Shown here: piece by piece, positions 1 to 46,160 of the stretch | How positions within the stretch are numbered: the first letter of the stretch is position 1 | Layout: each line of letters begins with the position of its first letter | IMG/VR virus record: IMGVR_UViG_3300031673_000103 | Coordinates: 1-46,160 of that record | DNA length: 46,160 nucleotides | Source: a virus | Direction: 5' to 3' (one strand) | Made by a program: the position numbers and the translations under genes | The notes under the pieces: model-generated | The model's input: the letters and a program-made list of their open reading frames with translations, nothing else | Database searches by the model: none | What the model was told of the DNA's origin: nothing

Positions 1-2
1 AT

Positions 3-419
3 GACAGCGGCGAGTTTGTCGTCCGCATCGAGGGCGGTTCGCATTACTACGCGGGCGCGTTCTATGACTTGGCTGACCAGACCGTTGACTTGACTGCTGA
101 CCAACCAGCGGGCACTCAGGGCCTCTATGTGCTAATTTACCTAGATGCTAGCGGCGTGGCCTCGTCCAGAAATGGCACAGCAATTGCCAGTGCCGCGATG
201 CTTGATTTAACGGCGGATTGTCCGGTGACTGTTGCGGGCGAGCGAGCTTTAGCGGCTGTGCGGCTCTACGGCTGGCAGACAGAGATTGACGACGTTAACG
301 ACATTGTAGACTTGAGAGAAGCTAGCACAATCGCGCAGATTACAGACTTGCTCAAGCAACTGGCTTTGGTGGCGGCTGAGTTTGATTTCCTTTTGAGTCG
401 CCATGTGGTGGAGGGTTAG
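3..419 (+). CDS. Partial phage structural protein (5' end outside the window)
   Basis: The reading frame is open from base 3 and runs to a TAG at 417-419, so the true start lies upstream. About 138 residues are visible. The middle is small, polar and beta-rich; the C-terminus is a helical stretch ending in FDFLLSRHVVEG. No family is recognised. The next two genes follow within 3 bases and look like baseplate or fibre proteins, so a virion role is inferred from position only. An internal TTG at 69 could be read as a start, but the upstream codons continue the same composition, so truncation by the window edge is the better reading. Confidence 0.7.
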   Translation, partial: DSGEFVVRIEGGSHYYAGAFYDLADQTVDLTADQPAGTQGLYVLIYLDASGVASSRNGTAIASAAMLDLTADCPVTVAGERALAAVRLYGWQTEIDDVNDIVDLREASTIAQITDLLKQLALVAAEFDFLLSRHVVEG

Positions 420-421
420 AG

Positions 422-814
422 ATGAGCTTTACAAATACTCAGGCAGACGGAAGCGGTGTGTCAAAGTGGGATGTTAACGAGGGTGTAGCGCCGTTCATTC
501 CCTCACGTGTGATTGACCGCTCAGAAGGCCACACGCCAGTCCAGCACAACAGCGTTATGGGTGACGGCCAGATCGTGGCGGCGGCGGCGGTCGTGTACGC
601 TATCGTGGCCTCAATTACTGGCGGTGCGGCTGGCGATACAGTGGAGATTGTAGATGGCGGTGGCGCTGGTGCGGTTCGCTTTACCATCGTGTTTGCCGCG
701 GCCGAGGAGACAATTTCTATCCCGCTGGGAGTGGGTGCTGCAAGCTTTGGTACCGATGTGTGGGCCGCATACGCGACAGCCGGCACAATCTACGTTTCTG
801 TAACATACGACTAA
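422..814 (+). CDS. Hypothetical phage structural protein
   Basis: 130 residues, ATG start, 3 bases after the previous stop. It is rich in Gly, Ala and Val, with predicted beta strands in the second half and no Cys or membrane segment. This composition suits a small virion protein such as a tail-tip or fibre-associated subunit. No motif is recognised. It lies between the truncated upstream gene and the large fibre-like gene, probably in one late operon. The function is inferred from position. Confidence 0.6.
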   Translation: MSFTNTQADGSGVSKWDVNEGVAPFIPSRVIDRSEGHTPVQHNSVMGDGQIVAAAAVVYAIVASITGGAAGDTVEIVDGGGAGAVRFTIVFAAAEETISIPLGVGAASFGTDVWAAYATAGTIYVSVTYD

Positions 815-815
815 A

Positions 816-2603
816 ATGGACCATGTACACCCGTTTCGCTTATATCGTGGCACGTCAATAGAGCGGGCAGCATTCTCACCGCCTACTGAGTCCTACGGTA
901 TGAAGTTCTGGGACACTGATGAGGATGCTATCTATCGCTGGGATGGTGTAGCGTGGGTGTTGCCTGTCCCGGCGGCTCACGACATTCTGAGTACTCGACA
1001 CGGTGACACAACACCAGCAGCGGTTGTGCGTGGCGACTTGATGACCGGTCAAGGTGTGGCCCCTGCTTGGCAACGGCTGGCGCATCCTGGTGTAGCAAAA
1101 CTATTGTTGCACACTGACCTTACTGAGAGCGAATGGTTGGCATTTGACTGGGACGATGTCAGTATGGCACCAGGTGCCAATATGGTGCATCATCATTCCG
1201 CGGCGGGTGAGGGGGGACAGTTAGATTGGGATGACGTATGGTCTGATGCTGTACATACCCACGAGTCCGCAGCCGAGGGTGGTGAGGACATCAGACCAGA
1301 TGCACTCGGAGTTAATACGCCAGTTCCGAACGTGGACGGTGTTATTGCGCAGGCCGAAGCGGGCGCGGACCCTGCTAGCGGTGGAGCTGGCACAACTCGG
1401 CTTTACTCAAAAGATGACGCGGGCCAATCCAAAATGTTCTACATGGACGACGCTGGCAATGTCTACGAATTAAGCGGCATCTTGGAGGACGTGACGGTTA
1501 CAGTAGGCGCTGCCGGTGACTTTGCTACAATCCAGGGTGCTGTTGATTGGATGAAGAGTTGGTTGATAAAAGGTGCTTGTATTATCTTAGAGCTTGATGA
1601 GGCTGCCTACGATGAAGCAGTGTCTTTCGCTAGTATCCTTATCGCGCCTGGTGCCACCCTAACTCTGAGGGGAGACACCCGTGTTCTGCCTGGCATCACA
1701 TACGTAGATACTTCTGTTGACGCCACAGACATGATGAATCTCAAAAATCTAGCCAATGGAGGCGACGGCATTTGCACTCTCTCTACCAACGTGGCACGTG
1801 ACCAGATCACAGTTGTCGGCTCGATTGCAAATCCAGACTTTGATGCTGATGGGATTGTAGCTGGTGATCGAGTTATCGTGTACGCGGACGATGGAACCAT
1901 CTATGAGAAAATAGTCAAGTCAATTGATCCTGGAGGGGCTGGGACAAATGTTATCGAAATCACTGTAGCTCTGCCTGCAGGTGCCAGCCTGGGCAATGAC
2001 GGTACAGCAATTGGCCTGTTGCCGAATCGCGCGATTGAGAATACTACTGGCGGTATCTGCATTTTTGTTGATGCGGTGAAAGGTGTCAATATAGATGGCT
2101 GGTATCTTGAGACGACGAATTTTGGGATACACATCACTAACGGCGGACTGGCAATCTGTACCAATGTACTGACGCGGGCGGCGGTAGTAGGATTTGCTAG
2201 CTATCCGGGCTATGCATCCCTATTCGCTGCTGATGGCGCGTGCTCAGCGTGGGATAGTGCGTTCTACGGATTTTACGTTGCCCAGGCTTCACAGATTGAC
2301 CCGCGTTTCTCTGTTGCAGTTGATTGCGGTTATGGCTACTATACCACGTACCAAGGATGGATGTTTGCTGACCAAGCACTTTCCACAGAGTGCGCTACAC
2401 AAGGCTTCCATGCGTCTATCATGGCCGCTGCTTACGTTGGTGGTTGTTGTGCCAGGCAGTGCACAACGGGCTACTATGCGCAAGGTCGTGGTTACCTTTA
2501 CGCGATCAATACCAATGCTAAAAACAATGGCAATGGTGCAGACTACAATCCAGCAGTGAGCGATGTGTGGGGTAACAACAATGGTTCAATTACGTGGACT
2601 TAG
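816..2603 (+). CDS. Tail fibre / tailspike-like protein with a beta-helix region
   Basis: 595 residues. The N-terminal ~200 residues contain short phage-fibre-like segments (a FWDTDEDAIYRWDGVAWV strip typical of virion attachment domains, and repeated HHH/HTHE stretches). From about residue 230, VTVGAAGDFATIQGAVDWM is the usual entry to a right-handed parallel beta-helix of the pectin-lyase fold, followed by about 350 residues of short Gly/Ala/Val/Asn-rich strands. The likely role is receptor or glycan binding at the tail; no catalytic residues can be assigned. The start follows the upstream stop by one base. The call rests on repeat character and position rather than a named family. Confidence 0.65.
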   Translation: MDHVHPFRLYRGTSIERAAFSPPTESYGMKFWDTDEDAIYRWDGVAWVLPVPAAHDILSTRHGDTTPAAVVRGDLMTGQGVAPAWQRLAHPGVAKLLLHTDLTESEWLAFDWDDVSMAPGANMVHHHSAAGEGGQLDWDDVWSDAVHTHESAAEGGEDIRPDALGVNTPVPNVDGVIAQAEAGADPASGGAGTTRLYSKDDAGQSKMFYMDDAGNVYELSGILEDVTVTVGAAGDFATIQGAVDWMKSWLIKGACIILELDEAAYDEAVSFASILIAPGATLTLRGDTRVLPGITYVDTSVDATDMMNLKNLANGGDGICTLSTNVARDQITVVGSIANPDFDADGIVAGDRVIVYADDGTIYEKIVKSIDPGGAGTNVIEITVALPAGASLGNDGTAIGLLPNRAIENTTGGICIFVDAVKGVNIDGWYLETTNFGIHITNGGLAICTNVLTRAAVVGFASYPGYASLFAADGACSAWDSAFYGFYVAQASQIDPRFSVAVDCGYGYYTTYQGWMFADQALSTECATQGFHASIMAAAYVGGCCARQCTTGYYAQGRGYLYAINTNAKNNGNGADYNPAVSDVWGNNNGSITWT

Positions 2604-2620
2604 ACTATCAGGAGGTTAAC

Positions 2621-4300
2621 ATGAGAGGACAACCAAGATTCCAGTATGAGCGCACCTATGTGCTGCTACCGCCTAGCGCGGGTGTGGCGTGGGTGGAGGC
2701 TGTGATCTGCGCGACTTGGGACGAAAAGCGTTATACCATCGGTGGCAGTGCTGACGATGCTGGTATCGGTGACCTGGACGTGCGGCGGGTGATCGCGGTC
2801 AATCCCGGCGGTTGGCCTGGTGATCTGCGCGCGTTTTTTGAGGAGCACTATCCAGGCGTCCAGTATGCGCCAATCGAGGCAACCACACCGGAAGAGTTAA
2901 GGCAAAAGCTGGCGAGTGGAGAGTCGTCACCGTGGCAGCAATACCTGCTATGGCAGTGTGATCCGCGATGGGAAGGTGAACGCTTTGGTGCAACTTCTTG
3001 CGCAAGCACAATTTGCCAAGATGGGTGTTACATCACTAACCTAGCAATGACACAGCGGATCTACGGCATTAAAGCTGACGCATCGCCTGTTACTGTAGAT
3101 GAGGCTTTGGGACCGGGCGGCTACTCTAGTTGTCGTGCTCTATGGTCAGCAGTTGAGGCCCAGTGTAGTATCAAAATCCAATCTAGCGGGAACCTAGATG
3201 ACCACCTCGCGGCTGGCGGCGTTGCCATGATTGAGGTGCTACCTACTTCATTGGAGCATTTCGTCTTGGCTGTCGAAAAGCAGGGTGATGACTACCTTGT
3301 GCTTGACTCTTGGCGTAACGAGGTTGCTTTGCTGTCAAAGCGGTACAGCGGTATTGAGAGTTTCAGACTGTTGAGCAAAGTTGAAACATCGCCGCCGCCA
3401 CTACCGACCGGCCGCGAGCTTGTGTCGGTCCATATTCAAGGCAATAGTTCGGCGGCGGCTGACTACATCCAGCGTGTGCAACCTGCTGTGGTCAAGCTGG
3501 TGATGGGAATGGAGCGCGCGCAGTGGGTAAAGTCAGTCTCACCCGACACGCTTGTTGTTTATAGGCAATGGGTACGCAATCAGGGCGAGTTCTGGGAGGA
3601 CCCAGACCCGCATAGAGGCGCGCGCCGTTACCTTGAAACCTTCCTTGATTCGCTTCATAGGAATGCGCAGTGGATTGACTACGTGGAAACAGTCAATGAG
3701 ACCATAGCGACCGGTGACACCGCAGGGATTCAGCGGACGGCGGCCTTTGATGCGGCGTTTTGTGAAGCACTACAAGAGGAAGGATTGCCAGCGCGGCCGG
3801 TCATTCTCACTGCTGGCGTAGGTAATCCACAGCACGGCGACGAGGTGCGGCTGATGCTGCCCGCGGTGCGGGCTTGTGTGGCAACAGGTGGCGCGGTTGG
3901 TTACCACAGTTATTGGGGCGCTCGCGTTGATGGGTACTGTTCAATGTCCGATGCTTGGGAGCATTTTGGCGGACGGGCGCTAGAATCGTGGGACCCTGTT
4001 TTTAGGTCTGCGGGCTTGTATCCGCATTACCTCTTTGGCGAGGGTGGCGCGGTGTACATCAGCGGGGGACACATGCCAAGTTCAGAAGCGGGATGGGGTT
4101 ACAAGGAGACGCTCAACGGGGATGCGCAAAAGTACGTGGCGCAAATTCTAGAATTCAGACGGCGCTTGATGGAATGGAACCAGCATCATGGCAATCGCGC
4201 GCTAGGTGCTACATTGTTCACTGCTGGCGGTGGCCAAGATTGGCGCCATTTTGAACTGACAGCGAATGTGCTGGGACCATTGGCGGACGCTGTGACTTAG
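2621..4300 (+). CDS. Endolysin-like two-domain protein: C39-type peptidase plus glycosidase-like domain
   Basis: 559 residues from the ATG at 2621, chosen because AGGAGG lies 7 bases upstream; a GTG at 2594 has no such site. Residues ~100-250 match the papain-like C39 family (Pfam Peptidase_C39_2 type): Cys136 in QDGCYITNLAM, His213 in EHFVLAV and Asp229 in LVLDSW form a plausible triad. Residues ~270-559 look like a TIM-barrel glycoside hydrolase, with VNET (Glu360) as candidate acid and FGEGGA (Glu474) as candidate nucleophile. Together these suggest cleavage of peptide and glycan bonds in the cell wall. No signal peptide. Position after the tail genes suits either a lysin or a virion-associated wall hydrolase. 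Domain calls come from motifs and order only. Confidence 0.65.
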   Translation: MRGQPRFQYERTYVLLPPSAGVAWVEAVICATWDEKRYTIGGSADDAGIGDLDVRRVIAVNPGGWPGDLRAFFEEHYPGVQYAPIEATTPEELRQKLASGESSPWQQYLLWQCDPRWEGERFGATSCASTICQDGCYITNLAMTQRIYGIKADASPVTVDEALGPGGYSSCRALWSAVEAQCSIKIQSSGNLDDHLAAGGVAMIEVLPTSLEHFVLAVEKQGDDYLVLDSWRNEVALLSKRYSGIESFRLLSKVETSPPPLPTGRELVSVHIQGNSSAAADYIQRVQPAVVKLVMGMERAQWVKSVSPDTLVVYRQWVRNQGEFWEDPDPHRGARRYLETFLDSLHRNAQWIDYVETVNETIATGDTAGIQRTAAFDAAFCEALQEEGLPARPVILTAGVGNPQHGDEVRLMLPAVRACVATGGAVGYHSYWGARVDGYCSMSDAWEHFGGRALESWDPVFRSAGLYPHYLFGEGGAVYISGGHMPSSEAGWGYKETLNGDAQKYVAQILEFRRRLMEWNQHHGNRALGATLFTAGGGQDWRHFELTANVLGPLADAVT

Positions 4301-4494
4301 GTACTATCCGCCAATCTCATAACAACTGCAATCTCTAGCACCATCATTAGCACCATCATTACAACCGCTTGCCAAGATGCTATTGCTAGACAAAAAAGCA
4401 AATAGACGCCATACCAGAAGGCAAGCGCCAAGATGAGGCTACCGCCGTAGATGAGTAGGACTAGAGAGGCGTGTTTTAGGTCAAGTTTGTCCAT
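4297..4494 (-). CDS. Small two-helix membrane protein
   Basis: 65 residues. Two long hydrophobic segments (about 11-32 and 36-58) separated by a short polar turn, with a charged N-terminus. It overlaps the end of the upstream methylase by 14 bases and is the last gene of the leftward operon. It converges on the lysin gene, overlapping its stop by 4 bases. Size and topology would fit a holin or a superinfection-exclusion protein, but no family is recognised. A lysis role is only suggested by closeness to the lysin on the other strand. Confidence 0.6.
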   Translation of the reverse strand: MDKLDLKHASLVLLIYGGSLILALAFWYGVYLLFCLAIASWQAVVMMVLMMVLEIAVVMRLADST

Positions 4495-6286
4495 TGCTCA
4501 GTCCCTCAAACAGCGGCAACCCATCCAGGCATTTCCCATCATTCCCGTCTATGCCTTGCTCCCACTGGTCAAGCGCCTCGATTTGCAACCTTTGGCGTGA
4601 CAGGTCTGCCAGGTATGAGTGTTTCAAATCCAGGCCGATGAAAGTTCCAGGGTAGCGGTTGGCGGTTTGCAAGCTGGCGAGCGCAGCGCCTACAGTCCCG
4701 GTTCCACAAAACGGGTCCAGCACGATGGAAGGCGCAACTTCCAACTCGTCAAGTGGTGGCATTGCTGGAGGGCCAACTTCCTCAACCCAACCGCGTTCAA
4801 TCCATCGCTCAAGCAACACTGGCGGAACTGGGCGCGCTCCTGATTTGTCAGTTCTGATGTAGTGAGCAAATGCACTCCCTGCCTCCTGTTCCATCTCTTC
4901 CCTGTGTAATGAGTTGCGCAATTGCTCTGCATATCTCCTTTGCTGCCAGCGTGTGATTGGCCGTGTACCTTCGTTATCTCCACGCGGGCGATTGTATCCC
5001 GCTCGCCCGGTTTGTAGGGTCGGATCGTCCGCTGTCCGCTCTCCTACTGGCGTGTTGATAATTTCCCAATCATCAGCATCGGGCCACACATCGCCCGTGA
5101 CGGTGCCGGTGCCGGAGCAGGCGGGGCAGGGGCGGCCGGTTTCGATTGGTTGGATGCGATTGCCAGGGCCCAGATTGCCAGAGTGTGCACATTGTGGGGT
5201 TTCATTTGCTCCCTCAATCCACTTCTGCCCAGTACGTGGCATGCGCGTCTCCTTCCCCGTCCCCCCGCACTTTCCACACGTCACCGGTCCGCGCGAGGGG
5301 GAACCGTAGCAGGTGCAGGAGGGATGCCAGGCAATAGTGGCTACTGCAGTTGATCCTCTTGGAAATTCTGACCATCCACTTGACTCGTCAAGCCCTTTTT
5401 TGCCGCTTCCCTTTGTTACTGTTGGATCATCGCTGCTCGGCACGAATTTGCGTTTTGTCAACCGCATCCACGGCTTGCCACACTTCGGACACACGCCTCT
5501 TTCAGAAATCGAACACCGAATCATCGGCGTCACCAGGTCCACGGGAAAGGCTGCGTAGTGGTTTAAGTTTGTTCCCTTCGGAGAAATGGACCAGACGGTG
5601 CGGCGAGTGCGGCCATTAGGATGCGTCACCGCTGGCGCTTTTCGTTTGGTCGGCGGTGCTGTTGCGCCATTGCTGTGCCCTCGTCCCTCTTTTGTGTCAA
5701 GTTCATAATCTGCCCAGTCCTGGCCCAAGAGTTTGTTGTATTCTTCCCAAGATGTTTCGCGTCCTGTCTTTTCCCTTACCGCATCCAGGTCCAAATACGC
5801 CCGTGTGCTCTTGTTGAGCAAGTAAACTTTTTCAAAGTCCCTGGTAAACCTACACGTCTGTGAACCAGGCATCGCGCTAGGCTTTTGCCATATTATTGTG
5901 TCTTCGTGCCGCCAGCCTTCCGCCACAAGCGCGCTCAGCAGCATCTCGGGCACGCTGTACCATTGGCGGTCTTTCGTTCGTTTGTCGCCGATGTTCAACC
6001 AGTTTTGTCCATCTTGGCGTAATACTCTGAACACCTCCCGGTACACCAGCACCAGGTGGCCCACAAAATCCATCACGCGAGGCTCCCACCCAAGCTCACC
6101 TGACCACGGCTTGACTTGCCATACAGTATCAAGGTGCGGACTTGGGCGAAATGTTACAGCAGGCCAGTCACAGGGACATTTGTACCGACGTTGTTTGTAG
6201 TAGGGCGTAGAGGTCACTACAAGATGCACTGACTTGTCTGGTAACGGTATGTGTATTGCGTTCGCTTGTGCCAAGATTGGTTTCAT
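4481..6286 (-). CDS. DNA N4/N6 methyltransferase with a zinc-binding insertion
   Basis: 601 residues. N-terminal motif IV reads VVTSTPYY (residues 23-30), a variant of the S/D/N-P-P-Y/F/W catalytic motif in which the first Pro is Thr. The SAM-binding motif I, VLDPFCGTGTVG (about 522-533), is at the C-terminus, so the order is that of beta-class amino-methyltransferases. The stretch HYAAFPVDLVTPMI (about 243-256) normally runs straight into motif I. Here about 265 residues intervene, containing CPKC (266-269), SCTC (323-326), CGKCGGTG (337-344) and CPACSGTG (387-394). These are a zinc ribbon plus DnaJ-like CxxCxGxG repeats, possibly for target recognition. Start ATG overlaps the previous stop (ATGA). 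Likely role: self-methylation against host restriction. Confidence 0.85.
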   Translation of the reverse strand: MKPILAQANAIHIPLPDKSVHLVVTSTPYYKQRRYKCPCDWPAVTFRPSPHLDTVWQVKPWSGELGWEPRVMDFVGHLVLVYREVFRVLRQDGQNWLNIGDKRTKDRQWYSVPEMLLSALVAEGWRHEDTIIWQKPSAMPGSQTCRFTRDFEKVYLLNKSTRAYLDLDAVREKTGRETSWEEYNKLLGQDWADYELDTKEGRGHSNGATAPPTKRKAPAVTHPNGRTRRTVWSISPKGTNLNHYAAFPVDLVTPMIRCSISERGVCPKCGKPWMRLTKRKFVPSSDDPTVTKGSGKKGLDESSGWSEFPRGSTAVATIAWHPSCTCYGSPSRGPVTCGKCGGTGKETRMPRTGQKWIEGANETPQCAHSGNLGPGNRIQPIETGRPCPACSGTGTVTGDVWPDADDWEIINTPVGERTADDPTLQTGRAGYNRPRGDNEGTRPITRWQQRRYAEQLRNSLHREEMEQEAGSAFAHYIRTDKSGARPVPPVLLERWIERGWVEEVGPPAMPPLDELEVAPSIVLDPFCGTGTVGAALASLQTANRYPGTFIGLDLKHSYLADLSRQRLQIEALDQWEQGIDGNDGKCLDGLPLFEGLSNGQT

Positions 6287-6546
6287 GTCGTCTCACAAAT
6301 CATCAGCGCAGTTACACCATTCGTGCTTCCAACGTTCAACACATAGAAACCGCGCTCCCTCAACACCCGCTGCAATCTCCCAGCTTGCTTCGTTGGCACC
6401 CAATGGACTGACTCTGACTGTGATGGTGCGCGTTTTGTCACCTGCACCTGTGGCGCATCGGCGGCAAACCGACGCACAAATAGCAAGACTATGATTGAGC
6501 CAAGCCATAGACCGAATGCTAAACAAGCCAAAGATTGCCAATCCAT
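6283..6546 (-). CDS. Small membrane-anchored hypothetical protein
   Basis: 87 residues from an ATG preceded by GAGGT. One N-terminal transmembrane helix (about 5-24) is followed by Arg residues and a soluble tail, suggesting an inner-membrane anchor with a cytoplasmic domain. The tail contains RVLRERGFYVLNVGSTNGVTAL, which looks like a small alpha/beta unit. Its stop overlaps the start of the methylase gene (ATGA), so the two are probably translationally coupled. No family recognised. Confidence 0.6.
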   Translation of the reverse strand: MDWQSLACLAFGLWLGSIIVLLFVRRFAADAPQVQVTKRAPSQSESVHWVPTKQAGRLQRVLRERGFYVLNVGSTNGVTALMICETT

Positions 6547-6549
6547 TTT

Positions 6550-7146
6550 TTACCTCGTTTGTTCGCGCTGTTGCTCTGCCTCGATTTGTGCCTCTTGCTC
6601 AGCGTGCTCGGCTTCGGTGAGAATGACCTGCTGGCCTGTCTCTAGTTCCCTCACGCATGCTTCAGCCTCACACGCTCGCTTTTGTGCCTCATCGTACTGA
6701 CGCATGGCCTCGTCGTAGTCCCATTTTAGGCCGGTGGCTTTCTGTGGCAGGTCGTCTATGTCGTCAGCATCTAGGCCAAGAGCGCGCGCAGCCGCAAACA
6801 GAAGCGCATTGCTCTCGATTCGTTGTTGTCTTTCTTCGGTAAGTTCGTCCAATAGACCAACAATCTCTGCACTGAAAATCGCCAACACTTTGTCAGCCTG
6901 GTCCCTGTCGCTTTCCTTTTCCTTTTCGCTGAGTTCGCTGTATGGCGTTTTCATCTGGCGCTTCCAACGCGCAACGTTCTGGGGATAAATAATGTGCGCT
7001 TTGTCTTTTCCTCTGACAGCGCCAACACTGAAAAGGTATTTCATCCAGTGCGCCCAGATTGCATGCTGGACTGCGGCTAGTCTTTCACGCAACTCAGCAG
7101 CATCTTGACCACCATTTGTGGTCGGTTGACTACTTTTTGTTGTCAT
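6550..7146 (-). CDS. Phage protein with RyR-like W/HxxW...LSEKEKxxDR region
   Basis: 198 residues from the ATG at 7146, preceded by AAGGAGG at a rather long spacing of about 12; an upstream ATG at 7197 would overlap the previous gene by 68 bases. The first half has IWAHWMKYLFS and later WKRQMKTPYSELSEKEKESDRDQADKVL, a pattern shared by many phage accessory proteins and resembling the bacterial RyR domain. The second half is a long charged helix, probably coiled coil, ending in EAEQQREQTR. The biochemical role is unknown. It sits with PAPS-reductase-like and methylase genes. Confidence 0.6.
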   Translation of the reverse strand: MTTKSSQPTTNGGQDAAELRERLAAVQHAIWAHWMKYLFSVGAVRGKDKAHIIYPQNVARWKRQMKTPYSELSEKEKESDRDQADKVLAIFSAEIVGLLDELTEERQQRIESNALLFAAARALGLDADDIDDLPQKATGLKWDYDEAMRQYDEAQKRACEAEACVRELETGQQVILTEAEHAEQEAQIEAEQQREQTR

Positions 7147-7336
7147 CTCTGTTACTTTCCTCCTTTGGTATAATCCCACCAGGGCCAATTCCCACATACG
7201 CCACCAAAAACTTGCCTCGATAGTGCACCTCTCCAGACATGCCAGGACGTAGAACCTCGTACTCTACTTCTACGCCTGCCAATTCAGGGTGTTCAATGCG
7301 GTCAGCGGCTGCTGTCGAGAGAATGCCTTTTAGCAT
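7130..7336 (-). CDS. Hypothetical small phage protein
   Basis: 68 residues from an ATG with AGAGGTGG upstream. Mixed beta content (VEVEYEVLRPGMSGEVHYRGKFLVAYVGIG) suggests a small beta-barrel or SH3-like fold. No family recognised. It overlaps the start of the next gene by 17 bases and the previous gene's end by 7 bases, as in the rest of this tightly packed operon. Confidence 0.55.
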   Translation of the reverse strand: MLKGILSTAAADRIEHPELAGVEVEYEVLRPGMSGEVHYRGKFLVAYVGIGPGGIIPKEESNRDDNKK

Positions 7337-8139
7337 TTTGCCACCTCTGCGAATCGTGGTTGCGGCTCAAATAACTGCATTTGCGCTTGTGCTTGGTGTA
7401 GCAGATTGCCTATACTCTGACGTGGTTTCCAGGTGTGGTTGATCTCCTGTTCCAGGTCGGCGGCGATTTGAGCAATGTCAGGATGGAGGCGACAGAAGTT
7501 CAATACCTCGCGCGGCCGGCCCATGATGCAGCACCAACAACTGCATCTGGTGGCATAGTTGTATATTGGATTCGGTAGGATGCGGTAAGCACGGAGACAA
7601 TCCCAGACTTGGCGTTCTGACCAGTACAACACGGGTCGATACATTGGATGGCGCGTGTTGTCCCCGGTAAGATCAAAGGGATTCAATTTAGACCGTACCT
7701 CGCTCTCCTCCGCGCGTTGGCCGAAAATCTTGATTGGCGAAGGTTGCTCATCACAATACAAATCGAGGGGGTGGCGTTTGAGATATTGTGTACAGTAGCG
7801 ATACTGTGGACCCGGCCACTTACCCCGTGCTCGCACCAAATCAAAGAGTCCCCCACTCACTCCGCGAAAGCAACCGTGAGTAATTTTGCCGTTTCGACCA
7901 GGTGGCAGTGGCCTATCACCTGCCTTCACTCGCTTGATCTCCACGTCCAATTCCTGTTCAATGTAATCAAGATAGTCATACGTCTCAGGCCACGCCGCAC
8001 CTGTGTCGCAGAACACAACCCGCACTCGCTCCCGTGGCAGATTATCCAGCGTCCACAGCAGCGTAGCAGTTGAATCTTTGCCGCCGCTGTATGCTACAAT
8101 GTATATCTCAAAGTTCTGAATCTCTGGCGGTATTGCCAT
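7330..8139 (-). CDS. PAPS-reductase-family ATP pyrophosphatase
   Basis: 269 residues. The P-loop of the adenine nucleotide alpha hydrolase fold is plain: VAYSGGKDSTATLLW (about 15-29), followed by VVFCDTGAAWPETYDYLDYIE, the usual second motif of the PAPS reductase/DndC group. Several Cys are present (CFRGVSGG, YRYCTQYLKRHPL, and CSCWCCIMG near 200), enough for an Fe-S cluster or zinc site. Family members activate a substrate by adenylation: 3'-phosphoadenylyl sulfate reduction, or sulfur transfer to DNA in DndC. The phage role is uncertain; DNA or tRNA sulfur modification, or assimilatory sulfate reduction, are both open. No dnd partner genes are visible here. Confidence 0.8.
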   Translation of the reverse strand: MAIPPEIQNFEIYIVAYSGGKDSTATLLWTLDNLPRERVRVVFCDTGAAWPETYDYLDYIEQELDVEIKRVKAGDRPLPPGRNGKITHGCFRGVSGGLFDLVRARGKWPGPQYRYCTQYLKRHPLDLYCDEQPSPIKIFGQRAEESEVRSKLNPFDLTGDNTRHPMYRPVLYWSERQVWDCLRAYRILPNPIYNYATRCSCWCCIMGRPREVLNFCRLHPDIAQIAADLEQEINHTWKPRQSIGNLLHQAQAQMQLFEPQPRFAEVAKC

Positions 8140-8293
8140 CTCGTTTTACCTCTACCTCAATTGCACTCCCTGAAACCTGTGCCATGTACATAAACATTTC
8201 GCGCAAGTCTGCCAAGCCGCCATCTTTTAACGATGCCTCTAGTTCAACCAGCGCGCCACGATTGTCTGGAATGTCTACGGTGATGGTGAGCAT
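8108..8293 (-). CDS. Hypothetical small acidic protein
   Basis: 61 residues from an ATG with GGAGG seven bases upstream. The sequence MLTITVDIPDNRGALVELEASL has the strand-helix pattern of a small ACT- or ferredoxin-like unit, followed by a helix. No family recognised. It overlaps its downstream neighbour by 32 bases and its upstream neighbour by 19. Confidence 0.55.
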   Translation of the reverse strand: MLTITVDIPDNRGALVELEASLKDGGLADLREMFMYMAQVSGSAIEVEVKRDGNTARDSEL

Positions 8294-8673
8294 GCTAAAT
8301 CCTCCAGCATCTTAGCCGTGATAGGTTCGTTGCTGTGATATGTCTCAAATAGGTTGGTTTCTGCCTCTGTGCAACTCCACCCAAGCGAGCGCAAATGGTT
8401 GACAATCTTGGCAACGTGTGCGCTTTCCAGCGTTGCGCAATCCCAGCACCAGTTACCCGCCCAATTCCCATAGCCCACCACGTCAAAAAGCAGGCCGTCA
8501 ATTTCTAGCTTGCCGGGTGTGTAGCTGCAAGAAACTGGTTCACCTTCTAGGCAAAGATCCAGGTCGTCAACCTCAACCTGATCCACTTGACCGGTATGGT
8601 TACCGTTGCGCGGGTCATTGACTGCCAGCATCAATTGCATTTTCACTTCGTCACCTCTACCACTTCCACTCAT
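8275..8673 (-). CDS. Hypothetical phage protein
   Basis: 132 residues. The ATG at 8673 overlaps the previous stop (ATGA) and has GGGAG upstream; an internal ATG at 8640 is a possible alternative. The body has beta strands with WNWCWDCATLE-like aromatics and a C-terminal helical part (ESAHVAKIVNHLRSLGWSCTEAETNLFETY). No catalytic motif is seen. Function unknown. Confidence 0.55.
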   Translation of the reverse strand: MSGSGRGDEVKMQLMLAVNDPRNGNHTGQVDQVEVDDLDLCLEGEPVSCSYTPGKLEIDGLLFDVVGYGNWAGNWCWDCATLESAHVAKIVNHLRSLGWSCTEAETNLFETYHSNEPITAKMLEDLACSPSP

Positions 8674-8879
8674 CTTGCCATCTCCCTCAGTACCTTGATG
8701 CGTTCTCTAAGCGGAATCTTGTTTCCCAAATCATCACTGAACGGCACAAACCGGTCAAGGTACTCATGTGCCTCGATATACTCAGCAAGCAAACGATGTA
8801 ACCATGCTTGACATTGTGCTTCGGCAAGAATCGGTATAGCTGCACCTTCTTCGCTCAGTATTTCAGCCATCCTACCCAT
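8670..8879 (-). CDS. Hypothetical small helical protein
   Basis: 69 residues, ATG at 8879 overlapping the stop of the primase gene, with GGAGAT upstream. Nearly all helix (ILAEAQCQAWLHRLLAEYIEAHEYLDRF), ending in a basic RERIKVLREMAR. No family recognised. Its tight coupling to the primase-polymerase suggests co-expression in early replication. Confidence 0.55.
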   Translation of the reverse strand: MGRMAEILSEEGAAIPILAEAQCQAWLHRLLAEYIEAHEYLDRFVPFSDDLGNKIPLRERIKVLREMAR

Positions 8880-9801
8880 GTACCATCTCCTTTATTGCCT
8901 CTTGCACTGTCACTTTGTGCAAATCTGCAAAAACGTCAATGATGTCAGAATGATAGCCGCATCCAAAACAGTGACAATGTTTGTCTGGGTAGAGTGCCAA
9001 TGATGCGGTTTTGTCATTGTGAAACGGACAGTTAGTCATTGTCACGCCTCTGCGTGATCCGCCATTGACCGGTATAACATCCTCCCATCGCCACTGTGCC
9101 TTGACCGCTTCAACCGAGATACCGCAAGTCTCGCTCATCGCCTCTTCGTATGGGTCATAAGGCGCGCGCTCACGAGGTTGCCAAGATTGGACCGGCTCAT
9201 ACTCTGGCAACAGTTCGGTGATGCTGGCAATCGTGGCAATCTGATGAGGCGAACCGTAACCCTGGTACTTGTGACCGGATGGATGGATGCTAGGTGGCGC
9301 AATCGCGTAGCCGCCAGCACTTTTTATGTCAACCCGCTGCTCATTGCCCGGTTCACATTTCGTTTCACAATCGCGGCACTCAAGCGTTTTGACCGGGACC
9401 AATCTATGCACCGTCAACGCTTGGCACTTCTGGCAATAGTTCCACAGAATCGCGGCACCGTTAGTTGCTTCCTCAGCGTAGAAGTAATAGTGTAGACCCT
9501 TGCGTGTTCTCACCCGGTAGGTACTGTTGACTAGTTCCTCGTAAGAAGCATCTAGGCCAGCTTGCCAACCCTCATGGCGGTCCATGCTGTCAAAGTCCAC
9601 AATCACAAGGTTGCGATGACCGCACACGACTGCGAGATTGTAGCCAAGATTCGCAAACCACGCTCTCAGTTTGGCCTCTGGTGGTAGTTCGTCCATCCAT
9701 TTAGACCACGCCTCAAGAGCGGGCTTTTTGCTGCCTGCCAGTACTGGTATTGTGGCTATGCCTAGATTGTGCCACATCAGTGCGGTTTCAAGAACGTTCA
9801 C
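8872..9801 (-). CDS. Bifunctional primase-polymerase with C-terminal CHC2 zinc finger
   Basis: 309 residues from a GTG at 9801 that overlaps the previous stop (GTGA) and has AGGAG 8 bases upstream. The N-terminal ~200 residues are an archaeo-eukaryotic primase (prim-pol) domain: GIATIPVLAGSKKPALEAW, the catalytic pair in LVIVDFDS, and RTRKGLHYYF and SAGGYAIAPPSIHPSGHKY in the expected order. The C-terminus carries NCPFHNDKTASL and HCHCFGCG, the CHC2 zinc finger normally found at the N-terminus of DnaG and TOPRIM primases. A CxxC pair (YCQKCQ, CRDCETKC) lies between them. Likely role: primer synthesis for phage DNA replication with the D5-like helicase encoded upstream. Confidence 0.85.
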   Translation of the reverse strand: MNVLETALMWHNLGIATIPVLAGSKKPALEAWSKWMDELPPEAKLRAWFANLGYNLAVVCGHRNLVIVDFDSMDRHEGWQAGLDASYEELVNSTYRVRTRKGLHYYFYAEEATNGAAILWNYCQKCQALTVHRLVPVKTLECRDCETKCEPGNEQRVDIKSAGGYAIAPPSIHPSGHKYQGYGSPHQIATIASITELLPEYEPVQSWQPRERAPYDPYEEAMSETCGISVEAVKAQWRWEDVIPVNGGSRRGVTMTNCPFHNDKTASLALYPDKHCHCFGCGYHSDIIDVFADLHKVTVQEAIKEMVHG

Positions 9802-10334
9802 CCGGTCAACTCCTGCCACGCCCTACTCACACACCGTGCCTGGTAAATCGCGTCGTCCAGCGCGTTGTGTTTGGTGCCTTCGCTCTCTACGCCATCGCAG
9901 GCGTCAGGCACCAGCGCCAAGATGGTGCGCACACAGCGGTTGTTCTTGTACTTCCACGGTGCTTGCAATCCTAGTGCGCGGTAAGCATTTGCCAAGATGA
10001 CGTTGTCAAAGTCGCTGCCTTTGCCCCAGATGCAAAACTCTTCATCAACTCTGACCAGATGTGTAAAATGCTCAAAGTCTGACAGTGCCCCAATTAGTGA
10101 GAGGCGAGTCTCTGTCAAGGCTTGGCGCGCATCCTCCGACCGTGTTAACCACCACATGACGGTTCCAGCTTCTACATCTAGGCCAGCATCTTGGCAGCTT
10201 GCCAAACTCACGTTGTGGTAGAATTCTCTGCCAAGCTCACCGGTCGCTGGCTCAAACTCAACCGCTCCGATTGCCACTATCGCGGCGTTGCTGGTGGTGC
10301 TCATTGTCTCTAGGTCTAGCATTATGTGTTTCAT
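9798..10334 (-). CDS. DEDD-family 3'-5' exonuclease (Rv2179c-like)
   Basis: 178 residues, ATG with GGAG upstream. The start MLDLETMSTTSNAAIVAIGAVEFEP is the first exonuclease motif (Asp/Glu of DLET) of the phage 3'-5' exonuclease group related to Rv2179c. WGKGSDFDNVIL is motif II, and HNALDDAIYQA is motif III with the catalytic His and Asp of the DEDDh type. It probably trims DNA or RNA 3' ends, or proofreads for the primase-polymerase next door, whose start it overlaps. The first gene after the repeat-rich gap 10335-10699. Confidence 0.85.
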   Translation of the reverse strand: MKHIMLDLETMSTTSNAAIVAIGAVEFEPATGELGREFYHNVSLASCQDAGLDVEAGTVMWWLTRSEDARQALTETRLSLIGALSDFEHFTHLVRVDEEFCIWGKGSDFDNVILANAYRALGLQAPWKYKNNRCVRTILALVPDACDGVESEGTKHNALDDAIYQARCVSRAWQELTG

Positions 10335-10366
10335 CTGAACTTGTCTCCTTTTCTGTTTTAGTGTGC

Positions 10367-10391
10367 CCAGTGTAGGGAGAACCTACACTGG
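10367..10391. repeat. Perfect inverted repeat of the CCAGTGTAGG element
   Basis: CCAGTGTAGG (10367-10376) and CCTACACTGG (10382-10391) form a 10-bp perfect stem with a 5-base loop. It contains two inverted copies of the iteron-like nonamer. It lies just upstream of the exonuclease gene on the minus strand, so it may also act in its leader RNA. Confidence 0.85.
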
Positions 10392-10475
10392 CATTATCCT
10401 GTATATTATACTCTCTATGCAATGTAAAATGGACAAAAAGCAATATACCATACTATACTAAAATATCATACACTA

Positions 10476-10485
10476 CCTACACTAA
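10476..10485 (+). repeat. Iteron-like copy CCTACACTAA
   Basis: A single copy of the nonamer family in the AT-rich part, preceded by a further ACACTA. It has the same ACTAA ending as the copies at 10675-10694. Confidence 0.6.
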
Positions 10486-10526
10486 CCACATTATACCCTA
10501 TATGTGGTGCTTCTTCACTATGCCAG

Positions 10527-10542
10527 CCACCATATATGGTGG
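10527..10542. repeat. Perfect 16-bp palindrome CCACCATATATGGTGG
   Basis: Every base is symmetric about the centre at 10534/10535. It lies in the middle of the repeat array. A dimeric protein site, such as an initiator or repressor operator, is the simplest reading. Confidence 0.75.
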
Positions 10543-10548
10543 TTTTCT

Positions 10549-10580
10549 CAGTGTAGGCAAGAACGGCTTTCCTACACTGG
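10549..10580. repeat. Second inverted pair of the CAGTGTAGG element
   Basis: CAGTGTAGG (10549-10557) and CCTACACTGG (10571-10580), spaced by 13 bases, repeat the arrangement at 10367-10391 with a longer spacer. A further TTACACT follows at once. Confidence 0.8.
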
Positions 10581-10674
10581 TTACACTCGTTTTCTGCTTC
10601 CCGTTGTTGCGCTTTGCTCATCTCTCAATGCCTATAGTTGCCTATTCAAACAAGCTTGCTGAAACCGATTTCTT

Positions 10675-10694
10675 CCTACACTAACTACACTAAA
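10675..10694 (+). repeat. Tandem iteron copies next to the helicase stop
   Basis: CCTACACTAA (10675-10684) is followed directly by CTACACTAA (10685-10693), a tandem pair of the same nonamer family ending just before the stop of the helicase gene. Confidence 0.7.
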
Positions 10695-10699
10695 CTACA

Positions 10700-12007
10700 T
10701 CAGAGTTTCAACCCCAGACCGTACTGAACACCACCAGCACGGCGGATGGCGTAGTGCTTTAGGCGGTCCAGTTCATGACCAAAGTTTTTAATTGAGTGAG
10801 GTTTGAAGCCGTTATCTTTGCACCAGTCCTTATATGTAGCATACAAACCAGAAGCGTAGGCTTGCTGGCCAATCGGCGCGTTGGTAAAGCACTTCTCTGC
10901 TACAAACAACGCCACCGGGTTAGCCTCTTGCCTATACTGCTCAGTGGCCTGACTGACTTGGCTCGGCACAACGAACCGGCCGCGGTTTCTGAGACGGCGC
11001 AACCCATCCATGGCCCAGATAAAGATTCCTGGTAACTCAGTGTCAAGTCTTTCCTTTAGGTCAAGGATTTGTTCGTTTCTCTCAAGCTGGTGATTGAACG
11101 GAACGACCATGATGCGACGCCAAAAACCCGCACTTGTGTCTGCTACTGCCGGTAACTCGTTCATGCTCCACCAGAGTTTAACGGTAGGTGACAACACAAA
11201 CGGCTCCTTGCGAATCTGGCGCACTATCATAGTATCGCCGGCCACTAGCATTTTGATGTAAGAGTCTGCTACGAGGTTCTTTGTAGCGTCCGCCTCCATG
11301 CAGACAGCTATCCGCTTGCCGGCCAGCAGGGCAAGCTGGTACTGCTCGCGGCCTAGAATGCCAGCATTGAACGGGACACAAGCAGAACCGGCCAACTGTT
11401 CAAGGATATGAAACAAAACGCCTTTCCCGTTTGCTCCTTCACCACAGCACCAGAAGGTGACGTGGTGGCAAACGCTGGTGGTCAAGCTATACCCGATTGC
11501 CTCTTGCACAAACTCCATCAGTTCCTTGTCGAAGTCTACTGAGCGAGGCTTGACAAACGTACTCATTAGGTACATCTGCCAAGTGATTGCCTGTGCTCGC
11601 TCATCGTAGGCAAAGGGTAGCTGCGTTGTCAAATAATAGTCTGGCGAGTGCGGAAATAGCTCTTGTTTCTCAAGATCATAGACACCGTTAGTCATGTTGA
11701 TCAAACAATCAGAAGTATCCACTTGTGCCTCTGGCACAAACATCTTGCACTTGAGAATATTTTTGATTGAATTACACATGGGATCGGTTGGCTTGAGTCC
11801 TTTGCCTTCGTGAGCCTCAAGCAAGCGCACAACCTCTAGGCCAATTACATAGTCGTGCACTGGACTCCACACACCGTTGTCATAGCGGTGCCACTGACCG
11901 CGTGTGAACAGCGTGTCCATATAGTGCCTCCCTGCGTATTCTCTTGCCAGTTGCGTGTGTGTTGCTGTCTTTGTTTTAGTTGCCTTTTTAGTCTCTGCCT
12001 GGTCCAT
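10700..12007 (-). CDS. P4/D5-type superfamily 3 replicative helicase (primase C-terminal family)
   Basis: 435 residues from the ATG at 12007, preceded by AGGAG with a long spacing; a longer form from 12052 would overlap the upstream gene. The N-terminal part has the D5-N pattern (WHRYDNGVW, NMTNGVYDL, PHSPDYYLTTQLPFAY). The ATPase has Walker A GEGANGKG, Walker B-like RIAVCMEAD, sensor-type KLWWSMNELPAV and FWRRIMVVPF. The C-terminus (residues ~340-435) is a winged-helix-like domain (YATYKDWCKDNGFKP). It is the likely replicative helicase, lies beside the repeat array, and lacks its own primase domain, which is the separate prim-pol protein. Confidence 0.88.
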   Translation of the reverse strand: MDQAETKKATKTKTATHTQLAREYAGRHYMDTLFTRGQWHRYDNGVWSPVHDYVIGLEVVRLLEAHEGKGLKPTDPMCNSIKNILKCKMFVPEAQVDTSDCLINMTNGVYDLEKQELFPHSPDYYLTTQLPFAYDERAQAITWQMYLMSTFVKPRSVDFDKELMEFVQEAIGYSLTTSVCHHVTFWCCGEGANGKGVLFHILEQLAGSACVPFNAGILGREQYQLALLAGKRIAVCMEADATKNLVADSYIKMLVAGDTMIVRQIRKEPFVLSPTVKLWWSMNELPAVADTSAGFWRRIMVVPFNHQLERNEQILDLKERLDTELPGIFIWAMDGLRRLRNRGRFVVPSQVSQATEQYRQEANPVALFVAEKCFTNAPIGQQAYASGLYATYKDWCKDNGFKPHSIKNFGHELDRLKHYAIRRAGGVQYGLGLKL

Positions 12008-12035
12008 TCGGTTGCCTGTTCTCCTGGTCCCCTTC

Positions 12036-12587
12036 TTATGTGAATCTCTCAACTGGGAATATTGTAAAAATGTTTTGACAGTACTTCCAAGGTATGTAGA
12101 TGTTTATAGTGCTTCTGGCAGCGTCAGTCTCGACAAAGCCGATATTGGTTTCTTTTCGGACTTTACTCGTATATCTCTGAAATGCTTTTCTAAGTTTTGG
12201 TGATTCACACCAGTAAAGTTCGCTTCTGCTTGGCGCATAGTACAGAAAATGAGTTGCTGCTGAGCGAGGTGACCAGCCTAACACTGCTGCTTTGTCAGGT
12301 GATGCGATATGGTTAATGCGCAGAACCTCAAAGAGAACATTGCCAGATACACCTAGGTGCACATCTGATTTGACTTCGATTAACCATTCTAAATCGCCAA
12401 CTTTGCATAGGAAGTCAACATCTACTTCCCTATAGTCTAACTCATCACGCACGTCCCTAGGTTCTGTAAGACATCCAATGTTCTTGAGCCAAGTTAACCA
12501 TTGCCAAGCTAATCTCTCTGCCTCTTTCCCATTTTCCATGTAATCTCCTTCATAACTGGGGTCTCGGTATCTACTCGGTTTTGGCAT
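12036..12587 (-). CDS. PD-(D/E)XK nuclease-like protein
   Basis: 183 residues with GAGGTG before the ATG. The segment EAERLAWQWLTWL ... REVDVDFLCKVGDLEWLIEVKSDVHLG carries the Glu, Asp and ExK residues of the PD-(D/E)XK nuclease core in the right order. The rest (VLFEVLRINHIASPDKAAVLGWSP and a basic C-terminal region) is not recognised. It may be a Holliday-junction or recombination-type nuclease; it lies between the helicase and the MT-A70 methylase. The call rests on the motif alone. Confidence 0.6.
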   Translation of the reverse strand: MPKPSRYRDPSYEGDYMENGKEAERLAWQWLTWLKNIGCLTEPRDVRDELDYREVDVDFLCKVGDLEWLIEVKSDVHLGVSGNVLFEVLRINHIASPDKAAVLGWSPRSAATHFLYYAPSRSELYWCESPKLRKAFQRYTSKVRKETNIGFVETDAARSTINIYIPWKYCQNIFTIFPVERFT

Positions 12588-12589
12588 TC

Positions 12590-13534
12590 TTACACCTCGT
12601 TACCCCAAGATGACCACCCGTTGCGAGCATTGCGGGCGAAAAGTTCCACATAGGGACCGGGGTACATAGCCTCGACGAGCTCGTAAGCCAGTTCTGGTTT
12701 TCGACTATGCACGGGGCCTCGATCTGCCTCAAAACAACTGTCGGGCCTGGTCATTGGTTGTGGTGTTTCTTCTTTTGCGCCAATGATCAACAGTTCGTGC
12801 TTTGATTTGAGCCACCAGCCCTTACCACGCCCTTTGTCCTTAACCCAAGCCATGTTTGATTTGTACTCAAATCCCCAAGCCTCAATGACTTGTAGCGCTT
12901 CAGGTAAGAGGGGATTGGTTGCCCACATAAACAGGGCTGTGGTTTCTGCTGCCAATTCTCTAATTGGCAAGCTGCAAATATCCTCAACTGCCATCGTGGG
13001 ATACTGCGACTCTGCGGCCTCATCAAAGCCACTGTTGTTGTACTGCCAGGGAGGATCGGCGTAAATCACGGAGAACTTGCCTAGAGGTAGGGGGGGGGCC
13101 TCTCTCATAAGAGAAACACGGATCTGGCGGCGTAGTTCGCTCCGGCTCCATTGATTTTCTTCTGCGAGTTTGAGCCAGTGGTCTTGCTCATCTGCAACCA
13201 TTGGTGCAACTGTCTTGTGGTGCTCGAAACTTAATTTATCTCGCCGGCGAGATAATTCAATTTGCGCAGCCACCCACTTATCGTTAGCAAGGGTTGAGAC
13301 TTTGAAGTCTGTCAGCTCTTCAACTTCTTTCCAGATTTCACCCCACTTTTCATCACAATAATTAAGCCAATCCCCAATCCACCAATGGACTGCCTTTTCC
13401 ATCTGGGCCAGCTTGCCACCTACTGCGCACCAATCATCAAAGCTCAAGCCTTCTGGCAAATCTAGGCCAGTCGGCGTCCATCCTCCTGGTAAGCCAAGCT
13501 GGACGTTGGGTCGTGCAATTACTAGATTGCTCAT
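12590..13534 (-). CDS. MT-A70-family adenine N6-methyltransferase with an N-terminal LmbU-like region
   Basis: 314 residues from the ATG at 13534 (AGGAG upstream); the frame continues open to 13678 but that part is the structured RNA region. Residues ~20-140 (GLDLPEGLSFDDW, VHWWIGDWLNYCDEKWGE, SRRRDKLSFEHHKTVAPM, SELRRQIR) match a domain often fused to such methylases and related to LmbU. The catalytic domain starts with FSVIYADPPWQY; DPPW at 160-163 is the MT-A70 motif. It then has ALFMWATNPLLPEAL and a C-terminal EAMYPGPYVELFAR. A C9 tract codes APPLP (146-150) in the linker between domains. Probable role: adenine methylation of phage DNA. Confidence 0.85.
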   Translation of the reverse strand: MSNLVIARPNVQLGLPGGWTPTGLDLPEGLSFDDWCAVGGKLAQMEKAVHWWIGDWLNYCDEKWGEIWKEVEELTDFKVSTLANDKWVAAQIELSRRRDKLSFEHHKTVAPMVADEQDHWLKLAEENQWSRSELRRQIRVSLMREAPPLPLGKFSVIYADPPWQYNNSGFDEAAESQYPTMAVEDICSLPIRELAAETTALFMWATNPLLPEALQVIEAWGFEYKSNMAWVKDKGRGKGWWLKSKHELLIIGAKEETPQPMTRPDSCFEADRGPVHSRKPELAYELVEAMYPGPYVELFARNARNGWSSWGNEV

Positions 13535-13574
13535 CGGTTGCCTGTTTTCTCCTGTCTCTCTATGCCTGCCTAAC

Positions 13575-13735
13575 AAAAAAGCCTCTCGAACTCCTGCCAG
13601 ACGACGGACGGACGACGACAGGTTTTGTAGTGATGCGCTGGGCAAGCGCACCGCCGCCATCGTCTGGCAGGAAGCCAAGAGGCTTCGCGTACACCTGTCG
13701 TCTAATTGTCCCGTTCGTGGGTGCCCCTCCCACGT
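13575..13735 (-). ncRNA. Candidate structured small RNA, pseudoknot-capable, ending in an intrinsic terminator
   Basis: A transcript from the promoter at 13741-13769 would begin near 13735. It starts with a hairpin (CGTGGG/CCCACG, 13716-13734). GACGACAGGT (13693-13702) can pair perfectly with ACCTGTCGTC (13614-13623). The main stem pairs GCCTCT and CCTGCCAGACGA (13660-13686 side) with TCGTCTGGCAGG and AGAGGC (13581-13604), followed at once by TTTTTT (13575-13580). A small TGCGCT/AGCGCA hairpin (13634-13650) lies inside. The 10-bp helix joins sequence outside the main stem to sequence inside it, so the two form a pseudoknot. The open frames across it show no known protein. It could also be a leader or attenuator for the methylase gene. 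No match to a known RNA class is recognised. Confidence 0.65.
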
Positions 13736-13740
13736 TTTCT

Positions 13741-13769
13741 ATTGTACCAGAATAGGGCACAAAAGTCAA
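13741..13769 (-). promoter_or_regulatory. Sigma70-type promoter for the candidate RNA
   Basis: On the minus strand TTGACT (13764-13769), 17 bases, TACAAT (13741-13746), with TGG directly before the -10 (extended -10). Start site expected near 13734-13735. Confidence 0.75.
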
Positions 13770-13801
13770 CCTCTTAGGGAACGTTTTGAGGTAAAAAAAC
13801 T

Positions 13802-14032
13802 CTACTCTACCCACTTGTAATTACCGCTGTTATTCACGCTCAATCTCGCTCCATCTTGGCGCACTGGCACTTTACCAATCATCCGCACATCTTGGCCTTT
13901 GACAGAGAAGCGCATCCCCGGCGACCAGTTGTCGTTTAAGACGCCAAAGGCAAGGTCAAGCATACTGAACGTTGCACTTGACGCAAATAAACCGGTCGGG
14001 TCGTGTGCCACGATGACGGAAAGCTCGCTCAT
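13802..14032 (-). CDS. Hypothetical phage protein
   Basis: 76 residues from an ATG with GAGGT upstream. Beta-rich with a short helix (LFASSATFSMLDLAFGVL). No Cys pairs, membrane segment or known motif. Followed by the 267-base structured gap before the MT-A70 gene. Confidence 0.5.
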   Translation of the reverse strand: MSELSVIVAHDPTGLFASSATFSMLDLAFGVLNDNWSPGMRFSVKGQDVRMIGKVPVRQDGARLSVNNSGNYKWVE

Positions 14033-14038
14033 CTATTT

Positions 14039-14227
14039 CTACCTCAGCAAAGAAACCGTGCTGTGTCCCGACCATCCCTCATCTTTAGGCCATCTCTGCA
14101 AGGCAATCTCGAGCGCCTTTTTGTTGGCCTCTTTGCGGTTGTCTGCCTCGATGTGAATAGGTAGGTGGTCAAGTTCCATGCCTTTGCCAGTGATGGAAAT
14201 GGCGGCGATGGATGCGAAGTACTTCAT
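14039..14227 (-). CDS. Hypothetical small protein
   Basis: 62 residues, ATG preceded by AGAGGTT. The sequence KYFASIAAISITGKG ... IHIEADNRKEANKKALEIALQRW has the strand-then-long-helix form of small phage proteins that bind nucleic acid or act as adaptors. No family recognised. It overlaps the upstream clamp-like gene by 4 bases. Confidence 0.5.
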   Translation of the reverse strand: MKYFASIAAISITGKGMELDHLPIHIEADNRKEANKKALEIALQRWPKDEGWSGHSTVSLLR

Positions 14228-14886
14228 TCTTTAACCTCTACACACAGCACCTTGCGCAATTCGTCCAGCAAATCACCGCGCAGTTCCACGCTGTCACCCT
14301 CGGCAATCGCGGCCTTGAGCTGGCCCAGCGCGTGCCATAGGTCTGCTTTTTTGCCATCCATCGGTGGACACATTGGCATAATTGCGCCCAGCGTGCCATC
14401 ATTGCAGCCAAGTGGCCTCACAAGAACCGGTCCGTGATTGGACTGGCCCAAGTAAATTTCCATCCATGGCATGTCATCGCAAATCGCTTGCGCCAAGTTC
14501 CACAGGCGTTGTATGTCAAGTGTGACAATTGGGTTGTGGGTATGAGGCTGCATGCCAGGACGAATAAACACTTTCGCATCTAAATCCTTTCGGATTGCTT
14601 GCCAGCGCTCATAATCAATCCGGCCAAAATGACAACTCAATCCCGGAACTGTTACTTGCTTTTCGCCAATGATCAACGGGCCACCGATTGTGCGTGCTTC
14701 TCTGATTGCTTGCACCGGGATTGCACCATCTATATCCACCTCGTCAGGGTCCACAGGAATCTGAGCCGCCACAAAACCATCAGCGGCGTAGAGGTACCCA
14801 TCGTGCAGATAGACACATTGCAGTTCCGGCCGATCTTCCTCTTGTGCACAAACCAAATCAATCTTGCGGAAATCTGAAGCGTGCAT
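14224..14886 (-). CDS. DNA sliding-clamp-like protein (beta-clamp type, tentative)
   Basis: 220 residues with AAGGAGG before the ATG. The N-terminal half shows YLHDGYLYAADGFVAAQIPV, similar to the ATDGfRLA element of DNA polymerase III beta, followed by IPVQAIREA and strands around GEKQVTVPG and IDYERWQAI. The second half repeats a helix-and-strand pattern (PIVTLDIQRLWNLAQAI, GTLGAIMPM). Phages with their own primase and helicase sometimes encode such reduced clamps. No polymerase is present in this window, so a partner is unknown. The assignment is by resemblance only. Confidence 0.45.
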   Translation of the reverse strand: MHASDFRKIDLVCAQEEDRPELQCVYLHDGYLYAADGFVAAQIPVDPDEVDIDGAIPVQAIREARTIGGPLIIGEKQVTVPGLSCHFGRIDYERWQAIRKDLDAKVFIRPGMQPHTHNPIVTLDIQRLWNLAQAICDDMPWMEIYLGQSNHGPVLVRPLGCNDGTLGAIMPMCPPMDGKKADLWHALGQLKAAIAEGDSVELRGDLLDELRKVLCVEVKE

Positions 14887-14902
14887 GCTAAACCTCCTTT
14901 GA

Positions 14903-15217
14903 TTAGTACTCCCACCATCTAGGCAACCACTTTATATTGTGGCATGCCCATTCGTCAAATCTGTCAAACCAATGCCAATGTCGGTCTACCATCCAGCAGT
15001 AGGCATGATTAAGCAATCGTGGCATTGTCCAGCCTTCTTCTAGGTTGCGTTCATCATCATTGTACCAGCAGCGAGCGCACCAGTCTGGTTCTTTACACCG
15101 CCAGTCGCCACATTTCACATCATGGCCGACGAAGAAGCAAGCAATGGCACGGATGGGGCGCTGATGTCTTAGAATCCGGTCCCACAACCACAATAGCCAC
15201 TCTGGTCGCTTGTCCAT
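14903..15217 (-). CDS. Hypothetical Trp/Cys-rich protein
   Basis: 104 residues, ATG with GAGGTG upstream. Four Cys near CGDWRCKEPDWCARC (about 36-50) could bind zinc. The C-terminal part is very rich in Trp and His (YCWMVDRHWHWFDRFDEWACHNIKWLPRWW). No known family. Gene order suggests an early replication-associated role, without direct evidence. Confidence 0.5.
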   Translation of the reverse strand: MDKRPEWLLWLWDRILRHQRPIRAIACFFVGHDVKCGDWRCKEPDWCARCWYNDDERNLEEGWTMPRLLNHAYCWMVDRHWHWFDRFDEWACHNIKWLPRWWEY

Positions 15218-15225
15218 TTTTCACC

Positions 15226-15801
15226 TCATGAAGTACGGACCTGTTCTCTCTTCCAAATCTCATGGCGTATCCTTGCCAAGTCTGCCATGTCGAAACCGTG
15301 CGCATCCTCACAGGTTGTGCCAGTTGGCACACACAGGTTAGTGCTGCATGAATAATTCAGCGGCCCAGGGCATTTTTCTGGTAATGGCCTCTCAAGCCAG
15401 TCAGGGCTACCACTATAGCCAAGAAAGAAAAATCTGGTGGGGCAACCCATAGTGCCATCCTCACGCTTCCGTTGGAGTGGGCATGGTGTTCCTTGTCCAT
15501 CCCAGTTGTCACAACGCACAACCCAAAGCGGGCCAGACAACAAAAGTTTGTAATGCTCAATCCACCGCTTGCCTTTTTCGGCCCATTTTTTGTTAGCTTT
15601 GAGCTTGCCCCTGCGGTCAGCAAAACGATACTTGCCCTCGTAGCCCCAGAGGCAGGTCAAGGTTGACCAGTAGAATTTTGTCTTGTTGTCATCTTGATAA
15701 GTTCTCTTGCGCTCTACGCTCGCTCTGTGCCGTTCATCGCGGCGCACTCGGTATTCCTCTTCTTCGTACAATGTCAGCGGTTGGCAATGATAACGGTACA
15801 T
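15226..15801 (-). CDS. Hypothetical basic, Cys-containing protein
   Basis: 191 residues, ATG with TGAGGTG upstream. The N-terminal ~60 residues are a strongly charged helix (EEEEYRVRRDERHRASVERKR). The middle is basic (RGKLKANKKWAEKGKRW), and later Cys (CDNWDGQGTPC, GCPTRF, KCPG, CSTNLC, CEDAH) suggest zinc sites. A nucleic-acid-binding role is possible. No family recognised. Confidence 0.5.
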   Translation of the reverse strand: MYRYHCQPLTLYEEEEYRVRRDERHRASVERKRTYQDDNKTKFYWSTLTCLWGYEGKYRFADRRGKLKANKKWAEKGKRWIEHYKLLLSGPLWVVRCDNWDGQGTPCPLQRKREDGTMGCPTRFFFLGYSGSPDWLERPLPEKCPGPLNYSCSTNLCVPTGTTCEDAHGFDMADLARIRHEIWKREQVRTS

Positions 15802-15804
15802 AGT

Positions 15805-17235
15805 TCACCTCACGTCGTAACGTTCTGCTTTTGCTCTGGTCCAGGCAACGTATAAAATGTGTTTCTCTTCTTCTCTTTGCCAGGGTTTGCTTGCTTTCGG
15901 GTGCGGCATTAGTTGCGGTTCCAAGATGAAAACTCGATCCGCTTCTAGGCCTTTCGCCTTGTGCACCGTTGAGAAGGCAATGCCTTGCTTGTTGTCTGAG
16001 AAAACCACACCGACCTTGCTCTGCAGGTCTCCTATGGACTGGCAACCGTCCGAAAGCGCCAAGATGGTTTCTACCCGGTCCCGTAGGCTTTGCGCTTTCA
16101 TTGCCTTGTCTGCCTGGTAGAGTTTGCCAACCTCGCGGTTAGCATAGCCTTCCAATTCCCACAAAGTTTCATCCAGTGAGAAAGCGCCGGTTGCCTTCTG
16201 GACTTTGCGCAGAAGCACCATAAGTCTCTTGCCAATATCGCGGCCAATGATGACAGCTTTTATGCCTTGTCGAATGAGGTTGAGCGCTGGCGGCACAAGA
16301 GGCGCGTTTGTCCGACAAAGCACCATGTTACCTGGCTTTACCATCTCGGCTAGCTTGTCGCGTGGTATGTCGTCTAATACACCCTCGGGCGCATCCTCAC
16401 GGGCCTCGATTTGTGGGACTAACTGCTGAGCTTGCTTGACGTGCTTGAGCGGGCAACGGTAGCAAATGCTCAGCGGTAGGGTTGTAGCGTTTAAGGCTTC
16501 GGTAACATTCAGCATTGCCAGAGTGTCAGCGCCGCGAAAACCGTAAATCGCCTGCCATGTGTCCCCGACCACCACGATTCTGCCACCGTCTGTTATGCTT
16601 CTCAGCACTAACTGAATTTGCGCACGGTTTAGGTCCTGCCCTTCGTCGCAAAAGAGAACGTCAAATTTCTCACAACCTACCCGGCCAGTTGCGGGAAAGT
16701 GGATCTGGTCATCGTAATCTATGACATTGGTCTGCTGTATGCTTTCGTGGTAGACAGTGGCGGCCAGCTCAAACACCTGGTCACGGTTACCGTCATCCAC
16801 GTCTATGTCCCAACGGTCAGAGATGTAGTCTAGATTAGGAATCGTTGGCTCTAAGAGATTGGCCTTGCAGAGTGAGACGAGCCGCCTCACAGAACCATCA
16901 TAGCCATTGGTCATGTGGTTTGCCATGATTGCTTTGAGCTTGTCCGCGTCAAAACGCACATTGCGCCAAGCATTGTGAATATTGGAATTGCCTAGACTGT
17001 TGAGAGTGCTCACGTGCACGTGCGAGGGTGCTCGCTCCTGCAACTCTCTGGCAATGTGGCGGTTAAAGGCAACGAAAGCAACCTTATCAGTTGGCTTTGT
17101 TAGCTGAGTAGCAAGCACAATCGTGGTGGTTTTGCCACTGCCGGCAACTGCCTCGACCACGCCATGCCCGCTTCCGTTCTGGACAAAGGCAAATATGTCC
17201 CATTGGTACTTGCTAGGTGTGAAGTTGATTTGCAT
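15805..17235 (-). CDS. UvrD/Rep-like superfamily 1 helicase
   Basis: 476 residues from an ATG preceded by GAGGCAGGCA. Motifs in order: Q-like SKYQWDIF, Walker A AVAGSGKTTT (about 28-37), Ia VAFVAFNRHIA, Walker B LFCDEGQDLN, III VVVGDTWQAIYGFRGAD, IV-type PLSICYRCP, V FSTVHKAKGLEADRVF and VI LYVAWTRAKAE. It is shorter than UvrD (about 720), with reduced 1B/2B subdomains, as in other phage and ParA-like SF1 enzymes. It probably unwinds DNA in recombination or replication restart, together with the nuclease and RecT-like genes just upstream. Confidence 0.9.
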   Translation of the reverse strand: MQINFTPSKYQWDIFAFVQNGSGHGVVEAVAGSGKTTTIVLATQLTKPTDKVAFVAFNRHIARELQERAPSHVHVSTLNSLGNSNIHNAWRNVRFDADKLKAIMANHMTNGYDGSVRRLVSLCKANLLEPTIPNLDYISDRWDIDVDDGNRDQVFELAATVYHESIQQTNVIDYDDQIHFPATGRVGCEKFDVLFCDEGQDLNRAQIQLVLRSITDGGRIVVVGDTWQAIYGFRGADTLAMLNVTEALNATTLPLSICYRCPLKHVKQAQQLVPQIEAREDAPEGVLDDIPRDKLAEMVKPGNMVLCRTNAPLVPPALNLIRQGIKAVIIGRDIGKRLMVLLRKVQKATGAFSLDETLWELEGYANREVGKLYQADKAMKAQSLRDRVETILALSDGCQSIGDLQSKVGVVFSDNKQGIAFSTVHKAKGLEADRVFILEPQLMPHPKASKPWQREEEKHILYVAWTRAKAERYDVR

Positions 17236-17278
17236 TGCCTGCCTCTTTTGCTTGCCTCTTTAGAGAAACTCAGTCAAA

Positions 17279-17349
17279 GCCGCTCCCAGGTCTCGAACCT
17301 GGTTCTACTGATTACAGGTCAGTCGTTTTACCGGGTAAACTAAAGCGGC
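17279..17349 (-). tRNA. tRNA-Thr (anticodon TGT)
   Basis: On the minus strand: acceptor GCCGCTT / GAGCGGC, D arm GTTT-loop with GG-AAAC, anticodon stem ACTGA/TCAGT around CCTGTAA (anticodon TGT, reading ACA), T arm CCAGG TTCGAGA CCTGG. All four arms pair; the variable loop is 4 bases. CCA is not encoded. Position 33 is C where almost all tRNAs have T. The gene lies in the 141-base gap between the helicase and nuclease genes, with no promoter of its own visible, so it is probably cut from the operon transcript. Confidence 0.9.
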
Positions 17350-17376
17350 TCATAGGCGGCGAAAGCAAGCGCCTAT

Positions 17377-18186
17377 TTAGAATGCGCCTCTGCACATGTT
17401 CCAGTAGTCACAGTACTTCGGGTTACACTTCCACGTGCATGGGTTTGACGGAAACACCCCGGCCTCGATTGCCTGCCAGGTCTGGCGGATCAGCTCAAAG
17501 AGCCAGAGCATTTGACCGGCGCTGCGTTTTGTCTCAAGGATCTGCGCTTTCGGCGACTTGGCTTTGGTAAAGATGTAGTAGCGGAACTTGCCATCTGGAA
17601 CCGGTTCACCCATCTGGGCTAGCGCTGCGAGGTAGAACGTTGGCTGTAGTTCTTCGTCTGCTTTGCTGGCGTACCACGCGCGTGAGGCGGTTTTGAAATC
17701 GCACGGTACACCGTCCACCGTGATAATGTCAATGTAGCCAATCACGGGGATGGGTACGCCTGGGACCGACAAAGAGACTTTGCGCTCAATGACCGGTTTG
17801 CCGTTGTCCATCAGCGGCGTGATCTTGCTGAGAAACTGCGCGGCGGTCTCGGTGCGGTTGGCACCTCCACCGCTGACGTCCAGCTTCCCAAGCATCCTTG
17901 TGCCAAGTTCTACGAGGTCGCCCGGTTTCTCATCGCCGAAGTCAATGTTAGACTCACGTTCTAGTTTTTCGGCCCACTTGCTGGCCCAGAGCGCGGTCAA
18001 GTCAGCATCGCGGCCCAGTACTTTGCTTTCAATGTATGCCTCGATGGTGTTGTGGAAAGCGCCGCCGAAAGCCAGCGCAACCGCTGTAGGCGTGGGAACT
18101 TTGTCAATGTAGTGCCTCTTCCACGCGCTGGGACACAGGTGGTATGTGTTGATGCTGGAATGGCTGAGATGTTTGAGGTTAATCAT
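17377..18186 (-). CDS. Cas4/RecB-like PD-(D/E)XK exonuclease with a probable Fe-S cluster
   Basis: 269 residues. The N-terminus LSHSSINTYHLCPSAWKRHYIDK is the usual entry of RecB-family nucleases, with the first Cys of a possible 4Fe-4S cluster. Catalytic residues follow in GYIDIITVDGVPCDFKTASRAW (Asp then D-x-K) and LQPTFYLAAL (QxxxY motif). The C-terminal CTWKCNPKYCDYWNMC supplies the other cluster cysteines, as in Cas4 and AddB. Next to the RecT-like protein, it is the likely exonuclease partner in a phage double-strand-break recombination system that makes 3' tails. It overlaps the next upstream gene by 8 bases. Confidence 0.85.
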   Translation of the reverse strand: MINLKHLSHSSINTYHLCPSAWKRHYIDKVPTPTAVALAFGGAFHNTIEAYIESKVLGRDADLTALWASKWAEKLERESNIDFGDEKPGDLVELGTRMLGKLDVSGGGANRTETAAQFLSKITPLMDNGKPVIERKVSLSVPGVPIPVIGYIDIITVDGVPCDFKTASRAWYASKADEELQPTFYLAALAQMGEPVPDGKFRYYIFTKAKSPKAQILETKRSAGQMLWLFELIRQTWQAIEAGVFPSNPCTWKCNPKYCDYWNMCRGAF

Positions 18187-18400
18187 GGCCTAGCTGCTCC
18201 TTTATTACTGCCGGCCTCGTTGCCACCGTTGCCAGTGCCAAGATTGCGCACTCGCCAAAGTCATCGTTCCACCAAGCGCAGTTTTCTTGAAGGCAGGCAA
18301 AATCATTAAGATACCCAAGCTCCTCTATAATCTTGCCAGTTACCTCACAGTTCCGCAAACGCTCCCAGGCTTGTATTCGCAAAGGGCAAATCTTAGGCAT
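18179..18400 (-). CDS. Cys-rich small phage protein (CAWW type)
   Basis: 73 residues. Two AGGAGG sites lie just upstream, the farther one at a good spacing of about 9. The region CLQENCAWWNDDFGECAILAL has the C-x4-CAWW-x(n)-C pattern common in small phage proteins found next to RecT or nuclease genes. It may bind metal. Role unknown. Overlaps both neighbours by 8 bases. Confidence 0.6.
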   Translation of the reverse strand: MPKICPLRIQAWERLRNCEVTGKIIEELGYLNDFACLQENCAWWNDDFGECAILALATVATRPAVIKEQLGHD

Positions 18401-19298
18401 CCTCCTTCACCTCCTGCAACTTCGCCATCACGGCTTGGCACTCTTCCACGCTCGCTGGCGGGAAGTGCACATCTTGGCCATCTGCCTTGAGTGCGGTCAC
18501 TGTGGCCTGGATCGCGGCGACGTCAAACCCGGCGGCGAGGATGTCGGCGGCGGTTTTAACTTCTGGCGCTCGCTGGCGTTTCCACTCTTCCTCGGCTGCT
18601 GTCTCAGTTGCTGGCGTTTCTTCCTTGACCGGTTCTGGCGCTTTGGCCTCGATTGGCGCATCACTAGCCTCTGGCACCGGTTCGGGCGCAGGTTCCTTAC
18701 CATCGCCACCGCTTTTCTTGGGGGGGGTCTGGGGGGGGGATTCTTTGACCACGGACCAGGATGCAACCGGTTCACCGTCTTCGTTCACATCGGCGCCCAG
18801 TTCTTCAGGTCGGTACAACCCGCCTACCACGTCAGGAAAAACCACGTCAGCGCAGTATCCCACCGCACGCCAGCGCAGCATGTTGGCCGGGTACTTCTCC
18901 CAACCCGACTTGTCTTTGACCACGCCCGCCCGCTGTGCATCGGCCATTGAGAACTCAACGGTATACTCAAACCCGTTGCGTCGTTTCATCGTCACCTTGC
19001 AGCGGGTAGGGGTGCCTTTGGTGTCGGTCAAATCCTCAATCTTGAGGGCGGCCAGTTCGCCTGACTGGTGGATCAGCGCGAGGGCACCTTTTGGGCTGAT
19101 GCTCGGCTTGCTGTCAATCACGTGGATGAACTCAAACGCTGACGCCAATCCCAGGCCCAGCTCGTGGCCTTTGAGCATCACCACGGCGGCTTGCTCTTTG
19201 GTCACTCCGAACATGCGCGCGGCCGCCGCCACTGGCGCGATGCTCTGAATCATCTCCCACGTTTGGGAGGTGATCGGTACGATTGCCTTTTCGGTCAT
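18393..19298 (-). CDS. recT: RecT-like single-strand annealing protein
   Basis: 301 residues from the ATG at 19298 (AGGAGG ten bases upstream); the frame is open further up to 19394 but without a ribosome site. Residues ~15-190 match the RecT family of phages: RMFGVTKEQAAVVMLKGHELGLGLASAFEFIHVIDSKPSISPKGALALIHQSG, then FSMADAQRAGVVKDKSGWEKYPANMLRWRAV and VFPDVVGGLY. It should anneal complementary single strands exposed by the adjacent Cas4-like nuclease. After residue 200 comes a long Pro/Glu/Ala linker with two C8/C9 tracts (18720-18739) and a short C-terminal helical domain. Confidence 0.85.
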   Translation of the reverse strand: MTEKAIVPITSQTWEMIQSIAPVAAAARMFGVTKEQAAVVMLKGHELGLGLASAFEFIHVIDSKPSISPKGALALIHQSGELAALKIEDLTDTKGTPTRCKVTMKRRNGFEYTVEFSMADAQRAGVVKDKSGWEKYPANMLRWRAVGYCADVVFPDVVGGLYRPEELGADVNEDGEPVASWSVVKESPPQTPPKKSGGDGKEPAPEPVPEASDAPIEAKAPEPVKEETPATETAAEEEWKRQRAPEVKTAADILAAGFDVAAIQATVTALKADGQDVHFPPASVEECQAVMAKLQEVKEDA

Positions 19299-19495
19299 GT
19301 CGTTTCTGCCTCCTGTTCTTTTTCTTCCTTCACTATGCCATGCCTTGGGCATGTCTTGCCGTCTGCAAGAAAATAACAGCATGTTCCTACACATTCCCCA
19401 TCTGCCGTGAATTCTAGGACTGGGCAGTTTCGAGGGAATAGTTTCTCGTAAGCCTCGTTGATGATATGACCACCGCGCTTGGTTTCATCGGTCAT
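19295..19495 (-). CDS. Hypothetical small Cys-rich protein
   Basis: 66 residues from the ATG at 19495, which overlaps the previous stop (ATGA). Cys residues in CPVLEFTADGECVGTCCYFLADGKTCPRHG could make a zinc or Fe-S site. The C-terminus is acidic and overlaps the RecT-like start by 4 bases. No family recognised. Confidence 0.55.
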   Translation of the reverse strand: MTDETKRGGHIINEAYEKLFPRNCPVLEFTADGECVGTCCYFLADGKTCPRHGIVKEEKEQEAETT

Positions 19496-19791
19496 GCTTC
19501 TGTCTCTGGCGGGTGCCAGTGATAGCACTCATCACTGTGGCCGATACTCATAAAGCTGGCGTGAAAGCGAATCTGGTGTCCTTCGTGTTCAAGCGGTTCA
19601 TCTTGTCCGGGCAATGGTTCGGCGTCCAGTTCGTAGACGGTAGGCCAGCCACCTTTGCACAGATGCAAGAACTTGTCGCCCAGTTCGTGCTTGAGTTTGG
19701 TGAACTTGCAGCCATTGCATCTTGCCGGGCGTAGCCCCATCGCGTAGGCGTCAGATGAGTCAATCGGCCCTGATTCGTATTCGTCACACAT
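19492..19791 (-). CDS. Hypothetical Cys/His-containing protein
   Basis: 99 residues from the ATG at 19791, with GTGAGG six bases upstream and directly after the previous stop. CNGCKFTKLKHELGDKFLHLCKGG looks like a zinc knuckle, followed by a His-rich part (HEGHQIRFH, CYHWHPPE). Unknown function. Part of the recombination gene block. Confidence 0.55.
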   Translation of the reverse strand: MCDEYESGPIDSSDAYAMGLRPARCNGCKFTKLKHELGDKFLHLCKGGWPTVYELDAEPLPGQDEPLEHEGHQIRFHASFMSIGHSDECYHWHPPETEA

Positions 19792-19792
19792 G

Positions 19793-20491
19793 TCAAACCT
19801 CACTTTCTTTGCTTATCACGGCCAGCCTCAACCCATCGGCCAGCCCTAGCGCTCGCCTCACTGCCTGCTTTGTGCCCGGTCCCACACCTGGCACTGAACC
19901 GCCACCGTTGCCTGTCAGGAAGTCCAGCGCCCAAGCTGTGGTAGCGCAGTGCTCAAGCAAAGTGCCCGCTCTACCGTCCGAGATTCCCGGCAAACTGCAC
20001 AGGATGGACTCGCCAGCGGATTGCATTACTACCTCCCGCCTCTGAGGATGCACCTTGACCGGTCCGCGGTCTCTGTCTGCCAAGAACTTGAGAGCATCGG
20101 CGTAACCTTGGCCAGAGCTTGGCCAGTAAACGGTTTCCACGCCGATGTCCTGCAAGGTGAGGATTGCTCCTTGTACAGAGGTCCAGAGCCACTTTGACAG
20201 CTCGCCATTGATCCACACCTTGCCACTGCGAACGACCGGCATTTCTGTGACCACTTCATAAGACCAGACAGACTGAGAAACCATCTTGGCAGCTTGCGTG
20301 AAAAGGCGGCCATCCCGGATGCTCGCTAGAAGGTCGGCCAGGGTTTTGCGCTCTACCACGAGCGTTGTGTCTTCGGTTGCCAGCCAGCAATCTCCAATCG
20401 GCAAAGCCGTGATTGACTTGGGCACACCGAAGTTCAGTTCTTGAACCCAGACCGGTTCGCGCGAATCCAGGACGACCGCCTTCAAAGTCAT
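19793..20491 (-). CDS. ERCC4 (XPF)-type nuclease with helix-hairpin-helix tail
   Basis: 232 residues from the ATG at 20491, overlapping the upstream stop (ATGA). Residues ~8-130 are an ERCC4 nuclease domain: VVLDSREP (GDxxRE-like), IGDCWLATEDTTLVVERKTLADLLASIRDGRLFTQ, containing the ERKxxxDL-S metal-binding signature. After residue 165, CSLPGISDGRAGTLLEH and SVPGVGPGTKQAVRRALG are tandem helix-hairpin-helix motifs. This layout is that of XPF/Mus81-like structure-specific endonucleases, which cut branched DNA. It is probably the phage junction or flap nuclease of this block. Confidence 0.88.
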   Translation of the reverse strand: MTLKAVVLDSREPVWVQELNFGVPKSITALPIGDCWLATEDTTLVVERKTLADLLASIRDGRLFTQAAKMVSQSVWSYEVVTEMPVVRSGKVWINGELSKWLWTSVQGAILTLQDIGVETVYWPSSGQGYADALKFLADRDRGPVKVHPQRREVVMQSAGESILCSLPGISDGRAGTLLEHCATTAWALDFLTGNGGGSVPGVGPGTKQAVRRALGLADGLRLAVISKESEV

Positions 20492-20805
20492 GGCACCACC
20501 ACCTCCCACGGTCCCATTGCTTCCTGCTGTGCGCGGTCGGCGCGCGCGGCGGCATCCAACAGCGCGTTGATGTAAACCGCATCGCCATCCTCGGCGGGAT
20601 CTTCCTCACTGTCCAGCGTGGCCATGATGCTGGCCTCCAGATCAGCGGCGGCCTGCTCATCGCGCATCAGCGCCAAGTCAACCGCTTCCTGGTAGGTCAT
20701 CACGGCGGGATCGTATTCAGGCACGTATGCCTTGATGAGCATCTCGGCCTCTACGCTGGCAACCTCAAAGACGACTTCGGGCTTTACATCGGTTAAAACG
20801 GTCAC
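20488..20805 (-). CDS. Hypothetical acidic helical protein
   Basis: 105 residues from a GTG with AGGAGG well placed. Very acidic, Ala/Glu-rich, all helix in appearance (QEAVDLALMRDEQAAADLEASIMATLDSEEDPAEDG). No motif. Overlaps the ERCC4-type nuclease gene. Confidence 0.5.
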   Translation of the reverse strand: MTVLTDVKPEVVFEVASVEAEMLIKAYVPEYDPAVMTYQEAVDLALMRDEQAAADLEASIMATLDSEEDPAEDGDAVYINALLDAAARADRAQQEAMGPWEVVVP

Positions 20806-20837
20806 TTCAGCACCTCCTACGGTTTGATGAATCTGGG

Positions 20838-21569
20838 CTAGCCAATCAAGGCCAGCACCTCTTCACTTTCCATCGTAAAGACTGGACTCAACAGCGGGTT
20901 GGCGCTCAGCAGTTCGGCCATTTTCTCGGCATCGCGGTCCGCATCGTTCCACAGCGCAGTCAGGAACGGGGCCAGACTGGCCTTGTCATCCTGCGCGGGC
21001 TCGTCGGGCACCTCGTCGGCCTCACGGTTGTACGCTTCATTCGCGGCATCGGCGCATTCCTGCTGGCCGGCGAAAACGCACGTGAACTTGAGCGTGGTCC
21101 AAGTCTCGCCTTCCTTGTTTGACGGTCGGGGCACGAACTCACCCTCGGTCCACATGCCGCTGATTTCGCGCAGCGGGTTGAACTGGCCGGCCTGCAGGCC
21201 TTTGACGGCGGCGATCTGCTCACTCAGCGCCTCGATGGATGGCCTCACAACGCGCTGGAACTCCGGGCGCTTGCGGTTCTTGGCCCCCATCGTGCGCGCG
21301 ATGATCTTGCGCGTCGGGTCCACCGGGGTGATGGAAAAGTCAATCTGCGTGCTGAGAAACTTGCCGTCGTCCTTGGCAATCTCGCCCTCATCGCCGTGCA
21401 ACTCAGGGACGTACTGCTCCGGCTTCTGCCAGCCTGAACCGTCGTTGATGAAAACCACCTGGTACGCCTCAATGGTCACTTGACCAAAGAAGCGGCTAGG
21501 CTCGTCGGTCATGGCGTCGTCGTAGGGGTCATACTCGTGCGTGTCTTCACCGTTCGGATTGTAGGTCAT
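20838..21569 (-). CDS. Phage protein of the recombination block; possible ssDNA-binding role
   Basis: 243 residues, ATG with AGGAGG. The N-terminal half contains beta strands (RFFGQVTIEAYQVVFINDG, FLSTQIDFSITPVDPTRKIIARTMG) like an OB-type fold. The C-terminal half is acidic (ADEVPDEPAQDDKASLA) and ends in acidic residues. Single-strand DNA-binding proteins of phages have a similar fold followed by an acidic tail, and the neighbours are RecT-like and nuclease genes. The fold cannot be shown from sequence alone. Confidence 0.4.
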   Translation of the reverse strand: MTYNPNGEDTHEYDPYDDAMTDEPSRFFGQVTIEAYQVVFINDGSGWQKPEQYVPELHGDEGEIAKDDGKFLSTQIDFSITPVDPTRKIIARTMGAKNRKRPEFQRVVRPSIEALSEQIAAVKGLQAGQFNPLREISGMWTEGEFVPRPSNKEGETWTTLKFTCVFAGQQECADAANEAYNREADEVPDEPAQDDKASLAPFLTALWNDADRDAEKMAELLSANPLLSPVFTMESEEVLALIG

Positions 21570-21572
21570 TAC

Positions 21573-21601
21573 TTGCCTCCTGCTTTAGAATGTGGTATAC
21601 T
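21573..21601 (+). promoter_or_regulatory. Plus-strand sigma70-type promoter
   Basis: TTGCCT (21573-21578), 17 bases, TATACT (21596-21601) with TGG directly before the -10. It faces away from all genes here and leads into the terminator at 21620-21660, so it would drive a very short RNA. Confidence 0.6.
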
Positions 21602-21607
21602 GGGGAT

Positions 21608-21660
21608 TGTCCGCAGATGGCCCCTAGTCAGTTCCCCAACTGCCTGGGGGCTGTCTTTTT
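21608..21660 (+). ncRNA. Candidate ~52-base RNA from promoter to terminator
   Basis: From the expected start near 21608 the transcript reaches a nested stem: GCCCCTAG (21620-21627) with CTGGGGGC (21644-21651), and inside it CAGTT/AACTG around CCCC. TGTCTTTTT follows (21652-21660). This is a textbook rho-independent terminator, and no gene lies on this strand within 2.6 kb. The unit is antisense to the 5' leader of the 20838-21569 gene. Confidence 0.5.
21620..21660 (+). terminator. Rho-independent terminator
   Basis: 8-bp outer stem (one G-T pair) plus 5-bp inner stem, then T5. Details under the RNA entry at 21608. Confidence 0.75.
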
Positions 21661-21713
21661 GTGGAGGCTTCCGTTTACGTTGAACCCCTCGACTAAAATG
21701 CGGAAGCCTCCAC
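21661..21713. repeat. Perfect 13-bp inverted repeat with a 27-base loop
   Basis: GTGGAGGCTTCCG (21661-21673) and CGGAAGCCTCCAC (21701-21713). It starts directly after the T-run of the terminator. On the minus strand the loop holds GGGGTTCAACG, which resembles a T-arm loop. Function unknown: an RNA hairpin in the leftward operon or a protein site. Confidence 0.8.
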
Positions 21714-21782
21714 TATTCGCGTTAAATGTTCTTTATGCTTCCTCCTTTCCCCACCAGATTCTCTAAACTGGCGGGATTAAGG

Positions 21783-21878
21783 GGATGGGGTGGGACTCGA
21801 ACCCACTAGCAACACCAAGCTAGCGTCTGTTGCTTATCGCTGGCCCGGCTGCGTATCATCCAGCTACGCCGCCCATCC
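21783..21878 (-). ncRNA. tRNA-like RNA with aberrant anticodon region
   Basis: Minus strand, 96 bases. Acceptor GGATGGG/CCCATCC (7 bp) and T arm GTGGG TTCGAGT CCCAC are perfect, and a D arm GCGT/ACGC with AGCTGG in the loop is present. The 43 bases between D and T arms contain no 5-bp stem with a 7-base loop. Instead AGCAACA/TGTTGCT (7 bp, 13-base loop) stacks next to the T arm, after a 15-base insertion. So it is not a normal tRNA. Its 5' flank (21877-21892) matches that of the 32404-32521 RNA in 15 of 16 bases. A GC-rich hairpin follows the 3' end. Confidence 0.6.
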
Positions 21879-21885
21879 TTGATTG

Positions 21886-22137
21886 TTAATCCTTACAACT
21901 TGCCAGCTCTCCAGTAGGGACCAAGAAAAGACTCATCTTTACCCAATAGCCGTGATAGTAGGCATCATAGAAGGTCTGGTACTCGCTTTGCTCTGTCACA
22001 TCAGGGCAAACATAGCGTAGCCCATTCCACAATATGGCAATCAACTTTTGTCCAGCGGGAACATTAGGTTGTTTCCCGCTCGCCCAAACCTCCCTGCCCT
22101 TTGCCCTTATTTTCTTAGAGTTGTAGTAGTGGTCCAT
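21886..22137 (-). CDS. Hypothetical phage protein
   Basis: 83 residues from the ATG at 22137 (GGGAGAG upstream). Basic N-terminus (YYNSKKIRAKGREVWASGKQPNVPAGQK) and aromatic second half. No recognised family. The stop lies within the flank shared by the tRNA-like RNAs. Confidence 0.5.
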   Translation of the reverse strand: MDHYYNSKKIRAKGREVWASGKQPNVPAGQKLIAILWNGLRYVCPDVTEQSEYQTFYDAYYHGYWVKMSLFLVPTGELASCKD

Positions 22138-22148
22138 TTTCTCTCCCA

Positions 22149-22382
22149 TCAATCTTTGGCGGGCCAACGTTCCCGCTTTGTTTCCTCAAATTCCTTGTCA
22201 ATCTTGGCAAGCGCCTCGTCTAAGTTTTCAAGTCCACCCTCTACAATCACTTGGAGGTTAGGTGCTCTGTGTTTGATCTGGTAAAGGCGTTTTCTCACAA
22301 TCTCTAGTGTGTCTTTGGCTTCGCCTAATCGCGCCAATCGGTTTTCAAGGCGTGTGGTTTCTGGGTTGTCAGTGTTTGCCAC
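22149..22382 (-). CDS. Hypothetical coiled-coil protein
   Basis: 77 residues from a GTG start. Two charged helices with heptad character (TRLENRLARLGEAKDTLEIVRKRLYQI and ENLDEALAKIDKEFEETKRE). Probably a small dimeric adaptor. No family recognised. Confidence 0.55.
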   Translation of the reverse strand: MANTDNPETTRLENRLARLGEAKDTLEIVRKRLYQIKHRAPNLQVIVEGGLENLDEALAKIDKEFEETKRERWPAKD

Positions 22383-22386
22383 ATTG

Positions 22387-22731
22387 TTAACCTTTCACTT
22401 CTAGGCCGACCATTCTCAAATCGGCCTCGGCTGCTTCCTTTTCGCGCATCCCGTCAATCAGGTAGAAAATAACTGTCGAGGCACCTGCAATAAGTGCATA
22501 GAGGCAGAACATAATGAAAGCCTCAACAGCGGTCCCGTTTGGGTGAAAAGCAACCCAAGCGCCAGATGCACTAAGGATCGTAACTGTTCCCGTGGTGTAT
22601 CTTCCGCATAAGCCAATGCCCTCCGCGCACCAGTTGTACTTGGTCATCATGTAATGAGTTCCCATGATTAACGCGAAATCAAGCATGGCGCTTATCAAGA
22701 AAACCTTGTCAAGGACCAGCACCTTGAGCAT
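22387..22731 (-). CDS. Integral membrane protein, 3 helices
   Basis: 114 residues. Hydrophobic segments at about 4-24, 48-66 and 70-92, then an acidic C-terminal tail (REKEAAEADLRMVGLEVKG). The ATG lies only 1-2 bases after AAGGAGG, so a start at the fourth codon (GTG) is possible. An early membrane protein; superinfection exclusion or host takeover are usual roles for such genes, with no direct evidence here. Confidence 0.6.
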   Translation of the reverse strand: MLKVLVLDKVFLISAMLDFALIMGTHYMMTKYNWCAEGIGLCGRYTTGTVTILSASGAWVAFHPNGTAVEAFIMFCLYALIAGASTVIFYLIDGMREKEAAEADLRMVGLEVKG

Positions 22732-22844
22732 TCCTCCTTCCCCCCTTTCGCGTTTTGGCCTGCTCCTTAGCCGCGATGGAGGTTGCTACAAATCCAGGCC
22801 AGTTTCAAAAATTCGTCTCTCCAATCGGTCACAAATCTTAAAAT

Positions 22845-23087
22845 CTATGGTACTATAGTACTAGGTTGCCTGCCTGCCTCGATATTGGCCCCGGTCGGTA
22901 CTGCCCCGGCTGGGGCCTCCTCTTGCACAGTGTCCAGAGGCAAACTAAACACGGTTGGTGTTTCAATAATGGCCTCGTCGGGCTGTGCAAGAAGGGCATG
23001 CAGGCGGGCAAGCTGGCGTTCATCGGGCGCAAGATTCCAGACGGGTGCGCCGTTAGGCAGAAGGCACACTAGAAGCGGGATTGACAT
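22845..23087 (-). CDS. Hypothetical protein
   Basis: 80 residues from the ATG at 23087 with GGAG upstream; an ATG at 23105 is the alternative. It begins PLLVCLLPNGAPVWNLAPDERQLARLHALL and ends in a Pro/Ala-rich tail. Overlaps the end of the HNH gene by 35 bases. No family recognised. Downstream, 22742-22844 is a gap with no gene and only a TACTATAGTA palindrome. Confidence 0.45.
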   Translation of the reverse strand: MSIPLLVCLLPNGAPVWNLAPDERQLARLHALLAQPDEAIIETPTVFSLPLDTVQEEAPAGAVPTGANIEAGRQPSTIVP

Positions 23088-23700
23088 TTGAGGATTCTCC
23101 GTCATGGCCGTTACTAGCTTTCAGGCCGATGATTACTAAATGCCGAAGAGCCAGACTAAAGTTCACGAGGCTGTCAGTGGCGGTACTCAGCTCAATAGCC
23201 TTCTGCTTGATCTGCTCTATTAACTCATCTGGCATTCTGACTTGGACTTGCTTTAGTGTTGCCCTCGGTTGGGGCGTCTTGTGCAAAACAGGTGTGGCCT
23301 GTGGCGGTTTTTGATGAATATGGCCCTGGATTTGCTCTCTGTCTGTGTCAGAAAACACCCAACACGATCCAGGGCGCTTAATTCTTAATGCTTTGGCAGC
23401 TCTTGTTATTGTGCGCACAGAGCATCCTAGTTCTGCCGCTAGTGATGTAGCATTCCATTTGCCAGTTATAAGGCCGCCACTCGCCCAATTTAGAAATAAT
23501 CCTGTTGGCACATCAGGGTGTTTTTCCGCATGGCATTTGGGACATAGAGCAACCCCATTGGCTGGATCATCTGCACCGCCGACGGAGATAGGTACAATGT
23601 GATGAGCTTGGAGATTCTTGGTGGCTCCACAGTTTTGACACTTGCGATCGCGGGCAATTACTGCCCGCGCAAATGTGCCGTTGCGTGCGGGTGTTGCCAT
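23053..23700 (-). CDS. HNH endonuclease-like protein with HTH and ribbon-helix-helix-like parts
   Basis: 215 residues. N-terminal HNH domain: CQNCGATKNLQAHHIVPISVGG ... NGVALCPKCHAEKH, with two zinc CxxC pairs and the HH..N..H catalytic set. Residues ~80-120 (TSLAAELGCSVRTITRAAKALRIKRPG) form a helix-turn-helix. Residues ~150-205 (VQVRMPDELIEQIKQKAIELS) resemble a ribbon-helix-helix strand and helix. The layout suits a homing-type or regulatory nuclease. No ribosome site is seen before the ATG at 23700. No intron or interrupted gene is visible next to it. Confidence 0.7.
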   Translation of the reverse strand: MATPARNGTFARAVIARDRKCQNCGATKNLQAHHIVPISVGGADDPANGVALCPKCHAEKHPDVPTGLFLNWASGGLITGKWNATSLAAELGCSVRTITRAAKALRIKRPGSCWVFSDTDREQIQGHIHQKPPQATPVLHKTPQPRATLKQVQVRMPDELIEQIKQKAIELSTATDSLVNFSLALRHLVIIGLKASNGHDGESSNVNPASSVPSA

Positions 23701-23706
23701 TTGCTT

Positions 23707-23919
23707 TTATACCCGTGCCTTGTGCCAATCGGCCAATACTTCGCTGGGGTGAGTGAAATCATACAGCACATAAGAGAGAGGGAGCAAAATCCGCTTCCTT
23801 ACGATGTGCAGTACCTTGCGCACAAAGGCACAGCGCGGGCAATAGTGGGCGTTGTGGTCGGTGGTAGTAAAGCATCCATCACAGAAGTCACAAATGCCGC
23901 AGTAGAGTTTCTTAGACAT
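23707..23919 (-). CDS. Small zinc-ribbon protein
   Basis: 70 residues from the ATG at 23919, which has GAGGAGG upstream; the frame is open further but without a ribosome site. YCGICDFCDGCFTTTDHNAHYCPRCAFVRK has three CxxC pairs of a zinc ribbon, then a basic helical tail. Unknown function, second gene of the leftward operon. Confidence 0.6.
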   Translation of the reverse strand: MSKKLYCGICDFCDGCFTTTDHNAHYCPRCAFVRKVLHIVRKRILLPLSYVLYDFTHPSEVLADWHKARV

Positions 23920-23938
23920 TGGGGATACCTCCTCGGGG

Positions 23939-24139
23939 TTATGCCAATGCTGGCATTTCATCGGGCGTGAACTGATGACCGTTGCCGCCGTACTGTTGTT
24001 CATACTCAATGAACTTGTCAATGATGAAACGAAGCGCGGCACTTTCGCCACTTTCGCCGTGATCCTTGGCAATTTGCTTAACGGTAGCAATTTGCTTCGG
24101 TTCCAGACTGTATGCTTTGGTGATGTAGTTTTGAGCCAT
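23939..24139 (-). CDS. Ribbon-helix-helix-type DNA-binding protein, first gene of the leftward operon
   Basis: 66 residues with AGGAG before the ATG. The pattern ITKAYSLEPKQIATVKQIAKDHGESGESAALRFIIDKFIEYEQQ has a short strand and two helices, with G-E-S-x-x-L-R-F-I-I at the second helix, as in Arc/CopG-family regulators. It is the first gene after the consensus promoter at 24187-24214, so it is the best Cro-like candidate, opposing the repressor encoded divergently. Confidence 0.7.
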   Translation of the reverse strand: MAQNYITKAYSLEPKQIATVKQIAKDHGESGESAALRFIIDKFIEYEQQYGGNGHQFTPDEMPALA

Positions 24140-24170
24140 AGATACTCCTGTTTGTTGAGTAGACCATTCC

Positions 24171-24200
24171 GGTTATTCTATTAACCATTATAAACGGTTA
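24171..24200. promoter_or_regulatory. Operator-like overlapping dyads GGTTA/TAACC
   Basis: GGTTA (24171-24175), TAACC (24182-24186) and GGTTA (24196-24200) form two adjacent dyads that cover the -10 of the leftward promoter. A regulator bound here would block that promoter. Confidence 0.6.
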
Positions 24201-24214
24201 TGAACTTTTGTCAA
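24187..24214 (-). promoter_or_regulatory. Major leftward early promoter
   Basis: On the minus strand TTGACA (24209-24214), 16 bases, TATAAT (24187-24192): both boxes are exact consensus. It reads into the ribbon-helix-helix gene and the long early operon. Confidence 0.9.
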
Positions 24215-24242
24215 GCATTTTTAAGAATTGGGGCCAAAACTC

Positions 24243-24291
24243 GCTAGTTATGTCTAGCAGATTGGTGTTTTGGCTAACCAATTCAGTTGGT
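24243..24291. promoter_or_regulatory. Second operator region before the repressor gene
   Basis: Two perfect dyads: GCTAG (24243-24247) with CTAGC (24254-24258), and ACCAA (24277-24281) with TTGGT (24287-24291), the latter preceded by TA to give TAACC like the operators at 24171-24200. They lie upstream of the repressor start. A weak TAGAAT at 24312-24317 may be its -10; no clear -35 is seen. Confidence 0.5.
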
Positions 24292-24324
24292 GAGATTTCC
24301 ATGTTTTGTATTAGAATAATGGGT

Positions 24325-24708
24325 ATGGTTAAGAAGAGCACCAATATGGCAAACTATATACCGCTGATAGATTGGATTCACGAGGGGTTGAAACGTGAGG
24401 GGTGGTCACTGAGGAAGTTGGGCAAAGAAGCTGGTGTTTCACACAGTACTATCTCATTAGTGTTGAGTGAACAACAACAGCCAACCACTGACTTTTGCAT
24501 TGCGATAGCTAAGGCTTTTAAAGCTTCGCCTATAATTGCGCTCGCCAAAGCTAGCATTATTCCATTGCTGGATGATGAAGAGACGACTTTCCAAGAGATA
24601 CTATATCACATGCGCCGCTTGCCATACCGGGATCGTGTGCGCCTGATTAGGATTGCCCAAGAGTGGGCTAGGGAAGGGAAACAGAATGGAGAAGAAACCA
24701 ACAGCTAA
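24325..24708 (+). CDS. XRE-family repressor (CI-like)
   Basis: 127 residues from the ATG at 24325; ATG 24346 is an alternative, and the frame is open back to 24208. The helix-turn-helix GWSLRKLGKEAGVSHSTISLVLSEQQQPTTDFCIAIAKAF is a clear XRE/lambda-repressor type. The C-terminus (EILYHMRRLPYRDRVRLIRIAQEWARE) is helical and probably for dimerisation; there is no LexA-like peptidase domain. It is divergent from the early operon, with operator-like dyads between, so it is the likely lysogenic repressor. The -10 lies very close, so the message may be nearly leaderless. Confidence 0.75.
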   Translation: MVKKSTNMANYIPLIDWIHEGLKREGWSLRKLGKEAGVSHSTISLVLSEQQQPTTDFCIAIAKAFKASPIIALAKASIIPLLDDEETTFQEILYHMRRLPYRDRVRLIRIAQEWAREGKQNGEETNS

Positions 24709-25051
24709 GGAAGATCCGCCAGAGGTACTTTACCAGGACCCAGATGGAGATTTCACCATCACGGCGGAAGATGTAGACTTGGCAATTGAGGAAGGCAAAC
24801 AGCGCATGGGACCAGAGTTTGCAGAACGTCTTAAGGGAGAGGAAACGACATTAAAAGAGGAACAATGGAAAACGAAGAAACGTGGATCGCAAAGGAGCTT
24901 AGAAGGCAGGAAGAAGCAGGTAAAAAAATGTCGGGCAGGGAGTTTGCGCGGCAAACTGGCTGTAGCCCCACTCATGCGCACAAGCTTATCACTGGCGCAC
25001 AACGTCCATCACCAAAGCTATGTCGGCGGATCGCGCGTGTGTTTGGAGTAA
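24686..25051 (+). CDS. Small protein carrying the AIEEGxQRxGPEFA motif; end uncertain
   Basis: Starts within the end of the repressor gene. The first ~55 residues read as real protein: an acidic N-terminus, then FTITAEDVDLAIEEG, KQR-M-GPEFA and ERLKGEE. The same motif ends the portal protein of this phage. After the motif the frame runs on for ~65 basic residues that overlap the next gene in another frame and look unreal. Either the protein really ends in this tail or a stop has been lost by a frameshift. Neighbours suggest a role linked to the repressor. Confidence 0.5.
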   Translation: MEKKPTAKEDPPEVLYQDPDGDFTITAEDVDLAIEEGKQRMGPEFAERLKGEETTLKEEQWKTKKRGSQRSLEGRKKQVKKCRAGSLRGKLAVAPLMRTSLSLAHNVHHQSYVGGSRVCLE

Positions 25052-25206
25052 CTGAGCAAGAGGTGATGCGGCAAGCTGGTCACTTGTCGCCATTGCCAGA
25101 CGGATACAGCGAACTAGACGAGCAACGTCTAGTTGAGTTATACCGGTCATTAAGCCACGATGGGCGTAATCAACTAATGCGGTTTGCTGAGTTTTTGCGC
25201 GGTTAG
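24865..25206 (+). CDS. Second XRE-type DNA-binding protein
   Basis: 113 residues, ATG with GAGGAAC upstream. Residues ~18-65 (KKMSGREFARQTGCSPTHAHKLITGAQRPSPKLCRRIARVFGV) are a helix-turn-helix of the XRE type. The C-terminal part (ELDEQRLVELYRSLSHDGRNQLMRFAEFLRG) is a helical dimer region much like that of the first repressor, so the two may be paralogues. It overlaps the uncertain gene before it by 187 bases. Its stop is convergent with the small membrane gene 25203-25325. Confidence 0.7.
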   Translation: MENEETWIAKELRRQEEAGKKMSGREFARQTGCSPTHAHKLITGAQRPSPKLCRRIARVFGVTEQEVMRQAGHLSPLPDGYSELDEQRLVELYRSLSHDGRNQLMRFAEFLRG

Positions 25207-25325
25207 TGTTGTTTTTGTTTCTTGCGCTTCAGATAGCAAACTGCCAAGGTGGCGACTATGGGAAAAGCTGCGATGAGCCAAGCAGATGAGCACAATGCTT
25301 CTATAAGGTGTCCCACTGCATGCAT
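25203..25325 (-). CDS. 40-residue membrane peptide with basic tail
   Basis: Start at 25325, stop TAA at 25203-25205 overlapping the stop of the second HTH gene. Translation gives a short N-terminus, one transmembrane helix (SSAWLIAAFPIVATLAVCYL) and a KRKKQKQH tail. It has its own extended -10 promoter at 25374-25379, and GGGAG lies 11 bases before the start. Small hydrophobic peptides next to repressor genes may be toxins or superinfection-exclusion factors; nothing here decides this. Too short for usual gene finding. Confidence 0.5.
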   Translation of the reverse strand: MHAVGHLIEALCSSAWLIAAFPIVATLAVCYLKRKKQKQH

Positions 25326-25373
25326 CTTTAGTTATACTCCCTGCTCCCCCACCCAGATACCTATATCTTAGCA

Positions 25374-25379
25374 ATTATA
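25374..25379 (-). promoter_or_regulatory. Extended -10 promoter TGTGGTATAAT
   Basis: On the minus strand TATAAT (25374-25379) with TGTGG before it. No good -35 at 16-18 bases. It would drive the 40-residue membrane peptide. Confidence 0.45.
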
Positions 25380-25402
25380 CCACAAACCTCTTAACGGACT
25401 GC

Positions 25403-25431
25403 TTAACAACTGGTAAAGAAATCCTTAAAAT
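25403..25431 (+). promoter_or_regulatory. Integrase promoter
   Basis: TTAACA (25403-25408), 17 bases, TAAAAT (25426-25431), just upstream of the integrase start. Two direct CTTAAC copies (25388 and 25403) overlap the -35 and could be a regulator site. Confidence 0.55.
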
Positions 25432-25457
25432 GCCGTAACTATTGAGGCAGGCAGGCA

Positions 25458-26915
25458 ATGAAAACCCGCGTGGCAATCTGGGCCGCTGTGTCAAGCAAAC
25501 CTCAAGCGGCCGGCGACAAAACCTCTTTGTCAGATCAGGAGCATCTAGGCCGCCAGTATGCCGAGAGAATCGGCGGCGAGGTGGTGAGAATTTACAAAGT
25601 CCCAGGACACACCAGAGATGTCACTTTTTGGGACGAAGCCGCCAGTGCCATGCCAGCTTACCGCGAACTGAGAGAAGATGCAGAAGCAGGCGCGTTTGAT
25701 GACCTGTGGGTGCTGGACCCTGACAGACTGGGCCGTGATCCGGCTCTTTCGCACCAGGTCGCCAGCCTAGTCAAAAAAGGCGGTCAGCGCCTCTGGGTTG
25801 AGGATGGACAATACTACGTTAGTGAGGAAAGCAGCGCCGGCGGCTACATGTTCGCCTTCCAATCTCAGCGTGGTGGCGAGATGCAACGCAAGCGCGTCAT
25901 GCGCCACGATTCGGGAATGCGTGGACGTGTGAAACGAGGACTACCGCCTAACAACTGGCCTCACGGTTACAGAGGCGTGCGGGATGAGAATGGCAAGGTG
26001 TTCAAAGGTGAATTTGTGCAGGGTGAAATCGAGGCAGTGAGGCTCGCCACTGAACTCTACCTAGCAGGCGCGGGGATCTTTACCATTGCGCATGACCTGG
26101 ACGCATCACCGTGGAAACCACGCCAATCTGAGCACTGGTCGTTTGCCACGGTCCGCAAGATGCTGCATAATTCCATTTACGCCGGGATTGTGCATTATGG
26201 CGAAGTTCGCAACCCTAAGCAGTCTGATAAATTTCCAGCGGTATGGGATGAGGCTACATACAAAGAAATCATCCGTGAACATCAGCGGCGCAAGCGCGGT
26301 GGGACCAGGCCAGCATCACCGGTTAGCGGTTGCATGATCTGTGCGCGGGAAGGTTGCGGCTGGTCAATGTCGTCTCTTGAGCGCAAAGGCGTGCGCTACT
26401 TCCGTTGTTCTCGCCATGCGGCTTATGGAGGATGTCACCACAATTTGATTCGTGAGAGCATCATAATTGAAAATCTGGAGTTTGCCATCTCCAAAGAACT
26501 GCAACGGCCTGGAGGGGTAGAGGCTGCACTTAACCAGATTGGACCGGGCAGAGCTACGATTGAGCAAGAGATAGGCGCAATCCAGGCACAGGTGGCAGCA
26601 ATCGAGGACAAGCAATACCGGTTGGCAATCTTGGCAGAAGACGGGGCGATTGACATAGAGGCAGCACGGCGACGAACATCAGAGCTGGCCGAACAACTGG
26701 CGGCTGCTGATCGTTCTCTCAGACAAGCACAGGAAAAACTGACCACGTTGCCAGATCCGGGCGAGATGTGCCAGCGATTAGAGCAAGTCGCGGAACTTGT
26801 GGACCTGCGCAGCAAACCGCTTGAGGTTGTGCGCAACCTCTTGCTCAGAGCTGGCGTCAAGGTATATGTCGAAAACCGCGAGATAGTCAGAATCACCTTT
26901 GGTGAGTTGTCCTAA
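25458..26915 (+). CDS. Large serine recombinase (phage integrase)
   Basis: 485 residues from an ATG preceded by GAGGCAGGCAGGCA. The resolvase domain has RVAIWAAVSS (nucleophile Ser12 expected), LSDQEHLGRQYAE and DDLWVLDPDRLGRD with the catalytic Arg pair. The recombinase domain follows (RGLPPNNWPHGYRGVRDENGKV ... WSFATVRKMLHNSIYAGIVHYG). A zinc-ribbon domain (CMICAREGCGWSMSSLERKGVRYFRCSRHAAYGGCHHNLIRE) then leads to a coiled coil (about 370-435). This is the standard large serine integrase layout, so the phage is temperate. It is a little shorter than the best known members (about 500-600). Confidence 0.93.
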   Translation: MKTRVAIWAAVSSKPQAAGDKTSLSDQEHLGRQYAERIGGEVVRIYKVPGHTRDVTFWDEAASAMPAYRELREDAEAGAFDDLWVLDPDRLGRDPALSHQVASLVKKGGQRLWVEDGQYYVSEESSAGGYMFAFQSQRGGEMQRKRVMRHDSGMRGRVKRGLPPNNWPHGYRGVRDENGKVFKGEFVQGEIEAVRLATELYLAGAGIFTIAHDLDASPWKPRQSEHWSFATVRKMLHNSIYAGIVHYGEVRNPKQSDKFPAVWDEATYKEIIREHQRRKRGGTRPASPVSGCMICAREGCGWSMSSLERKGVRYFRCSRHAAYGGCHHNLIRESIIIENLEFAISKELQRPGGVEAALNQIGPGRATIEQEIGAIQAQVAAIEDKQYRLAILAEDGAIDIEAARRRTSELAEQLAAADRSLRQAQEKLTTLPDPGEMCQRLEQVAELVDLRSKPLEVVRNLLLRAGVKVYVENREIVRITFGELS

Positions 26916-26927
26916 ACATCACGGTTT

Positions 26928-26947
26928 CTCGATACCACGATATTGAG
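26928..26947. other. Candidate attP core region
   Basis: Thirteen bases after the integrase stop, CTCGATA and TATTGAG form an imperfect dyad (one mismatch) around CCACGA. Large serine integrases use short imperfect dyads right next to their gene. No attB or attL is available to compare, so this is a guess from position. Confidence 0.3.
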
Positions 26948-27051
26948 TACCTTTTTGCATTCTCCGAAAGTCTCACAATCCTCTTAACATCCTCTGGACT
27001 AGACATAACTACCCAAAATTTCCACTTTAGGCACAATCTAGGCCCAGTTAC

Positions 27052-27080
27052 TTGACACGGCCATGAGGGTGTGGTATTAT
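27052..27080 (+). promoter_or_regulatory. Strong promoter of the transfer-like module
   Basis: TTGACA (27052-27057), 17 bases, TATTAT (27075-27080) with TGG before the -10. Reads into the ribbon-helix-helix gene at 27122. Confidence 0.85.
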
Positions 27081-27105
27081 GTAACTTGTGGCATAGTTAA
27101 CATAA
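27077..27105. promoter_or_regulatory. Operator-like dyad at the start of transcription
   Basis: TTATGTAACT (27077-27086) and AGTTAACATAA (27095-27105) are inverted copies with one extra A. They overlap the -10 and start site, as expected for autorepression by the small DNA-binding protein encoded next. Confidence 0.55.
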
Positions 27106-27121
27106 TGCGCCGGGAGGTAGC

Positions 27122-27316
27122 ATGAAAGCGATTCGAGTTAGTGACCAAACGCATATGCGATTCAAGATCGCATGCGCCTTGCGAGGCGTGCCAATGAATG
27201 CGACTGCTGATGTCGCACTCAACGTGTTTGTAGATGCATGGGATGCGGAAGATGCAGAGCAGGAAGCACGGAGTGAGCGAGCACAGGAGCACAAGCGAGA
27301 TGGGCCAAGCGATTAA
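27122..27316 (+). CDS. Small ribbon-helix-helix-like regulator
   Basis: 64 residues with GGGAGG before the ATG. The start KAIRVSDQTHMRFKIACALRGVPMNATADVALNVFVDAW has the strand and two-helix pattern of CopG/Arc family proteins. The tail is acidic and charged. It is the first gene of the 27-32 kb module and is placed to repress it. Confidence 0.65.
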   Translation: MKAIRVSDQTHMRFKIACALRGVPMNATADVALNVFVDAWDAEDAEQEARSERAQEHKRDGPSD

Positions 27317-27980
27317 GCGCGCACTCAAGCGCCTGTGGGGCGCATCTTTGTGGTTTGTCGGCTTTGGTCTGATGCTGGCCTCCAGTGGGATTGACGGCAC
27401 ATATATGGCAAAGCTCATGCCGTGGCCGTGGCTGGGCTACGTGCTAAATACCGTGTCGGACATTGGCAGCGAAGTGCTAATGTACTGGTTCGGTCGGTTG
27501 CGCCAGTATCCCAAGAATACGAAGCGGTACCGGATGGCCTGGGGCCTGCTGGTGGCCGAGATAATCCTGACTAGTTTCGCCTGGCTCTTTGGCTGGCGTC
27601 AATTGATCCCAATTTTGACCCGCATCGAGGGCGCACAAGCTGCCGCATGGCTCGCTCCTGTGTTCGCAGCCTTTACGCCAATCTTGCTTGTTGCGGTCGG
27701 ATATGCGCAGGCGTTGCTCGCTGGGCGCATTGAGAGCGATGCAAGCCAAAGCAAGACAGCGCAAGAGCAAACGCAGGTAGAGCATGAAGCGGCGCAAGAG
27801 ATTGCTAAGAGCGAAAAGAGCAACGGGCGCAAATCGCTTGTGTGCCCATACTGCGGCGCAACTGCGAATGCTCAAGGCAACCCATTCGCAAACAAGCAAG
27901 CAGTAAGTGCGCATCTGCGTTTTTGCGACGCATACCAAGTAGCAGTGAGCGAGAAGAGCGAAGCACACGAGGAGGATTGA
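27300..27980 (+). CDS. Membrane protein with C-terminal zinc-finger domain (Spd-like)
   Basis: 226 residues from the ATG at 27300. Hydrophobic segments at about 15-33, 42-60, 82-100 and 112-138, then a Gln/Glu-rich linker (QSKTAQEQTQVEHEAAQEIAKSEK) and CPYCGATANAQGNPFANKQAVSAHLRFC, a C2-H-C finger. This layout (four helices plus a soluble tail) is like SpdB/DUF2637-type proteins of actinobacterial integrative plasmids, which accompany a TraB translocase. A TraB-like FtsK gene lies in the same operon. No sequence family match can be claimed from memory alone. Confidence 0.6.
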   Translation: MGQAIKRALKRLWGASLWFVGFGLMLASSGIDGTYMAKLMPWPWLGYVLNTVSDIGSEVLMYWFGRLRQYPKNTKRYRMAWGLLVAEIILTSFAWLFGWRQLIPILTRIEGAQAAAWLAPVFAAFTPILLVAVGYAQALLAGRIESDASQSKTAQEQTQVEHEAAQEIAKSEKSNGRKSLVCPYCGATANAQGNPFANKQAVSAHLRFCDAYQVAVSEKSEAHEED

Positions 27981-27983
27981 AAA

Positions 27984-28313
27984 ATGCCAAGATGGGAGTA
28001 TCGTGTAGAGCGGATTGACACATTTGGGAGTTACGAGGTTTCACCAAGCTATGGTGATCCATTCTCTGAGAACGCAGTTCATGCTCAGTGGGCCTCACTC
28101 AATGACCTGGGGGCCGATGGCTGGGAGATGGTGAGTGCAAGTTGGGAAGGTGACGAGGGCATTGCTGTGTTCAAGCGTGAATTGAAAGAGTTTCGTCCCA
28201 AGCTGGTGGCTCCTCCAGTGGAAGAGGAAGAACTGACAGAAGACGGCGAACCAGCCAAAGCACGAAAAGGGCTGGACGCGATGAAGAAGAGATTTAGAAA
28301 TGGACCTGATTAA
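27984..28313 (+). CDS. DUF4177-like small protein
   Basis: 109 residues with GGAGG before the ATG. The N-terminal ~70 residues follow the DUF4177 pattern: WEYRVERIDTFG then LNDLGADGWEMVSASW and VFKREL. The C-terminal part is Glu/Pro-rich with a basic end (KKRFRNGPD). DUF4177 proteins are of unknown function and common in phages and plasmids. Confidence 0.6.
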   Translation: MPRWEYRVERIDTFGSYEVSPSYGDPFSENAVHAQWASLNDLGADGWEMVSASWEGDEGIAVFKRELKEFRPKLVAPPVEEEELTEDGEPAKARKGLDAMKKRFRNGPD

Positions 28314-28752
28314 AGCAATCCTGGGCCCCTGTCCCACCCCCCTATCACGGCGCGAAGTTGACTTGGCGTGTGACAATGCGGTGCTAACGTCGGCGGTAGA
28401 GCAGAAGGAGAGCGCGCGCGTTATCGCTGTTGAGGAATGTCGGAGATTGCAGCGGGCACTGGATGACGCACAGCGCGTGATTGAATCGCAAAAGGCAGGA
28501 CTGGCGCGCTTTGAGATGACATACCGCGTGTGCTATGTAGACGGACAGGGTTACGGCTACATTGGCCCCGCGAGCTGGGCGGCTATACCGCAAGGAGCGC
28601 GGGCGCGTGTGCAAGTGCTGGCGCTGTGTCAGACAGAAGCGGCGGCGCAATTGATTGCCAAGAGCTTACCATCCGCCTGGCAGGACGACGTGACGTATTA
28701 CAATCCGCGAACGAACGAAGCACAGTGGGCGCTTGAGATAGGTGGGGAGTGA
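28300..28752 (+). CDS. Hypothetical protein with N-terminal coiled coil
   Basis: 150 residues, ATG overlapping the previous gene by 14 bases. Residues ~20-75 form a long helix with heptads (EECRRLQRALDDAQRVIESQKAGLARFE). The rest is a small alpha/beta region (YVDGQGYGYIGPASWAAIPQGARARVQVLALCQTEAAAQLI). No family recognised. Part of the 27-32 kb module. Confidence 0.55.
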   Translation: MDLIKAILGPCPTPLSRREVDLACDNAVLTSAVEQKESARVIAVEECRRLQRALDDAQRVIESQKAGLARFEMTYRVCYVDGQGYGYIGPASWAAIPQGARARVQVLALCQTEAAAQLIAKSLPSAWQDDVTYYNPRTNEAQWALEIGGE

Positions 28753-28991
28753 TGACAGGCACATGGGTTCACTTTGCTATAGTGGATGGTTCTAAGTGCG
28801 CCAAGTGTGACGGCACACTTGGTGAAGGACGGCAGCTCGCCGTGGATAGCGGCGGCAAGATTTGCTATGTCTGTGCTGAGTGCGCAGAAGAGTTGACCAC
28901 ACAAGGACAGGTCAAAAGAATGTGTTGTGCATCATGGGCGGACAAAAACGATCCCATAATTGGCATACCTGAGACGGAGGCGGAGCGGTGA
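28752..28991 (+). CDS. Small zinc-ribbon protein
   Basis: 79 residues from the ATG at 28752, overlapping the upstream stop. CAKCDGTLGEGRQLAVDSGGKICYVCAECAEE shows the paired CxxC of a treble-clef or zinc-ribbon fold; a further CC follows. Role unknown. Confidence 0.6.
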   Translation: MTGTWVHFAIVDGSKCAKCDGTLGEGRQLAVDSGGKICYVCAECAEELTTQGQVKRMCCASWADKNDPIIGIPETEAER

Positions 28992-29203
28992 TAGATGAGC
29001 AAGCGGCAGCAGAGCTAGAACTAGCAGCAAACAAAGCGGTGGCAGAAGCAGAAGCGAGCAATACGCGCGAAGCACACGCCAGAGCCGAATTCGCGCTGTA
29101 TTCTGTGGCCTACGCCTACGATGAACTAGGCCAGCAGGAAAAAGCCGCTCCATTGTGGCGACAAGCATTGAAACACAGGAATGCGGCAGGGGCGATGCAA
29201 TGA
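28988..29203 (+). CDS. Hypothetical helical protein (TPR-like)
   Basis: 71 residues from a GTG, with GAGGCGGAG upstream. All helix: EQAAAELELAANKAVAEAEASNTREAHARAEFALYSVAYAYDELGQQEKAAPLWRQAL. The A-Y-A-Y-D-E-L-G-x-x-E-K-A stretch resembles one tetratricopeptide repeat. Possibly an adaptor. Confidence 0.5.
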   Translation: MIDEQAAAELELAANKAVAEAEASNTREAHARAEFALYSVAYAYDELGQQEKAAPLWRQALKHRNAAGAMQ

Positions 29204-29412
29204 GTTCACAAGACCAGGCCGACCTACATGTAAAAATCTCTGGCCTCTGGGCTTATGCCTTTGTGTATTCGCCAAAGGCACAGCAGTTATTGTGTGAGGA
29301 AATGGCGCGGATTATACGTTCGTTGATGCGTGTCATGCACAATCTCGATGGGTATAGGACTGAATATCATGTAGAAATGCATCCGGTGGTAAGTGATGAG
29401 CAAAACCGATGA
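29200..29412 (+). CDS. Hypothetical protein
   Basis: 70 residues from the ATG at 29200, which overlaps the previous stop (ATGA). Contains LWAYAFVYSPKAQQLLCEEMARIIRSLMRVMHNLDGY, a helical region. No motif. Translationally coupled to its neighbours. Confidence 0.5.
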   Translation: MSSQDQADLHVKISGLWAYAFVYSPKAQQLLCEEMARIIRSLMRVMHNLDGYRTEYHVEMHPVVSDEQNR

Positions 29413-29890
29413 TATGAGCGCGCTGACCGAGCTACTGTGCCAGATCGGGCCGGTAATGGAATTGCCCATGCTGGCGTTTCATCAGGCTGGTGCGATCCTG
29501 AGTGGTGGCAGCGGCTGGACCCGGTTCGCGGTGGCACGGTCGGAGAGCTACAGCGGACAGGACGTCGAGCGCGAACTGAAGCGGTTGGGCGTGTGCATCA
29601 CAGGGCGTGGGTTCACGCCGGGGAGCAAAGAGGCACCCTATGGACTACTAACCTTCCACGTCAAGGCATCACAGCGGAGATGGTGCGAGTACGTTCTGAG
29701 GCGCACTGGGTTCGACGTGGTGACGGTGGTTGACGTTCGTAATGCAGAATGGGCCGCGCAGCATGACGGGCCGATACCGGCATGGAGCGGCAAGGCGTCG
29801 TCAAAGGTATTGGCGGTGGTTAAGGAACCGACGAAAACACAGCAGAGGAAAGGAGGCTTACAACGTCTACTTGATTGGTTAACTGAGTAG
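29396..29890 (+). CDS. Hypothetical protein of the transfer-like module
   Basis: 164 residues from the ATG at 29396. Alpha/beta composition (LPMLAFHQAGAILSGGSGW, GVCITGRGFTPGSKEAPYGLLTFHVKASQRRWCEYVLRRTGFDVVTVVDVRN) with a basic C-terminal helix (KTQQRKGGLQRLLDWLTE). The half ending VVDVRNAEW suggests a ferredoxin-like or small nucleotide-binding fold. Precedes the translocase gene by 7 bases. Unknown function. Confidence 0.55.
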   Translation: MSKTDDMSALTELLCQIGPVMELPMLAFHQAGAILSGGSGWTRFAVARSESYSGQDVERELKRLGVCITGRGFTPGSKEAPYGLLTFHVKASQRRWCEYVLRRTGFDVVTVVDVRNAEWAAQHDGPIPAWSGKASSKVLAVVKEPTKTQQRKGGLQRLLDWLTE

Positions 29891-29897
29891 GGGGAGC

Positions 29898-31274
29898 ATG
29901 ATGAGTAGTAACGGAGACATTAGGAATGCGCTTCTCAGGACATGGGCAGCGCGAATTGAGAAAAGCGCGAACGAGGGACTACTGACGGGGAAGCCTTGCC
30001 CGATTTTGTCTTGTCAACGGATTTGTGGACCACGTGCGGGCGCAATTGAACTAGACGCCGACCTGTATGCGGGCAAGCTGTTGCGGGTGCTATCTCGTAG
30101 TGATTGCGCGGCATTGCGGCATCTTGTACCGACAGAGTGGGAATTCACAGGAGAGCCACAGGCATTTATGCGCGGTAGGTGGTTGCGTGTTGAGGTTGGT
30201 TGGCCTGATGATTTAGCGGAAAACACCATTCGGCTGGGCCAGATCAACAAGCGGCCTGCAGGGGATGGGCGTTGGGCTATTGGCCTCGATGAACTTGGAC
30301 GCACTGTGGTTGGGTGGCTTTCTGACAAGACACCGCATATTCTGGTGAGCGGTACAACGGGCAGCGGTAAAAGCGTGGTTGTGCAGGGCATGGCCGTTCA
30401 GTTTGGTGCAGCGGGTGACGTTGATATGGTATTATGTGATGGGAAGGGCGGCGAATCGCTGCACAAGGTGGAGCGGTTGCCCGGCGTGTTGGGACCTTGC
30501 GCAGTGGAGGGGCCAGAGGTGCGCGGCGCACTGGGTTGGGCAGTGGCCGAGATGAAGCGACGGTACAACAGCGGCACAAATGGCTACAAGCGATTGGCGG
30601 TATTCGTTGACGAGTTCCAGACGTTCAACGAGGATGAGGTTATCGTTTCCCTATTGTCAAAGTTGACGGCCCAAGGGCGGGCGGCAAACGTCCACACAAT
30701 CTTGGCGACACAAAACCCACGTACTGACAGTTATGGCGATCCTACTATACCGCGTAACATCGTGGGCCGGATTGCTCTTTGTGTCACAGATTATGCCGCT
30801 TCCGCTGTGGCTGTGGGTGGGAACACGCCAAGGGCAGACAAGTTGCAAATGCAAGGCGATAGTTACTATGTGCGGCCTGGCGCGTGCTACCGTACTCAAG
30901 TGGCCTACGTAGATGAGCAAGAAATCACAGCGGGTATGGGGGATTCTCCCGACTGGCGTTTCACGCGCTGGCCTGAGTATGAACCGGAAGACATCGGCCA
31001 AGATGCGCCAGAGGATAATTGCCAGTTCCGTTATCGCGGCGATGAGCTGGCCGTAGCGTTGGTTGCCGCCACAATGGGGGAAGGTCGGAAATTATTTGAG
31101 GATCGGATGGAAGCAGCGGGCTTTGGCCGGCCTGGATACAACCGTCAGAAGGTGTTGCGCGGATTGGGCAAGAATGAAAATGACTGGCTCAACCAGAACA
31201 ACTACGTGGTATGCAAAAAATCTGAGTCGGTAGCAGATCCGCGCAATGTGCGAATTACGCCCGGTGTGTGGTAG
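29898..31274 (+). CDS. FtsK/SpoIIIE/TraB-like DNA translocase
   Basis: 458 residues. Walker A GTTGSGKS (152-159), Walker B LAVFVDEFQ (about 237-245) and the FtsK-family sensor ILATQNPR fix the ATPase domain. The N-terminal ~120 residues have no membrane helix, so the protein is a soluble hexameric motor, possibly docked by the membrane proteins of this module. The C-terminal ~90 residues (ELAVALVAATMGEGRKLFEDRMEAAGFGRPGYNRQKVLRGLGKNENDWLNQNNYVV) form a winged-helix-like DNA reader. TraB proteins with the same layout move double-stranded plasmid DNA between cells. A role in DNA packaging or prophage segregation is the alternative. Confidence 0.85.
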   Translation: MMSSNGDIRNALLRTWAARIEKSANEGLLTGKPCPILSCQRICGPRAGAIELDADLYAGKLLRVLSRSDCAALRHLVPTEWEFTGEPQAFMRGRWLRVEVGWPDDLAENTIRLGQINKRPAGDGRWAIGLDELGRTVVGWLSDKTPHILVSGTTGSGKSVVVQGMAVQFGAAGDVDMVLCDGKGGESLHKVERLPGVLGPCAVEGPEVRGALGWAVAEMKRRYNSGTNGYKRLAVFVDEFQTFNEDEVIVSLLSKLTAQGRAANVHTILATQNPRTDSYGDPTIPRNIVGRIALCVTDYAASAVAVGGNTPRADKLQMQGDSYYVRPGACYRTQVAYVDEQEITAGMGDSPDWRFTRWPEYEPEDIGQDAPEDNCQFRYRGDELAVALVAATMGEGRKLFEDRMEAAGFGRPGYNRQKVLRGLGKNENDWLNQNNYVVCKKSESVADPRNVRITPGVW

Positions 31275-31279
31275 AAGGT

Positions 31280-31370
31280 ACCTACCTACCCACCCGGGGT
31301 ATATGTCACCCAAAAAACAAGCGCGGGGCACGTTTTCTGAGTGACACAGGGTATAGGTGGGTAGGTAGGT
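31280..31370. repeat. Long interrupted palindrome with tandem ACCT repeats
   Basis: ACCTACCTACCCACC (31280-31294) and GGTGGGTAGGTAGGT (31356-31370) match perfectly; inner arms TGTCAC (31304-31309) and GTGACA (31341-31346) extend the pairing. It begins 6 bases after the translocase stop and ends before the ribosome site of the next gene. It could be a transcription-regulating RNA hairpin or the recognition site of the translocase, as TraB sites lie just after traB. Confidence 0.75.
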
Positions 31371-31384
31371 AGCGAGGTAAACGA

Positions 31385-31786
31385 ATGAACTTGAAACGAG
31401 TAGGGACTTTGGCTTGTGTGGTTGTGGTGCTCTTGACAATCGGGGCGAGTGTATTCTATGGCGCATGGTGGGCTGTCTGTCAAGTGCCCCATGGTATTTT
31501 GGCAGCGTGTTTTTTGATTGCCATGGCACTTTCACCTGTGGTTGGGTACGGCGCATACCGGGCGGCCAAACTTGGCTACAAACTGGGCAAGACAGAGAGT
31601 AATGGCGTCATTGCTGGTATCGGTTTGGGAACCGGGCCAGTAGTCGAAACAGCGGAAAAGGTCGCCCGCGTCAAGGCTGGGGCAGCACGGGCAATGAGAC
31701 AGGAACCGTGGGCGGTTAATCTGCCACAAATGGTTGATGTGACACCCAGGCGGTTACCAAGCGGTGATGACCAGGTGGTGATGTGA
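31385..31786 (+). CDS. Membrane protein of the transfer-like module
   Basis: 133 residues with GAGGT before the ATG. Two transmembrane helices (about 6-28 and 37-58), then a soluble tail with a basic helix (VETAEKVARVKAGAARAMRQ). Small Spd-like membrane proteins accompany TraB in integrative plasmids. No family recognised. Confidence 0.6.
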   Translation: MNLKRVGTLACVVVVLLTIGASVFYGAWWAVCQVPHGILAACFLIAMALSPVVGYGAYRAAKLGYKLGKTESNGVIAGIGLGTGPVVETAEKVARVKAGAARAMRQEPWAVNLPQMVDVTPRRLPSGDDQVVM

Positions 31787-32283
31787 GTTCCGGCAAGTCT
31801 CACGCAACCGCTTCCATCGTGGCCTCTGTCCCAACTGGCCTAATAGTCGGCGCCATCCTCGGTCCCGATGTGGGGTTGTGCGCTTTAGGCGGTTGTCTTC
31901 TCGGCATCCCGGTCAATCCCGACCTGGACCAGCTCACCATTGAACGGGCAGAATGGCGCATCATAAAATGGTTGCCTGTGATTGGTTGGAGTTGGTTAGC
32001 ACTGTGGGACCTATACGCCAGGATTTGCAAGCATCGTGGCTTTTTGTCCCATTTCCCAGTGGTTGGCACAGCCGGGCGCATCCTCTACCTAGAACTGTGG
32101 GACTGCGCTTTTTGGCGTCTACGAGGCGAGACTGAGCCAATCGCGGTGACAGCGCAACAGATGAGATGCGCGCTTGGCGTGTTTGTCGGGCTGGCGGTGA
32201 GCGACACACTTCACTGGCTGATGGACGGTTGCCCGGTCCATGTCATAGGATGGAAGCGAGCGCTTTTGCCTAGATTCGCGTAA
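31783..32283 (+). CDS. DUF2227/YdjM-like membrane metal-dependent protein
   Basis: 166 residues from a GTG that overlaps the previous stop (GTGA). The N-terminus SSGKSHATASIVASVPTGLIVGAILGPDVGLCALGGCLLGIPVNPDLDQ holds the conserved H and PDLD of DUF2227 (YdjM-like inner-membrane hydrolase/metal-binding group). Later KHRGFLSHFPVVG and HWLMDG repeat the HRG-x-x-H and H-x(3)-D motifs. At least three hydrophobic segments. Found in many phages and cyanobacteria; function unknown. Last gene before the bidirectional terminator. Confidence 0.65.
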   Translation: MSSGKSHATASIVASVPTGLIVGAILGPDVGLCALGGCLLGIPVNPDLDQLTIERAEWRIIKWLPVIGWSWLALWDLYARICKHRGFLSHFPVVGTAGRILYLELWDCAFWRLRGETEPIAVTAQQMRCALGVFVGLAVSDTLHWLMDGCPVHVIGWKRALLPRFA

Positions 32284-32297
32284 GTCCCGAAAAGCAG

Positions 32298-32322
32298 AAA
32301 AGCCACCTACTTGGTGGCTTTT
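32298..32322. terminator. Bidirectional rho-independent terminator
   Basis: AAAAGCCACC (32298-32307) and GGTGGCTTTT (32313-32322), 10 bp with a 5-base loop, with T-runs on both sides (TTTTGTTTT on +, TTTTCTGCTTTT on -). It ends the plus-strand module and the minus-strand RNA gene. Confidence 0.9.
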
Positions 32323-32403
32323 GTTTTCCCCGCCAGTGCCTTGCAGGTCGTCTAGAACTTACCCCTGGTCAGCATTTTATATCCCGCTGGCGGTCCCGGA
32401 TGT

Positions 32404-32521
32404 GGAGATGGCGGGAATCGAACCCGCGTCCGCAAGGTTGCCGTGCGCGTCATCGGGGAACAGCTTGGTGACTTCTTCCCCTTAGCGCACGCTCGGCCCC
32501 ACGTCAAAGCCTGTCATCCCC
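32404..32521 (-). ncRNA. Mini tmRNA-like RNA without a tag reading frame
   Basis: Minus strand, 118 bases. 5' GGGGATG pairs with 3' CATCTCC (7 bp, one G-T). After it, GGCTTTGACGTGG matches the tmRNA D-analogue (GGATTCGACGGG in E. coli). The 3' end GGACGCGGGTTCGATTCCCGCCATCTCCA matches the conserved tmRNA T arm and end almost base for base. The middle folds as CGTGCGC/GCGCACG and GGGGAA/TTCCCC with a 15-base loop: one long arm, without pseudoknots. No tag ending in hydrophobic residues is seen, and normal tmRNAs are about 350 bases. It shares its 5' flank with the 21783-21878 RNA. Confidence 0.7.
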
Positions 32522-32629
32522 TTGATTGTCAATCCTGCCGGTTACGGGATCCGGCGTTGGCCTCCGCCTGTAGCTAGAGTAGCCGATACCGTCACGTACC
32601 AGCGCAGGGGTTCAATTGTCAAGGTGCTA

Positions 32630-32824
32630 CTAGTGTCCTTCAAACTCTGGCAGTGCGTCAAACTCTTCCTGTGTCATTTCCAATGTAGACACCGTGATGG
32701 TATCGCCAGCAACACTGTATGGCAGCAGATTCTCAATGTGTTCAACGGTGTCCTTTTCGGTTGCCTGAATGACTGCTGTGTACGGTGTGCCATCCTCAGT
32801 ATGCTTGATTTGGTAGACTAACAT
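32630..32824 (-). CDS. Hypothetical small acidic protein
   Basis: 64 residues with AAGGAG before the ATG. Strand-helix-strand pattern (MLVYQIKHTEDGTPYTAVIQATEKDTVEHIENLL) ending in acidic residues (EEFDALPEFEGH). Possibly a small adaptor or decoy. Unknown. Confidence 0.5.
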   Translation of the reverse strand: MLVYQIKHTEDGTPYTAVIQATEKDTVEHIENLLPYSVAGDTITVSTLEMTQEEFDALPEFEGH

Positions 32825-32863
32825 CGCTCTCCTTTCAGTTTAGATGTAAACGTTGCTAACTTG

Positions 32864-33064
32864 TCAAGGTGCTAAAATCTCAGTATCGACTACAACGATT
32901 GCTACATAGCAGTCATGCTCATCTTTGACAATCTGAAAGTGCACGATGTGTGTGATCACTTCCACAGAATCGTCAATTGCTGACCCTATAAGTTCTTGTA
33001 GCCACTCCACCAGGCAGTCGACAGATTCGCTATATCCATGCAACACCCTTTGGTTGGTATTCAT
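32864..33064 (-). CDS. Hypothetical small protein
   Basis: 66 residues, ATG with GGAAGGA. An N-terminal helix (SVDCLVEWLQELIGSAI) and a beta pair (VEVITHIVHFQIVKDEHDCYVAIVVVDTEIL). No family recognised. Separate from its neighbours by about 40 bases on each side. Confidence 0.5.
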   Translation of the reverse strand: MNTNQRVLHGYSESVDCLVEWLQELIGSAIDDSVEVITHIVHFQIVKDEHDCYVAIVVVDTEILAP

Positions 33065-33105
33065 CCCAGTTCCTTCCTATTTCCGACTACATGCATTATG
33101 ACAAA

Positions 33106-33225
33106 CTACCGCTTCCGATTCGTCTTCTCTGCCCGGTTGATGGCCCTGTCTGCTCGCTCAATCGTCCGCTTAGACTTCTCAACCTGTTTCTTGATTCGCT
33201 CGTTTGTACTGCGCTTTTTACTCAT
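33106..33225 (-). CDS. 39-residue basic peptide
   Basis: Start ATG at 33225 (GAGGTGGTG upstream), stop TAG at 33106-33108. Strongly basic and helical: about 45 percent Lys and Arg, beginning MSKKRSTNERIKKQ and ending NRKR. Too short for usual gene finding. Could bind nucleic acid. Confidence 0.5.
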   Translation of the reverse strand: MSKKRSTNERIKKQVEKSKRTIERADRAINRAEKTNRKR

Positions 33226-33251
33226 ATTCTATCACCACCTCTTCTGACTGT

Positions 33252-33506
33252 CTAGTTTCCCCACCCATCCAGGCCAAGAAATCGTAGAATGTCCCATAGA
33301 TGGCTGGTGTTGCGCTTACCCGGCAACTCTCGGTGTGCGCCTGGTGTGCGCTTGGGCAAAGGTGCGGTTGTGCCGTCGTCAGCTACCATCGGGGGCGTGA
33401 CTACCTCATCTGAAAACTTGTAATCCGGGTCAATCTCCATCTTGTGTCTGCCACGATGGATTGTATAGGTATGCCCATCTGATTGAACTACTGTGTATCT
33501 CGGCAT
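33252..33506 (-). CDS. Hypothetical protein
   Basis: 84 residues, ATG with AAAGGA. The first ~20 residues (MPRYTVVQSDGHTYTIHRGRHKMEI) form a short beta pair, the rest is low-complexity Pro/Thr-rich. No family recognised. Directly after the tRNA-like hairpin at 33534-33591. Confidence 0.5.
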   Translation of the reverse strand: MPRYTVVQSDGHTYTIHRGRHKMEIDPDYKFSDEVVTPPMVADDGTTAPLPKRTPGAHRELPGKRNTSHLWDILRFLGLDGWGN

Positions 33507-33533
33507 TGTCCTTTACCTCGTAGATTCTCCGCC

Positions 33534-33591
33534 CTTGGGGGCCACCGAAGGATTCGAACCCTCGGCTTCCGGCGCCTGCCTAGCCCCCAAG
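33534..33591 (-). ncRNA. Mini tRNA-like hairpin: acceptor-type stem plus T arm
   Basis: Minus strand, 58 bases. Outer stem CTTGGGGGC/GCCCCCAAG (9 bp). Inside, GAGGG TTCGAAT CCTTC is a T arm with the standard GTTCGAATC core (one G-T pair). There is no D arm or anticodon arm. It is preceded at the 5' side by a second hairpin, AGAGAGGA/TCCTCTCT (33590-33616). It lies in the gap between two small genes. A third T-arm element in this phage, shorter than any tRNA. Confidence 0.55.
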
Positions 33592-33624
33592 AGAGGAGCA
33601 TTCTAGCATCCTCTCTAATGTCTG

Positions 33625-33807
33625 CTACCGCTTCCCCCTCTGCGCCAGTCGTGCTTGTCGCTGGCGCTTTCGCTGTGTTCGCAACTGCTTGCGGTAGTGG
33701 CGAGGCTTCTGCTTGCCATTGATGTGCTTTGACACACGTCCTTGCTCTTTAGCTCGCAGGCGCTCAACCCATTTTGGCGTAGGTGAATGGTGTCGCTCGG
33801 TTTCCAT
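33625..33807 (-). CDS. Small basic protein
   Basis: 60 residues with GGAGGT before the ATG. Arg/Lys/His/Gln-rich (ERHHSPTPKWVERLRAKEQGRVSKHINGKQKPRHYRKQLRTQRKRQRQARLAQRGKR), about 40 percent basic. Probably binds nucleic acid. Shortly before the tRNA-like hairpin. Confidence 0.5.
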   Translation of the reverse strand: METERHHSPTPKWVERLRAKEQGRVSKHINGKQKPRHYRKQLRTQRKRQRQARLAQRGKR

Positions 33808-33808
33808 C

Positions 33809-34003
33809 TTACGAACCTCCTATGCTTGCTTCTGACGAGTGTTGCACCGCGTCCACATATTCATCGTGGCACGCTACTTCTGCCAGCTCCTTATCTTTGG
33901 GATATGGCACCAGGGCCACAAACCCGTGATCCGGGCAATCAAACCACTGGCCAAGTTCGTTATAGTGCTCACCGCACTTCTGACCGCAGATTGGGCAAAT
34001 CAT
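33809..34003 (-). CDS. Small zinc-ribbon protein
   Basis: 64 residues from the ATG at 34003, which has AGGAGG well placed and overlaps the previous stop. ICPICGQKCGEHYNELGQWFDCPDHGF has the two pairs of a zinc ribbon. The rest is acidic. No family recognised. Confidence 0.6.
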   Translation of the reverse strand: MICPICGQKCGEHYNELGQWFDCPDHGFVALVPYPKDKELAEVACHDEYVDAVQHSSEASIGGS

Positions 34004-34386
34004 GTTACCTCCTGTGCTTCTGCCCACGCTTGCCTGATGAGTTCGGGCGCGAGCGCAAGCGCCTCGTCTAGCGTTTTGATTGCGTCTAACTTGTGGCCCA
34101 GATCGTAGCGGCCCAAGTAGCTGAGAGTGTTCCAGGCTTGCAAGAACTGGATTTGTTTCAGTCCACGCTCCCACTTTGGCATTTTGCTCCACTGGTCGAG
34201 AATCAGTCCAGCGGTGGGCCATTCGGTCCAGTACGTGCGCAGTTCCCGCTTGAGTTGTTCGTCGGTGAGTACCTGATGCCCGCTTGGTCCATCTGGCCGC
34301 CAAGTGGTCAAGCGCCATTTCCCATCAGGTTGGCGAGATGCAGTACCTACTGCCACGAAAACCTTGTTGAGAAAGAAGCGGGTCAT
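34000..34386 (-). CDS. Hypothetical phage protein
   Basis: 128 residues. The N-terminal half is beta-rich (KVFVAVGTASRQPDGKWRLTTWRPDG), the C-terminal half helical with repeated Leu (LQAWNTLSYLGRYDLGHKLDAIKTLDEALALAPELIRQAW). No catalytic motif. Overlaps both neighbours by 4 bases. Confidence 0.5.
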   Translation of the reverse strand: MTRFFLNKVFVAVGTASRQPDGKWRLTTWRPDGPSGHQVLTDEQLKRELRTYWTEWPTAGLILDQWSKMPKWERGLKQIQFLQAWNTLSYLGRYDLGHKLDAIKTLDEALALAPELIRQAWAEAQEVT

Positions 34387-34604
34387 AGCACTCGCTTCCC
34401 CACCGCGTAGACGTTTCTGGGATTAACGTCTGTCACTGTCTCAAAAGTGACATCGGGATATTCCCCTTCAAGCGCGGCTTTCAACTCGCTGGCCGTGATG
34501 AGTTTAGCACTGGCCCACGCAACCACCTTGCACTCGTAGTCGTCCACCATGATGCAGATTTCACCCTGGTTGCCTTCTACCCAAAGTTCGCTACCGATTG
34601 CCAT
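34383..34604 (-). CDS. Hypothetical small protein
   Basis: 73 residues with AGGAG before the ATG. Strands and a helix (ELWVEGNQGEICIMVDDYECKVVAWASAKLITASELKAALEGEYPDVTFETV) suggest a small alpha/beta fold. No family recognised. Confidence 0.5.
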   Translation of the reverse strand: MAIGSELWVEGNQGEICIMVDDYECKVVAWASAKLITASELKAALEGEYPDVTFETVTDVNPRNVYAVGKRVL

Positions 34605-34639
34605 GATGCGCTCCTACCCGCCGCCGAGAATCTTGACCG

Positions 34640-34936
34640 CTACCCTTCGCGTTTTTGCCACTTCCGCCAGGCGCGAATCTGCACGCGCCGCATCCGCCGA
34701 AACGCATCTGACGATTTGACCAGGTCGGACCAGTCATACGTAAACTCAAACTGATCGTGATCGGCGATTTCTTCAGCGGCGGCGGCTTCGATGAAGGTTG
34801 CTACCTCGTTGTTTTCTCTCGCTACCGCTGCTAACTCGTACCAATCTGACCATTCCTTTTTCGTCAGCTCTGGCTCTTCACAGAATTGCTCCCAGTTGTC
34901 GCGGTTTGGCCTGGTCTCAACTATTTGAGTTCGCAT
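34640..34936 (-). CDS. Hypothetical acidic protein
   Basis: 98 residues. Very acidic in the middle (EEPELTKKEWSDWYELAAVARENNEVATFIEAAAAEEIADHDQFEF), with a basic C-terminal helix (FRRMRRVQIRAWRKWQKREG). Acidic phage proteins of this size are sometimes DNA mimics against restriction, but the basic tail argues against that. Unknown. Confidence 0.45.
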   Translation of the reverse strand: MRTQIVETRPNRDNWEQFCEEPELTKKEWSDWYELAAVARENNEVATFIEAAAAEEIADHDQFEFTYDWSDLVKSSDAFRRMRRVQIRAWRKWQKREG

Positions 34937-34942
34937 GTAAGC

Positions 34943-35128
34943 CTACCTGCACACACATTCTACAGACTGCAAACCCCGCTCAAGGTTGCTGACCTTGTTT
35001 TCAAGCTGCCAAGATTCCAACTTGAGGTTGCGAACTTCGTTATGGCGCAGGTTGTCAAGATCAGCGCGAATCTTGGCTAGCTGATTCTCAAGCCGTGTGA
35101 TGGCTTCCCGCAGTTCTTCGTGTTCCAT
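34943..35128 (-). CDS. Coiled-coil protein
   Basis: 61 residues with AAAGGAG before the ATG. A single long coiled coil with clean heptads (LREAITRLENQLAKIRADLDNLRHNEVRNLKLESWQLENKVSNLERGL) ending VECVCR. Likely dimer. No family recognised. Confidence 0.55.
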   Translation of the reverse strand: MEHEELREAITRLENQLAKIRADLDNLRHNEVRNLKLESWQLENKVSNLERGLQSVECVCR

Positions 35129-35137
35129 GATGCTCCT

Positions 35138-35479
35138 TTATGTTCCCGCCCTTGATGTGCTGTAGAGGTCCAGCCCCACGCGCTCAACCGGTCGGTGCTG
35201 CCTGTCTGCGCTCTCATCGTCGGGCCAGTAGCTGAGCGTGCGCCCTCTCACGCTCTCTAGGTAGTCCATCACTGCCATGATGTGACTACAAGGTCGTGAA
35301 CCAAGACGGTGGTATTTTGACCAATCGCAAGTGCAAGCATAACCCCCGAATTCCAGTGCAAAAACCACGTACTCTGTTCCAGAAGTGCCAGAGGTTACAA
35401 CCCACTGACCTTTGCCGCTGACCGGCTTAATGTCGTGGGTTTTGGCTTTCTGCTGGAGGGTTTTCGCGTTGCGTTTCAT
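35138..35479 (-). CDS. SWIM zinc-finger protein
   Basis: 113 residues from the ATG at 35479 with GGAG upstream. The centre reads GGYACTCDWSKYHRLGSRPCSHIMAVMDYL, the SWIM finger CxCx(n)CxH (about 56-73), a domain thought to bind DNA or proteins. The N-terminus is basic (MKRNAKTLQQKAKTHD). The C-terminus is acidic then basic. In phages, SWIM proteins are uncommon and their role unknown. Confidence 0.7.
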   Translation of the reverse strand: MKRNAKTLQQKAKTHDIKPVSGKGQWVVTSGTSGTEYVVFALEFGGYACTCDWSKYHRLGSRPCSHIMAVMDYLESVRGRTLSYWPDDESADRQHRPVERVGLDLYSTSRAGT

Positions 35480-35480
35480 C

Positions 35481-35681
35481 TTACCAACTCCGATGCTTGA
35501 TTTCTTCCACCCAATAGCGGTTGGCGGCTGCTTGGTCGGTTGTGGTCCAGCCTGCCTTGACCGCTGCCTGGTCGTCTTGCTTGAGTTCAACAATGTGGCT
35601 TTCGGCTGCCTCGCGGCTGTCAAATCCGCGCTTGACATGCTCACCGTTGCGGCTGATTCCAAATTCTAGTTTCTTTGCCAT
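35481..35681 (-). CDS. Hypothetical small protein
   Basis: 66 residues, ATG with AAAGG. Helical and basic-acidic mixed (FDSREAAESHIVELKQDDQAAVKAGWTTTDQAAANRYWVEEIK). No motif. Directly before the SWIM gene. Confidence 0.5.
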   Translation of the reverse strand: MAKKLEFGISRNGEHVKRGFDSREAAESHIVELKQDDQAAVKAGWTTTDQAAANRYWVEEIKHRSW

Positions 35682-35762
35682 CGTCTTTTTCCTTTACAGC
35701 AGCCAGCTTGCAACCTCGTCGCGCCTGCCGGCCTCAATCTGAGATCGTTCGCCTCTTGCAAA

Positions 35763-35963
35763 TTAACTGTGTGGGCACCCGCATACTGGACAGTCACCCC
35801 ATCCGTCTACAGGAATGACAACGGGGTAATGTCCGCAACGGCTACACGATACCCTGGCAAACGCGTAGACTTGTTCAGAAAGCGCCTGCTCAATGGGCAT
35901 GTGGCACACTGGGCATTCTTGTTCACCAGGTAAAATGGATGCTCCACAGTTTTCGCAGTACAT
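35763..35963 (-). CDS. Double zinc-ribbon protein
   Basis: 66 residues from the ATG at 35963 (GGAG four bases upstream; an ATG at 35966 is also possible). Four CxxC pairs: YCENCGASI, ECPVCHM, SCSRCGHYP and DCPVCGCPH. This is two adjacent zinc ribbons. The start overlaps the previous stop. Role unknown. Confidence 0.6.
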   Translation of the reverse strand: MYCENCGASILPGEQECPVCHMPIEQALSEQVYAFARVSCSRCGHYPVVIPVDGWGDCPVCGCPHS

Positions 35964-36214
35964 CATTCTCCGCCCAGTGCCTCGTTGTAGCATGTCAAGC
36001 ACCATACCGGTTCACTGTCTGGCCAGTCATCGCCTACTACAACCGGCTTGCCGCAACTGGCGCAGGGCTGGTTGGTTTCTTCTGGCTCATCGTCGGCAAT
36101 CCACTGCCTGAGAAGCTGCCTAATAACCTGGCTCAAGTTCAGATCCAATCGGCGGCATTTCTCGCGTGCGGCTTGTTCTAATTCGTCGGGTATGCGGATG
36201 CTAGTTCGTGACAT
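35963..36214 (-). CDS. Ribbon-helix-helix protein with zinc ribbon
   Basis: 83 residues with GAGGG before the ATG. The N-terminus SRTSIRIPDELEQAAREKCRRLDLNLSQVIRQLLRQWI is a plain CopG/Arc ribbon-helix-helix. After a short acidic linker, CASCGKPVVVGDDWPDSEPVWCLTCYNE is a zinc ribbon. It probably binds DNA as a dimer, perhaps at the dyads in 36441-36546 near the operon promoter. Confidence 0.65.
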   Translation of the reverse strand: MSRTSIRIPDELEQAAREKCRRLDLNLSQVIRQLLRQWIADDEPEETNQPCASCGKPVVVGDDWPDSEPVWCLTCYNEALGGE

Positions 36215-36440
36215 TTTCCCTCTTAGGGGTCAAGCAGTCAGGCGCGTACAACTCAGCAGTTTCAATCGCGCCTTGGTGGAAAAGCTTGGGGTCTCCTCTG
36301 CGCATTGCCTTGATTGCGTCATCGCCTGGAAGCACCCACCAGCCTTTCGTCTGCGGGATGTAGGAATAAGCCTTAAACTGCCATCCCGCTGCCACTAGCT
36401 TTTCCACTGTCTTTATTGCTTGGTCTTGTGTGTAGTACAT
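36201..36440 (-). CDS. Hypothetical protein, first gene of the 32-36 kb leftward operon
   Basis: 79 residues. Strand-helix composition (QAIKTVEKLVAAGWQFKAYSYIPQTKGWWVLPGDDAIKAM). No family recognised. It follows the strong promoter at 36473-36502, so the leftward operon of small proteins begins here. Confidence 0.55.
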   Translation of the reverse strand: MYYTQDQAIKTVEKLVAAGWQFKAYSYIPQTKGWWVLPGDDAIKAMRRGDPKLFHQGAIETAELYAPDCLTPKRENVTN

Positions 36441-36454
36441 TTCTCTATGCTCAC

Positions 36455-36473
36455 TGTCCTATTCTGTAGGACA
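36455..36473. promoter_or_regulatory. Operator-like dyad TGTCCTA-N5-TAGGACA
   Basis: Perfect 7-bp arms (36455-36461 and 36467-36473) at the start of transcription of the leftward promoter next to it. Confidence 0.7.
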
Positions 36474-36502
36474 TTATACCACAAAAGGTTACACTTTGTC
36501 AA
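36473..36502 (-). promoter_or_regulatory. Consensus leftward promoter
   Basis: On the minus strand TTGACA (36497-36502), 18 bases, TATAAT (36473-36478) with TGTGG before the -10. Drives the 32-36 kb operon of small proteins. Confidence 0.85.
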
Positions 36503-36531
36503 GTACTTGGGTACACTTTTAAGGAATTATT

Positions 36532-36546
36532 TACCCTTTTAGGGTA
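36532..36546. promoter_or_regulatory. Operator-like dyad TACCCT-TTT-AGGGTA
   Basis: Perfect 6-bp arms between the two divergent promoters; GGGTACACTTTT repeats lie beside it. A regulator here could control both sides. Confidence 0.55.
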
Positions 36547-36567
36547 CGAACTGACACCCAAAAGGGG

Positions 36568-36596
36568 TTGACATATTCGCAAAAATCCAGTATACT
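36568..36596 (+). promoter_or_regulatory. Consensus rightward promoter
   Basis: TTGACA (36568-36573), 17 bases, TATACT (36591-36596). Start expected near 36603. Reads toward the lysis, terminase and portal genes. Confidence 0.85.
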
Positions 36597-36602
36597 AGAC
36601 AA

Positions 36603-36678
36603 TGAGGTGGGCATGAGGCAAAAACTTTATGCGTCTTCAGAAGTGAGAGATGGGGAGCGTCTTCCCGTCTCTTTTTTT
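36603..36678 (+). ncRNA. Leader RNA or small RNA ending in a terminator
   Basis: From the start site near 36603 the transcript holds a weak hairpin (GCAT/ATGC), a direct repeat GCGTCTTC (36631 and 36658), then AGAGATGGG/CCCGTCTCT (36646-36672, one T-G pair) and T7. About 76 bases. Either an attenuator that lets late transcription through under control, or a small RNA in its own right. The late genes begin after it. Confidence 0.6.
36646..36678 (+). terminator. Rho-independent terminator in the rightward leader
   Basis: Nine-bp stem and T7, about 45 bases after the expected start of transcription and 25 bases before the first gene. Position is that of an attenuator or antitermination target. 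Confidence 0.8.
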
Positions 36679-36703
36679 ATTGGCCGACACTTAAGGAGGG
36701 ACA

Positions 36704-36850
36704 ATGATCTTGCTCAACTTTGGACGTTGGAACCATAAAGGTGGGCGGTTCCTATCTTGGAGCCGTGTTTACCGTAAAGGATGGCGCTGGACTCCATTTT
36801 GTCGTGTCGAGAAGCGTTATCCTTCGTGGCTAGGATACTGGGGCAAATAG
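36704..36850 (+). CDS. 48-residue basic, Trp-rich peptide
   Basis: ATG at 36704 with AAGGAGG five bases upstream, TAG at 36848-36850. The translation is basic and aromatic: starts MILLNFGRWNHKGGRF, centre RKGWRWTPFCRVEKRY, end LGYWGK. No family recognised. The excellent ribosome site supports it although it is short. First gene after the leader; could be an early regulator of the late block. Confidence 0.6.
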   Translation: MILLNFGRWNHKGGRFLSWSRVYRKGWRWTPFCRVEKRYPSWLGYWGK

Positions 36851-36929
36851 CCGACATCGGCTCATGTGAGCCGGTATAGAATCGGGTAGGGTGGTGGGGT
36901 AGGGAATATCACAAACCGAGGAGGTTATT

Positions 36930-37355
36930 GTGAAAAAGATGCTGTTGATTCTGTCGTTGGTTCTGCTGATCATGGCAATCCCGGTCGCCGTGTATGCTCA
37001 GGGAGGGCCAGAACTGCCCGACATCGGGCCATTGGGTGAGTATGTCGCAGCGGTCGGTGTCGGTGCGGTCATCATGGTCGTGATCGAAATCCTCAAGCGG
37101 GTCGGTGTCGTCCCAGATGGGCAAGCAGGCAAGTGGGCCGGGATCGCCAACGTTGTGGCGTTTGCTGCGCTCTACATCCTCAATGTATTCGAGTTCAATG
37201 TCATGGGCGAATTGCCCCAACAGGTGCTCGGCATTCTTGAACAGGTCGGCAAGCTCATCCTGATGCTACTTTCCGCTATCGGGTCGTTCAAGGCTGCAAG
37301 GTCGGCGCGTGTCATCAAACCGATGAGGATGCGTGCGGGGCGGCTCAATCCGTAG
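36930..37355 (+). CDS. Membrane protein with signal-type N-terminus (holin-like, tentative)
   Basis: 141 residues from a GTG with GAGGAGG upstream. A signal-like segment (MKKMLLILSLVLLIMAIPVAVYA) is followed by two further hydrophobic helices (about 42-58 and 75-93) and a C-terminal one (about 108-123), then a basic tail (RSARVIKPMRMRAGR). Position after the leader and before the XhlA-like gene suggests a holin or envelope role in lysis. No family assigned. Confidence 0.55.
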   Translation: MKKMLLILSLVLLIMAIPVAVYAQGGPELPDIGPLGEYVAAVGVGAVIMVVIEILKRVGVVPDGQAGKWAGIANVVAFAALYILNVFEFNVMGELPQQVLGILEQVGKLILMLLSAIGSFKAARSARVIKPMRMRAGRLNP

Positions 37356-37362
37356 GTAGCAC

Positions 37363-37596
37363 ATGCCAGACGGCGGCGACGAAAGACCGCGCAGTGTGAC
37401 CAGCGCATTGATCAACGCGAAGCTGGACACAATCATAGACGAACTGCGCGAAATCAAGGAAATGCTCAAGGACCACGAAATGCGAATTCGGGCACTTGAG
37501 CAGAGCAATGCACGCCACAATGAGCGCCTGGGCCTCGTAGGTGCGCTTAACCTGATCGTGGCCGCCGTCGGTGCGTGGATCGGATCGAGGCGATAG
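37363..37596 (+). CDS. XhlA-like coiled-coil membrane protein
   Basis: 77 residues. A coiled coil (LDTIIDELREIKEMLKDHEMRIRALEQSNARHNERL) followed by one hydrophobic helix (GLVGALNLIVAAVGAWIGS) and a basic end. This is the layout of haemolysin XhlA-type phage proteins, which associate with the membrane during lysis. The 8-base gap to the gene before suggests one unit with the holin-like gene. Confidence 0.6.
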   Translation: MPDGGDERPRSVTSALINAKLDTIIDELREIKEMLKDHEMRIRALEQSNARHNERLGLVGALNLIVAAVGAWIGSRR

Positions 37597-37623
37597 AGGC
37601 ATAGGCGGGCAAGGCAGGCATAT

Positions 37624-38439
37624 TTGAGAGCCGTAGACATACGGCTGGACGTTGAGAGCCGAACAGAACCGGTTAAATTAGTGTTCTTGGGTGACTTGCA
37701 TCTTGGCAATGCTGGAACAGACGAGGAACTGGTTAAACAGGTCGCCAAGAGGCTAGAGGAACCGGGCACCTACTGGGTGGATCTGGGTGATGCGTGCGAC
37801 TTTATCAATGTGCGTGATCCGCGCTTTGATCCAACTGCCTTGCCTGGATGGGTGGAAGTGTGCGACTTGGCGGACTTGCCCAGCGCGCAATCTAGGCGGT
37901 ATGCCGACATTTTCAAGCCTGTAATGTCAACTTGTCTGGTGCGGTTGTGTGGCAACCACGAGGGCACCATTTGCCAGAAGTACGAACGGGACATTTACAC
38001 AGAACTCAACAGGCTTGTCGGGTTGCCTAGAGAACGAGCGCTAGGCTTTGGCGGTTTTGTGCATTTACGAGTGTACCGCCAAGGTAGTTGCTCTTGGACC
38101 TTGACACTTTTCTTACATCACGGCGCTGGTGGTGGCCAGTTGGCAGGAGCTAAAGCACTGAGGCTTGAGCGTCTACCGATGGCTTTTGAGGCGGATGTTT
38201 TCGCGGTAGGGCACACGCACACTAAGCTTGTCTTGCAAAAGCGGCGCGTTGGCCTCAATCCGCGTGGTACTAAGCTAATCGACAAGCCACTGATAATGGT
38301 CAACGTCGGCGCGTTTATGCGGGCCTACACAGCACAGCATGACGGCTATGCAGAGCGCAAAATGCTATACCCGCAAGGACTGGGACCGGTAGAGCTTTGG
38401 ATATGGCCGGACAAGAAAGACATCAAGGTCGTTCAGTAG
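37624..38439 (+). CDS. Calcineurin-like metallophosphoesterase
   Basis: 271 residues. Metal-binding motifs in order: FLGDLHLGN (about 21-29), VDLGDACDF (about 53-61), GNHEG, LFLHHGAGGG and VGHTHT. This is the phage metallophosphoesterase type that cleaves phosphodiesters or dephosphorylates proteins. The start is a TTG at 37624 after AGGCAGGCA; no better ATG or GTG is present for 40 residues. It lies between the lysis-type genes and the terminase. Confidence 0.85.
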   Translation: MRAVDIRLDVESRTEPVKLVFLGDLHLGNAGTDEELVKQVAKRLEEPGTYWVDLGDACDFINVRDPRFDPTALPGWVEVCDLADLPSAQSRRYADIFKPVMSTCLVRLCGNHEGTICQKYERDIYTELNRLVGLPRERALGFGGFVHLRVYRQGSCSWTLTLFLHHGAGGGQLAGAKALRLERLPMAFEADVFAVGHTHTKLVLQKRRVGLNPRGTKLIDKPLIMVNVGAFMRAYTAQHDGYAERKMLYPQGLGPVELWIWPDKKDIKVVQ

Positions 38440-38484
38440 TGAGTCCCACCGCTTGGGCCGGCGGTGTGCTCTTTCCCTCTGTAG

Positions 38485-38528
38485 GCCGGGAGCGGTTAGA
38501 GTTCCTCCTTTGCTCAGCCGCTCCCGGC
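38485..38528. repeat. Perfect 11-bp inverted repeat before the terminase genes
   Basis: GCCGGGAGCGG (38485-38495) and CCGCTCCCGGC (38518-38528) with a 22-base loop containing CTCCTTTG. No T-run follows, so it is not a plain terminator. Being next to TerS, it could be a packaging (pac/cos) site or a mRNA structure. Confidence 0.7.
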
Positions 38529-38549
38529 TCAACTCAATAGGATGCAATT

Positions 38550-38981
38550 GTGAGTCAAGAATCCTCAAGCCAAGTCAACCGCCTGCAAGAGCTGGTCAAC
38601 GGTTTCACAACTGACCAACTGCGGTACTTGGCTGTACGTCCCTTTGTGCGCTATGACAAGGAAGCCGCCAAGATTATTGGGCTAGCTGCTGAGACTGTAA
38701 GCCGCTGGGAGAACAAAGCAGACATTGATGAGGCTATAAGGCTCATGGTCATGGACGGTATTGTGGTAGCTGCTGAGATTTTGCGGCGCTATGTACCGCA
38801 AGCGGCTACTGAGCTTGTAGAGGAATTGGTTGACGATGAGGTCGGCATGAGGCACCGGGCAGCCAAAGAGGTACTTGACCGTGGCGGGTTGCCAGCAAAG
38901 CAACAGATGGACTTGACAAGCGGCGGCGAAAAGCTGGCCGCTCCCATCATTTACTTACCGGCTACAGAAAGTGAGGAATGA
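38550..38981 (+). CDS. Terminase small subunit-like protein
   Basis: 143 residues from a GTG with AGGA upstream. An N-terminal helix-turn-helix (LRYLAVRPFVRYDKEAAKIIGLAAETVSRWENKADIDEAIRL) is followed by a helical oligomer region (VVAAEILRRYVPQAATELVEELVDDEVGMRHRAAKEVLDRGGLPAKQQ). The L-D-R-x-G-x-P motif near the end is common in small terminases, and the gene overlaps TerL by 4 bases. It should bind the phage packaging site. Confidence 0.8.
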   Translation: MSQESSSQVNRLQELVNGFTTDQLRYLAVRPFVRYDKEAAKIIGLAAETVSRWENKADIDEAIRLMVMDGIVVAAEILRRYVPQAATELVEELVDDEVGMRHRAAKEVLDRGGLPAKQQMDLTSGGEKLAAPIIYLPATESEE

Positions 38982-40387
38982 CCACGCTGTGGAAGCCAAA
39001 CGCGGGACCGCAAGAGAGGTTTCTAGCATCACCGGCGCACGAATGCCTATATGGTGGCGCGGCTGGCGGCGGTAAGTCTGACGCTCTTTTGGCGGAAGCG
39101 TTGAGGCAAGTCGCTAACCCGCTTTACCGGGCCGTGATCCTACGGCGCACCTTTCCAGAACTTGAGCAAAGCGGCGGATTGATTGACCGCTCAAAAGACC
39201 TTTATCCAGCACTTGGCGGACAGTATTCAGAGACACGCCACCGGTGGGAGTTCCCATCGGGCGCACAAATTGACTTCGGCCACATGCAGCGGGAAGACGA
39301 CAAGCGCAAGTATCAGGGCGCACAATATGCTTTTGTGGCCTTTGATGAGTTGACACACTTTACAGAAACTCAGTACCTTTACTTATTCAGTCGGTGCCGT
39401 GCATCTGTTGGCAGTGATCTAAAATGCTACGTGCGAGCGGCGACAAATCCAGGCGGGCCGGGCCATGAGTGGGTAAAGCGACGCTGGGCGGCGTGGCTTG
39501 ACAAGCAATATCCCAAGCGGGCAAAAGCGGCGGGATTGCATTACTATGCTAGGATTGACGGCCAAGATGTGGAAGTTGAGCGCAGTCACCCAGAGGCACG
39601 GACGCGTACCTTTATACCGGCTTTCGTGGCCGATAATCCCTACCTCTCTGGCACGGACTATGAGCGCAACTTGCAGCTTTTGCCGCTGGTTGAGCGTAAG
39701 CGCCTGCTTGAAGGCGATTGGGACATTATGCCAGGTCGGGGCCTCGTTTTCAGGCGCGAATGGTTTGAGATTGTAGACGCGGCACCGGTTGAGGCACAGC
39801 GGGCACGCTTTTGGGACTTGGCTGCTACTGAGAAAGAAGCGGCTGGCAGTGATCCAGATTACACCGTCGGTGCTCGCTGGGCACGTACTCAAAACGGGCT
39901 TTACTTTGTTGAACACGTGGCGCGCATCCGGGCACGCTGGCAGGGAATCAAGGCACTAATGAGGCAGCTTGCCGAGATTGACGGGCCAGCGGTAGCAGTT
40001 GGGGTTGAGCAAGAGCCAGGCGCATCGGGCAAGGCACTGTCTGCCGAGATCGTGCAACACCTTGCGGGCTACAATGTGCGCGGGGTTCCAGCGCGGGGTG
40101 ACAAACTAGTGCGGGCTCAAGCATGGTCAGCACAGGCAGAAGCGGGCAACGTCAAAGTCGTCAAAGGGCCATGGGCTGATGCACTACTGGACGAATTAGA
40201 ATGGTTTCCAGAGGGTGCCCACGATGATCAGGTTGACGCTTGCAGCGGGGCTTTTGCAATGCTGGCCGGGATGGGCTGGACCGGTTGGTGGTCCGGCACT
40301 ACCGACGACGACAAAGTGCACGTAACGCCAGAGGGGGAGGAAGTTAGACCGCCTCTAAGACATAGAATAGAGATGGGGGAGAAATGA
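38978..40387 (+). CDS. terL: Terminase large subunit
   Basis: 469 residues. Walker A GGAAGGGKS (about 28-36), Walker B FVAFDEL (about 121-127) and coupling motif AATNPGG mark the ATPase. The RNase-H-like nuclease has acidic residues in ARFWDLAATE, VEQEPGASGKA and HDDQVDACSGAF. The order and length are right for a headful or cos packaging motor. The end is followed by the 40384 gene with a 4-base overlap. Confidence 0.95.
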   Translation: MTTLWKPNAGPQERFLASPAHECLYGGAAGGGKSDALLAEALRQVANPLYRAVILRRTFPELEQSGGLIDRSKDLYPALGGQYSETRHRWEFPSGAQIDFGHMQREDDKRKYQGAQYAFVAFDELTHFTETQYLYLFSRCRASVGSDLKCYVRAATNPGGPGHEWVKRRWAAWLDKQYPKRAKAAGLHYYARIDGQDVEVERSHPEARTRTFIPAFVADNPYLSGTDYERNLQLLPLVERKRLLEGDWDIMPGRGLVFRREWFEIVDAAPVEAQRARFWDLAATEKEAAGSDPDYTVGARWARTQNGLYFVEHVARIRARWQGIKALMRQLAEIDGPAVAVGVEQEPGASGKALSAEIVQHLAGYNVRGVPARGDKLVRAQAWSAQAEAGNVKVVKGPWADALLDELEWFPEGAHDDQVDACSGAFAMLAGMGWTGWWSGTTDDDKVHVTPEGEEVRPPLRHRIEMGEK

Positions 40388-40689
40388 AAGTCGAGGAAAC
40401 ATATCACACATGCGATGTATGCCAAAGAAAAATCAAGGACTATGATCCTAATGGCAGCATAATCATAGATTGGATGGGAGGCAACCAAGTCTGGCCGATT
40501 GGTGAAAAGTGCTTCGATGTATGCGAAGGATGTGCCGGCATCTTGGCACTGGCAAAAAGCCTGGGCATAGTAACATACGATGAGGAACCGCTTTACCGCC
40601 AAGCTGGATTTGAGTGGGACAAGAAACGGCATTGCTGGCACCATCTAGGGACTGGGCTGATTAGATTTGTTGAAAAGGGGGACCAATGA
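40384..40689 (+). CDS. Hypothetical zinc-binding protein
   Basis: 101 residues, ATG overlapping TerL's stop, GGGGGAG upstream. CDVCQRKIKDYD and DVCEGCAGI give a CxxC...CxxC zinc site. The C-terminal part contains EWDKKRHCWHHLGTG. Role unknown; lies between terminase and portal genes. Confidence 0.6.
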   Translation: MKVEETYHTCDVCQRKIKDYDPNGSIIIDWMGGNQVWPIGEKCFDVCEGCAGILALAKSLGIVTYDEEPLYRQAGFEWDKKRHCWHHLGTGLIRFVEKGDQ

Positions 40690-40952
40690 CCAACGAACAA
40701 ACCGAACAAGCTGAGCAAGAGCAACAGAGCATCATTGTCATAGAATTCGCACGACCTGGCAGCGCAGAGCCACAACGCATTGACTGTCGAGCAGTCTCAC
40801 CGGGCCAGTTGCACGCCGCGGCCAGGCGCTTGCAGTTGATGGCCGACCGCCACATACAGCAAATGTGGGCGATGACCGAGATGGCGCGTGCGCGTGAAGA
40901 CGCCGAGATGGCGCAAATGCAGCAGGCGCTCAAGGTAAGTAAGGTAGACTGA
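40686..40952 (+). CDS. Hypothetical helical protein
   Basis: 88 residues. The N-terminus is Gln/Glu-rich (TNEQTEQAEQEQQS), then a short beta part (IIVIEFARPGSAEPQRIDC) and a long C-terminal helix (LHAAARRLQLMADRHIQQMWAMTEMARAREDAEMAQMQQAL). No family recognised. Confidence 0.5.
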   Translation: MTNEQTEQAEQEQQSIIVIEFARPGSAEPQRIDCRAVSPGQLHAAARRLQLMADRHIQQMWAMTEMARAREDAEMAQMQQALKVSKVD

Positions 40953-41119
40953 TGGACAAAAAGCAACTGGTGCTTGACTTCCTTGATGGTTGGGCGGCCG
41001 CATTATCTCTTGCCGCTATCATTACAGTGATTGTACATGATGATGATGCGCTAACTCTGGTGATTGGCGGATTGGCGGTTGTTGTATTACGGCTGTGGTG
41101 TGAGCGGCTAGGCACATAA
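40952..41119 (+). CDS. 55-residue membrane peptide A
   Basis: ATG 40952 overlaps the previous stop (TGATG), TAA at 41117-41119. It has two hydrophobic segments (about 13-27 and 33-47) separated by HDDD, and ends with a positively charged tail (WCERLGT). It is followed by a similar peptide with the H-(D/E)-D-x-L-x-L core. Likely a membrane protein of unknown role. Confidence 0.5.
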   Translation: MDKKQLVLDFLDGWAAALSLAAIITVIVHDDDALTLVIGGLAVVVLRLWCERLGT

Positions 41120-41283
41120 TGGCTGATTTTCTCAACGCTTGCATTCTCTGCTTTGGTGTGTCTGCTGTGATTGGCGCAATCATAGGCCATGAGGACGTGC
41201 TATCGTTGGCAATCTTGGCAGTTGCGGCAGTTGTGTTTCGGGTAGCGAGGGGGAAAGTATGGAAGCGCACGAGGTACAAATAA
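41119..41283 (+). CDS. 54-residue membrane peptide B
   Basis: ATG 41119 overlaps the previous stop (TAATG), TAA at 41281-41283. Two hydrophobic segments around HEDVLSL, then a basic tail (ARGKVWKRTRYK). The pattern AVI.AIIGHEDVLSLA...VAAVVFR aligns with peptide A, so they look like tandem duplicates. Overlaps the next gene. Confidence 0.5.
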   Translation: MADFLNACILCFGVSAVIGAIIGHEDVLSLAILAVAAVVFRVARGKVWKRTRYK

Positions 41284-41570
41284 CTTGCGCAGGTGTGTGG
41301 ATCAATCCCACTGATGGTGTGCTTGAGCTGACCGACTATTCTAGCACAGGATCAGTTACCGTGGATTTTAACTCTAGGCATGACTTTGGTCTAGTGGTTG
41401 GCGGCCACAAACCTGCAACGTTCACTTCTGATTTTGATGGCAAGCCTCACATCCGAGCTAATGGTCATGTGCATCTGTGTGGCATTACTGTGGATGAGGA
41501 TGGGAGAATTATTTACCGTTGCATTTTCCAAGGCCATGAGGTGAAAGAGGATGGACAAACACCAGATTGA
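41259..41570 (+). CDS. Hypothetical protein
   Basis: 103 residues, ATG with GGGGGAA upstream. Beta-rich (VQITCAGVWINPTDGVLELTDYSSTGSVTVDFNSRHDFGLVVGGHKPATF, then GHVHLCGITVDEDGRIIYRCIF). Might be a small immunoglobulin-like or jelly-roll domain. Overlaps the portal start by 20 bases. Confidence 0.5.
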   Translation: MEAHEVQITCAGVWINPTDGVLELTDYSSTGSVTVDFNSRHDFGLVVGGHKPATFTSDFDGKPHIRANGHVHLCGITVDEDGRIIYRCIFQGHEVKEDGQTPD

Positions 41571-43236
41571 GGCACTAGAAGCGGCTGAGACAGTAGTCGA
41601 GCGGGCCAAGAAAACCTTCAGCAAGCAACCTCGTTTCAAAGAGGATTCTGAGCAAGTCTTCGGTTCTGTGCTCGAATGGCTCAAATGCGCTGAGCTGAAC
41701 TGCCCGGATTACGATGCCGATTCTAGGAAGCGGGATACTTGGCTGCGTGAGAACTGGCAAAGGGAGCCTCATTGGGCTGGTGTCCTAAACACGGTCATCC
41801 TCGTAGATTCAAGCCGTGGGTGGACTATGACAGGCGGGCGCAACCAGGTCTACCGCTATACTGCGCTTCTGCATGCTGCCAACGACAACAAAGGCTGGCG
41901 TCAGTACTTCCGCCAAGAAGCTTTGTCCTACCGTGTGACCGACCTGGGAGCCGTGAACGAAAATGGCCGTCAGGGTCGAGGGGGTCCACTGCGCGGCCTC
42001 TACCACGTAGATTCGGCAAGGTGCCGCTGGACCGGCAAGATTAAGACACCTCTCCAATACACACCCGCCAGCGGCGCATCACAGAACTGGCCGCCGGGCG
42101 ACTTTTTCAACGTGTGCTCTATGCCGTCCGACGATGAGGCTTTTAACGGCCTAGGATACTGTGCCACCTCGCGCGCGCTCGAACTGGTCAAACTGCTCTA
42201 TGGCGTGCTGATGCACGACGAGGAGCAAGTAGGCGCACGGATGCCGCGCGGGCTTTTGCTTCTGCGTAACATCTCCGAACCTCAGTGGAAAGACGCAATC
42301 AAATCACGGGCCTCTGCCTTGAACGCCAAGAACGACTTGTATTATGGTGGCGTGATGGTGCTGGCCGGCAGTGGCGCCGATGAGCCTGACGCCAAGTTGG
42401 TGGCTCTCTCTCAGTTGCCGGCGAACTTCAACCGCCAAACTTTCCTTGACCAAACTATGGCCGGGTATGCCCTCGTCAATGGCTACGATCCGCGTGAGTT
42501 CTGGCCGCTGTCGGCCGGGCCTCTTGGGACCGGGACAGAAACAGCGGTACAGCACGAAAAGGCAGCCTCGAAGGGTGCTCTGGAATTCCCGCACGCCTAC
42601 CAGGAGCGGTTGCAGCAGGAGATGCCCGACTCGCTTGAATTTGCCTTCGAGGAGCGCGACGAGCAGGGGCAGTTGCTACAGGCAGAGGTTGCGCAAGCAT
42701 GGGCTGATGCTGTGAGCGCGCTTTACAAAGGTGATCAGGTGATGGGCGAAGGTTTGGTTACCAGAGATGAGGCGCGTTCACTTCTCGTCGATCAGGGCAT
42801 AATCCCAAGCGAGTGGACAGAACTTGAGGAAGACACAAAAGCCGACGATGAAGACGCCGAACGGGGCAGAATGCGCAGGATGCGAGAGAGCGCGCTAATG
42901 TCGGGTAGCGTGATCCGGGCAGCGCAGTTGTTCCCGACCGAGCCGATTATCCGCTATCACTGGCCCAGCGGTCGTGAGATTGTGCTTTGGGACCGGGCTT
43001 CTGATGTGCTACGTAGACAAATCTGGCCGGTTGCGGTATCGAGGCAGACTGACGACGAGGGCGCAGTGCTGTTCGCCGAGGGCGATGTGACAATCACCGA
43101 GGCAGATGTAGAGCGGGCCATAGAAGAAGGTAGGCAGCGGGTAGGGCCTGAGTTCGCGCAGTTGTTGGAAGCAGAACCAGAAGCACAGAGGCAGCGGCGC
43201 GGGTTAATTCAGAAACTACTGAGGGGGAAACGATGA
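41551..43236 (+). CDS. Portal protein
   Basis: 561 residues. The body has the phage portal pattern: HWAGVLNTVILVDSSRGWTMTGG, LHAANDNKGWRQYFRQEALSYRVTDLGAVN, GLYHVDSARCRWTG, NVCSMPSDDEAFNGLGYCATSRALELVKLLYGVLMHDEEQVGAR and MAGYALVNGYDPREFWPLSAGPLGTGTETAVQHEKAASKGALEFPHAYQERLQQEMP. It follows TerS and TerL, as usual. The C-terminal ~60 residues are an added tail with TITEADVERAIEEG, a QR-x-GPEFA motif and a basic end (RGLIQKLLRGKR). Confidence 0.85.
   Translation: MDKHQIEALEAAETVVERAKKTFSKQPRFKEDSEQVFGSVLEWLKCAELNCPDYDADSRKRDTWLRENWQREPHWAGVLNTVILVDSSRGWTMTGGRNQVYRYTALLHAANDNKGWRQYFRQEALSYRVTDLGAVNENGRQGRGGPLRGLYHVDSARCRWTGKIKTPLQYTPASGASQNWPPGDFFNVCSMPSDDEAFNGLGYCATSRALELVKLLYGVLMHDEEQVGARMPRGLLLLRNISEPQWKDAIKSRASALNAKNDLYYGGVMVLAGSGADEPDAKLVALSQLPANFNRQTFLDQTMAGYALVNGYDPREFWPLSAGPLGTGTETAVQHEKAASKGALEFPHAYQERLQQEMPDSLEFAFEERDEQGQLLQAEVAQAWADAVSALYKGDQVMGEGLVTRDEARSLLVDQGIIPSEWTELEEDTKADDEDAERGRMRRMRESALMSGSVIRAAQLFPTEPIIRYHWPSGREIVLWDRASDVLRRQIWPVAVSRQTDDEGAVLFAEGDVTITEADVERAIEEGRQRVGPEFAQLLEAEPEAQRQRRGLIQKLLRGKR
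43207..43230 (+). repeat. Direct repeat copy 1: end of the portal gene
   Basis: 24 bases from the last codons of the portal gene (IQKLLRGK) through the GAGGGGG ribosome site of the next gene. It is repeated with one mismatch at 44002-44025. The pair brackets two genes. Confidence 0.85.
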
Positions 43237-43550
43237 ATATAGACTATGCTATTTTAATCATCACGATTGTGCTTGCGATTGTGCTAGGTGAGATGCTAGC
43301 TCAAGTGTGCTTGATAGAACTGACAAAGCACAGACGCAAGCAATTGCGCAAACAGTCCGCATCTGTGCCAAGGCCAAAGTCAGAGCCGCAGTCAATCGAG
43401 TTCAACATGGTACTGTCTGGCGTGGATGACGTAGAGGCTGGACTACTGCGCATTGAGAATGTGATAGAGCGAATTGCCGAAGCCGCTGATGGTGTGCCGA
43501 TTACGGTCAATAACTGCTATGGCAAAGATGCGGGAGAGAGGGAAACGTGA
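43233..43550 (+). CDS. Small membrane-anchored protein
   Basis: 105 residues, ATG with GAGGGGG upstream (from the portal end). One N-terminal transmembrane helix (YAILIITIVLAIVLGEMLAQVCLIEL), then a basic stretch (KHRRKQLRKQ) and a soluble alpha/beta region (IEFNMVLSGVDDVEAGLLRIENVIERIAEAADGVPITVNN). Lies inside the repeat-bounded cassette. Confidence 0.55.
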   Translation: MNIDYAILIITIVLAIVLGEMLAQVCLIELTKHRRKQLRKQSASVPRPKSEPQSIEFNMVLSGVDDVEAGLLRIENVIERIAEAADGVPITVNNCYGKDAGERET

Positions 43551-44002
43551 CTGACGTTATAAGCGAGGCTATGCTTGCCGCTGGTCTAGAGCCAGTCGAG
43601 TTTGCCAAACCGCTCAAAAACCTAGGCGCTACTGTTGAGTTCAAAAAGATGATTGAGCCGCGTCACTTGTCCGAGTGTCACCAGGCAGTGGGTTGGGCGC
43701 TGGGCGTCTTGCTGGGCATGTTTGGCAAGAATCTATATCACGTCAAGCGTTTGAAGATGACCAACGACGAGCAGGGTGTTGTAGTTACAGCGGTGGCCTA
43801 TGTCACTTACCACACATTTGAGGATGACCACGTGGCGTGGTTTGATGATTGTCTGACCGAATTGGCTGAGATTGAATGGCCGTCAACGGGGTATGTGCAT
43901 GGGGACCGCATGCACTGGCGTTGGAACTCTGTTGCCAGGATTGGGGATATAGACGTGTTCCAGCAAGTGCGCGGGGATGGACGAAGCGAACCGGTAAAGT
44001 GA
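43547..44002 (+). CDS. Hypothetical protein of the repeat-bounded cassette
   Basis: 151 residues from a GTG overlapping the previous stop. Alpha/beta composition with aromatics (AVGWALGVLLGMFGKNLYHVKRLKM, AYVTYHTFEDDHVAWFDDCLTELAEIEWPSTG). No motif recognised. It ends right at the second repeat copy. Confidence 0.5.
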   Translation: MTDVISEAMLAAGLEPVEFAKPLKNLGATVEFKKMIEPRHLSECHQAVGWALGVLLGMFGKNLYHVKRLKMTNDEQGVVVTAVAYVTYHTFEDDHVAWFDDCLTELAEIEWPSTGYVHGDRMHWRWNSVARIGDIDVFQQVRGDGRSEPVK

Positions 44003-44025
44003 TTCAAAAACTACTGAGGGGGAAA
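44002..44025 (+). repeat. Direct repeat copy 2: duplicated portal end
   Basis: 24 bases identical to 43207-43230 except one base. Read in its own frame it still spells IQKLLRGKR, but it is no longer part of any gene; its GAGGGGG serves as ribosome site for the Lar-like gene at 44028. A relic of a duplication or insertion. Confidence 0.85.
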
Positions 44026-44027
44026 AG

Positions 44028-44444
44028 ATGAGCAAGCGAGTTGAAACAGAAAACAAGCGGGAAGGATTGGCACCATGTCCGTTTTGCAGTTGCCGTGATG
44101 CGGTGCTGGTCACAAGCGAAATGGACGGCCTGCCAGAGCTAGAAGCGGACTACTTTGTGAGGTGCAATCACTGTTTTGCGCAGGGGCCTAATCGAATGAA
44201 CGAAAGTCAGGCCATTGCAGAGTGGAATAGAAACGCAGAACAAAAATGCAGATGCATCAAAGCCGACTGCGATGCTATGGACTTGGCAAAACGCATCACG
44301 GTTGAGGTAAAAATCAAGCACCTTACTAAGTGGCGTTGGCGTATGCAGTTGGCATGCTGGTTAATGTCGCTAGCATCATGGCTAGGTTGCTTTGGCGAGG
44401 TTGTGTTCAAGGCAGAAGATGAGCAAGAAACAAGCCAAGACTGA
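44028..44444 (+). CDS. Lar-family restriction-alleviation-like protein with a C-terminal membrane segment
   Basis: 138 residues. The N-terminal ~60 residues fit the Lar family: APCPFCSCRDAVLVT ... YFVRCNHCFAQGPNRMNESQAIAEWNRNA, with two CxxC pairs and the closing A-I-x-x-W-N. Lar-type proteins in lambdoid phages and prophages reduce restriction of unmodified DNA. The C-terminal ~60 residues (HLTKWRWRMQLACWLMSLASWLGCFGEVVF) carry a hydrophobic helix that typical Lar proteins lack. Confidence 0.65.
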   Translation: MSKRVETENKREGLAPCPFCSCRDAVLVTSEMDGLPELEADYFVRCNHCFAQGPNRMNESQAIAEWNRNAEQKCRCIKADCDAMDLAKRITVEVKIKHLTKWRWRMQLACWLMSLASWLGCFGEVVFKAEDEQETSQD

Positions 44445-44769
44445 CCGCCGCAACCGTGAACTGCAACGCCTCCAATTGGTGGTTGCTAGGCAACAAGCCG
44501 AGATGGCGCAATCTAGGCCGGTAGACGCACAAGCCGAACACGTCAAGCCGGTCGTCGGGATGCCTGCTGACGTGGTTTTGACGCTGGAAGGCTACAACAA
44601 AAAAGACGCAATCCGCCGACCGGTGCGCGTGGGCTGGAACCGCTTTGGCCTCAAGGTCAAGTGGTATTACCACGACGTGACTTTGCTACTCAAGCGCATC
44701 GAGGCAGGCGGATTGTACCAGGTGGCAGAGGTTGAGGAAACAGAGAGGGGGAGCGATGCAGAAGCATGA
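44419..44769 (+). CDS. Hypothetical protein
   Basis: 116 residues from the ATG at 44419. A basic, Gln-rich helix (SKKQAKTDRRNRELQRLQLVVARQQAEMAQS), then a beta-rich part (VVGMPADVVLTLEGYNKKDAIRRPVRVGWNRFGLKVKWYYHDVTLLLKRIEAGG). No family recognised. Overlaps both neighbours. Confidence 0.5.
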   Translation: MSKKQAKTDRRNRELQRLQLVVARQQAEMAQSRPVDAQAEHVKPVVGMPADVVLTLEGYNKKDAIRRPVRVGWNRFGLKVKWYYHDVTLLLKRIEAGGLYQVAEVEETERGSDAEA

Positions 44770-44941
44770 ATACTGTGAACAGATTGTTTGGAGCATGAAA
44801 CAGTTGTCCAATCTGAGCAATGAACAACTGATTATGATGGCATTAGCTGAATTGCTTGAGACAGTCCCAGGCATAGACAGAGACAAACCAGAATTGCGAG
44901 CGCTGGCCGACACATTACAGGAGAGGGAGAGCGATGAATAG
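44756..44941 (+). CDS. Hypothetical small helical protein
   Basis: 61 residues from the ATG at 44756 with GAGGGGGAG upstream. Helical and acidic (EQIVWSMKQLSNLSNEQLIMMALAELLETVPGIDRDKPELRALADTLQ). The S-N-L-S-N-E-Q-L-x-x-M-A stretch is like short regulators. No family recognised. Confidence 0.5.
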   Translation: MQKHEYCEQIVWSMKQLSNLSNEQLIMMALAELLETVPGIDRDKPELRALADTLQERESDE

Positions 44942-45158
44942 AGCAAGAGATATTACATTTGAAAAGGGTTGGGTTTCAGGCGGTATTAGACTCTATCCAT
45001 ACCAGGGCGGTTTTGGCGTGTCAATATCCTTCTGGCCTTGTATTAGGCGTCCAGAGGTTTCAATTTATCTTGGGCCACTTAAGTTCTGGCTAGGCATTAG
45101 TGGCAAGCAGATTTTTGCATGGATGATTAAGTTTTTGAGAAGGAGCACGGGCCGTTAG
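44934..45158 (+). CDS. Hypothetical small protein
   Basis: 74 residues with GAGAGGGAGAG before the ATG. Beta-rich and aromatic (GWVSGGIRLYPYQGGFGVSISFWPCIRRPEVSIYLGPLKFWLGISGKQIFAW), ending basic. No family recognised. Confidence 0.5.
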   Translation: MNRARDITFEKGWVSGGIRLYPYQGGFGVSISFWPCIRRPEVSIYLGPLKFWLGISGKQIFAWMIKFLRRSTGR

Positions 45159-45197
45159 CATCACAGGTTGAGCTTGGTACTTTGCTGGTTGAAAACG

Positions 45198-45398
45198 ATG
45201 CGTACGCATAAGATGGTAGTTAAAGATTGGCACCGCTGCTGTGATAAAGCTACCAAACACATTCATTGTGCTGTGGATAGGACGAGTTGGATCTTTGTGC
45301 CTGGATTTGTGGTCATCACACATTGTCCGTTTTGCGGTGAGAAGCTGCCAGAGATAAAGCTGGAAAGGGTAGGCAGTATACCTAACGAGGATGGGTGA
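45198..45398 (+). CDS. Zinc-ribbon-like small protein
   Basis: 66 residues from the ATG at 45198; the frame is open back to a TTG at 45168 without a clear ribosome site. CCDKATKHIHCAVDRTSWIFVPGFVVITHCPFCGEKLPE is a zinc ribbon with spaced Cys. Found in many phages as hypothetical genes. Confidence 0.45.
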   Translation: MRTHKMVVKDWHRCCDKATKHIHCAVDRTSWIFVPGFVVITHCPFCGEKLPEIKLERVGSIPNEDG

Positions 45399-45445
45399 GC
45401 GCGGCGCGTGTGTGCCTGTGGTTCACAGGCGAAAGAGGGGGAATA

Positions 45446-45685
45446 GTGGACAACTCGAAATACCTAGAGCTGGTGGACTTGGTAGGCGCTATGCTAAAAA
45501 CCATCATTGGCCTACTCAACAAACTGACCTGGATTCTACCGCCTTCAGTCCATGAGCGCATCTTGGCGCGGACCGGTTGGCGTTTGGTCAAAGTCATTGA
45601 CCAGGAAACCAAGAAAATCACTTTGAAATGGACGCAGAAATACCCGCTTGACGTGGAAGGCATTACAGCATCATGCACACTTTGA
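45446..45685 (+). CDS. Hypothetical helical protein
   Basis: 79 residues from the GTG at 45446 with AGAGGGGGA upstream. Helical N-terminus (DNSKYLELVDLVGAMLKTIIGLLNKLTWILPPSVHERILARTGWRLVK) and a beta end. No family recognised. Overlaps the dehydrogenase start by 13 bases. Confidence 0.5.
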   Translation: MDNSKYLELVDLVGAMLKTIIGLLNKLTWILPPSVHERILARTGWRLVKVIDQETKKITLKWTQKYPLDVEGITASCTL

Positions 45686-46160
45686 AAGCCGCTGTCATTG
45701 GTCTGGGCGAAATGGGCCAGCATCACGCGCGCGTCTATGCGCAGACGGAGGATGTTAGGCTGGTCGCAGTTTGTGACAGTGACCCGACGAGGCTTGAGAA
45801 CGTCACGCGCACCTGGGGCGCAATGACCTACACCGATGTGGCCGTGATGTTTGCCGAGTGTCGGCCAGACTTGGTAACGGTGGCGGTGCCTACAGTGCAT
45901 CACCTCAAGGTTGCGGGATTCGCGTTGACTCAGTGCCATGTTCTTGTAGAGAAGCCAATCACACACACAGTTGAGGCAGCGCGGGCGCTGATTGGCATGG
46001 CTCAAGAGGTCGGGCACATCTTGGCGGTGGGCCACATAGAACGATGCAATCCAGTTGTGAGCGCAGTCAAGCGCCACATTGACGCCGGCGATCTTGGCAG
46101 AATCTACCGGATCAGCACAAGGCGCGTTGGACCGTCACCGGTGCGCATTCGGGATGTAGG
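45673..46160 (+). CDS. Gfo/Idh/MocA-type sugar-nucleotide dehydrogenase (3' end outside the window)
   Basis: The frame is open from the ATG at 45673 to the end of the window: about 162 residues. The Rossmann NAD-binding start reads KAAVIGLGEMGQHHARVYAQ, followed by LVAVCDSDPTRLE, a middle LVTVAVPTVHHL and the family signature VLVEKPITHTVEAARALI, then VGHIERCNPVV. This is the Gfo/Idh/MocA oxidoreductase fold; GHIER-x-NP is typical of UDP-N-acetylglucosamine 3-dehydrogenases (WlbA/WbpB group). It would act in making modified sugars, for host-surface change or glycosylation of phage parts. No other sugar genes are visible in the window. Confidence 0.88.
   Translation, partial: MHTLKAAVIGLGEMGQHHARVYAQTEDVRLVAVCDSDPTRLENVTRTWGAMTYTDVAVMFAECRPDLVTVAVPTVHHLKVAGFALTQCHVLVEKPITHTVEAARALIGMAQEVGHILAVGHIERCNPVVSAVKRHIDAGDLGRIYRISTRRVGPSPVRIRDV

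Follow-up and report, generated by a model that had tools for sequence, protein, structure and literature searches.

A non-coding leader with two mutually exclusive RNA folds was found ahead of an MT-A70-type adenine methylase gene in an IMG/VR virus record (46,160 nt, the whole of which is referred to here as the window). Sequence and energy calculation establish the parts of this element, its two exclusive folds, the length-dependent order of their stability and the gene order. We give roughly even credence to the view that the element is a cis-acting transcription attenuator, a riboswitch-type leader of the methylase operon.

Genomic setting and parts of the element

A long gene cluster on the minus strand spans about 24.2 to 4.5 kb in the window. 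The element occupies the non-coding stretch between a 76-aa reading frame and the methylase, which matches phrog_359 (E 6e-60). A bacterial host is assumed for the phage, since the window contains good sigma-70-type sites together with an FtsK-type gene and an RNA resembling tmRNA. The features are as follows.

17277-17350, minus strand: regular tRNA-Thr (UGU) gene, between the helicase and PD-(D/E)XK nuclease genes
13802-14032: 76-aa reading frame, which borders the non-coding stretch
13741-13769, minus strand: promoter, with -35 TTGACT (13769-13764), 17-nt spacer, -10 TACAAT (13746-13741) and extended -10 TGG
13716-13734, minus strand: 5' hairpin H1, 6 bp, loop AGGGGCA
13693-13702, minus strand: 5' strand of helix P1, GACGACAGGU, with extension GGAC at 13711-13708
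13671-13686, minus strand: hairpin X, GAAGCC-UCUU-GGCUUC, which overlaps the terminator 5' arm
13654-13670, minus strand: hairpin Y, CUGCCA-GACGA-UGGCGG, which overlaps the terminator 5' arm
13657-13685, minus strand: terminator 5' arm, made of bases shared with hairpins X and Y
13632-13652, minus strand: hairpin Z, GGUGCGCU-UGCCC-AGCGCAUC, present in both folds
13614-13623, minus strand: 3' strand of P1, ACCUGUCGUC, with extension GUCC at 13613-13610; closes the four-way junction
13579-13607, minus strand: terminator 3' arm
13575-13580, minus strand: U6 run, the putative termination point
12590-13534, minus strand: MT-A70-type adenine methylase gene, the first after the leader, ATG at 13534

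The promoter is of sigma-70 type and ranks 5th in the window when all sites on either strand are counted. The transcript expected from this promoter to the U6 run is about 160 nt long. Promoter scoring revealed no credible promoter between the terminator and the methylase gene (best score 3.9 vs 15.4 for the element), so that, short of read-through at the terminator, no transcription that could serve the methylase is evident nearby. The methylase ATG is situated 40 nt past the U run on the same strand. Attenuators and riboswitch leaders ordinarily have this layout, with a promoter and leader on the strand of the gene and an intrinsic terminator ahead of that gene. The Shine-Dalgarno spacing of the methylase is poor (GGAG, 14 nt), which counts against an attenuator.

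The original prediction described a near-consensus extended -10 promoter, a 5' hairpin, a perfect 10-bp helix and a closing T6 in front of an adenine methylase gene, and all of these were found in place. It also held that nothing in the stretch looks coding, and the codon composition of the element is indeed negative in all six frames. Nearly all the gene-like frames of the window have positive codon composition in their own frame. An 84-aa open frame across the element was considered as a gene and was set aside on its codon composition.

Two competing folds of the leader RNA

The RNA was folded at increasing lengths, and z-scores were calculated against dinucleotide shuffles. At all tested lengths from 122 to about 146 nt, the global optimum was H1 together with a nested four-way junction, in which P1 closes hairpins X, Y and Z (89 nt, z -6.1). 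The long hairpin becomes the optimum once the terminator 3' arm emerges. The terminator part alone (109 nt) showed a z-score of -8.7, while the full 164-nt unit reaches -79.8 kcal/mol (z -5.4) in the terminator fold vs -68.3 kcal/mol in the best P1-nested fold. At -66.4, the terminator hairpin is the most stable one before any of the 77 scored runs of at least five T, the next being at -50.6. According to this energy calculation, the antiterminator and terminator folds exclude each other, the antiterminator forming first and the terminator later.

The repeat that forms P1 is a perfect 10-bp match (13614-13623 / 13693-13702), and a leader-loop helix of at least 10 bp was obtained in 0.3% of shuffles. 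The GGGCA in the loop of H1 is complementary to the entire 5-nt loop of hairpin Z, and a match of at least 5 nt has P = 0.008 in random loops. This loop-loop complementarity suggests a tertiary contact between H1 and Z.

The main stem exists and is longer than the 12 + 6 bp originally described, the inverted repeat of the terminator being composed of 29-nt arms with 83% complementarity. The original prediction missed that the 5' arm of this stem forms two separate hairpins by itself. There, P1 was read as part of a pseudoknot, probably because the long stem was assumed to be always formed. The 10-bp helix is real and a pseudoknot is compatible with the sequence, but a linker of about 6-7 nt must then bridge the long stem; the helix is better read as closing a nested junction which competes with the terminator. 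Similarly, the claim of a discrete, strongly structured, non-coding unit of transcription is supported by the folding z-scores, the codon composition and the lack of an Rfam match, but 'stand-alone' is not the best reading of it.

The two arms of the terminator differ in their own folding. The 5' arm alone folds at -15.5 kcal/mol, which places it in the top 0.24% of 34-mers on the strand, whereas the value for the mirrored 3' arm is only -1.6 kcal/mol. When mirrored, the arms are identical at 24 of the 29 positions, and sequence comparison located four of the five differences at bases used by X or Y. Such an asymmetry is expected if the 5' arm must serve both folds, and on this comparison the competition looks selected.

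Proposed mechanism and rival explanations

In the proposed attenuator, RNA polymerase would start near 13735, and the first ~146 nt would fold into H1 and the four-way junction of P1, X, Y and Z, representing the antiterminated state. The emerging 3' arm could then invade Y and X to form the terminator with its 29-nt arms, and transcription would stop at U6. The invasion would be blocked by any signal stabilising the junction, whether a small molecule, a protein of the phage or host, or a further RNA, and transcription would then continue into the methylase and the genes that follow. We infer the start and stop of transcription at these sites, the regulated read-through and the existence of the signal. 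The greater stability of the terminator, by about 11 kcal/mol, counts against a switch, as the terminator might simply always form. Possible read-through from an upstream operon also counts against it, as this could supply the methylase without regulation.

We tentatively consider, as a possible and still doubtful extension, that the element represents a new orphan riboswitch or a new class of protein- or RNA-sensed attenuator in a bacterial phage. The junction with the H1 loop-loop contact would sense a signal and gate the N6-adenine methylase/replication operon through invasion of two junction arms by the terminator. If this is true, an RNA switch class outside Rfam sets the timing of the phage's DNA methylase and of the genes that follow it, and the element gives a testable handle on a cue sensed by the phage, for example the cofactor of methylation, a protein of the phage or a further RNA. 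The element is ordinary if it is merely a strong terminator or a small RNA.

The second of these cases would be a stand-alone trans-acting RNA of about 160 nt with its own terminator, in which the junction, or a pseudoknot made with the 10-bp helix, would bind a host or phage target. A strong promoter, a very strong terminator, a non-coding sequence and a stable fold all agree with such an RNA, as does a second promoter-terminator mini unit in the phage (21573-21660, plus strand). We nevertheless regard it as somewhat unlikely, since the element precedes, by only 40 nt and in the same orientation, a gene with no other credible promoter nearby. A trans-acting RNA also leaves the two competing hairpins in the terminator arm unexplained, and no target was identified. 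With this leader position, a cis-acting attenuator fits better than a stand-alone RNA.

It is unlikely that the element is only a plain strong terminator which ends the upstream operon beside a constitutive promoter, with the alternative fold being incidental. Its location 3' of a same-strand gene cluster would suit this function, and its hairpin, which no other T-run hairpin of the window matches in stability, is also the final optimum. However, the junction domain reaches a z-score of -6.1 without the terminator 3' arm, a 10-bp P1 is rare by chance (0.3%), and with the promoter placed ahead of the terminator the product would be limited to a short RNA and the methylase would be blocked. A role at the DNA level, as a palindrome (replication origin or site of protein binding) or as a small mobile element with inverted repeats, would account for the long inverted repeat, and another long palindrome exists in the genome (31271-31380), but this reading is very improbable: no GC-skew switch occurs near 13.6 kb, which rules out a replication origin, the window contains no second copy of the element, and a single strand carries the promoter, the U6 run and the alternative fold.

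Known RNA classes, relatives and other features of the window

The element matched no Rfam family at the gathering threshold, in agreement with the earlier statement that it resembles no recognised RNA. The relaxed search (E up to 10) returned only two sub-threshold microRNA models and no known riboswitch class. The covariance models of ZTP/ZMP, T-box, SAM, 6S RNA and all other Rfam classes did not identify it as a member.

The ZTP/ZMP (pfl) riboswitch is a transcriptional ON switch which acts by strand displacement, the terminator bases invading a hairpin of the sensor domain unless this domain is stabilised (PMC7337938; PMC10907184). The element is similar in that a 5' domain is predicted to form first and later bases would invade its hairpins to form an intrinsic terminator. 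It differs in having no Rfam match, in its four-way junction closed by a long helix, in a terminator which would consume two junction arms, and in preceding an adenine methylase instead of purine or one-carbon genes. As it resembles ZTP/ZMP in principle but matches no Rfam model, the element was filed in no class. With T-box and other terminator-antiterminator leaders it shares a mutually exclusive terminator and antiterminator in the 5' leader, but there is no Rfam match and no T-box motif was noticed by eye. The put RNA of phage HK022 is an antitermination RNA that acts on polymerase to pass later terminators. Likened by description only, both are phage RNAs of an early leader with two neighbouring hairpins (here X and Y), but the hairpins of the element belong to the terminator itself. 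Phage-encoded small RNAs are likewise non-coding and highly structured with their own promoter and terminator, whereas the element is bistable and placed as the leader of a same-strand gene.

To blastn, the element showed only chance-level matches among phages and plasmids, and its exact hairpin pattern was not found in viral contigs. The methylase led to relatives at 45 viral loci and 11 genome loci. Among them, the closest (L002, 63% identity over the catalytic half) is without the element, its methylase frame starting directly after another reading frame, and its record was the only match of an alignment of the methylase's neighbour. Single-sequence searches with the processivity-factor-like, primase, helicase and terminase proteins gave no relatives, and a terminase alignment gave 80 distant loci (best 49-51% identity). 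No copy of the element was found in 40 viral records drawn from the terminase-alignment loci and methylase matches. A single-sequence covariance model, which has low power, found nothing in 32 viral records and 2 genomes, and nothing in 199 genomes of the phylum of the Clostridia relative. The viral, phage, plasmid and genome searches thus yielded no homologue, and the records nearest to the window are possibly absent from the searched sets. As no homologue was found, there is no covariation support, and the case rests on the internal evidence of one sequence.

Other RNA-like features and a palindrome were also observed in the window. A tmRNA match in Rfam at 32400-32521 on the minus strand (69 bits, model 1-374) covers only 122 nt and shows an acceptor, a T-arm and one long helix, with no space for a tag reading frame. 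It was not called by standard ARAGORN, and a search of a 351-base piece by itself did not report it; it may be a tmRNA-like RNA that lacks the message part. A tRNA-like acceptor and T-arm without an anticodon arm (GGGGGCTAGG...GGGTTCGAATCC...GGCCCCCA) is situated at 33540-33592 on the minus strand. Another tRNA-like sequence at 21783-21880 on the minus strand (GGATGGG...GTTCGAGTCC...CCCATCC) has an abnormal anticodon region and was not called by standard ARAGORN. The mini unit at 21573-21660 on the plus strand is composed of a promoter (TTGCCT-17-TATACT, extended -10) followed directly by a strong hairpin and T5, giving a possible RNA of about 57 nt from the strand opposite to the operon, and a 14-bp hairpin at 21661-21714 adjoins it. 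The long two-tier palindrome at 31271-31380 (TACCTACCTACCCACC...GGTGGGTAGGTAGGTA) separates the FtsK-type gene from the next one and has no T run directly after it. With a z-score of about -7.3 it is the most extreme structural outlier in the window, and it is possibly a DNA site.
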